A DNA stretch of 64,000 bases. Origin: Deltaproteobacteria bacterium. GTDB lineage: Bacteria > Myxococcota_A > UBA796 > JAFGLY01. The notes under the pieces were generated by a model that saw only the letters and a program-made list of their open reading frames with translations, searched no databases and had not been told where the DNA came from. Positions 1-64,000 of this stretch are shown here, piece by piece. A program made the position numbers and the translations under genes. The stretch covers positions 1 through 64,000 of the forward strand of contig JAFGLY010000114.1 in the NCBI GenBank assembly GCA_016927815.1, given 5' to 3'. Every line of letters begins with the position of its first letter. The stretch's first letter is position 1.

Positions 1-1318
<1,318 letters not shown>

Positions 1319-1322
1319 TCCG

Positions 1323-2411
1323 GTGGTGCTGCCGATCGAGAACGACCTCGACCGCTTCCGGCGCATCGTCCGGGGCCGGGTCCGCAAGGACCTCCGGCGG
1401 TTCATGGGCTCCGACGAACTCGTGGGCCGCCAGGGGAAAAAAGTCGTCTCCATCCCCATCCCGGAGATCCACATCCCCCGGTTCCGGTACGGACCGAACG
1501 AGCAGGGCGGCGTGGGGCAGGGCGAGGGCGACCCGGGGGATCCGGTGGACGGCGCGGGCGAGGCCGGGGACGCGCCGGGCGAGCACATGCTCGAGGCGGA
1601 GGTCACCATCGAGGAGCTGGCCGAGATCCTGGGCGAGGAGTTGGAACTGCCCCGCATCGAGCCCCGGGGCCGCCGGGAGGTGGCCAGCCCGCGGTCGAAG
1701 TACACCGGCATCTCGCTCGCGGGCCCCGAGTCCCTGCGCCACGCCCGGCGCACCTTCCGGCAGGCGCTCAAGCGCCAGATCGCCGCGGGAACCTACGATC
1801 CGGCCAACCCGGTGGTCATCCCCGTAAAGGAGGATCGGCGCTACCGCTCGTTCCAGGTGGAGACCGAGCCGTCCAGCGCGGCGATCATCCTCTACATCAT
1901 GGATGTATCGGGCTCCATGGGCCAGAAGCAGAAGGACCTCGTCCGGCTCGAGACCTTCTGGATCGACGCCTGGCTGACCCACAACTACCGGAACATCGAC
2001 ACCCGGTTCATCATCCACGACGCCGCGGCTCGCGAGGTGGACCGCGACACGTTCTTCCGCACCAAGGAGAGCGGCGGTACGCTCATCTCCAGCGCCTACC
2101 GGGAGGCCGTCCGCATCCTGGAGGCCGACTACCCGCCCGCGGACTGGAACATCTACGTCTTCCAGTTCTCCGACGGAGACAACTGGTCCACGGCCGACAC
2201 CCAGGCCTGCCTGGAGATCCTCGGCCAGAAGATCCTGCCGGTGGCCAACCTGTTCGGGTACGGGCAGGTGGACTCCGAGTACGGCTCGGGCCAGTTCCAC
2301 AAGGACCTCGAGGCGTCCTTCGGCAGCGACGAGCGGGTCGTGCTCACGCGGATCCCCGAGCGCGACGCCATCATGGACTCCATCCGGGCCTTCCTCGGGA
2401 AGGGACGTTGA
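1323..2411 (+). CDS. DUF444 / YeaH family VWA-like protein
   Basis: A 362-residue protein of the DUF444 (YeaH) family, partner of PrkA in conserved stress operons; its biochemical role is not settled. An acidic Gly-rich linker lies near residues 60-90. The C-terminal half carries a von Willebrand A-like fold with the metal-site motif DVSGSMG beginning at about residue 194, followed by [10 protein letters not shown] and FSDGDNWS. The GTG start lies 4 bp after the prkA stop. The last bases overlap the next gene in TTGA, indicating translational coupling. Length and motifs agree with the family, so the call is firm although the function is inferred from association only. Confidence 0.93.
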
Positions 2412-3931
2412 CGGTGGACGCGCCCACCCTCATCCATGGCCTCAAGCGCCGCCCGCTGCCCCGGGAGATCGAGGAGGCCCGGGAGCGGATCCAGGCGATC
2501 GCCTGGAACGCCGGCTTGCGCTTCTGCGAGACCGTCTTCGAGATGTGCTCCTTCGACGAGGTCAACATGATCGCCTCGTACGGAGGCTTCCCCACGCGCT
2601 ACCCGCACTGGCGCTTCGGGATGGAGTACCTGCGCATGAAGAAGGGGTACGAGTGGGGGCTCCAGAAGATCTACGAGATGGTCATCAACACAGAGCCCGC
2701 GTACGCCTACCTGCTCGACAACAACCTCCTGGCCGACCAGAAGACGGTCATCGCCCACGTGTACGCCCACGTGGACTTCTTCCAGAACAACGCGTACTTC
2801 GCGCCCACCAACCGGAAGATGCTCGACGAGATGGCCAACCACGCGGCGCGGGTCCGGCGCCTCGTGGACCGACACGGCGAGGGGGCGGTGGAGCGCTTCC
2901 TCGACCGCTGCCTGTCGCTCGAGAACCTGGTGGACTCCCACGCGCTCCACGTCCGGCGGCCTCCGTCCGAAAAGGACCTCCCCCAGGACCTCGAGCCCCA
3001 GCGCCTGCCCTCCAAGTCCTACATGGACCGGTTCGTGAACCCGCCGGAGGTGCTGCGGGCCCAGGCCGAGAAGCGGCGTAAGAAAGCCCAGGAACGCAAG
3101 TTTCCGCGCGCACCCGAGCACGACGTCCTGCTCTTCCTCCTGGAGCACGCCCCGCTCGAGCGCTGGCAGGCGGACCTGCTCGCGATCGTGCGCGAGGAGG
3201 CCTGCTACTTCGTGCCCCAGGGCCAGACCAAGATCATGAACGAGGGGTGGGCGACCTTCTGGCACACCCGGCTCATGACCCGCCACATCCTCTCGGACGC
3301 CGAGGTGGTGGACTACGCGGATCACCACGCGGGCACCGTGGCCACCCGGCCCGGCCAGCTCAACCCCTACAAGATGGGCCTCGACCTGTTCCGCGACATC
3401 GAGGAACGCTGGGACAAGGGCCGGTTCGGCAAGGACTGGATCGACTGCGACGATCCCGGGGAACGGGCGCGCTGGGACACGGGCGCGGGCCTGGGGCTCC
3501 AGAAGGTCTTCGAGGTCCGGCGGGACCACAACGACGTGTCCTTCGTGGACGCCTTCCTCACCGAGGACTTCTGCCGCGAGCACGGGCTGTTCGCCTGGGA
3601 GTACGATCCGGGCTCCCGCCAGTACGTGGTGGACACGCGCGAGTTCCGGGCGGTGAAGGAGAAGCTCCTCTTCCTGCTCTCCAACCACGGCCAGCCCCGC
3701 ATCGCCGTCACCGACGCCAACCACGCCAACCGGGGCGAGCTCGAGCTCACGCACGTCCACGAGGGCGTGGATCTCCAGCTCGAATGGGCCCGGGAGACGC
3801 TCGGCAACCTCGCGAGGGTGTGGGGTCGTCCGGTGTGCCTGGTCACCCGGGTGGAGGACCGGGAGGTGGTGCTGCTCCACGACGGCGACACCTTCCGGGC
3901 CGAGGGACTGCCCGGCCGGGGGGAGTCGTGA
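2408..3931 (+). CDS. SpoVR / YcgB family protein
   Basis: A 507-residue SpoVR-like protein, named for a Bacillus sporulation cortex phenotype and called YcgB in enterics. It usually sits third in the prkA-DUF444-spoVR triad, as here. Family blocks include the N-terminal WNAGLRFCETVFEMCSFDEV and a central stretch around NEGWATFWHTRLM, plus LNPYKMGLDLFRDIEERWDK. No signal peptide or membrane helix is seen, so it is probably cytoplasmic. The TTG start overlaps the upstream stop; a GTG two codons later is the alternative. The 3' end overlaps the next gene in GTGA. The molecular function of the family is unknown. Confidence 0.93.
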   Translation: MTVDAPTLIHGLKRRPLPREIEEARERIQAIAWNAGLRFCETVFEMCSFDEVNMIASYGGFPTRYPHWRFGMEYLRMKKGYEWGLQKIYEMVINTEPAYAYLLDNNLLADQKTVIAHVYAHVDFFQNNAYFAPTNRKMLDEMANHAARVRRLVDRHGEGAVERFLDRCLSLENLVDSHALHVRRPPSEKDLPQDLEPQRLPSKSYMDRFVNPPEVLRAQAEKRRKKAQERKFPRAPEHDVLLFLLEHAPLERWQADLLAIVREEACYFVPQGQTKIMNEGWATFWHTRLMTRHILSDAEVVDYADHHAGTVATRPGQLNPYKMGLDLFRDIEERWDKGRFGKDWIDCDDPGERARWDTGAGLGLQKVFEVRRDHNDVSFVDAFLTEDFCREHGLFAWEYDPGSRQYVVDTREFRAVKEKLLFLLSNHGQPRIAVTDANHANRGELELTHVHEGVDLQLEWARETLGNLARVWGRPVCLVTRVEDREVVLLHDGDTFRAEGLPGRGES

Positions 3932-4404
3932 GCCTGTCCGGCGCGCTCGACGCCGCGCTCGGCGCCCCGGGCGGGGTGCCCGGCCGCGTCCGCGCCGAGG
4001 CCGACGGCGTCCTGGTGGACGCCGACGTCGTCGACGCGGATCGTCTCGGCGCCACGCTCGATCGGGTCGTGGTGCGAGATCCGGGCGGGGGCAGCGTGGC
4101 CCGCCAGGCCGAGGCGGCCCCGGAGCGGCTCAAGGCCCTGGGCGAGCCCATCGCGCCGGTCGAGGTCGAGCCCCGCCTGGGCGGCGCGGTCCTGCGCACC
4201 CTGCCCGAGGCCATGGAGAAGGGGCGCTTCTGGGAGGTCACCATCGGCGCGGACGGCCGCGAGGCCGCGGTCGGCCGGTACCGGGTCGAGGCGGACGGCG
4301 CCCGGCGGGCCGAGCCGTTCACGGTCACACGCGAGGCGCTGGGTCGCGTGGTGGACGGCCTGGCCGACGCGCTCGGGGCCGGGCGGACGGAGGAGACGGG
4401 CTGA
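3928..4404 (+). CDS. unknown protein, fourth gene of the prkA operon
   Basis: A 158-residue soluble-looking protein that I do not recognise. It starts at GTG inside a GTGA overlap with spoVR, so it is very likely translated with the PrkA group. It is rich in Ala, Arg, Gly and Glu, lacks cysteine, and shows no signal peptide or membrane helix. The N-terminal half alternates short beta-like stretches (GVLVDADVVDADRL, DRVVVRDPGGG). The C-terminal half reads like a small alpha/beta domain (FWEVTIGADGREAAVGRYRVEADG) followed by a helix. It ends 10 bp before a convergent gene. The coding call rests on the overlap, codon bias and start position. Confidence 0.75.
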   Translation: MSLSGALDAALGAPGGVPGRVRAEADGVLVDADVVDADRLGATLDRVVVRDPGGGSVARQAEAAPERLKALGEPIAPVEVEPRLGGAVLRTLPEAMEKGRFWEVTIGADGREAAVGRYRVEADGARRAEPFTVTREALGRVVDGLADALGAGRTEETG

Positions 4405-4414
4405 CGGCCGGGGC

Positions 4415-5245
4415 CTACGGCGGGTCGGATTCTCCCGCGAGGGACGGGGGCGTCTCGGGGGTGCGATAGGGGCCCGAGGGCAGCGCGGCCACGCTTTCCT
4501 CGAGGGTGAGGCGGCGGCGAATCGCCTCGGAGAGGGCAGGATCGATCGACGAGCGGGCGAGGCGCTGGACGGTGCGCAGCGGGAGGCCGAAGGCGTGGGC
4601 CGACTCGGCCGTGGCGATGCCTGCGCCCCGGGCGAGCGCAGAGGCCGCGGCCCGCACCGCCACCACGTCCGCCGCGCGGCCCGAGAGCACGGGGCCGAGG
4701 CCGACCACGGCGGTGGCAGCAGCATGGAGGCGCGCCGGGCCCAGGGTCCGGATGCAGGCGTCGTCGGCAGGCCGGACGGCGTCGGGTGGAAGGCCCACGG
4801 CGCGGAACACCGCGGACCGGGGGAGGCGAGGGAGCAGCTCCGGGAGCCGGTCGCGAAACCCTGGCAGGAGCCGGGCGCCCGCCAGGTCGAGGAAGCAGGA
4901 GCCGGTCCACAGGGCAGGATGGACGGGGATCCCGTGGTGCACGGGCTGCCCGAGGAGGTAGCGGACGAGCGACTCCAGGTGGCTGCGGCCCTCCACCGGC
5001 CGGACGCGCGCGGCCTCGGGGGGCACGAGCGCGTGAGGGCGCAAGACCAGCCGCACGGATCGGCCCAGGTGGCCGGGGCGGTCGCCCAAGGTCACGAGGT
5101 GGACGTGGTCGTCCACCACCGAGAAGAGGACGAGCCGCTCCCGGGCGACCGAGGCCAGGGCGCGCACCGCGGCGCGGCGGGCGGCTTCGTCGGGGAAGAG
5201 GGCCTGGCGGCCCTCGGTCGCGAGCGTCAGGTGCCAGAGGGACAT
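4415..5245 (-). CDS. REP-associated tyrosine transposase-like (Y1/HUH) protein
   Basis: A 276-residue protein resembling the RAYT branch of the IS200/Y1 transposase superfamily, single-strand nucleases that act on palindromic REP sequences. It opens with MSLWHLTLATEGR. The HUH metal motif appears as DDHVHLV (His 47 and 49), and the candidate nucleophile is Tyr 96 in the RYLLGQPVHHG helix, the position of the usual YIxxNP block. The C-terminal extension (residues 150-276) is Ala/Arg rich. The start is supported by the family N-terminus. Three 51-bp palindromic units lie 28 bp upstream of the start codon, the expected partner DNA of a RAYT. No flanking transposon ends were seen, so a domesticated single gene is more likely than a mobile element. 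Confidence 0.8.
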   Translation of the reverse strand: MSLWHLTLATEGRQALFPDEAARRAAVRALASVARERLVLFSVVDDHVHLVTLGDRPGHLGRSVRLVLRPHALVPPEAARVRPVEGRSHLESLVRYLLGQPVHHGIPVHPALWTGSCFLDLAGARLLPGFRDRLPELLPRLPRSAVFRAVGLPPDAVRPADDACIRTLGPARLHAAATAVVGLGPVLSGRAADVVAVRAAASALARGAGIATAESAHAFGLPLRTVQRLARSSIDPALSEAIRRRLTLEESVAALPSGPYRTPETPPSLAGESDPP

Positions 5246-5272
5246 GGGCGCTCCAGGGTGGCAAGTCCGGGA

Positions 5273-5421
5273 GACGCCATAACTACTGACGTTTTCAGAA
5301 ACAACAGGAGTTACGGCGCGAAAGACGCCACAACCTGGTGTGTTCTTGGGAACGACTCGCGTTATGGCGCGAAAGACGCCACAACTCTTCATGTTTTTCA
5401 GAACAGCCCGACTTGTGGCGC
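5273..5421. repeat. three tandem 51-bp nested palindromes (REP-like array)
   Basis: Three units start at 5273, 5324 and 5375, an exact 51-bp period. Each opens with GACGCCAYAAC and closes with a complementary arm (GTTACGGCGC, GTTATGGCGC, CTTGTGGCGC), so each unit is an imperfect palindrome. A second, inner inverted repeat sits at the centre (GTTTTCAGAAAC, GTTCTTGGGAAC, GTTTTTCAGAAC). A GAAA spacer joins units 1-2 and 2-3. The arms are conserved between units while the stretches between arm and centre vary, as in REP/BIME elements. The array fills most of the gap between the RAYT-like gene and the DD-carboxypeptidase gene, and is AT-richer than its surroundings. Confidence 0.85.
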
Positions 5422-5442
5422 CCGGTGCCCCCAGGCGGACCG

Positions 5443-6417
5443 CTACCCGTGCTCCCGCGCCCAGGCGACGATGCGGGAGACATCCGCGAACCGGGTGCGC
5501 CGGCCGCGATCGCCCAGGAGCGCCACCACCAGGCGGGGTCCACCCCGCGGCCGGAGCACCGTGGCGTAGCAGTAGCCGGCAGTGTCGGTGTAGCCGGTCT
5601 TGGCGGCCTCGATCTCGAGGTCCTCGCGGGCGGACAGCCTGTCCGTGGTGAACAGACGCCGGGTGCGGTTGGCGAAGTGGACGTCCCAGAAGGGGGCCGT
5701 GGCCACGGTGGAGAGCACGGGGTGGGCCGCCACCGCCAGCGCCGCGCGTCCCACGTCGCGGGCCGTGGAGAGGTTGTCGTCCTCGAGGCCCGAGGGGTCG
5801 GACCAGGAGGAGAGCGTCATGCCGAGTTCCTCGCTCACCTCGTTCATGTGCACGACGAAGTCGTCCACGCCGAGGCCCGCCACGCCCGACAGCGCGTAGG
5901 CGCCCCGGTTGTCGGAGGCCACCAGGGCCGCGCCGAGCGCGTCGAAGCCGCTCACGCAGTCGCCGGTGTGGAAGCGCGAGCGCGCACCGCTGCGCGTGGG
6001 CCGGAACTCGATGCCCACGCACACCTGGGACTCCAGGTCGGGCTCGGTGGAGGCCAGGGTCAGGGCCGAGGTGAGCTTGGTGAGCGAGGCCACCGGCCGC
6101 CGATCGTCGGCCCGGCGGGCCAAAAGGATCTCTCCCGCGTCCAGGTCGTACACGAAGGCCGAGGGGGATCGGACCACCCTCTCCAGGGATCGCCCGCGCG
6201 CCACCTCGGGGCCGTCCATGGCGGACAGGGCCAGGACGTCGGGCACCGCCGGGTACCATGCGGGCGGGGTCCAGCCCGGGGCGGCCGGCCGAGCCGGTGG
6301 GACGGTCGTGCCCTCGGTGGACCCGTCCACCGGGGAGAAGGCGACCTGGAGGGCCACCACCGACAGGGCGAAGGTGCCGGCCGTGACGATCGTGCGGGGG
6401 ATCAGGCGGGAGGGCAT
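5443..6417 (-). CDS. D-alanyl-D-alanine carboxypeptidase (peptidase S11, penicillin-binding protein)
   Basis: A 324-residue exported S11 peptidase that trims the terminal D-Ala of peptidoglycan stem peptides. All three active-site motifs are present: SLTK at residues 111-114 (nucleophile and base), SDN at 168-170, and KTG at 273-275. Residues 9-28 form a hydrophobic signal or anchor segment, followed by a Pro/Thr-rich linker. The protein ends soon after the catalytic domain without the usual membrane-binding C-terminal helix, so anchoring is probably N-terminal. ATG at 6417 is chosen; an in-frame ATG at 6447 would add ten residues and neither has a clear Shine-Dalgarno site. Its 3' end lies 21 bp from the palindrome array. 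Confidence 0.92.
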   Translation of the reverse strand: MPSRLIPRTIVTAGTFALSVVALQVAFSPVDGSTEGTTVPPARPAAPGWTPPAWYPAVPDVLALSAMDGPEVARGRSLERVVRSPSAFVYDLDAGEILLARRADDRRPVASLTKLTSALTLASTEPDLESQVCVGIEFRPTRSGARSRFHTGDCVSGFDALGAALVASDNRGAYALSGVAGLGVDDFVVHMNEVSEELGMTLSSWSDPSGLEDDNLSTARDVGRAALAVAAHPVLSTVATAPFWDVHFANRTRRLFTTDRLSAREDLEIEAAKTGYTDTAGYCYATVLRPRGGPRLVVALLGDRGRRTRFADVSRIVAWAREHG

Positions 6418-6459
6418 GGAGGATCCGTCGGGGGGGAACCGGACCATGTGACCACATTG

Positions 6460-6477
6460 CTCTTGTCTGGTCAAGAG
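6460..6477. promoter_or_regulatory. perfect inverted repeat, possible operator
   Basis: CTCTTG, six bases, then CAAGAG: a perfect 6-bp inverted repeat between the divergent carboxypeptidase and prenyl synthetase genes. It lies in a locally AT-rich patch. It could be an operator or the start of a leader hairpin for the carboxypeptidase transcript. No T-run follows, so a terminator is unlikely. A site this short may also be chance. Confidence 0.3.
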
Positions 6478-6586
6478 TGCAGCCTGAAAAAATGTACAGG
6501 TCGGTGGCATGCATCCCCGGGCGTCGCGCTCGGGACAGAACGTGGATAGGTTCACGGGGTCCTGAACCTCGTGAACCGGAGTCCGC

Positions 6587-7567
6587 GTGGCCATCCGTCC
6601 CCCTTTCCTCGATCGCGTGGAGACCCGCATGGAAGCGCTGCTCCGCGTGGATCCGGCGGCCGACGACGCCGAGACCGAGCGACTCCTCGACGCGGCCCGC
6701 GACCTGTGCCTGGCGGGCGGCAAGCGCGCGAGGCCCTGGCTGGCCTGGCTGTTGGGCCGCGCCCTGGGAGCCACGGAGGAGGCCCTGCTCGACCTCGCGG
6801 TGGCGGCCGAGTGCATCCACGCCGCCAGCCTGCTCCACGACGACGTGGTGGACGAGGGCACCTCGCGGCGGGGTCTTCCCACGGCCAACGCCCGCTGGGG
6901 CAACCTGGCCGCAGTGCTCTCGGGCGACCTTCTACTCACCGTGGCCCTGACCCAGCTCCGATCCCACCCTCCGGCCCTTCACCACGCGGCCGTGGACACC
7001 GTGGCCGCCATGACCCGGGCCACGCTGCAGGAGGCGGGCGCACGAGGCCGCACGGACCTCACCCCCGCGCGCTGGCGGGAGATCGCCTGGGGGAAGACGG
7101 GCGTGCTCTTCGGCTTCTGCGGAACCGGTGCAGGTATCCTCGCGGGCGACGCCCCGTCCGCGGACCGCCTGGGCCAGGCGTGCGCCCACCTCGGGGTGGC
7201 CTTCCAGACGGCCGACGACCTGGCGGACCTGTGCGGCTGGACCCGGGGCAAGGCTCCGGGCGCCGACCTGCGCAACCGAAACCCCACGCTTCCCTTGCTC
7301 ATCGCGGCACACGACCATCCTCCGATACGCGAGGCGCTTCGCCGGGCCTGGGCACGCGATCCGGTGGACCCGGAGGACGCGGCGCACGTGGCGGGCCTGG
7401 TCCGGGCGACCGATGCCGTGCCTCGCACGCTCGAGGCCCTGGCGGCCGAGGTGGCGTCCGCCGAGGCGGCGCTCGCGCCCTGGGCCGCGCACCCCAACGT
7501 CGAGCAGGTGCTTGGTTGGGCGAACTCCCTGGTGGCCGAAGGAGAGGCGCCGTGCCCGAGCCCTTGA
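6587..7567 (+). CDS. polyprenyl synthetase (isoprenyl diphosphate synthase)
   Basis: A 326-residue trans-isoprenyl diphosphate synthase that would condense isopentenyl diphosphate onto an allylic diphosphate to make farnesyl, geranylgeranyl or longer chains. GGKRARP (44-50) binds pyrophosphate. The first Asp-rich motif is DDVVD (85-89) in the helix LLHDDVVDEG. The second is DDLAD (210-214) in QTADDLADL. The loop between first motif and Arg is GTSRRG. No membrane segment. The GTG start has an upstream GGAG. It overlaps the following GbsR/MarR-like gene by 16 bp, so the two are co-translated. Chain length cannot be read from the sequence with certainty. Confidence 0.9.
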   Translation: MAIRPPFLDRVETRMEALLRVDPAADDAETERLLDAARDLCLAGGKRARPWLAWLLGRALGATEEALLDLAVAAECIHAASLLHDDVVDEGTSRRGLPTANARWGNLAAVLSGDLLLTVALTQLRSHPPALHHAAVDTVAAMTRATLQEAGARGRTDLTPARWREIAWGKTGVLFGFCGTGAGILAGDAPSADRLGQACAHLGVAFQTADDLADLCGWTRGKAPGADLRNRNPTLPLLIAAHDHPPIREALRRAWARDPVDPEDAAHVAGLVRATDAVPRTLEALAAEVASAEAALAPWAAHPNVEQVLGWANSLVAEGEAPCPSP

Positions 7568-8136
7568 GCCCGTCCAAGCCCGAGCGTCCCGCATGGGAGG
7601 ACCTCGCCCTGGAGGCGGTGGGCACGGTCATCGAGTTCTGGGGCTTCAAGCGGAACCAGGGTCGTGTCTGGGCCCTGCTCTACCTGAGGGGCCAGGCGCT
7701 CTCGGCCGCGCAGATCCAGCACGGGCTCGCCCTGTCCAAGGGGGCCACCTCGGTGTTGGTACGCGAGCTGGAGCACTGGGGCGTGCTCCGACGGGTCCGG
7801 CGGGGAAGCGACCGGACGTGGCGGTTCGAGGCCGAGCAGGATCTCATGGCCATGGTGCGTCGGGTCCTCGAGCACCGCGAGGGGACCCTGGTGTCCCGCG
7901 TGACCGCCGACCTCGCACGGGCCGAGGCCCTGGTGAGGCAGGACCGGGCCGCCACCCCCGAGGTCCGGGCCCGCGTGGGCCGGATGCTCGCCCTGGCCCG
8001 AGCGACCGAGCACGCGCTGGATGTGTTCCGCCGAACCGCGCACCTGGACGCCGCTCCGGTGGTGGAGGCGCTGGTGGGTGCCCCGGCGAGCGTCCGGAGG
8101 CGCCTGGCACGGCTGGCAGGACGCTCAGAGGGGTAG
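7552..8136 (+). CDS. GbsR/MarR-like transcriptional regulator
   Basis: A 194-residue winged-helix protein. The first half (about residues 15-95) shows the GbsR-type pattern: GFKRNQGRVWALLYLRGQAL, then helix-turn-helix LSAAQIQHGLALSKGATSVL, then the wing VRRGSDRTWRF. The second half is an Arg/Ala-rich helical region likely used for dimerisation or effector response. In other bacteria GbsR-like proteins govern osmoprotectant uptake, but here the partner is a prenyl synthetase gene it overlaps by 16 bp. The GTG start follows GGAGAGG, a strong ribosome site, which settles the start. Its target is unknown; control of its own operon is the simplest guess. Confidence 0.85.
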   Translation: MPEPLSPSKPERPAWEDLALEAVGTVIEFWGFKRNQGRVWALLYLRGQALSAAQIQHGLALSKGATSVLVRELEHWGVLRRVRRGSDRTWRFEAEQDLMAMVRRVLEHREGTLVSRVTADLARAEALVRQDRAATPEVRARVGRMLALARATEHALDVFRRTAHLDAAPVVEALVGAPASVRRRLARLAGRSEG

Positions 8137-8204
8137 CCTGTCCAACTCCGGTGGGGGATCGGCTGCCGGCCCCCCCCCAGCAAACGGTGGACCCTTCGCG
8201 TTGC

Positions 8205-8816
8205 CTATCTGCCGGCCGAGGCCATGAGCGCGAGCAGACCCTCCACCACGAACCGCACGCCCCAGGCCAGGGTGATGAGCCCCAGGAGCGTGGAGGTCAC
8301 CTGCACGAACGTCCGGTTCACGAACCGAGCCACGAGGGGTGCCGCGGCGAAGAGCGCTGCCGTGAAGAGGAGCACCGCGGTCACCGCCAGGGTGGTGGGC
8401 AGGAAGCCGTCTTCCTGCACGGACACGATGATGGCCGTGATGGTGGCCGGTCCGGTGAGCAGAGGCGTCCCGATGATGGCAGCCACGGCCTGGGCCGAGC
8501 GCTCCCCGGAGGTGTCGTCGCCCGCCAGCGACTCGCCGAGCGCCATCTTCAAGCCCAGCAGGCCCAGCACGATGCCGCCCGCCACCTTGAACTGGTCCAC
8601 GGTGGTGGAGAACAGCACGAGCAGGCTCGGACCGAGGAGCAGGACCACCGCGGAAAGGCCCGCGGCCACCCCGAGCCCGAGCGTGGCCACCCGGCGTCGC
8701 TCGGCGGGCGCCATGCCCCGGGTCAGCCCGAAGTAGACCGCGAAGGACGCGAGCGGATCGAAGATGACGAAGAAGAGGACGACGAGCTGGGGCAGGTGTG
8801 CGAGCTGGGCGGACAT
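8205..8816 (-). CDS. MarC family integral membrane protein (UPF0056)
   Basis: A 203-residue MarC-like membrane protein with about six transmembrane helices. It begins with PQLVVLFFVIFDPLASFAVY, the conserved N-terminal helix with its Asp-Pro, and contains GIVLGLLGLKMAL and GTPLLTGPATITAIIV, the second conserved family motif. The function of MarC proteins is not established; the old link to multiple antibiotic resistance was withdrawn. ATG at 8816 is preceded by GGGAGG at a good distance, which favours it over the longer frame upstream. Convergent with the regulator gene and divergent from the M3 peptidase. Confidence 0.9.
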   Translation of the reverse strand: MSAQLAHLPQLVVLFFVIFDPLASFAVYFGLTRGMAPAERRRVATLGLGVAAGLSAVVLLLGPSLLVLFSTTVDQFKVAGGIVLGLLGLKMALGESLAGDDTSGERSAQAVAAIIGTPLLTGPATITAIIVSVQEDGFLPTTLAVTAVLLFTAALFAAAPLVARFVNRTFVQVTSTLLGLITLAWGVRFVVEGLLALMASAGR

Positions 8817-8865
8817 GGGGGCCTCCCGACGAGGGGCCGGGGCCCTATCGCGGGGCGGGTCACCC

Positions 8866-8894
8866 TTGCACACGGAACCCATCCCGGCGATGCT
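8866..8894 (+). promoter_or_regulatory. candidate sigma-70-type promoter of the M3 peptidase gene
   Basis: TTGCAC and GATGCT separated by 17 bp, 31 bp before the start codon of the downstream gene. The -35 is good, the -10 is weak (3 of 6). Inferred from pattern only. Confidence 0.3.
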
Positions 8895-8925
8895 GGACAT
8901 TCCGGTCTACCCAGGGAGCCCTCCC

Positions 8926-10884
8926 ATGACCCACCTGCTCGCCCTCCTCACTCTAGAGGTCGCCATGGCCGCGGACCTGCCGCCCCACACCCCCGACGCG
9001 AACGCCGCACGCGCCGACATCCCCGCGGTGTACCAGTGGAACCTCGGCGCGCTCTTCCCCGACGAGGCCGCCTGGGAGGCGGCTCGTACGGGTGTCCTCC
9101 AGGATCTGCCGAAGCTCGCCGCCCACCGGGGGCGCCTCGCCGATCCCCGCACCCTGAAAGAGGCCCTGGACCTCTACTTCCGCCTCCACGACACGGCCAA
9201 CCACGTCACGCTGTACGCCAACCTGCGCTTGACCACGGCGCAGACCGACGAGGCGGCCCAGACCCTGAATCAGAAGGCGCTGGCCTGCATGGCGGACGTG
9301 ATGCGCGAGGCCGCCTTCCTGCGTACCGAGGTGCTCGCCCTCTCCGACAAGCAGATATCCAAGGCCTGGACGAGAGAGCCGGGCCTTGCGCCCTACCGCG
9401 CGTACCTCGAGAACCTGCGCCGCCGGGCGTCCCGGGTACTCGACGCCGACGGCGAGCGGGTGTTGGGCCTGGTGGGCGACAACCTGTGGGCCGAGATCGA
9501 TCTCAACGAGATCCCCTCGCCCTCGGAGGACGTCTTCCAGGCGCTCCTGGCCGACATCCCCTGGCCGAAGATCCGCGACGCCTCGGGCGCCGAGGTGCAG
9601 CTCACCCTGGCCTCCTTCCCGAAGTACCGGCGGGATTCGGACCGCCGTGTCCGCAAGGAGGCCGTGGAGTCCTTCCTGGGCACGCTCGGCACCTTCAAGC
9701 ACGCGCTCGCGGCCACGCTGGCGGGCCAGGCCGAGTACGACGTCGTGCTCGCCCGCGCCCGCACCTACGACACCGCCCGCGACGCCTACCTCGACAAGGA
9801 CCGCATCGACCCGGCGGTCTACGACACCCTGATCGCCACGGTGAACGCGCACCTGGAGCCCCTGCACCGCTACGTGGCCCTCCGAAAGGCGATGCTCGAC
9901 CTCGACGAGGTCCGCCTCTACGACCTCTACGTGCCGCTCCTGCCTGCGGTCGACGACAAGATCCCCTTCCCGGAGGCCCGCGCCTCCATCCTCCAGGCCC
10001 TCCAGCCGCTCGGTCCCGAGTACGGGAAGGTCCTGGCCGAGGGCCTCGATCCGGCCAATGGCTGGGTGGACCTGTACCCCAGCCGGGACAAGCAGTCCGG
10101 CGCGTTCTCCTCCTCGGTCTACGGGGTCCATCCCTTCGTGATGATGAACTACCAGGACAGCGTGAACGACATGTCCACGCTGGCCCACGAGTACGGGCAC
10201 GCCCTCCACTCGTACCTCTCCATGCAGGCCCAGAGCTACCCGGACTACCGCTACGTGCCCTTCCTGGCCGAGATCGCGAGCACCACCAACGAGGTGCTGC
10301 TCAACGACTACCTGATCGCCCACGCGGCGGACGACCGGACCCGCGCCTCGCTGCTCGTGGATCGCCTGGAGACCATCCGGAGCACCATCTACCGCCAGAC
10401 CCTGTTCGCAGAGTTCGAGTGGGCGCTCCACCGCTTCGTGGAAGCCGGCACGCCGGTCACGGCGGATCTCCTCGACAAGACCTACGCCGACCTGGTGAAG
10501 CGGTACTACGGACCGGCCTACGTCCTGGGTCCGAACGACGGTTTGGAATGGGCCTATGTCCCGCACTTCTACTGGAAGTACTACGTGTTCACCTACGCCA
10601 CGGGCCTCTCGTCGGGCATCGCCGTCGCCGAGCGGGTGCAGCAGGGCGGGCCCGAGGCACGGGACGCCTTCCTGGGCATGCTCCGCGCGGGCTGCTCCCG
10701 GCCTCCCCTCGAGATCCTGCGCGGCGCGGGCGTGGATCTCACGAAGGCCGACGCCATCGAGGCTGCGCTCCGGCGGTTCGACCAGACGGTCACGGAGCTG
10801 GAGGCGCTGCTGCCCCGCCTGAAGGCCGAGCAGGCGAAGCCGTCGCCCGAGCCCAAGAGACCGGCCCGAAAGAAGCGGAGGTAG
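8926..10884 (+). CDS. pepF: M3 family oligoendopeptidase F-like, secreted
   Basis: A 652-residue zinc peptidase of the M3/oligoendopeptidase F family. The gluzincin motif HEYGH is at residues 421-425, with the third ligand Glu 449 in FLAEIASTTNE. The N-terminal PepF domain precedes it, with the usual lead-in YQWNLGALFPDE. Unlike typical cytoplasmic PepF, the protein starts with a short hydrophobic stretch (MTHLLALLTLEVAMA) that looks like a signal peptide with cleavage before ADLPP, so export is likely. The tail is Lys/Arg/Pro rich. ATG is chosen over an upstream in-frame ATG because AGGGAG sits 8 bp before it. The QueG-like gene follows 7 bp later. Confidence 0.92.
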   Translation: MTHLLALLTLEVAMAADLPPHTPDANAARADIPAVYQWNLGALFPDEAAWEAARTGVLQDLPKLAAHRGRLADPRTLKEALDLYFRLHDTANHVTLYANLRLTTAQTDEAAQTLNQKALACMADVMREAAFLRTEVLALSDKQISKAWTREPGLAPYRAYLENLRRRASRVLDADGERVLGLVGDNLWAEIDLNEIPSPSEDVFQALLADIPWPKIRDASGAEVQLTLASFPKYRRDSDRRVRKEAVESFLGTLGTFKHALAATLAGQAEYDVVLARARTYDTARDAYLDKDRIDPAVYDTLIATVNAHLEPLHRYVALRKAMLDLDEVRLYDLYVPLLPAVDDKIPFPEARASILQALQPLGPEYGKVLAEGLDPANGWVDLYPSRDKQSGAFSSSVYGVHPFVMMNYQDSVNDMSTLAHEYGHALHSYLSMQAQSYPDYRYVPFLAEIASTTNEVLLNDYLIAHAADDRTRASLLVDRLETIRSTIYRQTLFAEFEWALHRFVEAGTPVTADLLDKTYADLVKRYYGPAYVLGPNDGLEWAYVPHFYWKYYVFTYATGLSSGIAVAERVQQGGPEARDAFLGMLRAGCSRPPLEILRGAGVDLTKADAIEAALRRFDQTVTELEALLPRLKAEQAKPSPEPKRPARKKRR

Positions 10885-10891
10885 CCTGTCC

Positions 10892-11902
10892 ATGGCGCGG
10901 GCCGAGGCCGCGGCGATCCGCGCGCTGGCGGCGGATCTGGGCATCGACCGGGTGGGGTTCGCCTCGGCGGCGCCCCTGGTGCGGGCTGCCCGGCGCATCC
11001 AGCAGGCCGGGCGGGACCCCGACGAGCCTGAGACGACCTGTGATCCCGGCGAGGTGCTGCCGGGTGCCCGCAGCGTGATCGTGGCCGCCCAGGGGTACCT
11101 CACCGACGAGCCGGCGGACGGCTCCCGGCCCGGCGACCCGCACGGCCTGGTGGCCCGCTACAACTGGCGCGATCACTACGGCGACCTGAGGAAGCGCTTG
11201 AAGGCCCTGGCCTCTGGGCTCTCCCGCCTGGTGGGCGAGCCGGTGCGGACCCGCGTCGGCGTGAACGGCAGGCTCGCCGAGAAGCCCCTCGCCGTGCGGG
11301 CCGGCGTGGGCGGCTGGGGCAGGCACGGGATCGTCGTCGCCGGCCCGCTCGGGTCCTGGGTGGTGCTGGGCGAGGTGGTCACGGATCTCGAGATCCAGCC
11401 CGATCCGCCGGGACGGTCTCCGTGCGGCACCTGCCGGGCCTGCATGTCGGCCTGCCCCACGGGGGCCATCGTCGCGCCGCGCATCCTGGATCGCTCCCGC
11501 TGCATCCAGCACCTCTCCGGCCGGGCCGGTCCGCTGCCGGTCGACCTCTACGAGGCCTGGGGCCCCCGCCTGTACGGCTGCACCGTCTGCCAGGACGTCT
11601 GCCCGCTCAACGAGCGGGCGCCGTTTACGGACCGGCGACCGGCGCGGGGGGCGGTGGGCGCCTCGCTCCCTCTCCTTCCTGTCCTGACCTGGTCCGAAGA
11701 GACCTTCCGGGCCCGGGTCGCCGGGAACCAGATGGCCGCGAGCTGGGTGGCCTGGGCCGCGATCCGCCGCAACGCGTGCCTCGCGCTCGGCCACCGCGGG
11801 GACCGGGTGGCCGTTCCCGCGCTCGAGACCGCCCTGGCGAGGGATCCGGACGCCGGCGTGCGCGACGCAGCAGCCTGGGCGCTCGAAAGGCTGCGATGTT
11901 AG
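10892..11902 (+). CDS. queG: QueG-like epoxyqueuosine reductase with altered active-site block
   Basis: A 336-residue cobalamin and double [4Fe-4S] protein resembling QueG, which reduces epoxyqueuosine in tRNA to queuosine. A DUF1730-like N-terminal region is followed by CGTCRACMSACPTGAI (Cys 178, 181, 184, 188), Cys 204 and CTVCQDVCP (Cys 230, 233, 237), giving the eight cluster ligands. A short HEAT-like repeat closes the protein, as in many QueG. The segment that is normally VDSAP, holding the catalytic Asp, reads VNGRL here (Asn 125). So either the assignment is right and chemistry is altered, or this is a related cobalamin reductase. It probably shares a transcript with the peptidase gene. 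Confidence 0.78.
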   Translation: MARAEAAAIRALAADLGIDRVGFASAAPLVRAARRIQQAGRDPDEPETTCDPGEVLPGARSVIVAAQGYLTDEPADGSRPGDPHGLVARYNWRDHYGDLRKRLKALASGLSRLVGEPVRTRVGVNGRLAEKPLAVRAGVGGWGRHGIVVAGPLGSWVVLGEVVTDLEIQPDPPGRSPCGTCRACMSACPTGAIVAPRILDRSRCIQHLSGRAGPLPVDLYEAWGPRLYGCTVCQDVCPLNERAPFTDRRPARGAVGASLPLLPVLTWSEETFRARVAGNQMAASWVAWAAIRRNACLALGHRGDRVAVPALETALARDPDAGVRDAAAWALERLRC

Positions 11903-11944
11903 CCTGGAGATTCCTGTGGACACCCCGTCTGTCGTGAGGTCCTC

Positions 11945-12745
11945 GTGCCCCGCCTCCTCCCTTCCGCCCTGGTCTTCCTCACCGCGTGCACGCCGAGCGA
12001 GGATGCCTTTTTCGACGAGCTGGCCGAGTCGTTCTGCGAGCGGCTGGTCCAGTGCGACATCGACCTGGGGTACGGCAGCGTGGAGGACTGCATCGAAACC
12101 TTCCTGGACGGGGTCGACGAGGACGCCCTCGAGGACTGCGCGTACGACGAGGACGAGGCTGAGGAGTGCCTCGACGCGGTCCAGCAGGCCGAGTGCGACG
12201 ACTCCGGGGCGGCGATCCTGGAGGCTCTGGCCGAGGACTGCGACCACGTCTGGGACTGCAGCGAGACCGATACGGACACCGACACGGACGCCGATACGGA
12301 CACCGACACGGACGCCGATACGGACACCGACACGGACACCGACACGGACGCGGACGTCGACATCGGGATCACGGCGGTTTCCTACGACTGCCGGTCCAAC
12401 GAATGGGAGTACGAGGCTCGCCTGGGGGGTCGGGGCGTGGCCGTGACCCTCGACATCTACCAGAACGAGGGCGGGTACGCATGGGAGGAGCACCACGAGC
12501 TGGAGCCGCGCGATCACGATCCGGGCGGTGCCTGGGACGAGTGGGGCATCCTCCTCCCCATGGTCGAGGACTGGCGGGACCAGCAGGACAGCGTCAACAC
12601 GCTCTTCTTCGAATGCTCCTTCGAACCGACCATGACCTGGATGATACAGGCCTGGTACACGGGCGGGAGCTACGCCGACTGCGTGGTGTGGGGGAAGGAC
12701 GTGTCGTACTACGACGCGTACGGCTGCCGGGAGATCGACCCGTAG
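11945..12745 (+). CDS. lipoprotein with Asp/Thr repeat linker
   Basis: A 266-residue lipoprotein of unknown function. The short signal ends in LTAC. Residues 20-105 form an acidic, Cys-containing helical region (FCERLVQCDIDLG, CIETF, EDCAYDE, ECLDAV), a pattern repeated in many myxobacterial secreted proteins. Then comes a (DT)n/(DA) linker of about 30 residues. The C-terminal domain is a beta-rich, aromatic region from residue 140 with three cysteines. The GTG start has GAGGTCC upstream. The architecture suggests a surface or periplasmic binding protein; no enzyme motif is seen. Convergent with selB, 7 bp apart. Confidence 0.8.
   Translation: MPRLLPSALVFLTACTPSEDAFFDELAESFCERLVQCDIDLGYGSVEDCIETFLDGVDEDALEDCAYDEDEAEECLDAVQQAECDDSGAAILEALAEDCDHVWDCSETDTDTDTDADTDTDTDADTDTDTDTDTDADVDIGITAVSYDCRSNEWEYEARLGGRGVAVTLDIYQNEGGYAWEEHHELEPRDHDPGGAWDEWGILLPMVEDWRDQQDSVNTLFFECSFEPTMTWMIQAWYTGGSYADCVVWGKDVSYYDAYGCREIDP
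12266..12361 (+). repeat. in-frame GAYACS hexamer array with 24-bp higher-order unit
   Basis: Codons for Asp alternate with Thr or Ala. A 24-bp unit (GATACGGACACC then GACACGGACGCC) occurs three times from 12269, the third ending in ACC, then decays. The array is a length-variable linker between two domains of a lipoprotein and a likely slippage site in steps that keep the frame. Confidence 0.9.
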
Positions 12746-12752
12746 TCTCCCC

Positions 12753-14621
12753 CTACAGGTACGACCGCCGCACCTCGCCCACCCGGCGCGTGACGCGCTG
12801 GGCGTCGAGCCACTCGAGGATGGGGATGAGGTGCTTGCGGGTGATCCCGAGTCGCTCCTTGGCGTCCGTGGGGTTGAACGTGCCGTCTCGGGCGAGCCAC
12901 CCCCGGACCTCGGCCACGCAGGCGTCCATCGCGGCCCGGTCGCCCAGAAAGGGGCCCACCCGCACCAGGACCCCCTCGTCCACGAGGCGGTACGCCAGGT
13001 CCTCGGCGTCGGCGTGGGCGCCGATCGCCACGAGGCCCTGGACCGTGTGCATGGCGAGGCCCGCCTCCCGGGCGGCCTCCAGCATGCGGCTGCGTGCAGC
13101 CACCTGGGCCGGATCCAGGCGGAGCGCGAAGCCGGGCAGGCGCAGGCGGCCTCCCTCGACCTCCACCTCGCCCGATGCGGTCATCGCGGCCAGGAGCGCC
13201 TCCAGCACCCGGTCGTCGAGCGCCTTGAGCGGCCCCGAGACGATCTCCTTGCGATGGGCACCCGGGGCCAGCGGGTGCTCGCGGTGGAACCGCTCCAGGG
13301 CCGCGCGTACCGCGGTCCCGAGTTCGGCGCGCACCTCCTGGTGGAACACGCGGTCCGCGTAGAGGAGGGCCCAGGGGGCGTCGGGGCCAGGGAGGCATCC
13401 GCGCTGCCGGGCTTCCGCGACCGAGAGCCCCGCGCGCTCCGCCCTCAAGAGCAGGACCCCCCCATCCTTCGCGTCGAGCCGGGCGAGCTCTGCGGCCGAC
13501 CGCGCGCGGTCCCGGTGGCGGACGGGGTGGGCCCACGGGTCCAGCACCACGCCCCCGCCGAGCGTGTCCACCGGCGAGGCCCTTCGGAGCACGAACCGAT
13601 CCCCGGGCAGGCAGGAGAGGAACTCGTCGGCCTGCACCTGCAGGTAGATCGGTCGCCCCGAATCCGCGTCCTCGGCCGAGATCCTGTCGGTGTCCAGGAG
13701 CCTGAGCCGGGCCAGCACCTCCGCGGTGCCCACCAGGAAGCGCACGGAGTCGCCGTCCTCCAGGGGGGGTGCGCCGACCAGGGGGCGATAGCGCACGTCC
13801 ACGAAGCGCGTGGCAGGCACCGCGCCCGGGGAGGCCACCTCGTGGCCCCGACCGAGCACTTCGCGGGGGATGGGGAGGTTCACGGCGGTTCTCAGGCCGG
13901 CCCGGGCCTCCTGCACGGGCTTGCCGTGCACCTGCAGGCTGCGCACCCGCGTACGGAGCCCCGCGGGGAGCACCTCGACCTCGTCGCCCTCCCGCACCCG
14001 GCCGCTGTGCACGGTCCCGGTGACCACGGTACCGTGGCCACGGAGCGTGAACACGCGGTCCACGGGCAGGCGGAAGGGGCCGCTGTCGGTCCGCGTGCGC
14101 GCGGGCAGGGTGTCCAGTACGGCCACCACCGCCTCCCTGCCGAGCCCGGTCACGGACGAGAACGGGATCACGGGCGCTCCGGCGAGCGCCGTGCCGGCCA
14201 GCACGTCGCGCACCTCCTCGGCGGCCACCTCCAGGAGGTCGGCGTCCACGAGGTCGGCGAAGGTGAGGGCCACGATCCCGCGCTCCACCCCGAGCAGGTC
14301 CAGGATGGCCAGGTGCTCGCGGGTCTGTGGCATGACCCCCTCGGCTGCGGACACGCACAGGAGCGCCACGTCCACGCCGGACGCGCCCGCCACCATGGTC
14401 CGGACGAGGCGCTCGTGGCCCGGCACGTCCACGAACCCGGCGACCCGGCCCGAGGGCAGGTCGAGGTGGGTGAACCCCAGCGCGATGGTGATGCCGCGGT
14501 GCTGCTCCTCGGGCAGGGTGTCGAGGTCCACGCCGGTGAGCGTCCGAACCAGGCTCGTCTTTCCGTGGTCGATGTGGCCGGCCGTGCCGACCACGAGGTG
14601 GGCGTGGGGGTGGACCGTCAC
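12753..14621 (-). CDS. selB: selenocysteine-specific elongation factor SelB
   Basis: A 622-residue SelB, the EF-Tu-like factor that brings Sec-tRNA to UGA codons marked by a SECIS hairpin. The GTPase domain has GTAGHIDHGKTS (12-23), RGITI, and DVPGHE. The NKxD-type base motif reads TFAD instead of TKAD. Beta-barrel domains follow (FTLRGHGTVVTGTV). The C-terminal half carries winged-helix repeats ending in the SelB signature RLGITRKHLIPILEWLD, which binds SECIS RNA. The GTG start overlaps the ABC ATPase stop in GTGA. No selA, selC, selD or obvious selenoprotein gene is in the window. Confidence 0.93.
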   Translation of the reverse strand: MTVHPHAHLVVGTAGHIDHGKTSLVRTLTGVDLDTLPEEQHRGITIALGFTHLDLPSGRVAGFVDVPGHERLVRTMVAGASGVDVALLCVSAAEGVMPQTREHLAILDLLGVERGIVALTFADLVDADLLEVAAEEVRDVLAGTALAGAPVIPFSSVTGLGREAVVAVLDTLPARTRTDSGPFRLPVDRVFTLRGHGTVVTGTVHSGRVREGDEVEVLPAGLRTRVRSLQVHGKPVQEARAGLRTAVNLPIPREVLGRGHEVASPGAVPATRFVDVRYRPLVGAPPLEDGDSVRFLVGTAEVLARLRLLDTDRISAEDADSGRPIYLQVQADEFLSCLPGDRFVLRRASPVDTLGGGVVLDPWAHPVRHRDRARSAAELARLDAKDGGVLLLRAERAGLSVAEARQRGCLPGPDAPWALLYADRVFHQEVRAELGTAVRAALERFHREHPLAPGAHRKEIVSGPLKALDDRVLEALLAAMTASGEVEVEGGRLRLPGFALRLDPAQVAARSRMLEAAREAGLAMHTVQGLVAIGAHADAEDLAYRLVDEGVLVRVGPFLGDRAAMDACVAEVRGWLARDGTFNPTDAKERLGITRKHLIPILEWLDAQRVTRRVGEVRRSYL

Positions 14622-15592
14622 GGGGCGACCCCGGTGAGCGGGGCCGGGTCGCGCGTGAGGCGCCCGAAGACCTCCTCCAGGCTCGTGGTCTCGCGATGCA
14701 GGTCGAGGATCACCAGGCCCAGATCGGCCGCGAGGCGGAAGAGGTCCGCCCGCACGTCGCGCTCGGCCACCACCTGGAAGCCGGCCCCCTCGGGCTCCGC
14801 CACCTCCACCACCCCCACCCGCAAGACCCCCGCGATCCCCTGGACCGCCTCGCGGACGACCTGGCGGGGCAGGGCGACGACGCCGGGGGCGAACGTGGCG
14901 AGGATCAGGTGCCCACCCTGCTGGTGCACGGAGATCTCCTCCGTGGATCCGTCCGCCACGATGCGGCCCCGGTGGAGGATGAGCACGCGGTCGCAGGTGG
15001 CCTGGACCTCGGAGAGGATGTGCGTCGAGAGCAGGACCGTCTTCCTCCGTCCGATCTCCCGGATGAGGTTGCGGATCTCCACGATCTGGTTCGGATCGAG
15101 TCCGCTGGTGGGCTCGTCGAGCACCAGGATGTCCGGCGCGTGAACGAGCGCCTGCGCGAGCCCCACCCGTTGGCGGAACCCCTTGGACAGGCTGCCGATG
15201 TCCTGGTTCAGGCGATCCGCGATGCCGCACTGCTCGGCCACCCGGTGGATCGCCCGAGCCCGCTCGGCCCGCGCCAGGCCCCGCACCCGGGCCACGAAGT
15301 CGAGGTAGTCGCCCACCTCCATGTCCCGGTAGATGGGGGCGGACTCGGGCAGGTAGCCGATGCGGCGCCGAACCTCGATGGGGTCTGTCAGCACGTCCAC
15401 GCCGTCCACCAGGGCCCGGCCCGTGGTGGGGGCGAGGTAGCCGGTCAGGACCTTCATGGTGGTGGTCTTGCCCGCCGCGTTGGGGCCGAGGAAGCCCACG
15501 ATCTCGCCCCGCTCGACGGTGAAGGAGATGCCGTCCACGGCCACGTGGGAACCGTAGTTCCGCGTGAGCCGGTCCGCCTCGATCGTCGCCAT
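14618..15592 (-). CDS. ABC transporter ATP-binding protein (GldA-like)
   Basis: A 324-residue ABC ATPase of the multidrug/gliding type. Walker A is GPNAAGKTT (about 36-44, with Ala where Gly is common), the Q-loop region is YLPE, the signature LSKGFRQR (about 135-142), and Walker B VLDEPTSGLDP (about 157-167). A C-terminal extension of about 100 residues is typical of GldA-like exporters. No permease gene adjoins, so its membrane partner is elsewhere or it acts with an unlinked subunit. ATG is preceded by GGAGGATCCA, a strong ribosome site. It is upstream of and overlapping selB, a pairing I would not predict from function. Confidence 0.88.
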   Translation of the reverse strand: MATIEADRLTRNYGSHVAVDGISFTVERGEIVGFLGPNAAGKTTTMKVLTGYLAPTTGRALVDGVDVLTDPIEVRRRIGYLPESAPIYRDMEVGDYLDFVARVRGLARAERARAIHRVAEQCGIADRLNQDIGSLSKGFRQRVGLAQALVHAPDILVLDEPTSGLDPNQIVEIRNLIREIGRRKTVLLSTHILSEVQATCDRVLILHRGRIVADGSTEEISVHQQGGHLILATFAPGVVALPRQVVREAVQGIAGVLRVGVVEVAEPEGAGFQVVAERDVRADLFRLAADLGLVILDLHRETTSLEEVFGRLTRDPAPLTGVAP

Positions 15593-15664
15593 TGGATCCT
15601 CCGGGCGGGGTCCCGGTATCCGCCGTTCCCCAGGGATGCTACGCTGGCCCCCTCGGGAGGTCCC

Positions 15665-16411
15665 ATGCGCACCCTGGTCGGAACGCTCCTCCTCGTCTCG
15701 GCGTGCACCGGCCCGGACGACACCGCGGACGACGCATTCTGGGACGCGAGCACGCTCGTGATCGCCTCGCCCTCGAGCGGCGCCTTCCTGCCGCTCGGCG
15801 AGCCGGCGACCTTCGAGGCGCACGTCCTCGATGCCGAGGGCGTGGCCTCGGGCTTCCAGGCCATCGAGTGGGCCTCGTCCATCGACCCCGGCTGGACGCC
15901 GATCGGCACGGCGTTCGAGGACGCCTCGCTCCCGGCAGGCGTCCACGATCTCACGGCCACGGCCCGGCTGCCCAACGGCGACCGCTTGGCGACCACCGTG
16001 GGCGGGATCCGGGTCCAGAGCCCGTACGCGGGCACCTACGCGGGCACCCTGGCCCTGGAGGCCGACATCACCTGGAAGGGGACCCCCTACGCCGCCTCCT
16101 GCGCGGGCGGCGCCCTGCTCACGGTGTCCCCGGAGGGCGACGTGCTCACCGGCCAGGCCCCCTGCTTCCTGTCGCTCATGGGCTACGAACTCGAAGCAAT
16201 GCTCGTGGTGGATGCCTCCTGCGATCAGGGCGCGATCGAGGGCACGGTCTCGGCCGACCTCTCGTTCTACACGCTGGACCTGCCCACGTCCGGCACCGTC
16301 ACCGAGGAGGGGGACCTGTTCCTCGACTTCGCGGGCGGCGTGCCCGGGTTCGCCACCTTCGAGGGCTCCATCGAGGCCGTCCGGGTCACGCGCGAGGTGG
16401 AGGCCACCTGA
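15665..16411 (+). CDS. lipoprotein with Ig-like region, unknown function
   Basis: A 248-residue lipoprotein with signal MRTLVGTLLLVSAC and the Cys at residue 14. The first part (about 20-120) looks like an Ig-like beta domain (STLVIASPSSGAFLPLGEPATFEA ... GVHDLTATA), as in cell-surface repeat proteins. The second part (120-248) is another beta-rich domain with repeated YAGTYAGT and two cysteines. No catalytic motif. GGGAGG lies 7 bp before ATG. It is divergent from the ABC ATPase gene and convergent with the nucleotide gene pair. Confidence 0.8.
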   Translation: MRTLVGTLLLVSACTGPDDTADDAFWDASTLVIASPSSGAFLPLGEPATFEAHVLDAEGVASGFQAIEWASSIDPGWTPIGTAFEDASLPAGVHDLTATARLPNGDRLATTVGGIRVQSPYAGTYAGTLALEADITWKGTPYAASCAGGALLTVSPEGDVLTGQAPCFLSLMGYELEAMLVVDASCDQGAIEGTVSADLSFYTLDLPTSGTVTEEGDLFLDFAGGVPGFATFEGSIEAVRVTREVEAT

Positions 16412-16442
16412 AGCGGGTGACGGCAGGACGACGCGACCCTCG

Positions 16443-16456
16443 GGCGGCGAACCGCC
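16443..16456. terminator. GC hairpin between convergent genes
   Basis: GGCGG, tetraloop CGAA, CCGCC. It lies 31 bp after one gene and 5 bp before the end of the other, so could stop transcription from both sides. There is no T-run. Confidence 0.4.
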
Positions 16457-16460
16457 GTGT

Positions 16461-16910
16461 CTATCTCCCCCGTCCAGCCAGGAGGCGATCGAGCCCGCCT
16501 TGGGCGGCAAACGCCTCGAAGGCCTGGAAATCGGGCACGACGATGTCGGCACAGGCCCTCACCACCCAGTTGACCGCGAGCGGCGTGATGGCGACCACGG
16601 GCACACCGGCTCGGTGCGCTTCGTGGATCTCGATGGCCGTCCCCATGGAGGCCTCGGGGATCCAGGCCACCACCAGGTCGGCCGTGCAGGCCTCCCGGAA
16701 CCCCTCCTCGAGCGTCTCCAGGATTTGGGGGAGATCGTAGGACAGGGCTCGCGGGTGCCGGGCCACGTGATCCACCACGGAGGCGCCGGGCAGGTGCCGG
16801 GCGACGACGTCGATCAGGCGCCGGCGCCATTCCTGGCCGTGCATCCGTGATTCACGGAGGGACCCCTGGATGATGCCGGCCAGGAAGACACGCGGCGAGC
16901 TACCAGTCAT
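16461..16910 (-). CDS. nucleoside 2-deoxyribosyltransferase-like protein
   Basis: A 149-residue cytoplasmic protein with a Rossmann-like start VFLAGIIQGS and the block ADLVVAWIPEASMGTAIEIHEA, matching nucleoside 2-deoxyribosyltransferase-like proteins, where the Glu of the GTxxE stretch serves as nucleophile. Members swap bases on deoxyribosides or cleave nucleotides. The start overlaps the stop of dcd by 11 bp, so both are made together, which supports a nucleotide-pool role. Substrate cannot be told from sequence. Confidence 0.72.
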   Translation of the reverse strand: MTGSSPRVFLAGIIQGSLRESRMHGQEWRRRLIDVVARHLPGASVVDHVARHPRALSYDLPQILETLEEGFREACTADLVVAWIPEASMGTAIEIHEAHRAGVPVVAITPLAVNWVVRACADIVVPDFQAFEAFAAQGGLDRLLAGRGR

Positions 16911-17424
16911 CGCTGCTCTGGTCGGCCCAGGTCCCGCGGTAGACGGCCTGTCCGACCGTGCGCTGAAAGATGAACTGGCAGATGGGGATGCCCGGGACGA
17001 GTTCGAGCGGGTTCGGCCCGAAGTTGGTCATCTCCAGCACCTGGTGGTTGTGGATGCCGGGCTGCATGAACGACGCCGAGATGTGCACGAGCAGGCCCAC
17101 CCGGGCGAACCGGCTGCGGCCCTCCAGCCATCCGCACAGAGACGGGGGCAGGGACACCCGCTCGTGGGTGAGACCGAGCACCGTCTCGCCGGGCATGAGG
17201 AGCATGGTCTCGTGCTCGGGCACCGTCACCTTCTCGGAGAGATCCCGGTAATCGGAGGTCCCGTCGATGCGGACGATCTTGCGCGCAGGTTCGAAGATGC
17301 GGAAGGACCGTCCCAGGTGGAGGTCCACCGAGGCGGGCCCCACCTTGTCCGGATCGAACGGATCGATCCGGATCTCGCCTCTCTCGACGGCGAGGAGGAT
17401 CTCGTCTCGCGTGAGGATGCACAT
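16900..17424 (-). CDS. dcd: dCTP deaminase
   Basis: A 174-residue dCTP deaminase/dUTPase-fold protein, making dUTP from dCTP for dTMP synthesis. It begins MCILTRDEI and has VGPASVDLHLG, GWLEGRSRFARVGLLVH (active-site Ser and Arg) and IHNHQVLEMTNFG with the catalytic Glu, then PGIPICQFIF. It is slightly shorter than the E. coli enzyme at the C-terminus. ATG is preceded by GGGAGCG. It leads a two-gene unit with the deoxyribosyltransferase-like gene. Whether it also hydrolyses dUTP (bifunctional form) is not clear from these motifs. Confidence 0.9.
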   Translation of the reverse strand: MCILTRDEILLAVERGEIRIDPFDPDKVGPASVDLHLGRSFRIFEPARKIVRIDGTSDYRDLSEKVTVPEHETMLLMPGETVLGLTHERVSLPPSLCGWLEGRSRFARVGLLVHISASFMQPGIHNHQVLEMTNFGPNPLELVPGIPICQFIFQRTVGQAVYRGTWADQSSDDW

Positions 17425-17507
17425 GGCGACGCTCCCGTTGGCAGGGGGGCAGGTACCCGCGCGCCGGCCACCGCGCCAGCCGGGAGGCGTCCTGTGGGGG
17501 AGGGGAG

Positions 17508-18953
17508 CTACCTGCCCTGCTCGGCCCGGATGGCGGCGGCCGTGCGCCAGCCGCTCCACACGACCGCGGACAGCGCGCCATCGAAGCCCCACAGGCCGCC
17601 CATGCCGGGCACGCCCATGCCGGCGGCCTCGCCCACGGCCCACAGCCCGCCCACCACCTGTCCGTCCGTGTCGAGGACCCGCCCGTCGGGATCCACGTCG
17701 AGCCCGCCGAAGTTCTTGTTGGCGAGCAGGCCCGGCGGCAAGGCGCACGGGCGACCGGTGAAGGCCGGCAGGGACACCGCGCTCCGGCCGAAGGGATCTG
17801 GGCGGGTCGAGGAGTAGTCCGCGATCTCGGCGAGGGTCCCCAAGAGGCCCTCGGGGTCGACCCCGATGGCCTCGGAGAGCGTGGTCCAGTCGTCGGCGCA
17901 GGTGCACCCCGCCAGAACGCGCGCCCACAGGTCGGGGTCGACCACGTCCCTGAGCTCGACATCGGAGGTCACGGCCCACACGGGGGCGTGGGCGTGGACC
18001 TGCCCCGCCAGGGTGACGGTCCAGTACTGGGTCTCGTCGATGAAGCGCCTGCCCGAGGCATCGACCAGGATCCAGGGGGGAGGCCCCCCGACCACGCGAC
18101 GCACGGCCTGCCCGTCCTCTCCGGCCACGCCGACGGCGTCCGCGGCCGCCCCGATCGCGTCCGTGTAGGCCAGGCCGAGCGACCAGGCGTCCGCCCAGTC
18201 CACCGCATCCCCCCAGGCACCCGGATCGTCGCCCACGGCCCACGTGCCGGGGGCCCAGCTCGTGAAGCGGGCCACCAGGTCGGGGCGGTTCACGAAGCCG
18301 CCCGAGGCGATGACCACCGTGGCGGCCGGGATCGCGCCGTCGTCGGTCTGCACGCCCACCACGGCGTGGTCCTCCACGAGCAGCCCGGTCGCACGCGTCT
18401 GGAGGCGCACCTCCACGTCCTCGGGGAGACCCGCGAAGAGCGTGCTGTCGAGCCCGACCGCGGTGGCGTGCATCCGATCGCGTCTCAGGACCGGATCGTG
18501 CGTGACCAGGTCGAACCTCAGGCCCAGGTCCACCAGCCGGTCCCGTACGGCGGCGCTCTCTTCCAGGAACGCGCGCGTGGCAGCGCTGGCCTCGGCACCG
18601 GTGAGGATCGGCCAGTCCTCGACGGCCGCTGCCACCGAGTCCACGATGTGTCGCTCCTGCTGCTCCGGCGTGCCGACGAACATCATCAGGTTGGGGGATC
18701 CCGGCGCTCGACCTCCGACGCGATCCGACGCTTCGAGCACGATCGAACCGGGAAGGTCCATGGCCGCCGCCATGCCGCCCGGCCCTGCCCCGATGACCAC
18801 CACGCTCGCCGGTGATCCCGCGGCGGCCAGCGTCCACTGCGCCGTGTCGCCAGCGTCGGGAGAGGCACACCCCACGGAGGCCCCAACGAGCCACGCCACG
18901 CGCAGCCGCGTCCTCGCAACACGGGGTGCCGACGGCGCCCTGGGGTGACTCAT
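17508..18953 (-). CDS. secreted FAD-dependent oxidoreductase (fumarate reductase/KSTD-like flavoprotein)
   Basis: A 481-residue flavoprotein. After a basic N-terminus and hydrophobic stretch ending VGASVGCASPD (a possible lipobox), an FAD-binding Rossmann motif VVVIGAGPGGMAAA starts near residue 50. ATVVIASGGFVNRPDL is the second dinucleotide-fold marker, and the C-terminus has GGLWAVGEAAGMGVPGMGG, the FAD-end block of the fumarate reductase/3-ketosteroid dehydrogenase group. Export of a flavoprotein suggests folding before Tat transport or periplasmic assembly, although no twin-arginine motif is plain (ARTRLR only). Substrate unknown. The start is chosen from the promoter position just upstream. 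Confidence 0.82.
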   Translation of the reverse strand: MSHPRAPSAPRVARTRLRVAWLVGASVGCASPDAGDTAQWTLAAAGSPASVVVIGAGPGGMAAAMDLPGSIVLEASDRVGGRAPGSPNLMMFVGTPEQQERHIVDSVAAAVEDWPILTGAEASAATRAFLEESAAVRDRLVDLGLRFDLVTHDPVLRRDRMHATAVGLDSTLFAGLPEDVEVRLQTRATGLLVEDHAVVGVQTDDGAIPAATVVIASGGFVNRPDLVARFTSWAPGTWAVGDDPGAWGDAVDWADAWSLGLAYTDAIGAAADAVGVAGEDGQAVRRVVGGPPPWILVDASGRRFIDETQYWTVTLAGQVHAHAPVWAVTSDVELRDVVDPDLWARVLAGCTCADDWTTLSEAIGVDPEGLLGTLAEIADYSSTRPDPFGRSAVSLPAFTGRPCALPPGLLANKNFGGLDVDPDGRVLDTDGQVVGGLWAVGEAAGMGVPGMGGLWGFDGALSAVVWSGWRTAAAIRAEQGR

Positions 18954-18959
18954 TGCGCC

Positions 18960-18989
18960 AGTCTACGTCTCCTATCGGGAAGATGTCAA
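18960..18989 (-). promoter_or_regulatory. sigma-70-type promoter giving a possibly leaderless transcript
   Basis: On the minus strand TTGACA (perfect) and TAGACT (4 of 6) are 18 bp apart. Six bases separate the -10 from the ATG of the flavoprotein gene, so the expected start of transcription falls on or beside the A of that ATG. An AGGAG lies 15 bp before ATG, inside the spacer, and would not be in the RNA. Confidence 0.55.
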
Positions 18990-19117
18990 GATCCTGTCAT
19001 TCGGTCCCGGCCCCGGTCCCCCACGCCGACTCGCCAGCCGTCAGGATCCCTCGACGATGTGATACAAAGACCCCCCCTCGCCCCTCCTAGAGCCCCTTCC
19101 CTCCCAGGCCTCCCTCC

Positions 19118-21250
19118 ATGTCCCTCCCCCAGGATCCGCCGGACGAGGCGGCGTCGCCCGTCCGACCCGCGATCCTCATGGCGCTCAAGGACGCCGCGCT
19201 CGAGCGCCCGTGGCGACCTGCCCGCCACGAGGAGGGCGACAGTCTGGACCTGGCGGCTCGGGGCGTGCATCCCGACGTCCCGGCCCGCCTGGGCCTGCAC
19301 GTCCAGAGGTTCGTGGGCGGCGGGTTCGCGGGGCAGGTGTACCAGGTCCGGCTCGAGACCCTGGAGGGCGCGATCGAGGGCCTGGCCCCGGGGGGGGTCT
19401 ACGCCCTGAAGATCCTGCGGCCTCCCTCCCGGTTCTCGGTCGCGTTCCGAGACGCTCTGTACGCCCTGGCCTTCCAGGCGCCCTTTTCCGCCGAGGTCCA
19501 CAGCGCGGCCATCCGGGCGGGCGCGCTCTGGCAGACCCTGCTGCGGCGGGGCGCGGCCCTGGAGTTCGGCCGGGAAAACGCCGTAGCGAGGGTCCTGGCT
19601 ACGCTCTTCGACCCGGAGCTCAGGGCGTTCGGGGAGGTTTCCGAGTGGGTCCCCGGCCGGATCTGGAGCCTGGAGATCGATGATCGGCTCCCGGCCCGAT
19701 GGAGGGAACGACCCCAGCGCTGGGCCGAGTTCCGTCCGGACGTCCCCTCGCCCGAGTACCTCAACAAGCGGGCGTTCATGGCCCGCCTGGTGCGCCTGTT
19801 CCACCGCATGGGAGCCCACGAGCTGGCCCGGCAGTACGAGTGGTGGTCCCTGAAGAGCCAGCCCAACGCGCTGCGCCGCCTGGACGCCGGACCGGGCCCG
19901 GCGGACGGACTCACGGCCATCGACTTCCGGGCCGGCCTGGCGCTCCTGCCCCTCCTGCCGATGAGCCCGGTGGACGTGGCCCTGATCTGGCGGGGCTTCG
20001 GGCGGGGCGCGCTGGTGCAGTTCGACCGCGGCGACCTGGCCGCGCTCGAGGCCTTCGTGGAGGCCCACCGCGCGCACTTCGAGGACCTCCTGCCGGCACT
20101 CGCCGCGCTCGTCCGCGAGGATCGCGCCTACCGGCGGGCCGTGCCCGACCTGACCCGACAGGGGGTCCGCCTTTTCGGGGATCGCGCGCTCAGGGCGGAC
20201 GTCCGGGAGGGCCTCGTCTCCGCCTGGCAGACGAGGGGCCTCGTGGACCGTGCGCATGCCGACCGCCTGCGCACCGCCACCCCGGTCTTCGCCCTGTTCG
20301 TGCTCCTCGGCGGGCTGCCGATCCTGGGCCCACGGCTCCGCCGCCTGTGGGGGGATCCCCCGTGGCGCCGCCACGTCCTTCGCTGCCTGACCAGCGGCGC
20401 CTACCTGGCCCGGACCTTCGAGGTCCACGCGCTCGAGACGCTCCTCAAGTGGCACGAGAAGGGTCGCGTGGACGACGCTCGGGCAACGCGCCTGCTCCTC
20501 CGACCCGGCCGGGTGTGGGCCGAGCGGATCCTGGTCGGCTGGCTGCCTAGGCGCCTGCATCGCGCCCTCGTGGATCCCGCCTGGCTCTGGGAGCGGATCC
20601 GGGAGGCGGTGCTCTTTCCCGTCCGGCTCTACTTCCGCCCCGATTTCCGCGAGCAGTGGCTCCGGGACCAGGTGGACGCCGCCAAGGCCGAGGGCATGCT
20701 GGATCCGGCCGAGGAGGCCCGGATCCTGGCCAGTATCGGGGACCCTTTCATCCAGACCTACTTGAAGTGCGTGGCCGTCCACGCGGCCACCCTGCCCGTC
20801 ACGCAGGTGGTCTCGGTGCTCGTGGCGCTCTGGTACGTGGTCTTCCGTGCGGCCACCTGGAACGAGGGCCTGGTGGTGGCCGGCGTGATCCTCGCGGTCT
20901 TCCAGGGCACCCCGATCTCCCCGGGATCGCTCTTGCGCGGATCCTACGTCGTCTACCGGATGATCCGCGACCGAAACGTCCGGGACTACTGGGTGGCCGG
21001 GATCATCTCGTTCTGGCACTACGTGGGGTACCTCGGCTTCCCCATCCAGATGGTGGCCCGCTTCCCGGGCCTGGCCCGGTTCCTGGGCGGCACCTGGGCC
21101 ACGCGGATGGCGCACGTCGTACCGGTGTTCGGCGAGCGTGGCGCGCTCCTCGAGCATTTCGTGTTCGACGCGTTCTTCAACCTCCCCCTCTCGATCGGGG
21201 CGTCCGTGCGCCGCTGGCGTACCGCGCGACGGGCGGTCCGGACCGCGTAG
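19118..21250 (+). CDS. membrane protein with degenerate protein-kinase-like N-terminal domain
   Basis: A 710-residue protein that I cannot place in a named family. The N-terminal 280 residues resemble a kinase fold of the ABC1/UbiB kind: Gly-rich loop FVGGGFAGQVYQV (66-78), then VYALKIL with Lys 98, a possible alpha-C Glu at 153, a catalytic-loop-like WWSLKSQPN (242-250) and AIDFRAG with Asp 269. The Asp of a normal HRDLKPxN loop is Ser or Trp here, so activity is doubtful. About four hydrophobic helices lie in the C-terminal half (near 380-395 and between about 555 and 660). The 3' end overlaps a convergent gene by 74 bp. Reads as real by codon use and length. Confidence 0.75.
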   Translation: MSLPQDPPDEAASPVRPAILMALKDAALERPWRPARHEEGDSLDLAARGVHPDVPARLGLHVQRFVGGGFAGQVYQVRLETLEGAIEGLAPGGVYALKILRPPSRFSVAFRDALYALAFQAPFSAEVHSAAIRAGALWQTLLRRGAALEFGRENAVARVLATLFDPELRAFGEVSEWVPGRIWSLEIDDRLPARWRERPQRWAEFRPDVPSPEYLNKRAFMARLVRLFHRMGAHELARQYEWWSLKSQPNALRRLDAGPGPADGLTAIDFRAGLALLPLLPMSPVDVALIWRGFGRGALVQFDRGDLAALEAFVEAHRAHFEDLLPALAALVREDRAYRRAVPDLTRQGVRLFGDRALRADVREGLVSAWQTRGLVDRAHADRLRTATPVFALFVLLGGLPILGPRLRRLWGDPPWRRHVLRCLTSGAYLARTFEVHALETLLKWHEKGRVDDARATRLLLRPGRVWAERILVGWLPRRLHRALVDPAWLWERIREAVLFPVRLYFRPDFREQWLRDQVDAAKAEGMLDPAEEARILASIGDPFIQTYLKCVAVHAATLPVTQVVSVLVALWYVVFRAATWNEGLVVAGVILAVFQGTPISPGSLLRGSYVVYRMIRDRNVRDYWVAGIISFWHYVGYLGFPIQMVARFPGLARFLGGTWATRMAHVVPVFGERGALLEHFVFDAFFNLPLSIGASVRRWRTARRAVRTA

Positions 21251-22583
21251 GCTCGACGGGCCGCGACCCCCTCCGTCGCCAGGCCAGGAGGAGGAGGCCG
21301 ATCAGGAGCCCGACCCCGCCCTGCCGCACGGGCGTGCCCGAGCAGCCGCAGGTGGTGCCTCCTCCAGGCTCGGGGCCGGGCGGGGGGTCGCTGTCGTCCG
21401 AGGAACCCGGGCCGGTGTCGTCGACCGGACCCGTGTCGGTGTCCTCGGGGAGGGCATCGCCGCCGTCGATGCCGTCGCAGTCCTGGTCGATGCCGTCCAC
21501 CGTGTCGTCCACGGCGTCCGGGTTGATCTCGGGATCGGTGTCGTCGCAGTCGCGCCCCCCCCGCTCGCTGGCGTAGTAGCCGTCGTCGTCCACATCGACC
21601 AGGTCTTCTCCGTCACAGTCCTGGTCGATGCCGTCGTACGGGATCTCCGTAGCGCCCGGGTAGCTGTTGGGATCCTCGTCGTCGCAGTCCTCGGGGCAGG
21701 TCCCCGCGCTGGTCGGTCGGCCGAAGCCGTCGTCGTCGGCGTCGGTGCAGGGGTCGCAGGCATCGCCCAGGGTGTCGGAGTCGGCGTTCTCCTGGAGGGG
21801 GTTGTAGGTCTCCTCGCAGTTGTCGAGATCGTCGCCCGTGCCGTCCCCGTCCTCGTCCACGTACGCGACCTGGAAGGTGCCGAACAAGGTAGGCGTGTTG
21901 ACGGCGCCCAACCCGCCCGCGTCGTAGGCGTACAGGCCGGTCAGGCCCGGCCTCGACGGGTCCGGGTCGGTGGCCTCGAGGTAGAGGTCGGGCGAGGTGC
22001 TGCCCAGACTGTCCAGGTCGTCCCAGTAGGAAAAGGTGAGGGTGCCGTCGTCGAACGTGGCCTCGAAGCCCACGTGCGCCTCGACGAGGTAGGTCTCCTC
22101 CGTGGAGGCGAGCACCGTGGCCACGCCGCTCCGTACCTTCACGATCGCCGCGTACACGCCCTGGCTGGAGACCGGGTTGGATCCGATCTCGTAGGTCCCG
22201 GAGGCAGTCCGTCCTCCGGTGAGGAAGAAGAGGTAGAAATTCCGCGCGTCCTCGTGGTGCAGCACGAGGCCCACGCAGTCGTTGTCGTAGGTGAAAAAGG
22301 CCGTTCTCGCCACGACGTCGTCGTGGGTGTAGCCGCTCCGGACGAACCAGTTGTCCCGCGCCTGCCCCGATCCCCAGGAGCCGCCATTGGCGTCGGTGAT
22401 GGGCTGGACGAAGTCGCGGTCCTCGTCGCTCCAGTGGTAGCCGTACCACAGGTCGGCCCAGTAGCCGCAGGTCCAGCCGTCCACGTCCACCATGGGGGTT
22501 CCATGGATCCAGTCGTCATAGGACCAGGCCTCCACCGGATCTGCATGGCCCAGCGAGCACAGGGCGAGGACCAGCGCGTTCAT
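21177..22583 (-). CDS. secreted MopE-like metal-binding repeat protein with MYXO-CTERM-like tail
   Basis: A 468-residue surface protein. Signal peptide MNALVLALCSLGHA. Residues 15-235 form a beta-rich domain resembling a jelly-roll or thrombospondin N-terminal module. Then come Asp-rich calcium-type repeats (DEDGDGTGDDLDNCEETYNP; ADDDGFGRP) and two MopE-like metal-binding motifs of form DCDDxDPxxxPxAxE followed by DGIDQDCDG. After a Pro/Gly/Asp linker there is CGCSG, a hydrophobic helix and WRRRG, like a MYXO-CTERM sorting tail. About 30 further residues follow the Arg cluster, which is unusual, and they overlap the convergent kinase-like gene. Confidence 0.85.
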   Translation of the reverse strand: MNALVLALCSLGHADPVEAWSYDDWIHGTPMVDVDGWTCGYWADLWYGYHWSDEDRDFVQPITDANGGSWGSGQARDNWFVRSGYTHDDVVARTAFFTYDNDCVGLVLHHEDARNFYLFFLTGGRTASGTYEIGSNPVSSQGVYAAIVKVRSGVATVLASTEETYLVEAHVGFEATFDDGTLTFSYWDDLDSLGSTSPDLYLEATDPDPSRPGLTGLYAYDAGGLGAVNTPTLFGTFQVAYVDEDGDGTGDDLDNCEETYNPLQENADSDTLGDACDPCTDADDDGFGRPTSAGTCPEDCDDEDPNSYPGATEIPYDGIDQDCDGEDLVDVDDDGYYASERGGRDCDDTDPEINPDAVDDTVDGIDQDCDGIDGGDALPEDTDTGPVDDTGPGSSDDSDPPPGPEPGGGTTCGCSGTPVRQGGVGLLIGLLLLAWRRRGSRPVEPTRSGPPVARYASGARTPRSRGGG

Positions 22584-22722
22584 CGTCTCCTCCGGGGGGC
22601 CTGCCGAGGATCACGGCGCATCTTGCAGAATACCACGGGGATGCGGGCTCGGTGGTCCCCGGCGGACATACCCCTCACGGGGGCCCCGAACGGGCCGGCC
22701 GTGTGGGAGCAGGGCCCGACCG

Positions 22723-23016
22723 CTACGGAGTGGGCGCGGGCGCGGCCTCGGGCGCGGCCTCGGGCGCGGCCTCGGGCACAGCCTCGGGCGCAGCCTCGGG
22801 CACAGCCGCTGCGGTCGGGACGAGGTCCGCGCCGCAGATGGGGCACTTGCCCGGCTGGGCCTGCCGCACCTCGGGGTGCGTCGGGCAGGTGTAGGTCACG
22901 GCCTGGGGCGGAGGCGCGACCTCGGGAGCAGGGGGGGGCGGGGGAACCGGCTCGGTGGGAGCGCCGCCACCGCAGGCGACGAGCACGAACGGGAGGAAGA
23001 CGAGAAGGGCGCGCAT
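22723..23016 (-). CDS. small lipoprotein with heavy-metal-binding domain
   Basis: A 97-residue lipoprotein. The signal ends in LVACGGG, and a Pro-rich spacer follows. Residues 41-66 form a compact metal-binding module YTCPTHPEV...GKCPICGADLVP, the CPxHP...CPxCG pattern of the heavy-metal-binding domain found on copper and silver efflux proteins and periplasmic chaperones. The C-terminus is an EAAP/EAVP repeat tail. No metal pump is next to it in the window, so the role is likely metal scavenging or sensing at the cell surface. Confidence 0.85.
   Translation of the reverse strand: MRALLVFLPFVLVACGGGAPTEPVPPPPPAPEVAPPPQAVTYTCPTHPEVRQAQPGKCPICGADLVPTAAAVPEAAPEAVPEAAPEAAPEAAPAPTP
22741..22800. 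repeat. 12-bp tandem repeat encoding an EAAP tail
   Basis: Five 12-bp units of the form CGCGGCCTCGGG or CACAGCCTCGGG, with a sixth partial unit after them. On the minus strand they encode four-residue EAAP/EAVP steps at the C-terminus of the small lipoprotein. Unit number probably varies between strains. Confidence 0.9.
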
Positions 23017-23110
23017 GGCAGCTCCGTCAGGGGGAAGGCCCGCCCGACCGGACGGGTGGCCCGAGTGTACCGCACTTCGAGCGCCTTGCGTCAATCCGGG
23101 GTCGACACGC

Positions 23111-24577
23111 CTACCCCAGCTCGGCCAGAACCGCCTTGAGATAGGCGTAGAAGCGACCGACCGAAGGGATGGACACCCGCTCCGCGGGAGAGTGGACCCC
23201 GTACATGGTGGGTCCGATGGAGATCATGTCGAGTCCAGGGTACTTCTCGCCGACGAGGCCGCACTCGAGACCGGCATGCACCGCCTTGACCTCGGCAGGC
23301 CGACCCACCACCCGCTGGTGGACCTCGAGGGCGGTCTGGAGGAGCGGAGAGGCCAGGTTCGGCTGCCATCCCGGGTAGGAGGGCTCGAGCGCCACGCGGG
23401 CGCCGGCCAGCTCGTGGAGCGCCTTCAGCGAGTGGCGCACCGCCTCCAGGGCGCTGGACCGGGAGGAACGGGAGCAGTGCACCAGGACCACCTGGTCCTC
23501 CTCGGTGCGAATGACGCCCAGGTTGTTGGAGGTCTCGACCAGGCCGGGCACGTCCCGGCTCATGGCCAGCACGGTGGACGGGGTGGCCAGGATGGCCAGG
23601 ACCAGTCGTTGGGACAGATCGCCGCCGAAGACGGACGTGCAGGTGCAGTCGGTCCGCTGCTCGAATCGGACCTCCAGGTCGGGATCGGTGCCGCTGAACT
23701 CGGTTTTCAGCCCCTTTTCCACGCGGGCCACGATGTCCGCCGTGCGGGACACGTCGGCGGCGTCGAGGCAGAGGCCGCAGCCGGCTTCGCGCGGGATGGC
23801 GTTGCGCTTGGATCCACCGTCGATGCGGGTGAGCCGGAGGTGCACGCCCTCTCCGAGGGCTGCGGCGAGCACCCTGCCCAGGGCCTTGAGGGCGTTGCAG
23901 CGGTTCTCGTGGATCTCGAGGCCCGAGTGGCCACCGATCAGACCCTTGACCTCGATGCGGCAGCAGACCCCTCCCGCGGGGAGCGGCTCCCGGACGATGG
24001 GGTAGTAGACGTTCACGTCGCCGCCGCCCGCGCAGCCCACGTAGACCGCGCCCTCCTCCTCGGTGTCGAGGTTGAGCATCCGCTTGCCGGTGAGGAACCC
24101 CGGCTCCAGGCCGAAGGCGCCCGTCATGCCGGTTTCCTCGTCCACGGTGAACAGGAGTTCGAGTGGACCGTGGACCGCGGTCGGATCCGAGGCCACCCCG
24201 AGCGCAGCGGCCACGCCGATGCCGTTGTCGGCTCCGAGCGTGGTGCCCACGGCCACGAGGTACTCACCGTCGAGCGCCACCTCGATGCCCTGGGTCTCGA
24301 AGTCGAACTCCACGTCGGCGTTCTTCTCGCAGACGATGTCCAGGTGCCCCTGGAGGATGGTGGTGCCCACGTGCTCCCGCCCCGGAGTGGCGGGTACGTG
24401 GATGAGCAGGTTGCCGGTCTCGTCGACCTGGGAGCCAAACCCGAGATCACGGGCGGCAGCCGCCACGGCCGCACGTACCGCAGCCTCCTTCCCGCTCCCG
24501 CGCGGGGTGGACCTCAGCAGATCGAAGTACTTCCAGAGCACTGCGGGCTCGAGCCCGGCGGGGAACGGTCCGGCCAT
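23111..24577 (-). CDS. pepD: aminoacyl-histidine dipeptidase PepD (M20 family)
   Basis: A 488-residue cytoplasmic zinc dipeptidase of the PepD/M20C group, cleaving Xaa-His and other dipeptides. Seen are LQGHLDIV (first His and Asp ligands), TLGADNGIG (bridging Asp), DEETGMTG (catalytic Glu followed by a ligand Glu), HAGLECG and GPTMYGVHSPAE, the C-terminal His. The length of about 485 equals E. coli PepD. The N-terminal PAVLWKYFDLLRSTPRGSG is the family entry block. No signal peptide. Monocistronic as far as neighbours show. Confidence 0.95.
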   Translation of the reverse strand: MAGPFPAGLEPAVLWKYFDLLRSTPRGSGKEAAVRAAVAAAARDLGFGSQVDETGNLLIHVPATPGREHVGTTILQGHLDIVCEKNADVEFDFETQGIEVALDGEYLVAVGTTLGADNGIGVAAALGVASDPTAVHGPLELLFTVDEETGMTGAFGLEPGFLTGKRMLNLDTEEEGAVYVGCAGGGDVNVYYPIVREPLPAGGVCCRIEVKGLIGGHSGLEIHENRCNALKALGRVLAAALGEGVHLRLTRIDGGSKRNAIPREAGCGLCLDAADVSRTADIVARVEKGLKTEFSGTDPDLEVRFEQRTDCTCTSVFGGDLSQRLVLAILATPSTVLAMSRDVPGLVETSNNLGVIRTEEDQVVLVHCSRSSRSSALEAVRHSLKALHELAGARVALEPSYPGWQPNLASPLLQTALEVHQRVVGRPAEVKAVHAGLECGLVGEKYPGLDMISIGPTMYGVHSPAERVSIPSVGRFYAYLKAVLAELG

Positions 24578-24649
24578 GAGGCCTCCATGGGGAGCGAGGC
24601 TCCCGGGTACAGGGAAATGGGAAGGTAACGCGAGCAGGGAGGCCCGGGC

Positions 24650-26464
24650 TCACGGGTCCGGCACCCCGATCGCCGAGGGGCTCGGAGCCCCGGCCAGGAT
24701 CCTCACGACCCTTGGATCGCTGCCCACGTTCGGATCCGCAACGGCCACGGCCCGTGCCTCGTCCACGCGACCTGCCCGGACGAGAACCTCCACGTAGCGG
24801 ACGCCGGCCTCGCTCCGGGGACCCGGCACGCGGTATGCCGCGCCCTGGTGCAGGGCGGCTGCCGTCCAGTCCCCGCGCTGGGCCGCGATGCGGGCGGCGA
24901 GCACCCGGACCGGGTACGAGCCCGGGTAGGCGGCCACCACCGGAGCCAGCACTGCCTCCGCCTCCTCGGGCCGATCGAGCCGCCGGAGCGCCTCGGCCCA
25001 CCAGCGACGCGCGTCGAGGTCCCTCGGATCCAGAGCGACCGCCCGCTCGTAGAGCACCGCAGCTTCGGGAAGTTCGCCCGCGCTCGTGGCGTGGTTGCCC
25101 TTCAAGTGGAGGCACCAGGCCTCCTGGAACGCCGTGCCCGGGTGGATGGGAAGCCAGGGCAGAATCGCGGCCAACCCCGCGGCCCCCCAGGCCACGCGCC
25201 ACCGGCGGGCCTCGGTGCGTGCCACGAGGAGCCAGCCCGGCACCGCCGCCGCACCCAGCAGCAGGAAGGGCATGCCGATCACCCGGTACCGATCGCTTGG
25301 AAGAAACAGGACCTGGACACCGTGGAGCGCAAGCCAGAGCCAGGGCAGGACCCGCCCCGCCGCGCCGGCCCGACGCCACAGGACCACGAACCCGAGAACG
25401 CCGGAAGGAAAGGCCCACCACCAGCGGACCGGCATCCACCCGATCCACCGGGTGGGCCCTTCGCGGGTGCGGCAGTCGAGATCCTCGTTGCGCGGGATCT
25501 CGCGCCGGTTCACGGACCAGAGCGCCTTTGTGGCGAGGCCCGTCGCGAACCCGCCGGGGGAGGCGAGGACCTCGTCGAGGGTGCGCCGCATCCAGTAGCG
25601 GTCGCGCTCGGGCAGCGAGCGGCGGTGAGGTTCGGCCTCCAACGCGAGGTCTCGGAACGCGAGTCCCGCCCTCGACAGAGCCGTCTCCCGCCATCTGGCG
25701 TTGTTGCCGAGGTACAGGTTGATCCCCGCGTTGTAGGACACCGGGGTCGGGGTGTGCCACCGTTCCCAGTTCCGGACAGCGGTGGGCAAAAGCCCGCACA
25801 CCGTCCCCACGAGCAGGGCGGTGCACAGAACGATCCACCTGCGGAGAGAAGGACGAGGCCGATCCGCCAGCGGGGCCAGGGCCAGGATCGGCAGGAGCAC
25901 CAGGATCGTGGCGTGGACCATGGCCCCCAGGCCCAGGAGGAGGCCCGCGACCAGGAGGCGTCCAGGTCCGGTCCCGCGGCCGGCCACGATCGCCAGCACC
26001 AGGATGAGGAACGTGGAGAGCGCCGGCGTGAGCACGTCGAGCTCGAAGAGCAGGGTGCGTGGGTAGAACGTCCAGAGGAGGGCGGCCGTCGGGCCCACGA
26101 GCGGAAGGCCGGCGGCCCGGCCGAGGCGCTTTCCGAGCCACAGGACGAGCACCGTGGAACCGGTGCCCAAGGCGAGGTTCGCGACGCGCGCCGCCGTGAG
26201 CGAGGGCCCGCCGGCCAGACCGAACACCCCGGCGAGGAACCACGGATACCCCGGAGGCTGGTAGAAGCCCTCTGCCGCGAAGGGGTCTTCTCCGGCAAAG
26301 ATCTGGCGAGCCTGGTCCCAGTAGGTCCAGGCGTCCACCTGGGGCCAGAGGGCGAAGGAGGTCGACTCGAACGTCCACAGTCCGATCACCCTCAGGATGG
26401 CGGCGAGTCCGACCACGAGGAGGTCCACCCACCAGAAGCGGCGATCGAGGCGGTCCGCGTCCAT
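24650..26464 (-). CDS. GT-C family integral membrane glycosyltransferase with TPR tail
   Basis: A 604-residue protein with about ten membrane helices in the first 420 residues, in the style of ArnT/PMT dolichyl- or polyprenyl-phosphate sugar transferases. The first periplasmic loop has the acidic motif VDAWTYWDQARQI near residues 42-54, and YQPPGYPWFLAG follows. The last 170 residues are soluble TPR-like repeats (LPEAAVLYERAVALDPRDLDA, then PEEAEAVLAPVV). Such fusions transfer lipid-linked sugars to lipids or proteins. Start ATG has no strong ribosome site. It is divergent from ilvE. Confidence 0.8.
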   Translation of the reverse strand: MDADRLDRRFWWVDLLVVGLAAILRVIGLWTFESTSFALWPQVDAWTYWDQARQIFAGEDPFAAEGFYQPPGYPWFLAGVFGLAGGPSLTAARVANLALGTGSTVLVLWLGKRLGRAAGLPLVGPTAALLWTFYPRTLLFELDVLTPALSTFLILVLAIVAGRGTGPGRLLVAGLLLGLGAMVHATILVLLPILALAPLADRPRPSLRRWIVLCTALLVGTVCGLLPTAVRNWERWHTPTPVSYNAGINLYLGNNARWRETALSRAGLAFRDLALEAEPHRRSLPERDRYWMRRTLDEVLASPGGFATGLATKALWSVNRREIPRNEDLDCRTREGPTRWIGWMPVRWWWAFPSGVLGFVVLWRRAGAAGRVLPWLWLALHGVQVLFLPSDRYRVIGMPFLLLGAAAVPGWLLVARTEARRWRVAWGAAGLAAILPWLPIHPGTAFQEAWCLHLKGNHATSAGELPEAAVLYERAVALDPRDLDARRWWAEALRRLDRPEEAEAVLAPVVAAYPGSYPVRVLAARIAAQRGDWTAAALHQGAAYRVPGPRSEAGVRYVEVLVRAGRVDEARAVAVADPNVGSDPRVVRILAGAPSPSAIGVPDP

Positions 26465-26674
26465 GACTGCACGTTTTCGGGGAGAAGGGCAGGATACCGG
26501 ATCCGGGAGCGGGTCCGGTCGCCCGAGCCACAGGGGGAGGCTATCTTGAACCCCCGCCCGGCCGGAACTGCGCCGGTTCTCTGACCCCACGCACCTTCCC
26601 GGGCGCCTCGACGGGATACCCCCCTCCTGCCCGATCCGGGGCGCGCCGACCTCACCCTGGCTTCCGGAGACCTC

Positions 26675-27709
26675 ATGGTGGCACCCCGCGCAGACCTCGA
26701 CTGGCCCCACCTGCCCTTCGCCTACCAGAAGACCGACTTCAACCTCCGGTACACGTTCCGGGACGGCCGATGGGACGCCGGTGTGCTCACCGGCGACGAG
26801 ACCCTGCCCATCCACATCGCCGCCACCTGCCTGCACTACGGGCAGGAGGCCTTCGAGGGCCTCAAGGTCTTCGAGAGCCGGCAGGGCGAGGCCCTGGTGT
26901 TCCGCCTGGACGAGAACGCCCGACGCATGGCCGGCTCCTGCCGGAAGATCCTCATGGAGCCTCCTCCCGAGGCGCTCTTCATCGAGGCCGTCGAGCGGGT
27001 CGTGCGCGCGAACCGTCGCTTCATCCCGCCCTACGGGTCGGGCGCGAGCCTGTACGTCCGACCGCTGGTCATCGGCAGCGGCCCGAGGGTCGGCGTGGCC
27101 CCCGCCGACGAGTACATGCTGGTCGTGTTCGTCACCCCGGTGGGCCCCTACTTCAAGACGGGGTTCAAGCCCATGCCCCTCGTGGTGGAGGAGGAGGTGG
27201 ATCGAGCGGCGCCCCTGGGGGTCGGGGACGTCAAGGTGGGCGGCAACTACGCAGCCGGGATGCGGGCCTCGTACGGCGCCAAGCAGCGTGGCTACAGCGA
27301 GGTCCTCTACCTGGACGCCAAGGAGAAGCAGTACATCGACGAGTCGGGGCCGGCCAACTTCTACGGGATCAGCCCCGAGGGCCAGTACGTCACACCCGCG
27401 AGCGGGTCCATCCTGCCCTCCATCACGAACAAGTGCCTGATCACGTTGGCCGAACAGATGGGCCTGCGTCCCGAGCGGCGGCCGGTCCACGTGGAGGAGA
27501 TCTTCACCTTCACCGAGGCGGGCTGCTGCGGCACGGCCGCGGTCATCACACCGGTGGCCTCCATCACGTGGGGCGACCGCAAGGTGACCTACGGCGACGG
27601 CCAGACCCCGGGGCCGCACTCCACCGCGCTCTACCGACGCCTCACGGCCATCCAGGCGGGGGATGCCCCGGACGAGTGGGGATGGGTCCGCCGGATCCCG
27701 CTCGACTGA
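26675..27709 (+). CDS. ilvE: branched-chain amino acid aminotransferase
   Basis: A 344-residue fold-type IV PLP transaminase catalysing the last step of Leu, Ile and Val synthesis. Markers include LHYGQEAFEGLK (substrate entry), YVRPLVIGSG, VKVGGNYAAGMRA whose Lys forms the PLP Schiff base slightly upstream of the turn, and EAGCCGTAAVITPV, the phosphate-binding block of the BCAT-II group. Length and C-terminus fit. It lies 210 bp from the divergent glycosyltransferase gene and 34 bp before the P-loop gene, which may share the transcript. Confidence 0.93.
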   Translation: MVAPRADLDWPHLPFAYQKTDFNLRYTFRDGRWDAGVLTGDETLPIHIAATCLHYGQEAFEGLKVFESRQGEALVFRLDENARRMAGSCRKILMEPPPEALFIEAVERVVRANRRFIPPYGSGASLYVRPLVIGSGPRVGVAPADEYMLVVFVTPVGPYFKTGFKPMPLVVEEEVDRAAPLGVGDVKVGGNYAAGMRASYGAKQRGYSEVLYLDAKEKQYIDESGPANFYGISPEGQYVTPASGSILPSITNKCLITLAEQMGLRPERRPVHVEEIFTFTEAGCCGTAAVITPVASITWGDRKVTYGDGQTPGPHSTALYRRLTAIQAGDAPDEWGWVRRIPLD

Positions 27710-27743
27710 CCCCCGTGGCCGGGTCCTGCCGGAGGATCGCCGC

Positions 27744-28727
27744 ATGACGCCCTGCCTCGAGACCCTGCTCCTCATCGCCCTGCCCGCCTCCGGCAAGTCC
27801 GAGGTCCGGCGGTACCTGCTCCACCTTCCCCGCGAGCGACGGATCGAGGCGTTCCACGTCGCCGACACCGTCCAGCTCGACGACTTTCCCTACGTCCACT
27901 TCCTCAGGCGCACGGACGAGGAGCTGGTCCGGCTCGGCCAGGCCCGCCGGTTCTACCACGGCCCCAACGCCCGCTTCCAGGTGCTCACCGACTGGGGTCT
28001 GCTGCTGCACCTCGTGAACGACGACTACGCGGTGCTGGCCGATCCCTCGAGGCCCTCCCCGCCCAGGGAGGCCCAGGCTCTGTTCGAGCGGATCGATGCA
28101 GCCCGACGGAGGACGGACGGACCCGTGGTCTTCGAGGGCATGGATCGGGGCCTGCGAAGGGACCTGTCCGACGCGCTGGGGGACGATGCCGGTCGCCTCG
28201 TGGACGAGCTGTTCGGCCAGCGCCCCGCCACCCTCGCCGGCCGCACCGTGGTGATCGAGTTCGCCCGCGGCGGCCCCGAGGGCGCGACCCTGCCGCTCTC
28301 CAAGCCCTACGGCTACCGCTGGAACCTCTCCAACCTCTCCCCGGAGATCCTCGAGCGGGCGGCCGTGCTCTACATCTGGGTGACCCCGGAGGAGTCCCGC
28401 CGCAAGAACCTCGACCGGGCCGATCCGGACGACCCGGGCTCCAGCCTCCACCACAGCGCGCCCGAGTCGGTGATGCACAACGACTACGGCTCCTGCGACG
28501 TCGCCTGGCTGGTCGAGCACGCCGACCACCCCGACACCATCCGCATCGAGGCCCACGGCCGGGTCTACCACCTGCCCATTGCCCGGTTCGACAACCGCGT
28601 GGACAAGACCTCGTTCCTGCGCGGCGATCCCGGCTCCTGGGACGAGGTCCGGGTCCGCGCCCTCCACGAGGCGCTCGCCGGACCCATGGCCCGGCTCTGG
28701 GCCGCGTACCGGGCGCAGGGGGGATAG
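27744..28727 (+). CDS. P-loop NTPase-like protein of unknown role
   Basis: A 327-residue soluble protein with a Walker A-like stretch near the start, LLLIALPASGKSEVRRYL, lacking the usual first Gly (A-L-P-A-S-G-K-S). Further on are VVFEGMDRGLRRDL, which may hold a Walker B-like acid, and VIEFARGGPEGATLPLSKPYGY. The C-terminal third is rich in charged residues (FDNRVDKTSFLRG). It looks like a small-molecule kinase-type fold (adenylate kinase superfamily), but the acceptor is not clear. GGAGG sits 9 bp before ATG. Downstream of ilvE. Confidence 0.72.
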   Translation: MTPCLETLLLIALPASGKSEVRRYLLHLPRERRIEAFHVADTVQLDDFPYVHFLRRTDEELVRLGQARRFYHGPNARFQVLTDWGLLLHLVNDDYAVLADPSRPSPPREAQALFERIDAARRRTDGPVVFEGMDRGLRRDLSDALGDDAGRLVDELFGQRPATLAGRTVVIEFARGGPEGATLPLSKPYGYRWNLSNLSPEILERAAVLYIWVTPEESRRKNLDRADPDDPGSSLHHSAPESVMHNDYGSCDVAWLVEHADHPDTIRIEAHGRVYHLPIARFDNRVDKTSFLRGDPGSWDEVRVRALHEALAGPMARLWAAYRAQGG

Positions 28728-28864
28728 GCGGCAGCGCCGGGCCGCGTCCGTGCCCGCGTCCGTGCGGTGGACGATTCCTGCCGGTCGCGTTCCCCGAAGC
28801 GTGGAGCGGGGATCCTGTGTATCCGCGCGCCGTCCTGGGGCGTACGAGGGTAGAGGAGAGCGCC

Positions 28865-29473
28865 ATGCTCCCACCGATGCATGCCGACGCGGCGGATCCC
28901 GGAGCCCTCCCCGACCTGCAGCGAAGGTTCGCGGACGGGGACACCGAGGCGTTCGGTGCGCTCGTCGGCCCGCACCTCGACCTGCTCTACACCGTCTGCC
29001 TGCGCATGATGGGCAGTCCTGCGGAGGCTGAGGACGTGGCGCAGGAGGCCCTGTGCCGCGCCCTGGACCGGTGCCGATCCTACGATCCCGCGCGACCGTT
29101 CCGGCCCTGGCTGCTCACGATCGCGCTCAACGAGTGCCGCAGCCGCCTGCGCTCGACCTGGTGGCGCCGGGTCCTCGGCCTCGACGCCCGGCAGGAGGAG
29201 CCCGCGGGCGAGGGGCGGGGTGCCGAGGGCCGCGACCTGGATCGCAAGGTGCGCGCCGCGCTCGCGACCCTGCCCCCCCTGTACCGGGAGGCGGTCGCGC
29301 TCTTTCACCTCGACGACCTCTCGTACGAGGAGATGGCCACGGCGAGCGAGGCCAGCGTGCCCGCACTCAAGCAGCGGGTGCGCCGGGGCCTCGTGCTGCT
29401 CGAGGAGGCAGTGGCCCGCCTGTATCCGGACCTCCTCGAGATGCGTACCGTGAGCAGGAGGTACGAACCATGA
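28865..29473 (+). CDS. ECF-type RNA polymerase sigma factor
   Basis: A 202-residue sigma-70 family regulator with region 2 (RMMGSPAEAEDVAQEALCRALDRC, then RPWLLTIALNECRSRLR) and region 4 (LPPLYREAVALFHLDDLSYEEMATA, then ALKQRVRRGLVLLEE). Regions 1.1, 3 and an extra C-terminal domain are missing, as in ECF factors. ATG at 28865 is preferred to the GTG 48 bp upstream because GAGGAG stands 7 bp ahead of it. The gene overlaps the next by ATGA and leads a four-gene unit. There is no zinc-finger anti-sigma gene; the membrane CBM48 protein two genes downstream is the best candidate. Confidence 0.9.
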   Translation: MLPPMHADAADPGALPDLQRRFADGDTEAFGALVGPHLDLLYTVCLRMMGSPAEAEDVAQEALCRALDRCRSYDPARPFRPWLLTIALNECRSRLRSTWWRRVLGLDARQEEPAGEGRGAEGRDLDRKVRAALATLPPLYREAVALFHLDDLSYEEMATASEASVPALKQRVRRGLVLLEEAVARLYPDLLEMRTVSRRYEP

Positions 29474-30141
29474 ACCGCATTCCCTGGATCGTCGTCGTGC
29501 TGGCCGCTGGCCTCTCCACCGAGGCCCTGGCCGGCGAACCCCTGCCCGCCCGCGTGCAGGAAACCGTCCGTCAGGCCGAGGCCGCCGGGCTGCCGGCCGG
29601 GCCGTTCGAGGCCAAGGCCCAGGAGGGTCTCGCCAAGGGCGTGCCCGAGGATCGCGTCGAAGCCCTGCTCCTGCAGATGCGGGAGCGGATGCGCGAGGCC
29701 GACCGGGCCCTGGGCGAACTCGCCCGCGGCTCGGACCGCGCCGAGCTGCTCCAGGCCGCCACCCGAGCCCGCACCGCAGGAGCCAGCGGCGAGGGCCTCG
29801 CCGAGGCGGCCCGGCACACGCACCGCGTGGCTGCGATGTGGTGCCTGGGCGATCTCTTGGGGGCAGGCGTCGGAGAGCGCGAGGCTCTCCGTCTCGTGAC
29901 CCAGGCCTCCCAGGAAGGAGACCCGGCCGGAAGGTACCGGGAGATGGTGGCGGCCATGCAGCGGATGCAGGGCCTGGGCATGGGTCCGGCCGCGGCCGCC
30001 CACCAGATGTCCCAGACCATGGCCCGCGGCCAGCCGCCGCTCGCGGCGGTGCCCGAGCAGGCGGGCGGCCCTGCGCGCTCCGGCGGGGACGCCGACCACG
30101 GCGCCGGCCAGGGTGGCGGGTCCGAGGGCCAGGGGAACTAG
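29470..30141 (+). CDS. exported Ala/Glu-rich helical protein in ECF operon
   Basis: A 223-residue protein with signal peptide MNRIPWIVVVLAAGLSTEALA and a mature part made of amphipathic helices rich in Ala, Arg and Glu, closing in a Gly/Gln-rich tail. I do not recognise a domain. Repeated modules (RVQETVRQAEAAGLPAG, RVEALLLQMRERMREAD, AEAARHTHRVAAM) suggest a helical-bundle periplasmic protein. ATG overlaps the sigma factor stop by four bases, so it is made in step with it. A role as a regulator or cargo of the sigma pathway is inference from position. Confidence 0.75.
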   Translation: MNRIPWIVVVLAAGLSTEALAGEPLPARVQETVRQAEAAGLPAGPFEAKAQEGLAKGVPEDRVEALLLQMRERMREADRALGELARGSDRAELLQAATRARTAGASGEGLAEAARHTHRVAAMWCLGDLLGAGVGEREALRLVTQASQEGDPAGRYREMVAAMQRMQGLGMGPAAAAHQMSQTMARGQPPLAAVPEQAGGPARSGGDADHGAGQGGGSEGQGN

Positions 30142-30150
30142 GAGGTCGTC

Positions 30151-30630
30151 GTGAAGGAGGACCGGACCGGCATCGGAAGCGCACTCGACGTGCACACCGC
30201 GCCCCAGGGCCTGCTCACGCGGGCCCTGGCCCGGCACCGGCGCTCGCCGGCCGCCGGGCGGTGGACGTGGCTCCTCGCCGCCGCGACACTGGCGGTCGGC
30301 TTCGTGGTCGGCCGCTGGTCGGTCCCTCCGCCGGAGCCGACGGCCGTGGCGGAACGCGCTCCCGCGGCCGGGGTGGTCCCGGTCCGGCTGGTCTGCGTCC
30401 AGCAGGGTGCGACCCAAGCGGCGGTCGCAGGATCGTGGAACGACTGGAACCCCGGCGCCACCCCCATGGTCCGGGTCGCCGACGACGTCTTCGCCACGAC
30501 CGTGCTCCTGGAGCGCGGTCGCCACGAGTACATGTTCGTGGTGGACGGCCACACCTGGACCCCCGACCTCGCGGCCGCCACCTGGGTCGACGACGGGTTC
30601 GGCCACCGTAACGCCGTGATCGAGCTGTGA
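30151..30630 (+). CDS. single-pass membrane protein with CBM48-like glycan-binding domain
   Basis: A 159-residue protein. Residues 1-38 are cytoplasmic and basic, 39-58 one hydrophobic helix (TWLLAAATLAVGFVVGRWSV), and about 75-159 an outside beta-sandwich of the CBM48/AMPK glycogen-binding type: VCVQQGATQAAVAGSWNDWN, then VRVADDVFATTVLLERG and HEYMFVVDGHTW, with the aromatic residues of the binding face. The plan is cytoplasmic stub, helix, extracytoplasmic sensor, as in anti-sigma factors, but no HxxxCxxC zinc motif is seen. Start GTG with GGAGG 5 bp ahead. Confidence 0.82.
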   Translation: MKEDRTGIGSALDVHTAPQGLLTRALARHRRSPAAGRWTWLLAAATLAVGFVVGRWSVPPPEPTAVAERAPAAGVVPVRLVCVQQGATQAAVAGSWNDWNPGATPMVRVADDVFATTVLLERGRHEYMFVVDGHTWTPDLAAATWVDDGFGHRNAVIEL

Positions 30631-30643
30631 TGCGGACGGCGCG

Positions 30644-31732
30644 GTGATCGCCCTCCTGCTGGCCGCGGCCGCCTGGCCTGCCGCGCTCGACGCGGGCGGC
30701 GGCCACCTCGCGCTCCTGGGCGGCGTGGACGCCTGGAGCGGGACCGCCGGTCCTGTTGTCGAGGCCCGGATGGGCGGATGGGCGGCCGCCGGGCTCGCAG
30801 GATCCGTGCTCTCGGCAGGCCTGTGGGGCTCGGTGGAGGCGCTGCCGGGCCGGGAGCTCGCCTGGCTGGATGCCTGGACGGGCGAGGTCCGGGTGCGGGG
30901 ATCCAGAGGGCTCGAGCCCGGCGTGGGCCTGCTCGCACGAGGCGGCCTGCTCATGGACCCTGCCTGGGGCGAGGGGGCCCTGGTCGCCTCGGCGCGGGTC
31001 GGGCACGGGGCCGCGTGGATCGAGGGAGCGCTCGGCCCCCTCGTGCGCGGCGAGGCCGAGGTCACCACCGCGGGCGGCCTGGGGAGCCTGGCGGCCGTCG
31101 CGTCGGCAGGGCGGCTGCGGGTGACCGCCCTGGGCACCGCCCGTGCGTTCGCCGACCCGGGGTTCCCCCCCTGGTCTCTGGAGGCCGACCTCCAGGTCGC
31201 GGCCGGGAGCCGCGCCCTCGCGTGGGGGACGGCCGGCGTCGCACAAAGCGCCAAGGCCGAGGTCCTCGACCCCGTGGCGGGCCTCCCGGCACCGGACACC
31301 ACCGTGCTCCGGGCCGGGCTCGGTGGCACGGTCCCGCTTGGGCGCGCCCTGTCGCTCTCCCTCGAGGCGGGGATCGAGACCGGCCTGGGCGACGCCCCCT
31401 ACCTCAGGGAACGCGCCCTTATGGGGCTCGCGGGCCGGTTCGGCGGCGCACGTGCCCACCGGGAGGCTGCCCAGCCGTCCACAGGCGTGCGGTTCACGCT
31501 CGACGCGCCGCGGGCGCACGCCGTCGCGGTGGCGGGCACCTTCTCCGGCTGGGCGCCCCTGCCCCTGGCGCGCGGCCCGGACGGCACCTGGGTGCTCGTC
31601 GTCCCCCTGCCGCCCGGCGAGTACGAGTACTGCTGGCTCGTGGACGGCAAGGCCCGTAGCCCCGTGGAGGCCGCCCGTCGCCGTCCCGACGGGTTCGGCG
31701 GCGAGAACGGGATCGTGGTCGTCGTGCCCTAG
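30644..31732 (+). CDS. exported beta-rich protein with C-terminal CBM48-like domain
   Basis: A 362-residue protein. The first 15 residues are a signal (MIALLLAAAAWPAALDAG). Residues 20-275 are Gly/Ala-rich alternating segments that read like an outer-membrane barrel or repeat (HLALLGGVDAW, GLLARGGLLMDP, EAEVTTAGGLGSLAAV). The C-terminal 75 residues repeat the CBM48-like fold of the previous gene (FTLDAPRAHAVAVAGTFSGW, then PPGEYEYCWLVDG). GTG start. It is the last gene of the ECF operon. The most economical reading is a surface glycan-binding protein under sigma control. Confidence 0.75.
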   Translation: MIALLLAAAAWPAALDAGGGHLALLGGVDAWSGTAGPVVEARMGGWAAAGLAGSVLSAGLWGSVEALPGRELAWLDAWTGEVRVRGSRGLEPGVGLLARGGLLMDPAWGEGALVASARVGHGAAWIEGALGPLVRGEAEVTTAGGLGSLAAVASAGRLRVTALGTARAFADPGFPPWSLEADLQVAAGSRALAWGTAGVAQSAKAEVLDPVAGLPAPDTTVLRAGLGGTVPLGRALSLSLEAGIETGLGDAPYLRERALMGLAGRFGGARAHREAAQPSTGVRFTLDAPRAHAVAVAGTFSGWAPLPLARGPDGTWVLVVPLPPGEYEYCWLVDGKARSPVEAARRRPDGFGGENGIVVVVP

Positions 31733-31769
31733 GGCGCTCGGGGGGGCTCGTGTTCGGGGTGGGGTGGCG

Positions 31770-31790
31770 TTCCGGCCCCGAGCACCGGAA
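31770..31790. terminator. hairpin after the ECF operon
   Basis: TTCCGG and CCGGAA flanking a nine-base loop, 38 bp after the last gene of the ECF operon. There is no T-run, so the call is tentative. Confidence 0.3.
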
Positions 31791-31908
31791 TCGGCGCTGC
31801 CTGGACCTGGGGATCCGGAACAACGCCGTTGCCAGCGGGCGGAAACGTGCACACACTACGGGTAGAGCGCAACCCCGGGCATTCCCACGGGACCTCTCGA
31901 GGCTCCCC

Positions 31909-34900
31909 ATGCTCCTGTCGCTCTTTTTCCTCCTTCTCGGCATGATCCCGCTCCCGCATGCTCCCATCCGGAGCGGACCGCCTGCCGCTCACCTCGACCG
32001 CAGGCCCGCGGTGCAGTGGGCGCTCTCCACCCGCCCGGCGTGGCAGGACTTCCAGGACGCCTGGGGCGGCGCCTGGGGCGTTCGCTGGGACGAGCGCAAC
32101 GGAACCCCCCGCTTCCTGTACGTGCCGGGCGTGCCCCTCTCCCAGGCCGACGCGCTCCTCGAGGACGTGGCCCGGCTCGCGGGCACGGACCCCGCCGGGT
32201 TCGAACTGGCCTCGGAGGTCCGGCGAGGCCAGCAGGTGCTCCGGCGCTGGACGCGCACCTGGCAGGGGGCCGAGGTGGTGGGCGACCAGGTGCTCATGGT
32301 GGCCAAGGAGGGGCGGATCGGCGGCGTGTGGGTGCAGGTCACGCCCATCGCGCCCTGCGACCCGATCCGCCCCGGCGAGGTGGTGCTGCCCGTACCACGC
32401 TTTCCCGCGGGGAGAGAGTGGATCGCCCCGTCCAACGGGGTCCGGGGCGTTCCGGGCTGGGTGGAGCGCGACGGGACCACGGTCACGTGGCGCGATCGCG
32501 AGGGACAGGCCCTGCTCTGCTACGACGAGCGGATGACCGGTGCGATCACGGTCACGCACGAGGTGCGCACCCAGGGTGGCGCGATCGTGGAGGATCCGGC
32601 CCGCGAGGTCACCGTAGTCGACACCCTCGGCACCTCCGACATCACGGACGTCGACGGGCACCACGACCTCGAGGGCGGCGTCACCGTGACCCTCGAGGGC
32701 CCGAGCCTGTGGGTGCTGCAGGACGGGTCCGGGGTCCGGGTGAGCGGGAGCGCGGATCTCGTGCTCGACGCCGGCACGGACCTCTCCTACGCCGCAGCCG
32801 ACGTGCTCCACAACTTCCACGTGGTCTGGGACTGGCTCGCGGATCGCTGGCCCACCCATGCGTGGCTCGACGACCAGGTCCCGGCCAACGTGGGCTTCGG
32901 TTGCGGCCACTGCAACGCCTGGTACACCTCGGGCACCCTGACCTTCCTCCCGCCCCACCCCGATGCCTGCAACGACTTCGGACGGATCGCCGACGTGCTC
33001 TACCACGAGGTGGGGCACGGCATCCACGAGTACATCCTGGCTGGAGGCACGCGGGCGGGCGACGTCTCGGAGGGGGCCGCCGACTTCGTGTCCTGCACGA
33101 TCAACGACGACCCCCAGGTGGCGCCCAACGCCTACGTCGACGGGGGCTACCTGCGGGAGATCGCCAGCGACCGGGTCTACCCCGACGACGTGACCGGCGA
33201 GCCCCACAACGACGGCCTCATCTTCAGTTCCTTCCTCTGGGATCTCCGGGAGGCCTGGATCGATGCCTACGGGGTGGACGGGGGTGTCGAGCGGGCCGAC
33301 GTCCTCTTCCTGGGGACCTTGGAGCAGGGCCCCACCCTGACCGACGTCGCCGAGGCCGTGCTGGTGGCGGACGACGACAACGGGGACCTGTCCGACGGTA
33401 CGCCCCACGCCTGCGCCCTCTTGGACCTGCTCGACGCGCACGGGCTGGGGCCGGGGCCCCTCGGCCTCCTGGTGTTCGACCACGATCCGCTGGAGGATCA
33501 GCCATCGGACGCGCTCCACTACGAGGTCCGATTCTCGCTCACCGACGTCAGCGGCGACTGCGAGGGACGCGGTCCGCCCGGGGTCCGGCTCTGGTACACC
33601 CTCTCGGACGCCGAGGTGCCCGACGTGGACGGTGGCAAGGGCTCCGACGCCTGGGAGGAGGTCTCCCTCCTGGAGGAGAAGGAGGGTGGCTGGATCGGCG
33701 TCATCCCGAGACAGCCCGCCAATACGCGGGTCCGGTACACCATGGAGGCCGTCTCCACGGACGGATCGCAGGCGATCGCCACCCACGAGGGACGCGACGA
33801 GGGGGCCTGGACCTTCTGGGTGGGCGACCAGGAGCGGCTGTGGTGCGAGGGGTTCGAGGCGGGCGCCCCGGGCTTCTCCCACGGCCCGGGAACCCCTGCA
33901 CGCCCGGACACCGCCGGGACCTGTACGGACGAGTGGTCCTACGGCACGCCCGACGGCGCGGGGCCGTTCGACCCGGACCGTCCGTGGGAGGGCGCCACGG
34001 TCGCGGCTACGTCCCTGAACGCCAACTACAGCGCCCTCAACCGCCAGTACCTGAAGTCGCCCACCCTGGACCTCACGGGTGCGGGGCCCATGCTGCTGCT
34101 GTCCTTCCGGCGGTGGCTCACCGTGGAGGACGCTCTCTACGATCACGCCTACCTCTGGGCCGGCGACACCCTGCTCTACGAGAACCCCTCCTCGGCCGAC
34201 GGCAGCCAGCACGTGCTCGACATGGGCTGGACGCTCCGGGACGTCCCCATCGAGGGCGCACTCGACAGCGAGGGCCGCATCGCCTTCGCGTGGACCCTCC
34301 TCTCGGACTCGGGCCTGGAGTTCGGAGGGTGGGCGCTCGACGACGTCTGCGTGGTGGCCCTCGCCGACGTGCCGGGCCACTACCGGGTACGCGACCTCGT
34401 GGCCACCGATGAGGCCGAGGTGGTCTCGATCACCTGGACCCAGCCCTGGGTGGCCCCGCTCTCCCGCACCCTCCTCTTGCGCAAGCAGGCGGGCTGGCCC
34501 GAGGGCCCGGGGGACGGCGAGGTGCTCGATGACGACACCGCGCCCCTGTTCGGCGCGTCCCGGCGGGTGTCGGACCCGGACGTGGCGCCCGGGGAGCGCT
34601 GGTACTACGCGGTGTTCACCGCCGACGGCGACGGCACGTTCCACCTCGCCGTGGTGGAGGGCGAGAACGCGGACGAGGGCGGGCGTCCTTCGCCGGAGGG
34701 GGACACCTCGGAGGGAATCCCCGACACCGGGACCCCGACGACCGACGACACGGGTGCGCCTCGGACCGACGACACCGCCGGAGCGGATCCCCCGAACTGG
34801 AGCGGCACCCCGGGACCCCATCCGGTCGGCGACACGGGTGCGCCTCGGGCCGACGACACCGCCGAGCCCGAGGACCGAGGTCCCGGGTGTGGGTGCGGGT

Positions 34901-35028
34901 CCGGACCCACGCGTGGGGGATGGACCGCCTTGCTCCTGGCGCTGGTCCTGCTGGGGCGGCGCCGGAGCGCTGGGGAGAACCCGCGGGCCCCCGACCCGAC
35001 GGTCTTCGTCCGCGATGTGGGCGCATAG
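31909..35028 (+). CDS. secreted zinc metalloprotease with MYXO-CTERM-like tail
   Basis: A 1039-residue exported protein. A signal segment of about 20 residues is followed by a prodomain-like region (VPGVPLSQADALLEDVARLAG, EVVGDQVLMVAKEGRIGG). The catalytic part has HEVGH at residues 366-370 and the third ligand Glu 388 in SEGAADF, the gluzincin layout of M36/M4-like peptidases. A beta-rich region follows (about 700-860, CEGFEAGAPGFSHGPGTPAR), then an Asp/Thr/Gly linker with a doubled PRTDDTAG unit, then GCGCGSGPTRGG, a hydrophobic helix and GRRRS. About 20 residues follow the Arg cluster. ATG at 31909 gives a signal peptide; upstream in-frame starts do not. Confidence 0.82.
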   Translation: MLLSLFFLLLGMIPLPHAPIRSGPPAAHLDRRPAVQWALSTRPAWQDFQDAWGGAWGVRWDERNGTPRFLYVPGVPLSQADALLEDVARLAGTDPAGFELASEVRRGQQVLRRWTRTWQGAEVVGDQVLMVAKEGRIGGVWVQVTPIAPCDPIRPGEVVLPVPRFPAGREWIAPSNGVRGVPGWVERDGTTVTWRDREGQALLCYDERMTGAITVTHEVRTQGGAIVEDPAREVTVVDTLGTSDITDVDGHHDLEGGVTVTLEGPSLWVLQDGSGVRVSGSADLVLDAGTDLSYAAADVLHNFHVVWDWLADRWPTHAWLDDQVPANVGFGCGHCNAWYTSGTLTFLPPHPDACNDFGRIADVLYHEVGHGIHEYILAGGTRAGDVSEGAADFVSCTINDDPQVAPNAYVDGGYLREIASDRVYPDDVTGEPHNDGLIFSSFLWDLREAWIDAYGVDGGVERADVLFLGTLEQGPTLTDVAEAVLVADDDNGDLSDGTPHACALLDLLDAHGLGPGPLGLLVFDHDPLEDQPSDALHYEVRFSLTDVSGDCEGRGPPGVRLWYTLSDAEVPDVDGGKGSDAWEEVSLLEEKEGGWIGVIPRQPANTRVRYTMEAVSTDGSQAIATHEGRDEGAWTFWVGDQERLWCEGFEAGAPGFSHGPGTPARPDTAGTCTDEWSYGTPDGAGPFDPDRPWEGATVAATSLNANYSALNRQYLKSPTLDLTGAGPMLLLSFRRWLTVEDALYDHAYLWAGDTLLYENPSSADGSQHVLDMGWTLRDVPIEGALDSEGRIAFAWTLLSDSGLEFGGWALDDVCVVALADVPGHYRVRDLVATDEAEVVSITWTQPWVAPLSRTLLLRKQAGWPEGPGDGEVLDDDTAPLFGASRRVSDPDVAPGERWYYAVFTADGDGTFHLAVVEGENADEGGRPSPEGDTSEGIPDTGTPTTDDTGAPRTDDTAGADPPNWSGTPGPHPVGDTGAPRADDTAEPEDRGPGCGCGSGPTRGGWTALLLALVLLGRRRSAGENPRAPDPTVFVRDVGA
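34747..34864 (+). repeat. 34-bp direct repeat, 84-bp period, in the protease linker
   Basis: Copies at 34747-34780 and 34831-34864 differ at one base and encode DTGAPRTDDTA and DTGAPRADDTA. A small in-frame duplication of the Asp/Thr linker just before the sorting tail. Confidence 0.85.
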
Positions 35029-35124
35029 GCGGGTGTTCTCACCCCGAGCGCGATCCTGCTCCCGGCGTGGTCCGGCGGTTCCCGTCGGGCTACGCCCACC
35101 GGGAATGCGTCGGAGGAACCCGCC

Positions 35125-36669
35125 TTGGCCGACGACGAACCGTCCGGGGACGGACCCGAGCCGCGGGCACGGGAGGCCCTCCCGGCGGTCGAGCTCCGGT
35201 TCGAACGAGGCCGGAGGGCGGTGGGGCTTCTCGTGGGTCCCGGGCTCTTCGTCCTCCTCCTGGTCCTGCCCGTGGCCGGCCTGTCTGCGCCGGCGGCCCG
35301 CCTGGCGGCCGTGCTGGCCCTGGTCCTCACCTGGTGGATCACCGAGGCGATCCCCATCCCGGTGACCGCGGTATTGGGCGCCGCCCTGTCCGTCGTCTGC
35401 GGCGTCGGTACGGCCAGGGAGATGTTCGCGCCCTTCGGGGATCCGATCGTCTTCCTGTTCCTCGGGAGCTTCCTCCTCGCCGGGGCCATGGCCGAGACGG
35501 GCCTGGACCGGCGTTTCGTGCTCTCCCTCCTCGCCGTCCCCCGGGCCGGGGCTTCTCCCTTCCGCATCCTGGCGCTCATCGGGCTGGGCGTCGCCGGCCT
35601 CTCCCTCTGGCTGTCCAACACGGCCACCGCCGCCATGGTCCTGCCCGTGGCCGTGGGGACGCTCTCCGTCCTCTCGCCCTGGCTCGGGCAGGAGCCGGGA
35701 CGCTCCCGGTACGCCGCCAGCCTCATGCTGGTGGTGGCCTACAGCGCATCCATCGGGGGCGTCGCCACGCCCGTGGGCTCGCCGCCGAACCTCATCGTGC
35801 TCGGGCAGCTCCGGACCCTCGGAGGCGTGTCGCTGTCCTTCCTCCAGTGGATGGCGCTGGGGCTGCCGGTGGCCGCGGTCCTTCTGGCCGTGCTGCTGCT
35901 GTCGTCCCGCCGGAGTTCCCGAACCGTCGCGGTGGACGGCACGGGATTCCGGGACTTCGTGGCGTCCGAGAGGGCTCGGCTCGGACCCTGGACCCGCGAG
36001 GAGGTCCACACCCTCGTGGCGTTCTCCATCGCTGTGGTCCTGTGGGTGCTGCCCGGGGTGCTCACGCTGGCTCTCGGCGCGACCCATCCGGTCGTCGGCG
36101 CGCTGCAGGCGCACGTGCCCGAAGCCGTGGTGGCGATGCTCGCCGCCTCCCTCCTCTTCCTGCCGATCCGGGGCGATGTCGGCCGCCGTTCCACCGCCAC
36201 CTGGTCGCTGGCGGCCCGGGTGGACTGGGGCACCCTGCTCCTGTTCGGGGGGGGCCTGTCGCTTGGCGCCGCCCTGTTCCGGACGGGTCTGGCCACGGCG
36301 GTGGGGGACGCGCTGGTGGCCTGGACCGGCGCCGGTTCCCTCGTTGCCATCACCTTCCTCTTCGCCGTCCTCTCCATCCTCCTCACGGAGGCGATCTCCA
36401 ACACGGCAGCGGCCACCATGGTCTGCCCCCTGGCCATCGCGGCGGCACAGTCGGCGGGGGTCTCCCCCGTGGCCCCGGCCGTGACAGTGGCCCTCCAGTG
36501 CAGCATGGCCTTCATGCTCCCGGTGTCCACGCCACCCAACGCCATCGTCTACGGCACGGGCCGGGTGACGATCCTCCAGATGATCCGGAAAGGGGTCACC
36601 CTCGACCTGGCCGCCCTGGCGGTGATCCCCCCGCTGGTCCTCGGCCTCTGCCACGGCATGGGACTGTAA
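35125..36669 (+). CDS. SLC13/DASS family sodium-coupled anion transporter
   Basis: A 514-residue integral membrane protein with about twelve helices. It carries the DASS hallmarks: WITEAIPIPVTAVLG near residues 75-89, and two pseudo-symmetric SNT motifs, SNTATAAMVLP in the first half and SNTAAATMVCPLAIA in the second, which bind Na+ and substrate. GVATPVGSPPNLI and STPPNAIVYG are the conserved partner loops. Substrates of the family are di- and tricarboxylates or sulfate. TTG start with GGAGGAACC upstream. The C-terminus overlaps a convergent gene by 74 bp. Confidence 0.92.
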   Translation: MADDEPSGDGPEPRAREALPAVELRFERGRRAVGLLVGPGLFVLLLVLPVAGLSAPAARLAAVLALVLTWWITEAIPIPVTAVLGAALSVVCGVGTAREMFAPFGDPIVFLFLGSFLLAGAMAETGLDRRFVLSLLAVPRAGASPFRILALIGLGVAGLSLWLSNTATAAMVLPVAVGTLSVLSPWLGQEPGRSRYAASLMLVVAYSASIGGVATPVGSPPNLIVLGQLRTLGGVSLSFLQWMALGLPVAAVLLAVLLLSSRRSSRTVAVDGTGFRDFVASERARLGPWTREEVHTLVAFSIAVVLWVLPGVLTLALGATHPVVGALQAHVPEAVVAMLAASLLFLPIRGDVGRRSTATWSLAARVDWGTLLLFGGGLSLGAALFRTGLATAVGDALVAWTGAGSLVAITFLFAVLSILLTEAISNTAAATMVCPLAIAAAQSAGVSPVAPAVTVALQCSMAFMLPVSTPPNAIVYGTGRVTILQMIRKGVTLDLAALAVIPPLVLGLCHGMGL

Positions 36670-37693
36670 TCGAACGCCGCCGGCCCAGCGCCGCGAGACC
36701 GGCCAGGAGCCCCGCGACGAGTCGGGCGACCGACCCGCCCGTGGCGCACCCGCTGCACCCCGACCGGCAGTCCACGAGGGGATCCCAGGGATCGTCGACC
36801 ATGGGCTGGAAGGCGGTGCACGTCACGGACCACAGGTGCGGGTCCGTGCCCTCGGAGACCAGCAGCAGGGTCCGACCGTCGGGCGTGAACGCGACCGCTT
36901 CGCCCTGCCCGGCGGGCGGGACCGGGAGCACGTCGGGCTCGCGCTGGAACGCGGCTGCGCCCGTGCCCCGGAACAGCAGGAGATCCTCGTCGGTACGAAG
37001 CACGGTGCGGAGCCCGGCCGGGGACACGGCCCCTCCGCTGGCCTTCGGGGCGCTGGCCCCGAGGGACTCCAGGTCCACGGCGTCGAGCAGCTCCAGCACC
37101 AGCGGATCGTCCTCCGAAGCCGAGGCCGGAGGGGTTCCGGGGAACGCGAAGACCCGGGCCGGTGCCTCCTTGGTGACCAGCAGCACGGCCCCGGTGTCCG
37201 GATCCACGAGCAGGGTCTCGGCATCGTGGGGGCCGTCCGGGTAGACGAAGTGGACGGCGTCCAGGGGGCCGACCTGCGTGCGGCCGCCCGGGTCGAGCGG
37301 TTCGGGTTCTGGGACCCGCCAGACCACCCCGCCGTCTCGCTCGAGGTCGTTGTCTCCGATGTCCGCGACGTGCAGACAGGTGCAGACGGGCTCGCCGTCG
37401 GGGCAGGGCCCCACCGCGAGATCCTCCCAGTCCACGTTGCGCACACCGGCCAGGGTGAACGTCCCCCGGTCGCCCCCGTCGGTGTCGGCAGCGTACAGCA
37501 CGGGGCCTTCTTGGTGGTCCTCGTGGAACCAGACCCCCCCGGGATGTGCGTGGCTCGCAGCCAGGCCCGAGATCTCGGCGAGATCCCCGACCTCGATGCG
37601 TGCGCCCTCCACGGCGGGCAGCCAGGCCGTGCAGATGCCGTCCTCCCGGGCCAGGGCCGGAGCCAGGATCAGGGCGAGCGCGCAGGCGTGCAT
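36596..37693 (-). CDS. exported beta-propeller-like protein with MYXO-CTERM-like tail
   Basis: A 365-residue secreted protein. Signal MHACALALILAPALA. Residues 15-310 look like a WD or six-bladed propeller (EISGLAASHAHPGGVWFHEDH, WEDLAVGPCPDG, LHVADIGDND, EAVAFTPDGRTLLLVSEG), with CTCLHV disulfide candidates, a pattern shared with phytase-like and esterase-like propellers. Then CSGCATGG, a hydrophobic helix, and GRRRS. As with the MopE-like protein, about 25 residues run past the Arg cluster and lie opposite the 3' end of the neighbour. No catalytic site can be claimed. Confidence 0.78.
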   Translation of the reverse strand: MHACALALILAPALAREDGICTAWLPAVEGARIEVGDLAEISGLAASHAHPGGVWFHEDHQEGPVLYAADTDGGDRGTFTLAGVRNVDWEDLAVGPCPDGEPVCTCLHVADIGDNDLERDGGVVWRVPEPEPLDPGGRTQVGPLDAVHFVYPDGPHDAETLLVDPDTGAVLLVTKEAPARVFAFPGTPPASASEDDPLVLELLDAVDLESLGASAPKASGGAVSPAGLRTVLRTDEDLLLFRGTGAAAFQREPDVLPVPPAGQGEAVAFTPDGRTLLLVSEGTDPHLWSVTCTAFQPMVDDPWDPLVDCRSGCSGCATGGSVARLVAGLLAGLAALGRRRSITVPCRGRGRGPAGGSPPGRPGRG

Positions 37694-37732
37694 GTGTCCC
37701 AGGTAGCGCGGCCCTCCGGTCTCGTCGGCACC

Positions 37733-38044
37733 TCAGCAGCCGTGGGCCGCCGCCTCGGCGAACGAGACCATGAGGTAGTCCCGCTCGGTGTCGTGCCAGC
37801 GGCCGGTGCGGGGATCGAACGTGTAGGGGCACACCTCGCTGCGGACGGGCGTGTCCGCCCGGATGGACGGCCTGCCCTGGCCGGCCAGGAGGCCCCCCAG
37901 GTCGGAGCCCACGGCGCTCACCCCCTCGCGGAAGGCTGGGAGGAAGACCCAGGCCGTCCCCACGAGGCCGACCACGAGCACGCCCAGGACGAGCACGTAC
38001 TCGGTGACGGCCACGCCCCGGCGGTTCGGGCCCACACGGCGCAT
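37733..38044 (-). CDS. small Flp pilin-like or TadE-like protein
   Basis: A 103-residue protein. It opens MRRVGPNRRGVAVTEYVLVLGVLVVGL with Glu at the +5 position after a Gly, as in Flp-type prepilins and TadE-like pseudopilins, and one N-terminal hydrophobic helix. The rest is a short soluble part ending in a Cys. GGAGG stands before ATG. No Tad secretion genes adjoin, so either an orphan pilin or a small anchored membrane protein. Confidence 0.7.
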   Translation of the reverse strand: MRRVGPNRRGVAVTEYVLVLGVLVVGLVGTAWVFLPAFREGVSAVGSDLGGLLAGQGRPSIRADTPVRSEVCPYTFDPRTGRWHDTERDYLMVSFAEAAAHGC

Positions 38045-38211
38045 GCAGACCTCCAGGCAACGAGGCTGCAAGGGACATGCCACGCCCCCGCGTGCCGTCG
38101 GAACCGCGGCTCGGGCCTCTCGGGGCGCACAAGGGTCCACCGGTGTCGCACCCTGGAGCCTCCTGCTGCGGCTTCGATGCCCCACCCAACGCCCTGTCCG
38201 GGGCGCACGGA

Positions 38212-38874
38212 TCAGCGCGCGGCGTTGGAGGTGCCGGGTGTGCTCGTCTCGTCCGGGATCCAGGTGGCGCCGCCGTCCGGGGATCGGGCCAGGGAGACGT
38301 CCGTGGCCTGCTCGGTGTAGCGGAGAGCGTCGAGGGCGGTGCCGTCGGGCCGGTAGACGGCCAGGACCTCCCCGGATCGGGCCAGCTTGAAGGGGAGGTG
38401 ACGGATCCCCTCCTCCGGATCGGAGTCCGCGACGAGGACGAGCCATCCGGCGGCGGGCAGGACGAGGCCTGCGGGCAACTCGGCCTTGGTGGGATCCCCG
38501 AAATCGTCGGTGATGGTGTACCCGCCGAGCGTGAGGTCGCCAGAGGTGAGATTGAAGAGCTCGATCCAGTCGGGGAACGTGCCCGGGACGTCGCCGTCCT
38601 CCCAGGCCGAGGCGTTGGACGCCATGAACTCGTTCAGGAGGAGTTCGGGATCGTCGGCCAGTACCGGGAAGGGGTCGCCGGTGTCGTCGCCGCCCGAGGT
38701 GTCGCCCCCCTCGCACACGGCGTACCCGGAGCAGCCCAGGTCATCGCAGTCCACGCGGCCGTCTTGGTCGTTGTCCACGCCGTCGGCACACTCCTCGGCC
38801 GATTGGCCCTCGCCCCCCGAGGGACCGCACGCCATCGGAAGGAGCAGAAGGAAGATGGACAGGGGGGGATGCAT
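38212..38874 (-). CDS. lipoprotein with lamin-tail (LTD) domain
   Basis: A 220-residue lipoprotein. Signal ending in MACGPS, then Asp-rich repeat ECADGVDNDQDGRVDCDD. Residues 77-200 form an Ig-like LTD domain: LLNEFMASN, PDWIELFNL, LGGYTITDD, GWLVLVAD, SLARSPDGGATW and TPGTSN. LTD lipoproteins occur beside CotH/VTC polyphosphate-type genes and phospholipase-type proteins. It is divergent from a second LTD lipoprotein 146 bp away that resembles it through the whole domain. Function unknown. Confidence 0.85.
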   Translation of the reverse strand: MHPPLSIFLLLLPMACGPSGGEGQSAEECADGVDNDQDGRVDCDDLGCSGYAVCEGGDTSGGDDTGDPFPVLADDPELLLNEFMASNASAWEDGDVPGTFPDWIELFNLTSGDLTLGGYTITDDFGDPTKAELPAGLVLPAAGWLVLVADSDPEEGIRHLPFKLARSGEVLAVYRPDGTALDALRYTEQATDVSLARSPDGGATWIPDETSTPGTSNAAR

Positions 38875-38981
38875 GGGCGTCTCTTGCGCGGATCGCCCAC
38901 TCCTAACCCGCCCTCGGCTGCCTGTTGCCCGGATGCTTCCTTCAACGGATAGAACGGGAGCCAGAGGTGGAGTCCCTCGAC

Positions 38982-38987
38982 TATATT
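38982..38987 (+). promoter_or_regulatory. TATATT -10-like element of the lamin-tail/VTC operon
   Basis: TATATT is a rare AT hexamer in this DNA and lies 33 bp ahead of the first gene of the operon. No good -35 is seen 17 bp upstream, so an activator or weak promoter is possible. Confidence 0.3.
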
Positions 38988-39020
38988 GCCCCTCGCCCCT
39001 TCCGCCCCGGCTGCCGGCCC

Positions 39021-39500
39021 ATGCTCTCCTGCCTCCCGATCCTCCTGGGCGCGTGCGCGACGCCCACCTTGCTGATCAACGAGTTCATGGCCGACAACGT
39101 CTCCACGGTGGCGAACACGCGGGGCGAGTACGCCGACTGGATCGAGTTCTGCAACCCGGGCGCCGAGCCCGTCTCCCTCGGGGGCCATTTCCTCTCCGAC
39201 AGCCTCGAGGACCCCCTGCGCTTCGCCCTGCCCGCATCCTGGCAGGTACCGGCCGAGGGCCACCTCCTCCTGTGGGCGGTCGGTGCGGCCGATGAGGAGG
39301 CCTTCTCGGTCCCGTTCCGGATCTCCGCGAGCGGCGAGTCCCTCCTCCTCGCCGCCGAGGCTGAGGACGGGGGCGTGGAGATCCTGGACCAGGTCCGCTT
39401 CGGTGCCCAGGATCCGGACACCAGCGTCGCCCGCTCCCCGGACTGCCAGCCGACCTGGATCCGCTCCGAGTCCCCGAGCCCGGGGCTGCCCAATCCATGA
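39021..39500 (+). CDS. lipoprotein with lamin-tail (LTD) domain, first gene of VTC operon
   Basis: A 159-residue lipoprotein. Signal MLSCLPILLGAC, then an LTD domain filling the rest (LLINEFMADN, ADWIEFCNPG, LGGHFLSD, GHLLLWAVG, SVARSPDCQPTW, SPGLPNP). It resembles its divergent neighbour closely, so the two are paralogues. ATGA overlap with the HlyD-like gene marks the start of a four-gene unit. A role as an outer-surface partner of the VTC/DUF4956 proteins is inferred from the operon only. Confidence 0.85.
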   Translation: MLSCLPILLGACATPTLLINEFMADNVSTVANTRGEYADWIEFCNPGAEPVSLGGHFLSDSLEDPLRFALPASWQVPAEGHLLLWAVGAADEEAFSVPFRISASGESLLLAAEAEDGGVEILDQVRFGAQDPDTSVARSPDCQPTWIRSESPSPGLPNP

Positions 39501-40582
39501 GCCCCTCCCGCGTCACCCTCGTTCGTCTGGCCGGCGGCATCGTTGCGCTGGTGGCCCTCATCGCCCTCGCGCTCCTCATGCCGTTCCTGGGCGGAACCCG
39601 CCAGAAGGCGCTCGTGGAGGCGGCGCGTACGTTCAGCCTCGTGGCCGTGGACACGGCGCAGTACACCTGGCACCTCCGGGACGGCTCCCCGGCCAAGGGC
39701 CGCGTGCTCCTCGACCAGCAGGTGATCCAGTTCGAGCGCGGCGACCTGGTGGAACTGCACCTGGATCCCTCCCTCACCACCGGGGACCGGGTGGTGGAGG
39801 GGCAGGTGCTGGCCGTGATCCGGTCGCCTCGCGACCAGTCCCGGCTGGATCAATTGAAGGGGCTCCGTGCGGACCTGGAGGCCCAGGTGGCCCTGCTCGG
39901 GGCCGGGTCCCGGCCCGAGGAGGTGACCCGGGTCGAGCGGGAGCTTCACGTCGCAGAGCGCCTTCGGGACAGCGATCAGGCGCTCCTGGACCGTGTCCGG
40001 ATTCTGGCGGCCTCCGGGGCGGCCTCGGCCGAGGAACTGGAGGCCACCGAGCACCAGGTCCGCGTGCGGGACACCGAGGTGACCGTGGCCCGGGCCAGCG
40101 TGGCCGTGGCCCGCTCCAGTGCCCGGCCCGAGGAGATCGAGTCTTTGAGGGCGCAAATCGTAGCCTTGGACGCTGAGATCCTGGAGGTGGAGACCCGCCT
40201 TGCGGCCAGCGTGATCCGGAGCCCCATCTCCGGGATCCTGGAGCTTGGGGGCAGCGCGGCCGAGGTCCGCGTCTACACGATGGACCCCGCCTACCTGAGG
40301 ATCCCCATTCCGGAGGCCGACCGGCACCGGGTGTCGGTGGGCGACCCCGTGGAGTACTCCACGCTGGCCGCGCCCGGCCACGTCTTCACCGGCACCGTGG
40401 TGGACCTCTCGGAGGATGCGTCCAACCTGAACGGCCTCCAGGTGTTCTGGGCCAGCGCCGAGGTGCCCAACCCGGATCTGCTGCTGCGCTCCGGCATGAC
40501 CGGGGTGACCCACTTGCGCTTCGACGACAACGGCCCGTTCTTCCTGCGCTTCTGGCAGGAGCTCCTGAGGTACGGCCTGTGA
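39497..40582 (+). CDS. HlyD-like membrane fusion/periplasmic adaptor protein
   Basis: A 361-residue protein with one N-terminal membrane helix (about 9-30), then a barrel-sandwich/lipoyl half around VIRSPRDQSR, a long coiled coil (about 115-215: LKGLRADLEAQVALLG ... LRAQIVALDAEILEVETRL), then VIRSPISGILELG, the return lipoyl half, and beta domains (DPVEYSTLAAPGHVFTGTVVD). This is the HlyD/membrane fusion protein plan, but no exporter ATPase is linked. Overlaps neighbours by four bases on both sides. Likely it bridges the inner membrane and outer LTD protein. Confidence 0.82.
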   Translation: MSPSRVTLVRLAGGIVALVALIALALLMPFLGGTRQKALVEAARTFSLVAVDTAQYTWHLRDGSPAKGRVLLDQQVIQFERGDLVELHLDPSLTTGDRVVEGQVLAVIRSPRDQSRLDQLKGLRADLEAQVALLGAGSRPEEVTRVERELHVAERLRDSDQALLDRVRILAASGAASAEELEATEHQVRVRDTEVTVARASVAVARSSARPEEIESLRAQIVALDAEILEVETRLAASVIRSPISGILELGGSAAEVRVYTMDPAYLRIPIPEADRHRVSVGDPVEYSTLAAPGHVFTGTVVDLSEDASNLNGLQVFWASAEVPNPDLLLRSGMTGVTHLRFDDNGPFFLRFWQELLRYGL

Positions 40583-41418
40583 GCCGCCCCATAGACATCG
40601 GTCGGTACGAGCTGAAGTACGCCCTACCCCTGGCGATGCACGACGCCGTCCTGGATCTCGCCGGGCCCTCGCTCGAGCGGGATCCCTTCTCCATGGACCT
40701 CGGCGGCGGCATCCGGGGCTACGAGGTCCACAGCCTGTACCTCGACACGCCCCGGTTGGACGACTTCTACGAGCGGCTCGCGGAGGTCCGGGTCCGCAAC
40801 CGCTGCCGGGTGCGCACCTACGGGCCCCGCCACGAGCGCTCCCAGCCGGTGTTCCTCGAGAACAAGCGGAAGCTCGAGAACTGGGTGATCAAGGCCCGCG
40901 TGCGCGTGCCCTGGAACGCCGAGACCTGGTGCGCGAGCCTTGAGCCCGAGCCCTGGGTGGAGGCCAGCCGCACCCTCACCGGGCGGAGCCGGTTCCTGGC
41001 CCGCCAGTTCGGGGATCTCACCGGCCAGGGCCGGCGGGTGCCCGTGTCCGTGGTCCACTACGAGCGCGAGATCTTCATGGCGCCCGATCCCGATGGCCGG
41101 AAGGTCCGCCTGACCCTGGACCGCCACGTGCGAGCCACCACCCGGGCCCTCCGTCCCGTCGGCCTCTACGACCCGCCGGATGCGGACCTGATCCCGCCCG
41201 ACTGGATGGTCATGGAGCTCAAGTTCTCGGGCACCGAGCCTGCCTGGATGCGACGGATCGTCCGGACGCTGGGGCTGAGGGCCGTCCCGGTGTCCAAGTT
41301 CGGGCTCTCGGTAGCATGGGGCGTGGCGGGTCGTCGTCCCCACGAGGTGCGCACCCTGATGCCCCGGCCGATACGGCGCGACGCGGTCTCGAGGGCGAAC
41401 CTGGAGCCGTTGCCATGA
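40579..41418 (+). CDS. VTC domain protein, polyphosphate polymerase-like
   Basis: A 279-residue soluble protein with the VTC/CYTH tunnel fold seen in yeast Vtc4, which makes polyphosphate from ATP. Matching elements in order: RYELKY (9-14), YLDTP, RVRNRCRVRTYG, FLENKRKLENWVIKARV, YERE, RLTLDRHVRA, MELKFSG and SKFGLSV. The paired Lys/Arg and Glu residues needed for metal and triphosphate binding are present. GTGA overlap with the previous gene, ATGA with DUF4956. Bacterial relatives with DUF4956 partners are known, but their product is unproven. Confidence 0.88.
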   Translation: MSRPIDIGRYELKYALPLAMHDAVLDLAGPSLERDPFSMDLGGGIRGYEVHSLYLDTPRLDDFYERLAEVRVRNRCRVRTYGPRHERSQPVFLENKRKLENWVIKARVRVPWNAETWCASLEPEPWVEASRTLTGRSRFLARQFGDLTGQGRRVPVSVVHYEREIFMAPDPDGRKVRLTLDRHVRATTRALRPVGLYDPPDADLIPPDWMVMELKFSGTEPAWMRRIVRTLGLRAVPVSKFGLSVAWGVAGRRPHEVRTLMPRPIRRDAVSRANLEPLP

Positions 41419-42122
41419 ACACGTCCCGGGTCCTGAGCGATCTCGAGTTGGCCTTCGGACAGGCACTCAACCTTGGATTTTCCGAGATCTTTCAGGGACT
41501 TCTCCTGGCCCTGGTGCTCGGGGTGGGGGTGGCCGCGCTCTACCGGGTGAGCGTCCCGGGCCGCGTCCTCTCGCCCGCCATGAGCGGATCCATGGTGCTG
41601 CTGTCCATCATCGCCTCCATGGTGATGATGGTGATCGGGAACAACATCGCCCGGGCCTTCTCCCTGGTGGGCGCGCTCGCCATCATCCGCTTCCGGACGC
41701 GCCTGAGGAGCCCCTGGGACATCACGTTCGTCTTCCTCTCCCTCTCGGTGGGCATCGCGTGCGGGGTGTTCGCCTTCCGCGTGGCCGTGATGGGCACGGC
41801 GGTGATCGCGCTCACGGTCCTCGTGATGCAGGCCCACTCCACGCTGCGCCAGCGGAACGGCATCCAGCTGCTGCGGTGCGATCTCGCGGCGTACGAGGCC
41901 CGGGAGGAGGCCATCGCGGGCGTGCTCGACGCCCACCTGAAGCAGCGCTGGCTGGTCGAGGCTCGCTCGCTACGGTTCGGCGAGACCCTCTCCTACCGAT
42001 ACCGCGTGGTGCTCAAGGAGCCCAACGGCACCGAGGCTTTGCTGCAGGCGCTTTCCGCCGTCGAGGGCGTGGAACGGGTCGTGGTCTACCAGGACGCCGA
42101 CCACACGAGCGAGATGGAGTGA
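41415..42122 (+). CDS. DUF4956 family membrane protein
   Basis: A 235-residue protein with about four helices in residues 15-150, including LLALVLGVGVAALYRVSV and MVMMVIGNNIARAFSLVGALAIIRFRT, the signature of DUF4956, and a cytoplasmic C-terminal ferredoxin-like domain (ETLSYRYRVVLKEPNGTEALLQALS). It is commonly paired with VTC domain proteins, as here, and may form the membrane channel for the product. The shorter ATG start at the ATGA overlap is preferred to an upstream one. Confidence 0.9.
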   Translation: MNTSRVLSDLELAFGQALNLGFSEIFQGLLLALVLGVGVAALYRVSVPGRVLSPAMSGSMVLLSIIASMVMMVIGNNIARAFSLVGALAIIRFRTRLRSPWDITFVFLSLSVGIACGVFAFRVAVMGTAVIALTVLVMQAHSTLRQRNGIQLLRCDLAAYEAREEAIAGVLDAHLKQRWLVEARSLRFGETLSYRYRVVLKEPNGTEALLQALSAVEGVERVVVYQDADHTSEME

Positions 42123-42168
42123 CCCTCCGGCTTCCCTCCCACGGCCGGGTGGTGTACGCTTCGCCCGC

Positions 42169-42762
42169 ATGCCTCCGTTCCAGTCCGTCTGTCTCGACGA
42201 CTTCCCGAGCCCCGGCGATCCGCGTGCCCCGGCCGACACGCACCGCAGGGCGGCCTTCTACGGGTCCATCGCGTGTGCCGCCACCGCCTGGCCGTTCGCA
42301 GGCACCCTCTGGCGTACCGCCCTGCCCTGCCGCCGGCGGCCGCACGGCCAGGCCTGCACGGGACGCCTCGTGGTGGTCCGCTCCGAGGTGCCGCCAGAGA
42401 TACGCTGGAGCTGCCCGGCCTGCGGGGACGGGGGCGTGATCCGAGCCTTCGAGCACTCTCCCTGGGATCTGGGCGTGGTGGAGATTCCGGCCGACCGCGA
42501 TCCGGCTCGCTTGGACGTACCCCTCGCGCCCCTCGATCTCGCGGTGCTCCGAGCCATCGACCGTCTCGAGCGGCCCGAGCGACGGACCGTGATGACAGCC
42601 CTCGACCGCGGGTCCGAGGTCGTCCTGTGGGGGCCGCCCGAGGCCCTCTGGCGCCTGCTCGAGGCGGTCCGGGCCGAGGCCCGGCTCGCAGGCCGTCGGC
42701 GCCGCCTCGCGCTGGAGCGCGTGGCCGCGGCCATCGAGGCCGCCCTGCTGCGGGTGGCCTGA
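42169..42762 (+). CDS. unknown protein with Cys/His metal-ligand pattern
   Basis: A 197-residue soluble protein that I do not recognise. The middle carries candidate zinc ligands, PCRRRPHGQACTGRL then RWSCPACGDGG, a ribbon-like arrangement. The rest is charged helix (LAPLDLAVLRAIDRLERPERR; EALWRLLEAVRAEARLAGRR). It starts 46 bp after DUF4956, the same strand, so it could be a fifth operon gene. Convergent with uvrB, 4 bp apart. Confidence 0.7.
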   Translation: MPPFQSVCLDDFPSPGDPRAPADTHRRAAFYGSIACAATAWPFAGTLWRTALPCRRRPHGQACTGRLVVVRSEVPPEIRWSCPACGDGGVIRAFEHSPWDLGVVEIPADRDPARLDVPLAPLDLAVLRAIDRLERPERRTVMTALDRGSEVVLWGPPEALWRLLEAVRAEARLAGRRRRLALERVAAAIEAALLRVA

Positions 42763-42766
42763 CCGC

Positions 42767-44779
42767 CTACAGCGCTCCGGCCACCTCGAGGGCCCAGGCC
42801 TCGAGCGCCCGGATGCGGTCTCGCAGGACCGCGGCCCGCTCGAATTCCAGGCGGCGGGCGGCGGCCTGCATCTCCTCGCGCAGGTGCCGGATCGTGGCCG
42901 GCAGGCGGTCGAGCGAGAGCTCGTGGACCTCCTCGGGGACCTCCTCGGGGGTCCGGGGTGGCGTGAGGTAGTCGGCCCCGAGCAGGTGGGCGAGGGGGCT
43001 GTCCAGCGACTTCACCACGGTCTCGGGGGTGATGGCGTGCGCAGCGTTGTACGCAGCCTGCTTGGCCCGCCGGCGGTTGGTCTCGTCCAGGGCCGCCCGC
43101 ATCGCCGGCGTGACCTGGTCTCCGTAGAGCAGGCAGCGGCCGTTCACGTTCCGGGCTGCACGTCCGATGACCTGGACGAGGCTCGTCGCGCTGCGCAGGA
43201 ATCCCTCCTTGTCGGCGTCGAGCACGGCCACGAGCGAGACCTCGGGCAGGTCCAGGCCCTCACGGAGCAGGTTGATGCCGATGAGCACGTCGAACTCGCC
43301 CTTCCGGAGGTCCCGAAGGATCTCCATGCGCTCGAGCGTCTCGACGTCCGAGTGGAGATATCGCGCTCGAACACCGATTTCTGAGTAGTAGTCGGTCAAC
43401 TCCTGGGCCAGGCGCTTGGTGAGCACGGTCACGAGCACCCGCTCGCCTTTGGCCGTGACCCTCCGGATCTCGCCGAGGAGGTCGTCCACCTGGTCTGTAG
43501 CGGGCCGCACCTCCACCTCCGGATCCAGGAGGCCGGTGGGCCGGATGACCTGCTCCGCGAACTCGCCTTGGGCGCGCTCGAGTTCCAGGCTGCCCGGGGT
43601 GGCGGACACGAAGATGACCCGGTGGATCCGATCCTCGAACTCGTCGAAGGTGAGGGGCCGGTTGTCGCGGGCCGACGGCAGGCGGAACCCGAAGGACACC
43701 AGCGTGTCCTTGCGCGCGCGATCGCCCCGGGCCATGCCCTGGACCTGGGGCAACGTGACGTGAGACTCGTCCACCACGAGCAGGAAGTCCTTGGGAAAGT
43801 AGTCGAGGAGCGTGGGCGGAGGCTCGCCCGCCTCGCGACCCGCGAGGTGGCGGCTGTAGTTCTCGATGCCCGTGCAGTACCCCAGGCCATCGAGCATCTC
43901 GAGGTCGTAGCGCGTACGCTGCTCGAGTCGCGCCGCCTCGAGAATTCGGCCCTGGTGTCTCACCTCCGCCAGGCGCTCCTCCAGCTCGGTGCGGATCCGG
44001 TCCATGGCGCGCTCCAGATCCTCTCGGGGCGTCACCCAGTGGGAGGCCGGATAGACCGCGACGCGGTCGAGATCCTCGAGGCGGGTGCCGCGCAGCGGAT
44101 CCACCCACGCGATCGCCTCCACCCGGTCCCCGAAGAGCGACACGCGCACGGCCCTGTCCGACTCGCTGGCGGGGAACACCTCCACCACGTCGCCGCGGAC
44201 GCGGAAGGTTCCACGGTGGAAGTCGATGTCGTTGCGCTCGTACTGGATGTCCACCAGACGCCTCAGCACGGCCTCGCGGGACACGGTCTGGCCGACCGAG
44301 AGGCGCAGCATCATGCGGTCGTAGGATTCCGGTGAGCCGATGCCGTAGATGCAGGAAACCGAGGCCACGATGATCACGTCCCGTCGCTCGAGCAGTGCGC
44401 GGGTGGCGGCGTGCCGGAGCTTGTCGATCCGCTCGTTGACCGAGGAGTCCTTCTCGATGTAGGTGTCGGACGCCGGGATGTAGGCCTCGGGCTGGTAGTA
44501 GTCGTAGTAGGAGACGAAGTACTCGACGGCGTTGTCCGGGAAGAGGCGGCGGAACTCGCCGTAGAGCTGGGCGGCGAGCGTCTTGTTGTGGGCGAGCACC
44601 AGCGCGGGGCGGCCCACCCGTGCGATCACGTGGGCGATCGTGAACGTCTTGCCGGTCCCGGTGGCGCCGAGCAGAACCTGGGCGCGACGGCCCTCCTCCA
44701 TCCCTCGGACGAGGGTCTCGATGGCCTCCGGCTGGTCGCCGCAGGGGAGGAATTCGCTGGACAGACGGAACCCGGCCAT
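42767..44779 (-). CDS. uvrB: excinuclease ABC subunit B
   Basis: A 670-residue UvrB, the helicase-like subunit that verifies DNA lesions in nucleotide excision repair. Seen are Walker A GATGTGKT, the beta-hairpin [31 protein letters not shown], the helicase motifs ([32 protein letters not shown]) and a C-terminal UVR motif ([20 protein letters not shown]) that contacts UvrC. Length and order agree with standard UvrB. ATG is preceded by GGGAGG. Divergent from the ClC gene by 203 bp, in which I see no clear site. Confidence 0.97.
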
Positions 44780-44982
44780 GCAGCCTCCCGGGGCCCGCAT
44801 CCTACCCCGCACGACCCCGGGATGGGACGGCGGGTCCCATGGGTTGCCTTCTTCCTGCCGGCCGGGCGGGGCCGGGGGATGCACCCACCCCGCACCCGCC
44901 TGGCCGGCGATGGGCCCCGACCGCGAGGTCCGGCCGGGGCACACCTGGAGAGCAGGTCCTTCCTGTGTTAGGTCGGACCTCG

Positions 44983-46950
44983 ATGACGCGGAGGCTTCCG
45001 GGAAGACGGGGCGACCACGGCCCACGCCGTGCGTCGACCCGCACGAGGGCGACGAGGACGAGAGGCCTCCTGACGAGCCTCGCCCGGGGGTTCGACATCG
45101 GCGTGGCCGGGAAGTGGCTGATCCTGGGATCGCTCGTCGGTGTGGTGGCAGGTCTGGGCGCCATCGCCTTCCAGGCCCTGTTGCAGATCGCGTCGGGTGC
45201 GCTCCTGGAGAACCTGGCCGGCCTGGGCCTGGGCCGACCGGGGGGCGAACCGCCCGTCGTCGCCTTCACGACCGGCCCCTTCCGGCCCTGGCTCGTGGTG
45301 CTGCTGCCCGCCCTGGGCGGCCTGGTCTCCGGCCTGATCGTCCGCTGGTTCGCCCCGGAGGCGGGCGGCCACGGAACGGATGCCGCCATCCGGGCCTACC
45401 ACCACGAGCTCGGCCGCATCCACTGGCGGGTTCCGCTCGTGAAGCTCGTGGCGTCGGTCCTCACGCTGGGCAGCGGCGGATCCGGAGGCCGGGAGGGTCC
45501 CATCGCGCAGATCGGGGCCGGCTTCGGGAGCTTCGTGGCGACTCGCCTCGGGTTGAGCACCCGGACCCGGCGCTGGCTGCTCGCGGCAGGCATCGGTGCG
45601 GGCGTGGGCAGCATCTTCCGTGCCCCCCTGGCAGGCGCCGTGTTTGCCGCAGAGGTGCTCTACGCCTCCACGGAGGTGGAGACCGAGGTCCTCCTCCCTG
45701 CGACCGTGGCCTCCATCGTGGCGTACTCGGTCTTCGCCGCCCGCTTCGGGTGGGGGCACATGTTCACGGGTGTGGGCGACTACGACTTCTCGCGCCCCAT
45801 CGAACTCGTGCCCTACCTCGTCTTGGCGTTGATCGTTGCCGCCGCCGCCTGGGTCTTCGTCCGCACCTTCTACGGGGTGCGCAACCGGGTGGCTCGGCTG
45901 CGTCTGGCGCAACCCCTCAAGACCACGCTCGGGGGTCTCGCCACCGGCCTGGTGGCCCTCGGGCTCTACTACGCCATGGGCCGCGATGCGGGCGTGTTCG
46001 ACGTGCTGTCGGCCGGCTACGGCATCGTCCAGGAAACCCTGGAGAGCGACGGCACCTCGGTGGGCCTCGCCCTCCTGCTGGTCGTGGCGGCGGGCAAGAT
46101 CGTGACCACGACCTTCTCCATCGGGTCCGGGGGAAGCGCGGGCGTCTTCGGGCCCTCCATGGTCATCGGCGCCACCCTCGGCGCTGCGGTCGGGAAGGTC
46201 TTCCACGGGATCGCGCCCGACATGGTGCCGCACGTCGCGCCCTTCGCGATCGTCGGAATGGCGGGCTTTTTCGCTGCGGCGGCCAATACGCCCATCTCCA
46301 CGGTCATCATGGTGAGCGAACTGACCGGCAACTACAAGCTGCTCGTGCCCGCGATGTGGGTGTGCGCGCTCGCCTTCCTCGCGGGTGGACGCTGGAGCAT
46401 CTTCCACAACCAGGTCCAGAGCCGGGTGGCCTCGCCCGTCCACTTCGGCGAGCAGGCCCGCCACATGTTCAGCACGACGACCGTCGGGGAGATCGTGAAG
46501 AAGGACCGTCGATTCGCCCTCCTGACACCGAGCATGACGCTGGGCGAAGCCCTCGCCGCCACGGGTGGGACCCGCCAGCGGCTCTTCCCCGTGGTAGAAG
46601 GGTCCCGCTTGGTGGGAACCTTCCACCAGGACGATCTGCTGGGTGCGCTCCAGGATTCCCGACCGGGCGCCGCTCCGCTCCGGGTGTCGGACCTCGTCGC
46701 CCCCAGACCGCCGATCGTACGGTTCCACGACAGCGTGTCCGTGGCCCAGCGCCTGCTCCGGACCCATCACGTGGACGAGATCCTCGTGGTGGACGCCCAC
46801 AGAACGCCGGTCGGGATCCTCACGAACGCCGACATCCTCCTCGCGTTCACGCGCACGCTCTCCCAGCGGCAGGCCACCGAGGGGGAGGTCTTCCCGGACA
46901 CGGGCACCGAGACGGAGGACACGCGAGACGGCGCGGAGCCCCGGACGTGA
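44983..46950 (+). CDS. ClC family chloride channel/transporter with CBS domains
   Basis: A 655-residue ClC protein. After a basic N-terminus come about ten helices. [11 protein letters not shown] holds the gating-Glu stretch and [11 protein letters not shown] the second selectivity stretch; [17 protein letters not shown] is also characteristic. Residues from about 500 on form a pair of CBS-like domains ([15 protein letters not shown] ... [26 protein letters not shown]), usual nucleotide sensors. ATG is favoured by hydropathy, but no ribosome site is visible and an upstream in-frame ATG at 44839 is possible. It overlaps otsB in GTGA, tying ion flux to trehalose synthesis. Confidence 0.9.
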
Positions 46951-47756
46951 CGCACCTGCCCGCCCCGCCGGATCCGGACGCCCTGGATCCGTTCTTCGCC
47001 CGCCTGTCTCAGGCGCTGTGCGCACTGCTCCTCCTGGACTACGACGGCACGCTTGCGCCCTTTCGCCTGGACCGCACCCGGGCCACGCCCTGGCCCGGCG
47101 TCCGCGAGGCCCTGGCTGCGATCCAGGCGACCGGCCGGACCCGCCTGGTCCTGGTGTCCGGCCGGCCGGTGGGAGAGGTCGCGGATCTCCTAGGCCTGGA
47201 CCCCGCTCCCGAGATCTGGGGCGTCCACGGGCTCGAGCGCCGCACCCCGGACGGCAGGGTCCGGAGGGAGCCCCTGCCGCCTCGCGCCGAGGTGGGGCTC
47301 GAACAGGCGGCGGCATGGGCGGCCTCCATGGGGCTCGGGCCTCGGACCGAGCGCAAGCACGGGGCCCTCGCGATCCACCTTCGCGGAATGTCGGACGCCG
47401 ACGCCCTCCGTTTCTCCCGTGCCGCCCGAGCCGCCCTTGCGCCCATCGCCGACCGCCACGGTCTCGCGGTCCTGTCGTTCGTCGCCGGGGTCGAACTGCG
47501 TGTGCCCTCTGCCAGGAAGGCCCGGGCCGTGACCACGTTGCTCTCGGAGATGCCCGACGATACGGTCGTCGCCTGCCTCGGTGACGACGCGACCGACGAG
47601 GACGCGTTCGAGGCGCTCCACGGGCGGGGCGAGACGTTTCTGGTGCGTGTCTCTCCGCGTCCCAGCCATGCGCGATGGCTGCTCCCTCCTCCCGAGGGGG
47701 TCCTCGCGTTCCTCGCCCGCTGGGCCGCCTCGCGGCCCTCACGGAAGGCTCCATGA
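46947..47756 (+). CDS. otsB: trehalose-6-phosphate phosphatase
   Basis: A 269-residue HAD-superfamily phosphatase that removes phosphate from trehalose 6-phosphate. HAD motif I is LLLDYDGTLAPF, motif II LVSGRP, motif III with Lys in ERKHGALAIHLRG, and motif IV GDDATDEDAF. The GTG start overlaps the ClC stop and the stop overlaps otsA in ATGA. Together with the ClC gene the order suggests an osmotic-stress unit. Substrate is inferred from family and the otsA partner. Confidence 0.92.
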   Translation: MTHLPAPPDPDALDPFFARLSQALCALLLLDYDGTLAPFRLDRTRATPWPGVREALAAIQATGRTRLVLVSGRPVGEVADLLGLDPAPEIWGVHGLERRTPDGRVRREPLPPRAEVGLEQAAAWAASMGLGPRTERKHGALAIHLRGMSDADALRFSRAARAALAPIADRHGLAVLSFVAGVELRVPSARKARAVTTLLSEMPDDTVVACLGDDATDEDAFEALHGRGETFLVRVSPRPSHARWLLPPPEGVLAFLARWAASRPSRKAP

Positions 47757-49243
47757 GTACCGCGCACCGCCTCGTCCTCGTTTCGAACCGCCTCCCGATC
47801 GTGATCGAGAAGCGGGAGCACCAGTGGCAGGTGAGCCCCGCGGCCGGAGGACTGGTCACGGCGCTCGCCCCCATGCTCACCCAACGGGGGGGGCTGTGGA
47901 TCGGGTGGCCCGGCGTGGAGGCAGAGCCCGGGGTCGACTGGGCGTCGCTGCTCGTCGAGGGGGGCAGGGCGGCCGGGTACGAACTGCTCCCGGTCTGGAT
48001 TTCTCCCACCGACCTGGACGGCTTCTACCTCGGCTTCACCAACTCCCTCTTGTGGCCCCTCTTCCACACCATGCCCGAACGGTGCCAGTTCGATCCCGAG
48101 GCCTGGAGCACCTACCGGCGGGTGAACGACCAGTTCGCAGAGGCCGTGGCCTCACAGGTGCGCCCTGGGGACTTCGTCTGGATCCAGGACTACCACCTCA
48201 TCCACGTCGGGGAGCGGCTCCGCGAGTTGGTACCGGGCGTCCGGGTCTCGTTCTTCCTCCACATTCCCTTTCCGCCCCTCGACCTGTTCCTCAAGGTTCC
48301 CTGGCGCATGGATCTCCTGCGCGCCCTGCTCGCCTACGATCTGGTGGGCTTCCAGACCCAGAGGGACATGCGCCACTTCCTCTTCGGGTTGAACCGCATC
48401 CACCCGGGTCTCCAGACCTCGGGCCGGGGATCTCTCGTCCAGGTCCACATCGAGGGGCGTTCCCTGCGCGTCGGAGCCTTCCCCATCGGGATCGACTACC
48501 GGGACTACCGCTCCAAGGCGCAGTCGAGCAGGATCCGCTCCTTGCGGGACCATCTGGCTGCCTCGGTCGACCATCGCCAGGTCGTCCTGGGCGTGGATCG
48601 CCTCGACTACACCAAGGGGGTCCCAGAGAAGCTGCTCGCCTACGAGTCTCTCCTGGAGCGGTACCCCGAGCACCGCGAGAAGGTCGTGCTCCTCCAGGTG
48701 CTGGTCCCCAGCCGGGCAGGGGTGTCGCACTACCAGGCGCTCAAGGATCGCATCGATCGTCTGGTGGGTGCTGTCAACGGCCGCTTCGGAACGACTGGCT
48801 GGACGCCCGTCCGGTACCTGTACCGAGCCGTCTCTCGCGAGGAGCTGGTGGCGCTCTACCGCCTTGCCCAGGTCTGCTTCGTCAACCCCCTGAAGGACGG
48901 GATGAACCTCGTCGCCAAGGAGTACTGCGCGTGCCAGGTCGACCGGGCGCGGGGCGTACTCGTCCTGAGCGAGTTCGCGGGCGCCTCGGGCCAGCTCCAG
49001 CGGGGTGCGCTGCTCGTCAACCCCTACGACACCGAGAGCGTGGGCGACGCCCTCCACGAGGCGCTCACCATGCCTCCCGAGGCGCGCAGGGCCCGCATGG
49101 CCCGCCTCCAGGAGGTAATCCGCCGCCAGGACGTCTTCTGGTGGGCCGAGGAGGTGCTGAGGGCTTCGGGCACGGCCGAGCCCCCGGACGTCCCCGCGAG
49201 GGAGGAGTACATGCCTCGGTTCAGTATGGAAATAGACGATTAA
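47753..49243 (+). CDS. otsA: trehalose-6-phosphate synthase
   Basis: A 496-residue GT20 glycosyltransferase joining UDP-glucose (or similar) with glucose 6-phosphate. Family landmarks are VSNRLP, AGGLVTAL, WIGWPG, QDYHL, FLHIPFP, VDRLDYTKGVPEKLLA with the donor-binding Arg/Lys, and PLKDGMNLVAKEY, ending in FAGASGQLQRGALLVNPYD. It overlaps otsB. An unusually AT-rich 3' end leads into a terminator-like hairpin. No regulator is encoded beside the operon. Confidence 0.96.
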   Translation: MSTAHRLVLVSNRLPIVIEKREHQWQVSPAAGGLVTALAPMLTQRGGLWIGWPGVEAEPGVDWASLLVEGGRAAGYELLPVWISPTDLDGFYLGFTNSLLWPLFHTMPERCQFDPEAWSTYRRVNDQFAEAVASQVRPGDFVWIQDYHLIHVGERLRELVPGVRVSFFLHIPFPPLDLFLKVPWRMDLLRALLAYDLVGFQTQRDMRHFLFGLNRIHPGLQTSGRGSLVQVHIEGRSLRVGAFPIGIDYRDYRSKAQSSRIRSLRDHLAASVDHRQVVLGVDRLDYTKGVPEKLLAYESLLERYPEHREKVVLLQVLVPSRAGVSHYQALKDRIDRLVGAVNGRFGTTGWTPVRYLYRAVSREELVALYRLAQVCFVNPLKDGMNLVAKEYCACQVDRARGVLVLSEFAGASGQLQRGALLVNPYDTESVGDALHEALTMPPEARRARMARLQEVIRRQDVFWWAEEVLRASGTAEPPDVPAREEYMPRFSMEIDD

Positions 49244-49254
49244 TACGTCTTTTT
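49234..49254 (+). terminator. terminator-like hairpin overlapping the otsA stop
   Basis: AGACG, a seven-base AT loop, CGTCT, then four more T. The otsA stop TAA is in the loop. Stem is only 5 bp but the T-tract is one of the few in this GC-rich window. Confidence 0.5.
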
Positions 49255-49396
49255 CCCGAATACGTCGCCGAACCCCGAGATCCGGGCGCCTGCAGACGGG
49301 GGGATGGAACGGCGGCCGGGCTGGGTCTTGGAAGCGTCACCGGGGTAGAAGGGGCCTGCATCGGTCCCCGGATCCCGGGAAACGCGAGGTCCCCCT

Positions 49397-50242
49397 TTGA
49401 AGACCGGTCTTGGCTCCCGACTCTTCGCAACCCTCGGAGCGCGTCTCGGTTCCCGTGGCCTGTTGGCCCTGGGGCTGGTCGTGGCCCTGCTGCCCGTGCC
49501 GGTGGGGTTCGGACCCTGGTCGCCCTTCGCCCTGGACCGGGTCCATTCCCGCCTGGCCGCAGGGGATGTCCGTGGTGCCGCCGAGGTCTGCGAGCGCGTG
49601 ACCCGCTTCGGTTCCACGCCGGGGATCCGGCGTCGCGCACGCTACGAGCTGGCGCTGTTGCAGGCCACGAACCTGGGTCGTCCCCAGGAGGCGCTCGACA
49701 CGCTCCATTCCCTTTTGGGGCACCTGCCGCCCGGCCATCCCCTCGAGTCCGACGCGCTGAAGCTGCTGGCCGAGACCTTGCCACGGGCTACGGATCGCCA
49801 GGATCTCGCAGCGCAGAGCTGGGAAATGGCCGCCCGGCGCGTGGCGGATCCGGATCGCCGGGACCCCCTGCTGCTGGCAGCCGCGAATGCCTGGGAGGAT
49901 GCGGGCGAAGCATCGCGCGCCCGGCTCGTCCGGGGGCGGGTGGCCACCGGAGGGGGTACGGCCGAGGCACGAGCCTGGCTGGCCATCGGCCGGACGTGGC
50001 TCGGCGACGGGCAGCCGGCACGGGCCTACGAGGCCTATCGCCAGGGCCTCGACCGGTCCGCCTCCGACGCGGACGCCCGCATGGCGCGGCTCGGGATGGC
50101 CCTGGCCCTGGACGAACTCGGCAGCGCGGACGAGGCGGCGGCCGAGTTGGAGGTGGCCCAGCAGGAGGAGGGCCTGGATGCGGCCCTGGAGGTGACCCGG
50201 AAGCGGGTGATGCGCCGGGCGGGGATCGGGGAGGGGCCGTGA
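49397..50242 (+). CDS. TPR-repeat membrane-anchored protein
   Basis: A 281-residue protein with an N-terminal hydrophobic helix (about 18-40) and a TPR superhelix outside it (DVRGAAEVCERVTRFGSTPG, LGRPQEALDTLHSLLGHLPPG, AEARAWLAIGRTWLGDGQPARA, LGSADEAAAELEVAQQEEG). TPR proteins act as scaffolds. TTG start with a GCGAGG 10 bp upstream. GTGA overlap with the lipoprotein gene, so the next two genes are coupled. Function unknown. Confidence 0.75.
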   Translation: MKTGLGSRLFATLGARLGSRGLLALGLVVALLPVPVGFGPWSPFALDRVHSRLAAGDVRGAAEVCERVTRFGSTPGIRRRARYELALLQATNLGRPQEALDTLHSLLGHLPPGHPLESDALKLLAETLPRATDRQDLAAQSWEMAARRVADPDRRDPLLLAAANAWEDAGEASRARLVRGRVATGGGTAEARAWLAIGRTWLGDGQPARAYEAYRQGLDRSASDADARMARLGMALALDELGSADEAAAELEVAQQEEGLDAALEVTRKRVMRRAGIGEGP

Positions 50243-50889
50243 TCCTCCTGGCCCTGGCCCTGGCCTGCGTGGAGCCGCGCGTCCCGGCGCCCGGCCTGCC
50301 CGCGGACCTGGCCGCTGCTCCGTTGGTGGTGCTGGCCGACGAGCGGGCCGGGCTCGAGGGGCGTGACGATCTCGACGCGATCGATCGGCGGCGTCTCCTG
50401 GACCTGGCCTGGCGCAACCGGTCTCCGGCCCAGGTGTCCGACGACCTCTCCGGCGTCCGTCCCGATCGGCGCGAGGAGGAGGCCGCCCTGCGCCGGGAGT
50501 GGCGAACGGAGCACGTGGCCTACTCGTGGGACAACCTGAATCCGGACGCCCAGATGGAGCCCCAGCCCGAGCACATGAGCCTCACGTGGCGGGTGCTGGC
50601 CACCAAGCTGCCCTGGGCGCGCGCCCACCAGCCCTTCGAGGAGCCCTGGATCTCGGAGTACTTCGCCCGCAAGCGCTGGTACGTGGTCCGGGGCGGACCG
50701 GTGGCCCTCTCGGTCATCGACCAGGTCCAGCTGGACAGGCTGCACAGGGAGCTGGAGGCGATGACCGCGAGCGACCTGGAGGCGTGGCGTTCGAGCCTGC
50801 CTTTGCCGGAAATGAGCCCCGAGGAGGCGGCGCTCGAGGCCCGACTCGCCACCGAACTCCTCGCCCTCCGGTCGGAGCAGGGGGGATGA
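50239..50889 (+). CDS. lipoprotein of unknown function
   Basis: A 216-residue lipoprotein with a minimal signal ILLALALAC. The mature part has no recognisable domain; it is charged and helical, with Trp-rich patches (EHVAYSWDNLNPDAQMEPQ, WARAHQPFEEPWISEYFARK, RKRWYVVRGG). GTG start in a GTGA overlap. Lies between a TPR protein and a small membrane protein; a shared envelope complex is a guess. Confidence 0.7.
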   Translation: MILLALALACVEPRVPAPGLPADLAAAPLVVLADERAGLEGRDDLDAIDRRRLLDLAWRNRSPAQVSDDLSGVRPDRREEEAALRREWRTEHVAYSWDNLNPDAQMEPQPEHMSLTWRVLATKLPWARAHQPFEEPWISEYFARKRWYVVRGGPVALSVIDQVQLDRLHRELEAMTASDLEAWRSSLPLPEMSPEEAALEARLATELLALRSEQGG

Positions 50890-51119
50890 CCCATCCCTTC
50901 CGGGCCCTCTCGAGGACGCCCGTGCGCCTGCCCTGGCCAACCAGGGCCGGATCCCTGGGAGCCGCCCTCGTCCTCTCCGGGCTCCTGGTGCTGGCCGTAT
51001 TCGTGGCTTGGAGCCTATGGATCGGGATCTGGCGTACGAAGGGGGACGACGGTCCCCTCCCGGTCTGGATCGGCCCGGAGGACCGCGCGACCGAAGGCCT
51101 GGGCGCCGAGGGCTCCTGA
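50886..51119 (+). CDS. small single-helix membrane protein
   Basis: A 77-residue protein: basic N-terminus, one long hydrophobic helix (about 25-46), and a short acidic C-terminus (DRATEGLGAEGS). Starts in an ATGA overlap with the lipoprotein gene. No family known to me. The overlap and codon bias make it coding. Confidence 0.65.
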   Translation: MTHPFRALSRTPVRLPWPTRAGSLGAALVLSGLLVLAVFVAWSLWIGIWRTKGDDGPLPVWIGPEDRATEGLGAEGS

Positions 51120-51177
51120 ACGGCGCGTTCCTGGACACCCCGCCCCGTAGATGCCACGATGGAGAGACGGAGGATCC

Positions 51178-51897
51178 ATGTTCCCCCTGCTCGCGCTCCT
51201 GGGGATCGCCTGCAGCGCACCCGACGACACCGGCACCCCCCCGCCCGAGGACAGCTCGAAGGACTCGGGCGGCGAGACCGCGGGTGACTCGGCGCCCGAC
51301 ACCGGCCTCGAGCCCTTCGCGCCCGTCTACTGGACCTGGAACCTCTACACCGGCGTCCAGGACGGCCTCACCGTCCCGGTCACGTACCTGGGCGAGGCGA
51401 TGCCGCCGTACCTGGATGTGCTCCTCCTCGCCCCCGAGTACCCGAAGGACCCCACCCCAGAGGGGAAGTGCCAGATCCGCTACACGGTCACGGGCGAACC
51501 GGCGATCCTGGATCCCGGGCAGATCCTGGGCTGGGAGCTGTCCCTGGCCCCGCTGGACACCACCTGCGACCGTCTGGATCCGGTGGAATGGGGCGAAGAC
51601 CCCTTCACCTTCGGCCTCGCGCACACCTGGGCCATGGCCGCCCTTCCTCTGGATCCGCTGCTCGAGAAGACCTTGGACGCCGCGGGCATCCGCACCGATC
51701 ACGTGATCGGCGCCGATACCTGGCTGGACGGCGCCTCGGTGGCGGAGGCGAACGCGCAGCAGACCCACTACGCCAGCGCGGTCGAGGTGGATGCCGACAT
51801 GGTGGTGAATCCCGGGGACGTGCTCGACGCCGACGCGCTGCTCGCTGGGACGGACGCCTGGTGGGTGCTCCACCACGCCTACCTGTTCGAGATCTGA
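51178..51897 (+). CDS. lipoprotein with Asp/Ser-rich linker
   Basis: A 239-residue lipoprotein (MFPLLALLGIAC signal, then SAPDDTGTPPPEDSSKDSGG linker). Residues 45-239 form a beta-rich domain with a Cys pair near the middle (KCQIRY ... TTCDRL) and aromatic patches (WTWNLYTGVQDG, WWVLHHAYLF). No catalytic motif. ATG with GGAGG 4 bp upstream. Confidence 0.75.
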   Translation: MFPLLALLGIACSAPDDTGTPPPEDSSKDSGGETAGDSAPDTGLEPFAPVYWTWNLYTGVQDGLTVPVTYLGEAMPPYLDVLLLAPEYPKDPTPEGKCQIRYTVTGEPAILDPGQILGWELSLAPLDTTCDRLDPVEWGEDPFTFGLAHTWAMAALPLDPLLEKTLDAAGIRTDHVIGADTWLDGASVAEANAQQTHYASAVEVDADMVVNPGDVLDADALLAGTDAWWVLHHAYLFEI

Positions 51898-51923
51898 TCC
51901 CGCTCGAACCTTCTGGAGGTGCC

Positions 51924-52481
51924 TTGCCGACCCGCTGCGCCTGGGTGACCGACGACCCCTTGTACATCGCCTACCACGACCGCGAGTGGGGCGTGCCCGT
52001 CCACGACGACCGTCGCCACTTCGAGTTCCTGGTGCTGGAGAGCGCCCAGGCGGGCCTCTCCTGGCTCACGATCCTGCACAAGCGCGAGGGCTACCGCCGC
52101 GCGTTCGCAGGGTTCGACGCCGAGGCGGTGGCACGGTTCGGACCCCCGGACGTGGAACGCCTGCTCGCGGATCCCGCCATCGTGCGCAACCGACGGAAGG
52201 TGGAGGCCGCGGTGGCGAACGCCCGGGTCTTTCTGGAGATCCAGTCGAAATTCGGTTCCTTCGACGCCTACATCTGGAGATTCGTCGGCGGATCGACCCG
52301 CCGCAACGCCTGGCGCACGGCGGCCGAGGTTCCCGTATCCACGCCCGAATCCGAGGCCCTCTCGGACGACCTGAAGCGGCAGGGCATGCGGTTCGTGGGT
52401 CCGGTCGTGATCTACGCCCACATGCAGGCCTGCGGCCTGGTGGACGATCACACCACCGACTGCTTCCGACACGGGCGGTAG
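51924..52481 (+). CDS. tag: DNA-3-methyladenine glycosylase I
   Basis: A 185-residue Tag protein that removes N3-methyladenine from DNA. The start TRCAWVTDDPLYIAYHDREWG carries a zinc-binding Cys and the first His. Then QAGLSWLTILHKRE has the catalytic helix, and MQACGLVDDHTTDC the C-terminal His and Cys ligands. Length and ligand spacing agree with E. coli Tag. TTG start with GGAGG 6 bp upstream. Confidence 0.93.
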   Translation: MPTRCAWVTDDPLYIAYHDREWGVPVHDDRRHFEFLVLESAQAGLSWLTILHKREGYRRAFAGFDAEAVARFGPPDVERLLADPAIVRNRRKVEAAVANARVFLEIQSKFGSFDAYIWRFVGGSTRRNAWRTAAEVPVSTPESEALSDDLKRQGMRFVGPVVIYAHMQACGLVDDHTTDCFRHGR

Positions 52482-52493
52482 GCGCCCCGACGC

Positions 52494-53597
52494 TCACCCG
52501 CCGCGCCGCACCTCGGCCTGGGCCAGCGCGTCCACCCGCTCGTTGCCCTCGATGCCGGCATGGCCCGCGACCCAGCGCACCCGGGCGGCTGGCCGGCCGG
52601 CCAGCGCCACCCGGAGCGGGCCGACCAGGTCCGCGTTGGCCCGGACCTTCCACCCCAGGACCGCCATGCCCTCGGCATACCGGCTGTCGGTGCACAGGAG
52701 GACCGGAGCCTGGGCGGGGACCTGCGCCTCGTCGAGAAGGGCGAGCCCCAGCCGAAGCGCGGCGAGCTCGGCCCTCTGGCTGGTTCCCCTTCCCAGGAAG
52801 CGTGCCGTCTCCAGGCGCACGCCGCCCGGCCCTCGGAGGACGGCTGCCGCCGCTGAGGGGCCCGGGTTGCCCAGGCACGCCCCATCGGTGAACACCACCC
52901 AGGTGTCCGAGGAGAGGCCTTCGAGCAGGGATGCGGCCTCAGCCCGCGCTCTCGCCGCCTGGGACGCGTTGCGGGTGCCCGAGCTGCCCACCCCCCCCTC
53001 GGGCGCGGTCGTGCGGGCGACACGATCCTGGACGGCCAGGAGGCCCAACAGGATGAGGGCCTGGTAGTGCGCATCGTAGTCCGCGCGGTGCTTTTTCGCC
53101 CGGTCCTCGGGGGGCAGTGCGAGCCGCTCGGCCAGCACCTCCTTGTTCGTGTCGAACCAGTGGAGGCCCAGCACCCCAGCGGCCAGCGACTTGGTGCACA
53201 TGGCCTTGTAGCCGAAAGGGTTGGGCAACCCCTCCACGCCGTATGCGTGGGATACGAACGACCAGTCGAACGGCGCGTTGTGCCCGACGAAGACCGGCTT
53301 CGTGCCGGGCACCGTCTCGGCGGCGACCCACGCGGAGAGGGCCTCCAGTGCCAGGCGTCGGGGGCGCCCGTGGGCCCGGAGGTGGTCGATCGTCAGGCCG
53401 TGCACCGCCATGGCGCCCGGGTCCACGTGTCCGAAGACGGGCTGGATCTCCACGTAGAACGACCCGCCCAGCTCCCGGCCGCCTCCGGGCACAGGCCGTA
53501 CGCCGACCGCGCCGAGCGAGATCATGTCGTGGTAAGCGGGAACCTGTCCCGTGCACTCGATGTCCACGCAGCAGTAGGTCGCACGCTCGGACGCCAC
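52494..53597 (-). CDS. fusion of DEDDh 3'-5' exonuclease and RNase H1
   Basis: A 367-residue protein joining two nucleases. Residues 5-185 form a DEDDh (DnaQ-like) exonuclease: VDIECTG (Asp 12, Glu 14), GHNAPFDWSF (Asp 110), and KKHRADYDAHYQA (His 169, Asp 174). A linker of about 40 residues follows. Residues 230-365 form RNase HI: FTDGACLGNPG (Asp 237), SQRAELAAL (Glu 276), CTDSRYAEG (Asp 303) and GHAGIEGNERVDALAQ (His 345, Asp 355). All catalytic residues of both parts are present, so both may be active on RNA in hybrids or primers. GTG start with GAGAGGTGA upstream. Confidence 0.9.
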   Translation of the reverse strand: MASERATYCCVDIECTGQVPAYHDMISLGAVGVRPVPGGGRELGGSFYVEIQPVFGHVDPGAMAVHGLTIDHLRAHGRPRRLALEALSAWVAAETVPGTKPVFVGHNAPFDWSFVSHAYGVEGLPNPFGYKAMCTKSLAAGVLGLHWFDTNKEVLAERLALPPEDRAKKHRADYDAHYQALILLGLLAVQDRVARTTAPEGGVGSSGTRNASQAARARAEAASLLEGLSSDTWVVFTDGACLGNPGPSAAAAVLRGPGGVRLETARFLGRGTSQRAELAALRLGLALLDEAQVPAQAPVLLCTDSRYAEGMAVLGWKVRANADLVGPLRVALAGRPAARVRWVAGHAGIEGNERVDALAQAEVRRGG

Positions 53598-53663
53598 GGG
53601 TCACCTCTCGAACCCGACCTGGATCCAGCGGACGGGCGAGCGCCTCGTTAACATCGGGGCCCC

Positions 53664-54785
53664 ATGAAGCGACTCCTCACCGCATTGGCCGTTCTCAGCG
53701 GGATCGCACTCCTGGGCCTGGCGAGCCTCGCGCTCGCGGGCCTGGGCGCCCGGCGCGACCACGGCCCGGTGGCCACCTCGGTGGCCGTCACGGTGCTGCT
53801 CGCCCTGCCCGTGCTCGGCATCGCGAGCCTTTTCGGGCGCCGGATCGCGGGTCTCCTCACCGGCGCCATCGCCTGGCCGCTGCTGCTGCTGGTCGGCCTG
53901 CCCCTCTACTTCCCAGGGGAACGTCGGGAGGCCGTCCAGAGCGGCCTCGCCCTGCTGGGCTTCCCGCTCGGCCGGATCCTCTCGGTGGAGCACCAGGAGC
54001 AGGTGTCCCGCACGGTGGACGACCTGTTGGCGACCCCTCGGGCCCGGCCGCCCGTCCCCCAGGCACAGCCCACCGTGGTGCCCCCGCCTGCGCCGGGCGA
54101 CCCGGACACCGTGGCCCTGCCCTACGAGGGCTCGGGCCACTCGCTCCTGGTCGCGGTGGGCCTGGATGGGCCGGGCGAGCGCCACGTCGAGGTCCCCATG
54201 GTGCTGGACACCGGGTCCACCTACACGACCCTCGACCGGGCCACGCTGGCCGCCGCGGGGTACGCCGTGCCCGACGATGCCCCCACCATCACGTTCCAGA
54301 CGGCCACGGGCGAGGCCACCAGCCCCATCGTGCTGGCCGACCGCCTCTGGGTGGGGGGCCTGGAGGTCCCGGGTGTGACCATCGCGGTCTGTGACACCTG
54401 CGCCGACCCGGGCAGCCGAGCCGGTCTCCTCGGCCTCAACGTGTCCGGTCGCTTTCTCCTGACGCTCGACACGGTACGGCGGGAGGTGGTGCTGACCCCT
54501 CGCCTGGACGGACCGCTGGCCGCGCTCGATGCCCGGCCGTGGGTGGATCTGGACGCACGCGGCACCCACTGGCCCGACGGCCACACGGAGTTCCGCATCC
54601 GGGTCCGCAACGACGGCCCGCGCCCCCTGGCCGAGGCCCTGGTCCGCATCGGTTGCGGCGATGCCACCTTCGACGTGGATCTCGGACCCGTGGGTGCAGG
54701 CGAGGCGCTCTCGCGGGAGGCCTCCGTGCCCTCGGGCACCGACTGCTCGCCCTTCCGCGCGGATCTGGCTCGGGCCCGCTGGTAG
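53664..54785 (+). CDS. membrane-anchored retropepsin-like aspartic protease
   Basis: A 373-residue protein. Two or three hydrophobic helices fill residues 1-83, then a Pro-rich linker (PPVPQAQPTVVPPPAPGD). The domain from about 150 on has VPMVLDTGSTYTTL with Asp 182, a single DTGS as in retropepsin-like proteins acting as dimers, and AGLLGLNVSGRFLL, the usual later flap strand. The C-terminal 80 residues form an Ig-like domain (FRIRVRNDGPRPLAEAL). It probably faces the periplasm. Substrate unknown. Confidence 0.83.
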   Translation: MKRLLTALAVLSGIALLGLASLALAGLGARRDHGPVATSVAVTVLLALPVLGIASLFGRRIAGLLTGAIAWPLLLLVGLPLYFPGERREAVQSGLALLGFPLGRILSVEHQEQVSRTVDDLLATPRARPPVPQAQPTVVPPPAPGDPDTVALPYEGSGHSLLVAVGLDGPGERHVEVPMVLDTGSTYTTLDRATLAAAGYAVPDDAPTITFQTATGEATSPIVLADRLWVGGLEVPGVTIAVCDTCADPGSRAGLLGLNVSGRFLLTLDTVRREVVLTPRLDGPLAALDARPWVDLDARGTHWPDGHTEFRIRVRNDGPRPLAEALVRIGCGDATFDVDLGPVGAGEALSREASVPSGTDCSPFRADLARARW

Positions 54786-54832
54786 GGCGCCCGCCCTCAG
54801 GGGGGTTAGAGGGCGCTTCCTCAAGGTGCCCC

Positions 54833-55351
54833 ATGCCCAATCCTGCCATTCCCCGCGCCCAGGTCCACGCGCTCGCCGAGGCCTGCTCCGACGCCCGCGA
54901 GGCCTTCGAGCCCATCGCTGCACGCCTGTTGAAGGAGCAGCGCCGCCTCGGGCGCTTCATCGAGCGCAACGCCGCCTCCCTCGGCGCCGGCCCCGCACAG
55001 ACGGCGGTCTACATGTGCGCCGTGACCGTGCGGATCTTCGAGCAGGTCGGCGGCCGCTTGAGGGCCGTCACCCATGCCGACCTGGACGCCGCAGCCGCCC
55101 GCGTGGCCACCGCCGTGGACGACCTCCTGCCCGTCGACAAGGCGGTCCCCGAGCGGCTCCGATCCGTTTCTTGGCGTGCCCAGCCCCACCTCCTGGACGA
55201 GATCCTCTGGGCCCTCTACGAGAAGGAGACCCGCGAGGAGGGGGAGCTGCAGGTGGAGCCGCCCGAGGCGTTCCTCCTGCTCCTCACGCTCTGGGCCATC
55301 GTCGAGGCGCTCGACGCCCGCTGGACCCCCCCGGAGGGGTTCGGCGCGTGA
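54833..55351 (+). CDS. conserved-looking cytoplasmic helical protein, unknown
   Basis: A 172-residue all-helical protein with no signal or membrane segment. Acidic, no repeated motif. Segments such as LKEQRRLGRFIERNAASLG and HLLDEILWALYEKETREEGE suggest a four-helix bundle. I cannot place it. Lies 4 bp from the convergent cutA gene. Confidence 0.65.
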   Translation: MPNPAIPRAQVHALAEACSDAREAFEPIAARLLKEQRRLGRFIERNAASLGAGPAQTAVYMCAVTVRIFEQVGGRLRAVTHADLDAAAARVATAVDDLLPVDKAVPERLRSVSWRAQPHLLDEILWALYEKETREEGELQVEPPEAFLLLLTLWAIVEALDARWTPPEGFGA

Positions 55352-55355
55352 GCAC

Positions 55356-55661
55356 CTACCGCACCACCCCGGCGAGCCAGGCCGCGTAGTCCGGATCGCT
55401 CTCCCGGACCTCGAACGTCACGATCTTGGGGGTCTCGTAGGAGTGGAGCGCACGGGCGCGCGCCACGACCGCCGAGACGCGATCGGTGGAGGTCTCCATG
55501 AGCAGCACCTCCTCCGGATCGTCCTGGATCGCTCCCTTCCACCAGTAGAGCGACCGCACGCCGGGCAGGATGTTCCCGCAGGCCACGAGGCGTTCCTCGA
55601 GCAGTCGGCGGAGCAGGGGCTCGGCGTCGTGAGGGGCACAGGTCACGAGAACGAGGCGCAC
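55356..55661 (-). CDS. cutA: divalent-cation tolerance protein CutA
   Basis: A 101-residue CutA1-fold trimeric protein. Typical runs are LVTCAPHDAEPLLRRLLEER, LVACGNILPGVRSLYWWKG and ETSTDRV, then HSYETPKIV. GTG start 3 bp after the stop of the DUF4215 lipoprotein gene, same strand. Linked to copper tolerance in E. coli, but its function is not settled. Confidence 0.93.
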   Translation of the reverse strand: MRLVLVTCAPHDAEPLLRRLLEERLVACGNILPGVRSLYWWKGAIQDDPEEVLLMETSTDRVSAVVARARALHSYETPKIVTFEVRESDPDYAAWLAGVVR

Positions 55662-55664
55662 GGG

Positions 55665-57044
55665 CTATCCGGAAAAGGGGGTGTCGTCGCAGACGTCGCC
55701 GATTCCGTCTCCATCGGAGTCCTCCTGGTCGGGGGCCCAGGATCCGTCGGGATCGAGCGAGAGCTCCAGGTCGAGGACGGGGGTTCCGGCGTCGAGGAAC
55801 CGGACGTAGTTGCCCCAGGCACCCCCCTGGTCCCGGACCTTGACGAGCATCCGGTTCCAGCCGGCCCGGAGCGTGACCTCGGCGGTGAACAGGTCCACCA
55901 CCGTGCCCTGGCACCCAGAGATGTCCATCACGACCTCCCCCTCGAGCCACACGCGGGCGCCGTCGTCCGGGCCCAGGGCGAGGGTGAGCCCGCGCGTGGA
56001 CTCCGAGCGGACATACACCGCGGTGTAGACCTCCCGGGGCGGGTCCACCGCGCCGTAGTCGGTGAGGAACTCCAGGCGATCCGTGAGGCTCCAGAGCACG
56101 GTCCAGGTCGCGCTCCCGGCGCTGTCTCCGAGCCCGGGCGCTACCGCGGCCTCGTCCGTGGCCACCAGAGCGTCGTCGGAGGGGCGGCAGGCGTCGGTGC
56201 TGGAGGTGCCCCAGTAGGGGCCCGCAGCCAGCCAGGTACGGAGGAAGCCCTGCCTCGAGGGAGCGAGCACGGGCGCGCCGGGACCGTTGGGCAGGTCCGG
56301 GCAGTTGTCCTCCTCGTCCAGCACGCCGTCGCCGTCGCGGTCGTCGTCGCAGCGGTCGGGTCGGCCGTCGCCGTCCGGGTCGTCGGTCTCCTCGAGCGGC
56401 CAGGCGGCATCCTCGGGGGCCACCGGTGCGATCTCGAGGGCGTAGTACGGCACCGGCGCGTCGAGGAGCCCGTGGATGCACACCGCGTAGCGCCCACCGG
56501 CGAGGAAACGAGCCCCGGGTGCCTCGTCCGGATCGAGCATCGCACAGCCGTCCGCACCCGGAGTGCCCACCGCTACCTCGGCGCCGGTGGGGTCGTGCAG
56601 GGCCAGCGTGGCCGGGGCGGGGCAGGGGGTCAGAAGCCGGGCTGCGAAGCCCGAGCAGTCGTCCATGTCCAGGTCGAAGCAGTCCACGTCGCCCTCTTCG
56701 AGGGCACCGTGGACGATGCGGCCATCCCAGGTCTGGGCGGCCTGCCACGTGTCGTTGGGCTCGGCCTCCAGTTGGCCGTCCTCCACGGTGCAGGCGGGGG
56801 TGCATCCGTCGCCTCCCCAGGCGTTCGCGTCGTCGCAGGCCTCCTTGGCGTCGCACACGCCGTCCCCGCAGGCGGCGGGCAGGCAGTCGGTCCGGCACGC
56901 ATCGGGCGATGTGTCGCTGTTGGCGTCTCCGTCATCGCAAAGCTCGCCTTCCTCGAGGATCCCGTTGCCGCAGCCCGGCAACAGGCCCGAGTCCTGGTGG
57001 GACTCGCAGGAGGCGGCGAGTGCGAGGAGGAGGACGGGACGCAT
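55665..57044 (-). CDS. lipoprotein with DUF4215-like Cys repeats and calcium-type repeats
   Basis: A 459-residue lipoprotein (signal ending LAASCES). Residues 25-95 carry Cys-rich modules of the DUF4215 type (GCGNGILEEGELCDDGDAN, CGDGVCDAKEACDDANAWGG). Then a beta domain with Cys pairs, Asp-rich DDPDGDGRPDRCDDDRDGDG like thrombospondin type-3 repeats, and a C-terminal beta-sandwich (about 290-430, VARVWLEGE-like turn and AGWNRMLVKVRDQG) resembling PA14/concanavalin-like modules. CutA follows 3 bp later, perhaps on one transcript. It is divergent from the subtilase by 46 bp. Confidence 0.85.
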   Translation of the reverse strand: MRPVLLLALAASCESHQDSGLLPGCGNGILEEGELCDDGDANSDTSPDACRTDCLPAACGDGVCDAKEACDDANAWGGDGCTPACTVEDGQLEAEPNDTWQAAQTWDGRIVHGALEEGDVDCFDLDMDDCSGFAARLLTPCPAPATLALHDPTGAEVAVGTPGADGCAMLDPDEAPGARFLAGGRYAVCIHGLLDAPVPYYALEIAPVAPEDAAWPLEETDDPDGDGRPDRCDDDRDGDGVLDEEDNCPDLPNGPGAPVLAPSRQGFLRTWLAAGPYWGTSSTDACRPSDDALVATDEAAVAPGLGDSAGSATWTVLWSLTDRLEFLTDYGAVDPPREVYTAVYVRSESTRGLTLALGPDDGARVWLEGEVVMDISGCQGTVVDLFTAEVTLRAGWNRMLVKVRDQGGAWGNYVRFLDAGTPVLDLELSLDPDGSWAPDQEDSDGDGIGDVCDDTPFSG

Positions 57045-57090
57045 GGGGCCCGCCTATCCGCCCGGCGCGCCGGCCGGGTATGTTGTGGCC

Positions 57091-58809
57091 ATGTCCATAA
57101 ACGGGTTCCTGATCCTCACCGCGGCCCTGGCCGCCGAGACCCGCTTCCACCCGGGTCCCGGACCCGAGTGCGTGACGATCGACGCCGACTCGCGCATCGG
57201 ATCCATGCCGGTCCGGCGGACCGGTGCGCTGCTCGCCCACGTCGAGGATCCGGGCGCTTTGCTCGTGGATCCGGACGTCGCGCGCGTGGAGGTGCTCGCC
57301 GGAGACGGCCACGTCGTTCGGATCGTGCCGCGCGAGGGCCTGGACGAGGGGACGCTCTCGGTCGATCTCCACGGCCGGCCGGGCGTGACCTGGGCCCATC
57401 CGGACCTCGCGCTGCCGCTCGTGCTCCACGCCCTGCCGGACGATCCCTTCGTGACGGACCAGTGGCATCTCGAGAACACGGGGCAGGGGGGCTGGCTCCC
57501 AGGTGTGGACATCAATGCCGAGGCCGCCTGGGCCCGGACGTCCGGACACGGAGCCCTGGTGGCCATCGTGGACACCGGGGTCGAACTCACCCACCCGGAC
57601 CTCGCGGTGATCGGCGGTTGGGACTACGTGAGCGGCGACGCGGACTCCAGCCCGGACCTGGAGGACGACAGCGGGCCCCACGGCACGGCATCCGCGGGCC
57701 TGGCCGCGGCGATCGGCGACAACGGGCGCGGGGTGGCGGGCGTGGCCTGGGAGGCCCAAGTCTACGCCATCCGTCTCATCGGGGGGTACACCACGCTGGG
57801 CGACCTCTACGACGCCTTCGTGGAGGCCACGGACGCAGGGGCGTGGGTGATCTCCAACTCCTGGGGCTTCGGGGACGACTGCTCCCCCTTTCCCACGTTC
57901 GGCTCCATCCAGGACGCCGTGGATTACGCCGAGCAGCACGGCCGCGGCGGCCTGGGGACCGTGGTGGTGGCCAGCGCCGGCAACGCGAACTGCGACATCT
58001 CCGAGGACGGCTTCCTCGCCCATCCCGCGGTGGTGGGCGTGGCCGCGTCCAACGGCAACGACGAGCGGGAGGGATACTCCTGCTACGGGGACCACGTGGA
58101 CCTCTCGGCCCCCTCCGGAGGGGTGCTCACCACGGACCTCACCGGGGAGGCCGGCTACGGATCGTGGGAGAAGGACGACGCCTGCTACGGGTACTTCTCG
58201 GGCACGAGCGCCTCGGCGCCCATCGTGGCGGGCGCCGTTGCGCTCCTGTTCGGGGCCAATCCCCGCCTGACTGCGGCCCAGGCCCGCGAGGTGCTCTGCG
58301 AGACCGCCGTCCGCCTCGACGTGGACCACGCAGGCTACGACGCATCCGGCTGGAGCCCCTGGTACGGCTGCGGGCGGGTGGATGCCGGCTCGGCGGTGCA
58401 GGCGGTGGCCAATGCGGCGCCTGGCGCACCCGTGCCGCTCGTCCCTGGGGCAGAGGCCTGGGAGGAGCGGGTGCTGCTCGCCTGGGTGCCGGCGGTGGAC
58501 CCGGACGGCGACTGGCTCGAACACACGGTGTCGTGGTGGGTGGACGAGGGCCCGGTCCAGGAGGCCACCCTGGAGGGGTCCTCGCTCGACCTGAGCGGTG
58601 CGGTCCAGGCCGGGGACCGGGTGTCCTGGCAGGTGTCGGCCACTGATCTCTGGGGCCCTGGAGAGGCCAGCGACGTGCGCTCGTTCCGCGTCGTCGAGAC
58701 CCCTCGGCGGATGCGCCCCGATGCCTCGTGCGCGGCGACCGGCCGCCGCCACGGCGCATGGGCGATTCTCCTCGCCCTGCTCGCGATGGCCCGACGGCGG
58801 AGGGGGTAG
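57091..58809 (+). CDS. secreted subtilisin-like serine protease with MYXO-CTERM-like tail
   Basis: A 572-residue exported S8 protease. After the signal and an N-terminal prodomain, the triad is Asp 161 (VAIVDTGVELTHPD), His 197 (SGPHGTASAG) and Ser 373 (SGTSASAPIVAG). Between them VISNSWGFGDDC and VVASAGNANCD are the oxyanion-side strands. An Ig-like domain follows (about 450-540), then SCAATGRR, a hydrophobic helix and ARRRRG at the very end, matching the MYXO-CTERM tail best of all proteins here. No strong ribosome site before ATG. Confidence 0.9.
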   Translation: MSINGFLILTAALAAETRFHPGPGPECVTIDADSRIGSMPVRRTGALLAHVEDPGALLVDPDVARVEVLAGDGHVVRIVPREGLDEGTLSVDLHGRPGVTWAHPDLALPLVLHALPDDPFVTDQWHLENTGQGGWLPGVDINAEAAWARTSGHGALVAIVDTGVELTHPDLAVIGGWDYVSGDADSSPDLEDDSGPHGTASAGLAAAIGDNGRGVAGVAWEAQVYAIRLIGGYTTLGDLYDAFVEATDAGAWVISNSWGFGDDCSPFPTFGSIQDAVDYAEQHGRGGLGTVVVASAGNANCDISEDGFLAHPAVVGVAASNGNDEREGYSCYGDHVDLSAPSGGVLTTDLTGEAGYGSWEKDDACYGYFSGTSASAPIVAGAVALLFGANPRLTAAQAREVLCETAVRLDVDHAGYDASGWSPWYGCGRVDAGSAVQAVANAAPGAPVPLVPGAEAWEERVLLAWVPAVDPDGDWLEHTVSWWVDEGPVQEATLEGSSLDLSGAVQAGDRVSWQVSATDLWGPGEASDVRSFRVVETPRRMRPDASCAATGRRHGAWAILLALLAMARRRRG

Positions 58810-58841
58810 CGCCCGGCCTGCCAGTTTCGCGGGCGTCGTGC

Positions 58842-58871
58842 TTGCCCGGCAGCCCGGGCCTCGGCTATGCT
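58842..58871 (+). promoter_or_regulatory. candidate sigma-70-type promoter of pilC
   Basis: TTGCCC and TATGCT spaced by 18 bp (4 of 6 each), 32 bp before the pilC start. Its presence would allow pilC-pilS-pilR to be transcribed apart from the protease gene upstream. Confidence 0.4.
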
Positions 58872-58903
58872 CCTCGCCTCGCACCACACACGGAACGCCC
58901 GGG

Positions 58904-60127
58904 ATGCCCCAGTTTGCCTACGAGGGACGGACTCCGGCGGGCGATGCCCGACGCGGTGAGATCACCGCCGCCAGCCTCGACGCCGCACGGGCGCGACTCC
59001 GGCAGATGCAGATCGATCCCACGACCCTCCGTAGGAAGAGCCTGTGGTCGGCGGAACTCCACCTGCCCCGCATCGGGTTCCTGAAGCCGCGGGTCACCAA
59101 CAAGGATCTGGTGATCTTCACGCGGCAGTTCGCCACGATGATCGACTCCGGCCTCCCGCTGGTCCAGTGCCTGGAGATCCAGGCCCAGCAGGCGCCCAAT
59201 CCCACGCTCCGCGAGGAGATTCGGGTCGTCAAGGAGGCCGTGGAGAGCGGATCCACCTTCGCGGACGCGCTGCACAAGTTCCCCCGCACGTTCGACGATC
59301 TCTACCAGAACCTCGTGGCTGCGGGCGAGATGGGCGGCATCCTCGACACCATCCTCAACCGACTCGCCATTCAACTGGAGAAGACCGAGAAGCTGCGCCG
59401 GCAGATCCGCGGCGCCATGACCTACCCGGCGATCGTCTTCACGGTGGGCATCGGGGTCGTGGCCCTCCTTCTCCTCGAGGTGGTGCCCACCTTCGAGTCC
59501 ATGTTCGCGGAGTTCGAGCGGACCCTCCCTGTGCCGACCCAGTGGACGATCGCGCTCTCGCAGTGGCTGCAGCGGTACTTCTACGTCGTCCTTCTCGCCC
59601 TCCTTGGCACCGGGGTGCTCCTGCGCACCCTCTACCAGCAGAGGTCCGGCCGCCTCGTGGTCGATCGCTTGCTCCTCCGCACACCGGCGGTGGGCGATCT
59701 GCTCCGCAAGACCGCGGTCGCCCGCTTCTGCCGCACCCTGGGCACCATGATCTCCTCGGGCGTGCCCATTCTCGACGCCCTGGACATCTGCGGAAAGACA
59801 GCCGGGAACCTCGTCATCGAGAATGCCATCGCCCGGGCGCGGGACTCCATCGCCGAGGGCCGTTCCATCGCGGAGCCGCTCCTGGCCACCCGGGTCTTCC
59901 CGGAGATGGTGTGCCAGATGATCAGCGTGGGCGAGGCCACCGGCGCCCTCGACGTCATGCTCGGGAAGGTCGCGGACTTCTACGAGGACGAGGTGGACCA
60001 CGCCGTCGACACCCTCACGAGCGTGATGCAGCCCGTCATCATCGTGTGCCTCGCGATCTTCGTCGGCGGCTTCGCCATCTCGATGTACCTGCCGATCTTC
60101 ACGATGGCCTCGGGAATTCAGCAGTAG
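58904..60127 (+). CDS. pilC: type IV pilus inner-membrane platform protein PilC
   Basis: A 407-residue PilC/GspF protein, the membrane platform that couples the pilus motor to pilin assembly. Two repeated GspF domains are seen: first LVIFTRQFATMIDSGLPLVQCL, then VARFCRTLGTMISSGVPILDAL. Three helices fit the usual topology, ending in QPVIIVCLAIFVGGFAISMYLP. The entry FAYEGRTPAGDARRG is typical. It leads the pil block here, without pilB or pilT upstream; a subtilase gene occupies that place. Confidence 0.95.
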   Translation: MPQFAYEGRTPAGDARRGEITAASLDAARARLRQMQIDPTTLRRKSLWSAELHLPRIGFLKPRVTNKDLVIFTRQFATMIDSGLPLVQCLEIQAQQAPNPTLREEIRVVKEAVESGSTFADALHKFPRTFDDLYQNLVAAGEMGGILDTILNRLAIQLEKTEKLRRQIRGAMTYPAIVFTVGIGVVALLLLEVVPTFESMFAEFERTLPVPTQWTIALSQWLQRYFYVVLLALLGTGVLLRTLYQQRSGRLVVDRLLLRTPAVGDLLRKTAVARFCRTLGTMISSGVPILDALDICGKTAGNLVIENAIARARDSIAEGRSIAEPLLATRVFPEMVCQMISVGEATGALDVMLGKVADFYEDEVDHAVDTLTSVMQPVIIVCLAIFVGGFAISMYLPIFTMASGIQQ

Positions 60128-60152
60128 CCCTGGGCCGCGTCCCGGTGCCATC

Positions 60153-61724
60153 ATGACCGATCCAAGCCCGACCGCCTCCTCGCCTGCGGCCGGATTGATC
60201 CTGCGCAGGCGCGTCACCGCCTACATCCTGATCCGCCTCCTGGTGGTCTCGAGCCTCCTGGCGCTGGTGGCCTCCATCGTCCTTAGGGAACCCGGGACGC
60301 TGCCCGTGACCCGTGGGCTCTTCCCCCTGGCCGCGATCACCCTTGCGTTCCTGGCCGTCAGCGCGGCCTTGGTGCGTACGGTGAGCGCGCTCGATCGATT
60401 CGTCCTGGTGCAACTGCTCTTCGACGCCGTGTTCCTCACGGTGCTCGTGGTCCTGACCGGCAGGGGGAGCAGCATCTTCGTCGTGCTCTACTTCATGAAC
60501 ATCATCGCCGCGGCGTACCTCACGTCGGGACGCATCGCGATCCTCGTCGTCGCCGTCGATGCGTTGGCCTACGCCGGCGTCAACGCGGCGGAGCTGGGGA
60601 CGATCCTCCTCGCGACCTCGACACCCGGCGCCCTCACGGCGGTGGCCGACGAGATCCTCCGGATCCTCGCGTTCGTCCTCGTGGGCGTCTTGAGCGTGGG
60701 CCTCGCCAACCGCGTCCGGAGCGCCGACCGGGCGCTCGTGGCCCAGGTCGAGACCACGCGCGCCCTGGAGGAGGAGCACGGCCTCGTGCTCCAGAGCGTC
60801 GCCTCAGGCATCCTCGTGGTGGGGTCGGAGGGCCGGATCCGCTCGGCCAACCCGGCTGCCGAGGCCATCCTGGGGTCCGTGGTGGGGTGCGATCTCGCGG
60901 ACGTGATGCCCGGCCTCGCTCCGGAGGCAGCGACCCAGGACCTGGCCGTGGGGTCCGACCCACGGATCCTGGTCTGCTCCCAGAGCCCCTTGGGCGAAGC
61001 CGGTGCGTCCGTGGTGGTCTTCGAGGACGTCACCCACCTACGGGAGGTGGAGGCGGAGGCGGAACGGGAGGAGCGTCTGGCCGGGGTGGGCCGCATCGCA
61101 GCGGCCATCGCGCACGAGATCCGGAACCCGCTCGCCAGCCTGTCGGGGGCCATCCAGCTCCTGGCCGAGGACCGGCCCGGTCCGCTGGTGGACATCGCCA
61201 CCAGCGAGGTGCGCCGCCTGAACGACCTGGTCGGAGACTTCCTGGACCTGGCCCGCCCGGAGGTCATCTCCCCACGATCCGTCGATGCGGACGCCCTGGT
61301 ACGGGAGGTCGCAAGAGACTTCGGTGCGGATCCACGCTACCGGGACTCCGTGCGGGTGGAGGTGGCGGGCGGGATCCCGCATCCGATCGTGGCCGACCCG
61401 GATCGGCTCCAGCAGATGGTCTGGAACCTCTTGCTCAACGCGGCCCAGGCCATGCCCCGGGGCGGACCGGTGCGCCTCGTCACCGCGCTGGACGACGGCC
61501 TCGTCCACATCAGCGTCCAGGACGAGGGGATGGGGATGTCCGAGTCCGATCGGGCCCGGCTGTTCGATCCCTTCTTCACCACGCGGCGGGGAGGAACGGG
61601 CCTGGGCCTGGCCAACGTGGATCGGTTGATGCGCGCCCACGGCGGCCGAGTGGACGTGCGGTCCGAGCCTGGACGAGGGTCGTGTTTCACCCTCGTCTTC
61701 CCCCGCCAGCCTCCGAACGGGTAG
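60153..61724 (+). CDS. pilS: PilS sensor histidine kinase
   Basis: A 523-residue membrane kinase. About six helices in residues 25-190 (ILIRLLVVSSLLALVAS ... ILRILAFVLVGVLSVGLANR), then a PAS-like domain (LVLQSVASGILVVGSEGRIR), the H-box IAHEIRNPLASLSG, and the ATPase with N, G1 (DEGMGMSESD), F and G2 (GGTGLGLANV) boxes. It would phosphorylate PilR. In Pseudomonas PilS senses pilin in the membrane. 25 bp after pilC. Confidence 0.94.
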   Translation: MTDPSPTASSPAAGLILRRRVTAYILIRLLVVSSLLALVASIVLREPGTLPVTRGLFPLAAITLAFLAVSAALVRTVSALDRFVLVQLLFDAVFLTVLVVLTGRGSSIFVVLYFMNIIAAAYLTSGRIAILVVAVDALAYAGVNAAELGTILLATSTPGALTAVADEILRILAFVLVGVLSVGLANRVRSADRALVAQVETTRALEEEHGLVLQSVASGILVVGSEGRIRSANPAAEAILGSVVGCDLADVMPGLAPEAATQDLAVGSDPRILVCSQSPLGEAGASVVVFEDVTHLREVEAEAEREERLAGVGRIAAAIAHEIRNPLASLSGAIQLLAEDRPGPLVDIATSEVRRLNDLVGDFLDLARPEVISPRSVDADALVREVARDFGADPRYRDSVRVEVAGGIPHPIVADPDRLQQMVWNLLLNAAQAMPRGGPVRLVTALDDGLVHISVQDEGMGMSESDRARLFDPFFTTRRGGTGLGLANVDRLMRAHGGRVDVRSEPGRGSCFTLVFPRQPPNG

Positions 61725-61731
61725 GCGCTCC

Positions 61732-63120
61732 ATGTCCAGCTACCGCATCCTCGTCGTGGACGACGAACCCTCCATGCGAGACCTCCTTCGCATCCTGCTG
61801 GAGCGGGAGGGGTACGTGGTCCAGGCCCTGTCCACCGCCGAGGAAGCCCTCGAAGCCTTCGACGAGGATCCGCACGATTGCGTGGTCAGCGACATGAGCC
61901 TGCCCGGCGCCTCGGGCATCGACCTGCTGCGCGACGTCAAGGCCCGAGCCGCGGCCGGCGCGCGCGACGTGCCGGTCATCGTCGTCACCGCCTACGGTAC
62001 GACGGAGAGCGCCGTGGAAGCCATGAAGATCGGCGCCTTCGACTACGTGATGAAACCCTTCTCCAACGACGAGCTGAAGCTCATCGTCCGCCGGGCCCTG
62101 GAGACCCGCCAGCTCAAGGAGGAGAACCTCGCGCTCAAGCAGGCGCTGCAGGACCGCTACCACTACGGTACGCTGGTGGGCTCGAGCCCCGCCATGGCGG
62201 AGGTCTACAGTCTCGTGGAGCGGGTCAAGGACACCCGGATCTCCTGTCTCATCGTGGGCGAGTCGGGCACGGGCAAGGAGCTGGTGGCCCGGGCCATCCA
62301 CTACAGCGGCACCCGGTCGGGCGGACCTTTCGTGCCGGTCAACTGCGGAGCCATTCCCGAGACCCTCATCGAGAGCGAGCTGTTCGGGTACCGAAAGGGC
62401 GCCTTCACGGGCGCCGTGAGGGATCGGGCCGGGCTGTTCGAGGCGGCCTCCGGCGGCACGCTCTTCCTGGACGAGATCGGGGAGATGCCGCTCATGACCC
62501 AGGTCAAGCTGCTCCGGGCCATCCAGGAGCGCCGAATCCTGCCCGTGGGCGGCACCGCGGAGCGGGAGGTGGACGTCCGGATCCTGGCCTCCACCAACAA
62601 GGATCTCCAGCAGGAGGTCGAGCGCGGCACCTTCCGGGAGGATCTCTACTACCGGATCAACGTGGTCACCCTCCCGGTCCCCGCACTGGCGCTGCGTGGC
62701 GACGACATCCTCGAGCTGACCCGCCACTTCGTGACCCGGTACGCCCGGGAGTACGGCAAGGCTGTCGAGGGACTCACTCCAGATGCGGCGAACCTGCTCC
62801 GGCGCTACCCCTTCCCGGGGAACGTGCGGGAGCTGCAGAACATCGTCGAGCGCGCCGTGGCGCTCTCCGCAGGACCCCGGATCGGACCGGAGGCGCTGCC
62901 CGGGCGCGTCCAGGAGGTCGATCGGCCAGCCGATGAGATCGACGGCATGCCCGACGAGGGCATCGACCTGGAGGCCCGCCTCCAGGCCGTGGAGCGGCAC
63001 TGGCTGCTCAAGGCCCTGGATCGGGCCGGCGGGAACCGCACCCAGGCGGCCAGGCTCCTGGGTCTCACGTTCCGTTCGTTCCGCTACCGTCTCCAGAAGC
63101 ACGGCCTGGCCTCCGAGTAG
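61732..63120 (+). CDS. pilR: PilR NtrC-type response regulator
   Basis: A 462-residue sigma-54 activator. Receiver with [11 protein letters not shown] and the phospho-Asp in [15 protein letters not shown]+ core with GESGTGKE (Walker A), GAFTGA (the sigma-54 contact loop) and [13 protein letters not shown] (Walker B), and a Fis-type helix-turn-helix C-terminus ([22 protein letters not shown]). 7 bp after pilS. Its own target is most likely pilA just downstream. Confidence 0.96.
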
Positions 63121-63133
63121 GGAGTCCCGGATG

Positions 63134-63169
63134 TGACGTTCCGTGTCATGGGTGACATTTCTTGTCACC
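63134..63169. promoter_or_regulatory. tandem TGAC...GTCA inverted repeats, putative PilR-binding sites
   Basis: Two sites 19 bp apart: TGACG-TTCCG-TGTCA and GGTGACA-TTTCT-TGTCACC (a perfect 7-bp inverted repeat). Each holds TGTC, the core reported for PilR sites in Pseudomonas. They lie 50-90 bp above the sigma-54 promoter, the right range for an enhancer. The second could alternatively be a weak hairpin after pilR. Confidence 0.6.
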
Positions 63170-63221
63170 CTCCTGGCCCTCGATCCGGGTTTTTCCCGTG
63201 CACCGGCCGGCCTCGGAGGGG

Positions 63222-63237
63222 TGGCACGGTTCTTGAT
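63222..63237 (+). promoter_or_regulatory. sigma-54 promoter of pilA
   Basis: TGGCACG, four bases, TTGAT. It fits the sigma-54 consensus TGGCACR-N4-TTGCW except that the C of TTGC is A. The GG and GA steps have the standard -24/-12 spacing, and transcription would begin near 63247, about 36 bp before pilA. Confidence 0.75.
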
Positions 63238-63282
63238 AGACTTCGCAGGGCGCGTGTTCACCCCCTCATCCAGGAGTACCCG

Positions 63283-63717
63283 ATGCGCAAGGGATTCACC
63301 CTCGTCGAGCTCATGATCGTGGTGGCCATCATCGGCATCCTCTCGGCCATCGCCATCCCCAACTTCGTGGCGATGCAGTACCGCGCCAAGCGGGCCGAGG
63401 TCCCCACCAACGTAGATGGCATCAAGACGGCCGAGATCGCCTACGACGCAGCGTTCGACACCTACGTGCCCGCAGCTCCGGCCCCGGACGACACCCCGGC
63501 CAAGGCGGCCCGGGACTGGACCTACCCCGAGGACTTCCAGGCCATCGGTTGGGAGCCTTCGGGCAAGGTCCGCGGCAGCTACTCGGTCACGATGCCGGGC
63601 GTCACCAACTTCCTGGTGACCGGTGACTGCGACGTGGACGGCGACACGACCAAGTCCACCTACACGGCGACGAAGTCCCTCGGCGCCGCGATGACCACGC
63701 CCCAGGACGTGTACTAG
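63283..63717 (+). CDS. pilA: type IV pilin PilA
   Basis: A 144-residue type IVa prepilin. The leader is MRKG, cut after the Gly, then FTLVELMIVVAIIGILSAIAIPNF with the +5 Glu, the coiled helix and polymerisation core. The globular part has AMQYRAKRAEVPTN and a single cysteine (TGDCD), so no C-terminal disulfide loop, as in some Myxococcus-like pilins. Start is fixed by the leader. Transcribed by the sigma-54 promoter upstream. Confidence 0.95.
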   Translation: MRKGFTLVELMIVVAIIGILSAIAIPNFVAMQYRAKRAEVPTNVDGIKTAEIAYDAAFDTYVPAAPAPDDTPAKAARDWTYPEDFQAIGWEPSGKVRGSYSVTMPGVTNFLVTGDCDVDGDTTKSTYTATKSLGAAMTTPQDVY

Positions 63718-63720
63718 CCA

Positions 63721-63742
63721 CGGCCCCGGCTGCACGGGGCCG
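63721..63742 (+). terminator. hairpin after pilA
   Basis: CGGCCCCG, six-base loop, CGGGGCCG: a perfect 8-bp stem beginning 4 bp after the pilA stop. No T-run follows, as is common in this GC-rich DNA. Confidence 0.6.
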
Positions 63743-63776
63743 GCCACGGCGCCCGTGCAAGGATAGGCTGTCGGGT

Positions 63777-64000
63777 ATGACCGGGCTCGACCCGCACCCG
63801 ACCGGGAGGCAGCCACCGGTGGTTCCCGGACCTGTCCAGGAGGAGGTGCAGCTCCTCGGTAGGGTCCGGCGGTACCTCGAGGAGCACCCCGAGCCTCCGG
63901 CGATCACCGGCCGGGATGTCCTGAGGGAGATGGCCGAGCTGAGGGAGAGCGCCTTCGACGCCAAGGAGGAGGATCTCCCGGCGCTCTTCCAGCACTACGA
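63777..64000 (+). CDS. unidentified protein, 3' end cut by window
   Basis: The first 74 codons are open from ATG to the edge of the window. The sequence begins MTGLDPHPTGRQPPVVPGP, then QEEVQLLGRVRRYLEEHPEP and ELRESAFDAKEEDLPALFQH, charged helices. Such an N-terminus resembles that of some UvrD/HelD-like helicases, but too little is visible to name it. The start lies 59 bp after pilA and past its hairpin. Confidence 0.5.
   Translation, partial: MTGLDPHPTGRQPPVVPGPVQEEVQLLGRVRRYLEEHPEPPAITGRDVLREMAELRESAFDAKEEDLPALFQHY

Follow-up and report, generated by a model that had tools for sequence, protein, structure and literature searches.

Which protein restrains the sigma factor encoded at 28865-31732 of the window (the whole 64,000-nt stretch of DNA that was analysed), and what signal would release it? 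Reading of the window places four genes here in the order SIG-HEL-MEM-BET, on the + strand, as are all features given below. SIG (28865-29473) encodes an ECF sigma factor, HEL (29470-30141) an exported all-helical protein conserved beside SIG and MEM, MEM (30151-30630) a putative reduced anti-sigma factor (stub, one transmembrane helix and a CBM48 domain predicted to be periplasmic), and BET (30644-31732) a predicted outer-membrane barrel that ends in a second such domain. SIG has two possible starts (ATG 28865 or 28877), the start of HEL overlaps the end of SIG in ATGA, and GTG is the start codon of both MEM (30151) and BET (30644). An earlier sequence-only reading had described four genes with two CBM48-type domains, and both the gene positions and the domains hold, with Pfam scores above cut-off.

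Conservation and genetic context

The same reading had proposed a search for the four proteins together in Myxococcota genomes, and the set proved syntenic in 10 related genomes, usually in the order SIG-HEL-MEM-BET (HEL-SIG-MEM-BET in L041; contig ends truncate loci L039 and L040). A PF16561 search among 113 relatives gave pairs of short frames ~1 kb apart. Mean column identity across related loci is highest for SIG (61%), followed by MEM (51%), HEL (46%) and BET (41%). Within the phylum, 20 of 379 genomes contain HEL; SIG and CBM48 genes adjoin it at strong matches with sufficiently long flanks. Scanning GTDB genomes with MEM alone as seed yielded 80 loci, with SIG in 72, HEL in 73 and both in 71, the remainder lying at contig ends or consisting of isolated CBM proteins that lack a transmembrane helix (L153, L156-L158, L160).

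Set-bearing loci come from about nine phyla (assigned by record titles) and include Myxococcota, Gemmatimonadota, Nitrospirota, Acidobacteriota, Eisenbacteria, Atribacterota, Rokubacteria, Rhodothermota (Salinivenus) and a Syntrophobacterium. Salinivenus lutea, a cultured bacterium, has all four genes (SIG, MEM, BET and HEL). Across the set-bearing loci the genes are arranged differently (SIG-MEM-HEL, SIG-MEM-CBM-HEL, SIG-MEM-BET-HEL, SIG-HEL-MEM-BET and HEL-SIG-MEM-BET), yet membership of the set is retained, and this points to a working unit.

Several neighbouring genes were also recorded. Directly downstream of the operon, at 31909-35028 of the window, lies a gene for a large, secreted protein that weakly resembles M36/M4 metalloproteases and has a weak MYXO-CTERM-type tail; it was not seen adjoining the operon in relatives. 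DUF4382 secreted proteins adjoin the operon at three loci in two phyla (L115:2829-3935 and L113:6646-7221, strong matches; L076:448-1149, weak match), and could possibly be targets or partners of the operon. Several Myxococcota carry, beside another sigma gene, a ParA/MinD-type ATPase that ends in an AMPK1_CBM domain (L045:2779-3867; also L044, L046, L048 and L051); these loci were taken as a different system and not counted with the SIG/MEM set.

The sigma factor and its promoter

SIG matches Sigma70_r2 (69 bits) and r4_2 (44 bits) above the Pfam cut-offs and TIGR02937 at 76.2 bits (cut-off 42.9), and in alignment has the ECF layout of regions 2 and 4, with no regions 1 and 3 and no extension. 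Upstream of SIG, Nitrospira loci carry TGTTTAC-N15 to 17-CGTCTA and some Gemmatimonadota loci TGTGACG-N16-CGTCTA, or close variants of these. Per genome there are 0-3 copies of the strict Nitrospira pattern, and in several genomes one of them is the operon's own site; the Gemmatimonadota pattern gave one match each in three of seven genomes. Since ECF-type promoters are conserved upstream of SIG in these other phyla, the arrangement suits activation by SIG of its own operon. By analogy, TGTGTAT-N18-CGTACGA (28816-28847) is a tentative ECF-type promoter in the window, not significant taken alone.

Two further candidates were rejected. The frequency in the window of TACGNGGGTAGAG, found before SIG and before the downstream protease gene, is not above chance. 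A second Nitrospira promoter match falls inside the end of an ABC-transporter gene, and therefore no regulon is claimed.

CBM48 domains and their possible ligand

The CBM48/AMPK1_CBM domains of MEM (30382-30627; 41.5 bits) and BET (31481-31729; 31.5 bits) both exceed the Pfam cut-off of 26.8 bits. Further comparison agrees with this family assignment, in fold too: the MEM domain matches AMPK beta with E 5e-12, and the BET tail superposes on the AMPK beta1 glycogen-binding domain (1z0m) with a TM-score of 0.87 (target) and rmsd 1.5 in Foldseek.

In AMPK, W100, W133 and N150 are required for binding of glycogen/carbohydrate (PMC4032982, PMC2642990). Their equivalents in MEM are W99, W136 and N154, and all 58 MEM domains aligned have W/W/N at these positions, at a mean column identity of 29%. 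Invariance of these ligand residues suggests that the MEM domain binds a glycan, and the earlier proposal of glycan sensing is plausible on the same ground. The position of AMPK K126 is Met or Gln in 57 of the 58, so ligand preference may differ from that of AMPK. In BET domains the first Trp is present in 22 of 22, the Asn in 12 of 22 and the second Trp hardly ever; residue counts place the window's BET among those without it.

Which glycan would be bound is a separate matter. No GH13 (alpha-amylase family) enzyme was found in the window's genome (97% complete), unlike 13 of 14 control genomes, and the domains of MEM and BET are its only PF16561 matches, with no other CBM48 found; there is therefore no usual alpha-glucan metabolism pointing to the ligand. 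One GT5 glycogen-synthase-type match is present. The alpha-glucan named in the sequence-only reading was thus a guess, and a glycan from outside or from the envelope is as likely a ligand as glycogen. Elsewhere in the window, an otsB/otsA-like trehalose pair is apparent from sequence at 46947-49243.

The predicted envelope components BET and HEL

The AF2 model of BET consists of a 14-strand barrel, a low-confidence linker (residues 269-279) and the CBM48 domain. The predicted strands span residues 17-267 (30692-31444), and the best Foldseek match of this part is an E. coli porin (2x9k, E 1.1e-6), with OmpG (2wvp) also matching (E 5.8e-6). An even number of modelled strands and a signal peptide are as expected of an outer-membrane beta-barrel. 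The C-terminus of such a barrel faces the periplasm. Since BET is predicted to be a barrel with a C-terminal domain, and MEM to span the inner membrane by one helix, the periplasm is the expected location of both CBM48 domains, so that the model replaces the surface use of CBM48 suggested earlier with a location inside the envelope. BET is absent from one Gemmatimonadota group, and L075 has separate genes for the barrel and for a CBM lipoprotein. A gene for a Phenol_MetA_deg-type outer-membrane barrel immediately precedes SIG in Nitrospira and Acidobacteria loci (L086, L087, L090-L094, L096, L097, L105, L111).

HEL has an N-terminal signal peptide and is predicted by AF2 to be all-helical (pLDDT 88), with about ten helices packed in a bundle and a tail of poor model quality. 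It belongs to no Pfam family, giving scattered weak matches only, and Foldseek returned no PDB fold match with E <= 0.001. A conserved core, P-x6-K-x2-EG-x-AK (P42, K49, E52, G53, A55, K56), is a candidate contact site. Because HEL is present in nearly every complete locus, we infer that it is the third core component of the set and a periplasmic partner of MEM.

These components allow a second interpretation of the sensory side, in which the sigma/anti-sigma switch is the same and the CBM48 domains, having no glycan ligand, act as protein-protein modules through which MEM contacts BET and HEL and signals the state of the outer membrane or periplasm. Loss of the second Trp and often the Asn from the BET domain, the recurrence of outer-membrane barrels next to the operon and a genome lacking GH13 would all fit such modules. 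Plain scaffolding, however, does not demand W/W/N in every MEM domain at such low overall identity, and we regard this interpretation as possible, if rather doubtful.

MEM as a probable reduced class I anti-sigma factor

The cytoplasmic stub of the window's MEM is ~37 residues long, vs the four-helix domain of at least 50 residues that defines class I anti-sigma factors (ASDI). An in-frame TAG stop of HEL lies just ahead of the MEM GTG, in the frame shared by the two genes, making a longer N-terminus impossible; the short stub is thus not the product of a wrong start. The stub contains no Cys, and the H-x3-C-x2-C motif of zinc anti-sigma factors (ZAS) is absent, as the sequence-only reading had noted. 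It is followed by a single transmembrane helix (approximately 30262-30312), placed from sequence, a hydropathy scan of homologues and basic residues on the stub side.

Most MEM relatives have about 60-100 residues ahead of this helix, with a D-G-E-L type pattern. The NCBIfam anti-sigma model NF052375 matches 43 of 58 MEM members (best E 1.6e-13), although the sole score seen, 35.4 bits in L086, lies under the cut-off of 100. zf-HC2 matches five of the 58 (best E 1.7e-10). The zinc form of the anti-sigma domain is present in Atribacterota homologues, where MEM matches RsiW (PDB 5wuq, E 7.5e-6); the match covers most of the domain and takes in its last helix. In alignments, the window's stub corresponds to that last helix alone, with helices 1-3 missing, and these alignments, together with residue counts, place an H-x-AP-x2-LL-x2-AL segment (30193-30243) against helix 4. 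All 11 reduced members retain this motif, with A17 and L21 invariant.

The ten rows with short stubs group together on the sigma tree (SH-aLRT 99). Their nearest neighbour outside the group, weakly supported, is L113, whose N-terminus is longer and whose genes stand in the same order as in the window. Reduction by loss from a class I anti-sigma factor is therefore the simplest reading of MEM in the window's clade. In a Rokubacterium (L119:3880-5121), sigma factor, short linker, transmembrane helix and CBM48 are encoded in one open frame with no stop, a fusion that could be an assembly error in this MAG. Comparison with its relatives shows MEM to be an anti-sigma factor by descent. Given the anti-sigma domains of homologues, the aligned last helix and the SIG-MEM fusion, it is very probably an anti-sigma factor in reduced form, and conservation of the set together also favours the role first proposed for it. 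The earlier description 'no classical anti-sigma' applies to the window's reduced clade and fails for most relatives, in which a class I domain is recognisable.

In class I pairs the last anti-sigma helix contacts sigma2 and should block binding of RNA polymerase (PMC7406223), and by homology the stub helix of MEM should bind region 2 of SIG. Loss of helices 1-3 and the overlap of HEL with the sigma gene could be taken to mean that SIG is controlled mainly by its level of transcription or by HEL, MEM being an accessory glycan-binding anchor whose stub is inactive in this clade. Retention of the stub motif in every reduced member speaks against an inactive stub, and HEL carries a signal peptide and so is not expected to meet SIG in the cytoplasm; this explanation is improbable. 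Control of SIG by an unlinked zinc anti-sigma factor is more improbable still, as related loci have no further anti-sigma gene within the operon and relatives of MEM themselves have the zinc form.

Comparison with known systems

MEM, read as a reduced class I anti-sigma factor, was compared with characterised regulators. Class I anti-sigma factors (RseA, RsiW, ChrR) share their domain and last helix with full-length relatives of MEM, whereas the window's MEM lacks helices 1-3 and has a CBM48 domain predicted to be periplasmic. CnrY, a class II anti-sigma factor, is a very short cytoplasmic helical sigma binder (PMC7406223), and the cytoplasmic part of the window's MEM is likewise very short and helical. 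CnrY, however, clasps its sigma factor with two helices and the stub has one evident helix, apparently derived from class I by loss; a single helix may bind sigma weakly. The MEM domain resembles the glycogen-binding domain of AMPK beta in fold and W/W/N ligand residues, and differs from it in the replacement of Lys126, the predicted periplasmic location and the link to a sigma factor.

RsgI/SigI of cellulolytic clostridia is an operon of a sigma factor and a membrane anti-sigma factor with an extracytoplasmic carbohydrate-sensing module (PMC6056542), a layout probably shared by the present set. Unlike SIG, which has region 4, SigI is not an ECF factor and has no sigma4 domain; cellulosomal clostridia have no outer membrane, and neither HEL nor a barrel is found there. 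FoxA/FoxR/FoxI combines a barrel in the outer membrane that has a periplasmic signalling domain, an inner-membrane anti-sigma factor with a periplasmic domain and an ECF sigma factor (PMC11637429), and to that extent TonB cell-surface signalling parallels the predicted arrangement here. In contrast to the N-terminal signalling domain of TonB receptors, BET is modelled as a 14-strand barrel with a C-terminal CBM48 domain, it has no Pfam match to a TonB receptor or its signalling domain, and the set includes the extra protein HEL. The set would work like RsgI or TonB cell-surface signalling yet lacks defining features of both. In ECF52 SCO4117 of Streptomyces, an ECF sigma factor is joined to a membrane and carbohydrate-binding extension (PMC8999054); by description the L119 fusion resembles this layout, whereas sigma factor and MEM are usually two separate proteins in the present set.

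Proposed mechanism and significance

Overall, the locus is probably an ECF sigma/anti-sigma operon for envelope sensing, with MEM a reduced class I anti-sigma factor bearing a periplasmic glycan-binding CBM48 domain. The last-helix segment of MEM would bind region 2 of SIG and prevent SIG from associating with RNA polymerase, while the CBM48 domain of MEM would bind glycan in the periplasm. The CBM48-like domain of BET and HEL would probably work with the MEM domain, by analogy with the TonB transducer domain and FoxR/FecR-type anti-sigma factors. A change in glycan occupancy would alter or destabilise MEM and free SIG, which would then transcribe at least its own operon. The K126 replacement, the lack of GH13 and the Gemmatimonadota group missing BET count against this explanation.

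No published account was found of a CBM48/glycogen-binding domain with an anti-sigma factor, although large ECF reclassification tables may hold a name for the group. There is about an even chance that these loci represent a widespread undescribed system of about nine phyla, comprising a periplasmic AMPK-beta-like glycan sensor, an anti-sigma factor reduced to a single helix in one clade, HEL and a barrel. If so, the glycogen-sensor fold of AMPK would be tied to trans-envelope control of transcription in bacteria, and many proteins that bear only a carbohydrate-domain name would gain a function. The reduced clade would show how small a portion of an anti-sigma domain suffices for holding a sigma factor. 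HEL would be a new protein family with a place in a signalling system, in phyla from which few regulators have been studied.
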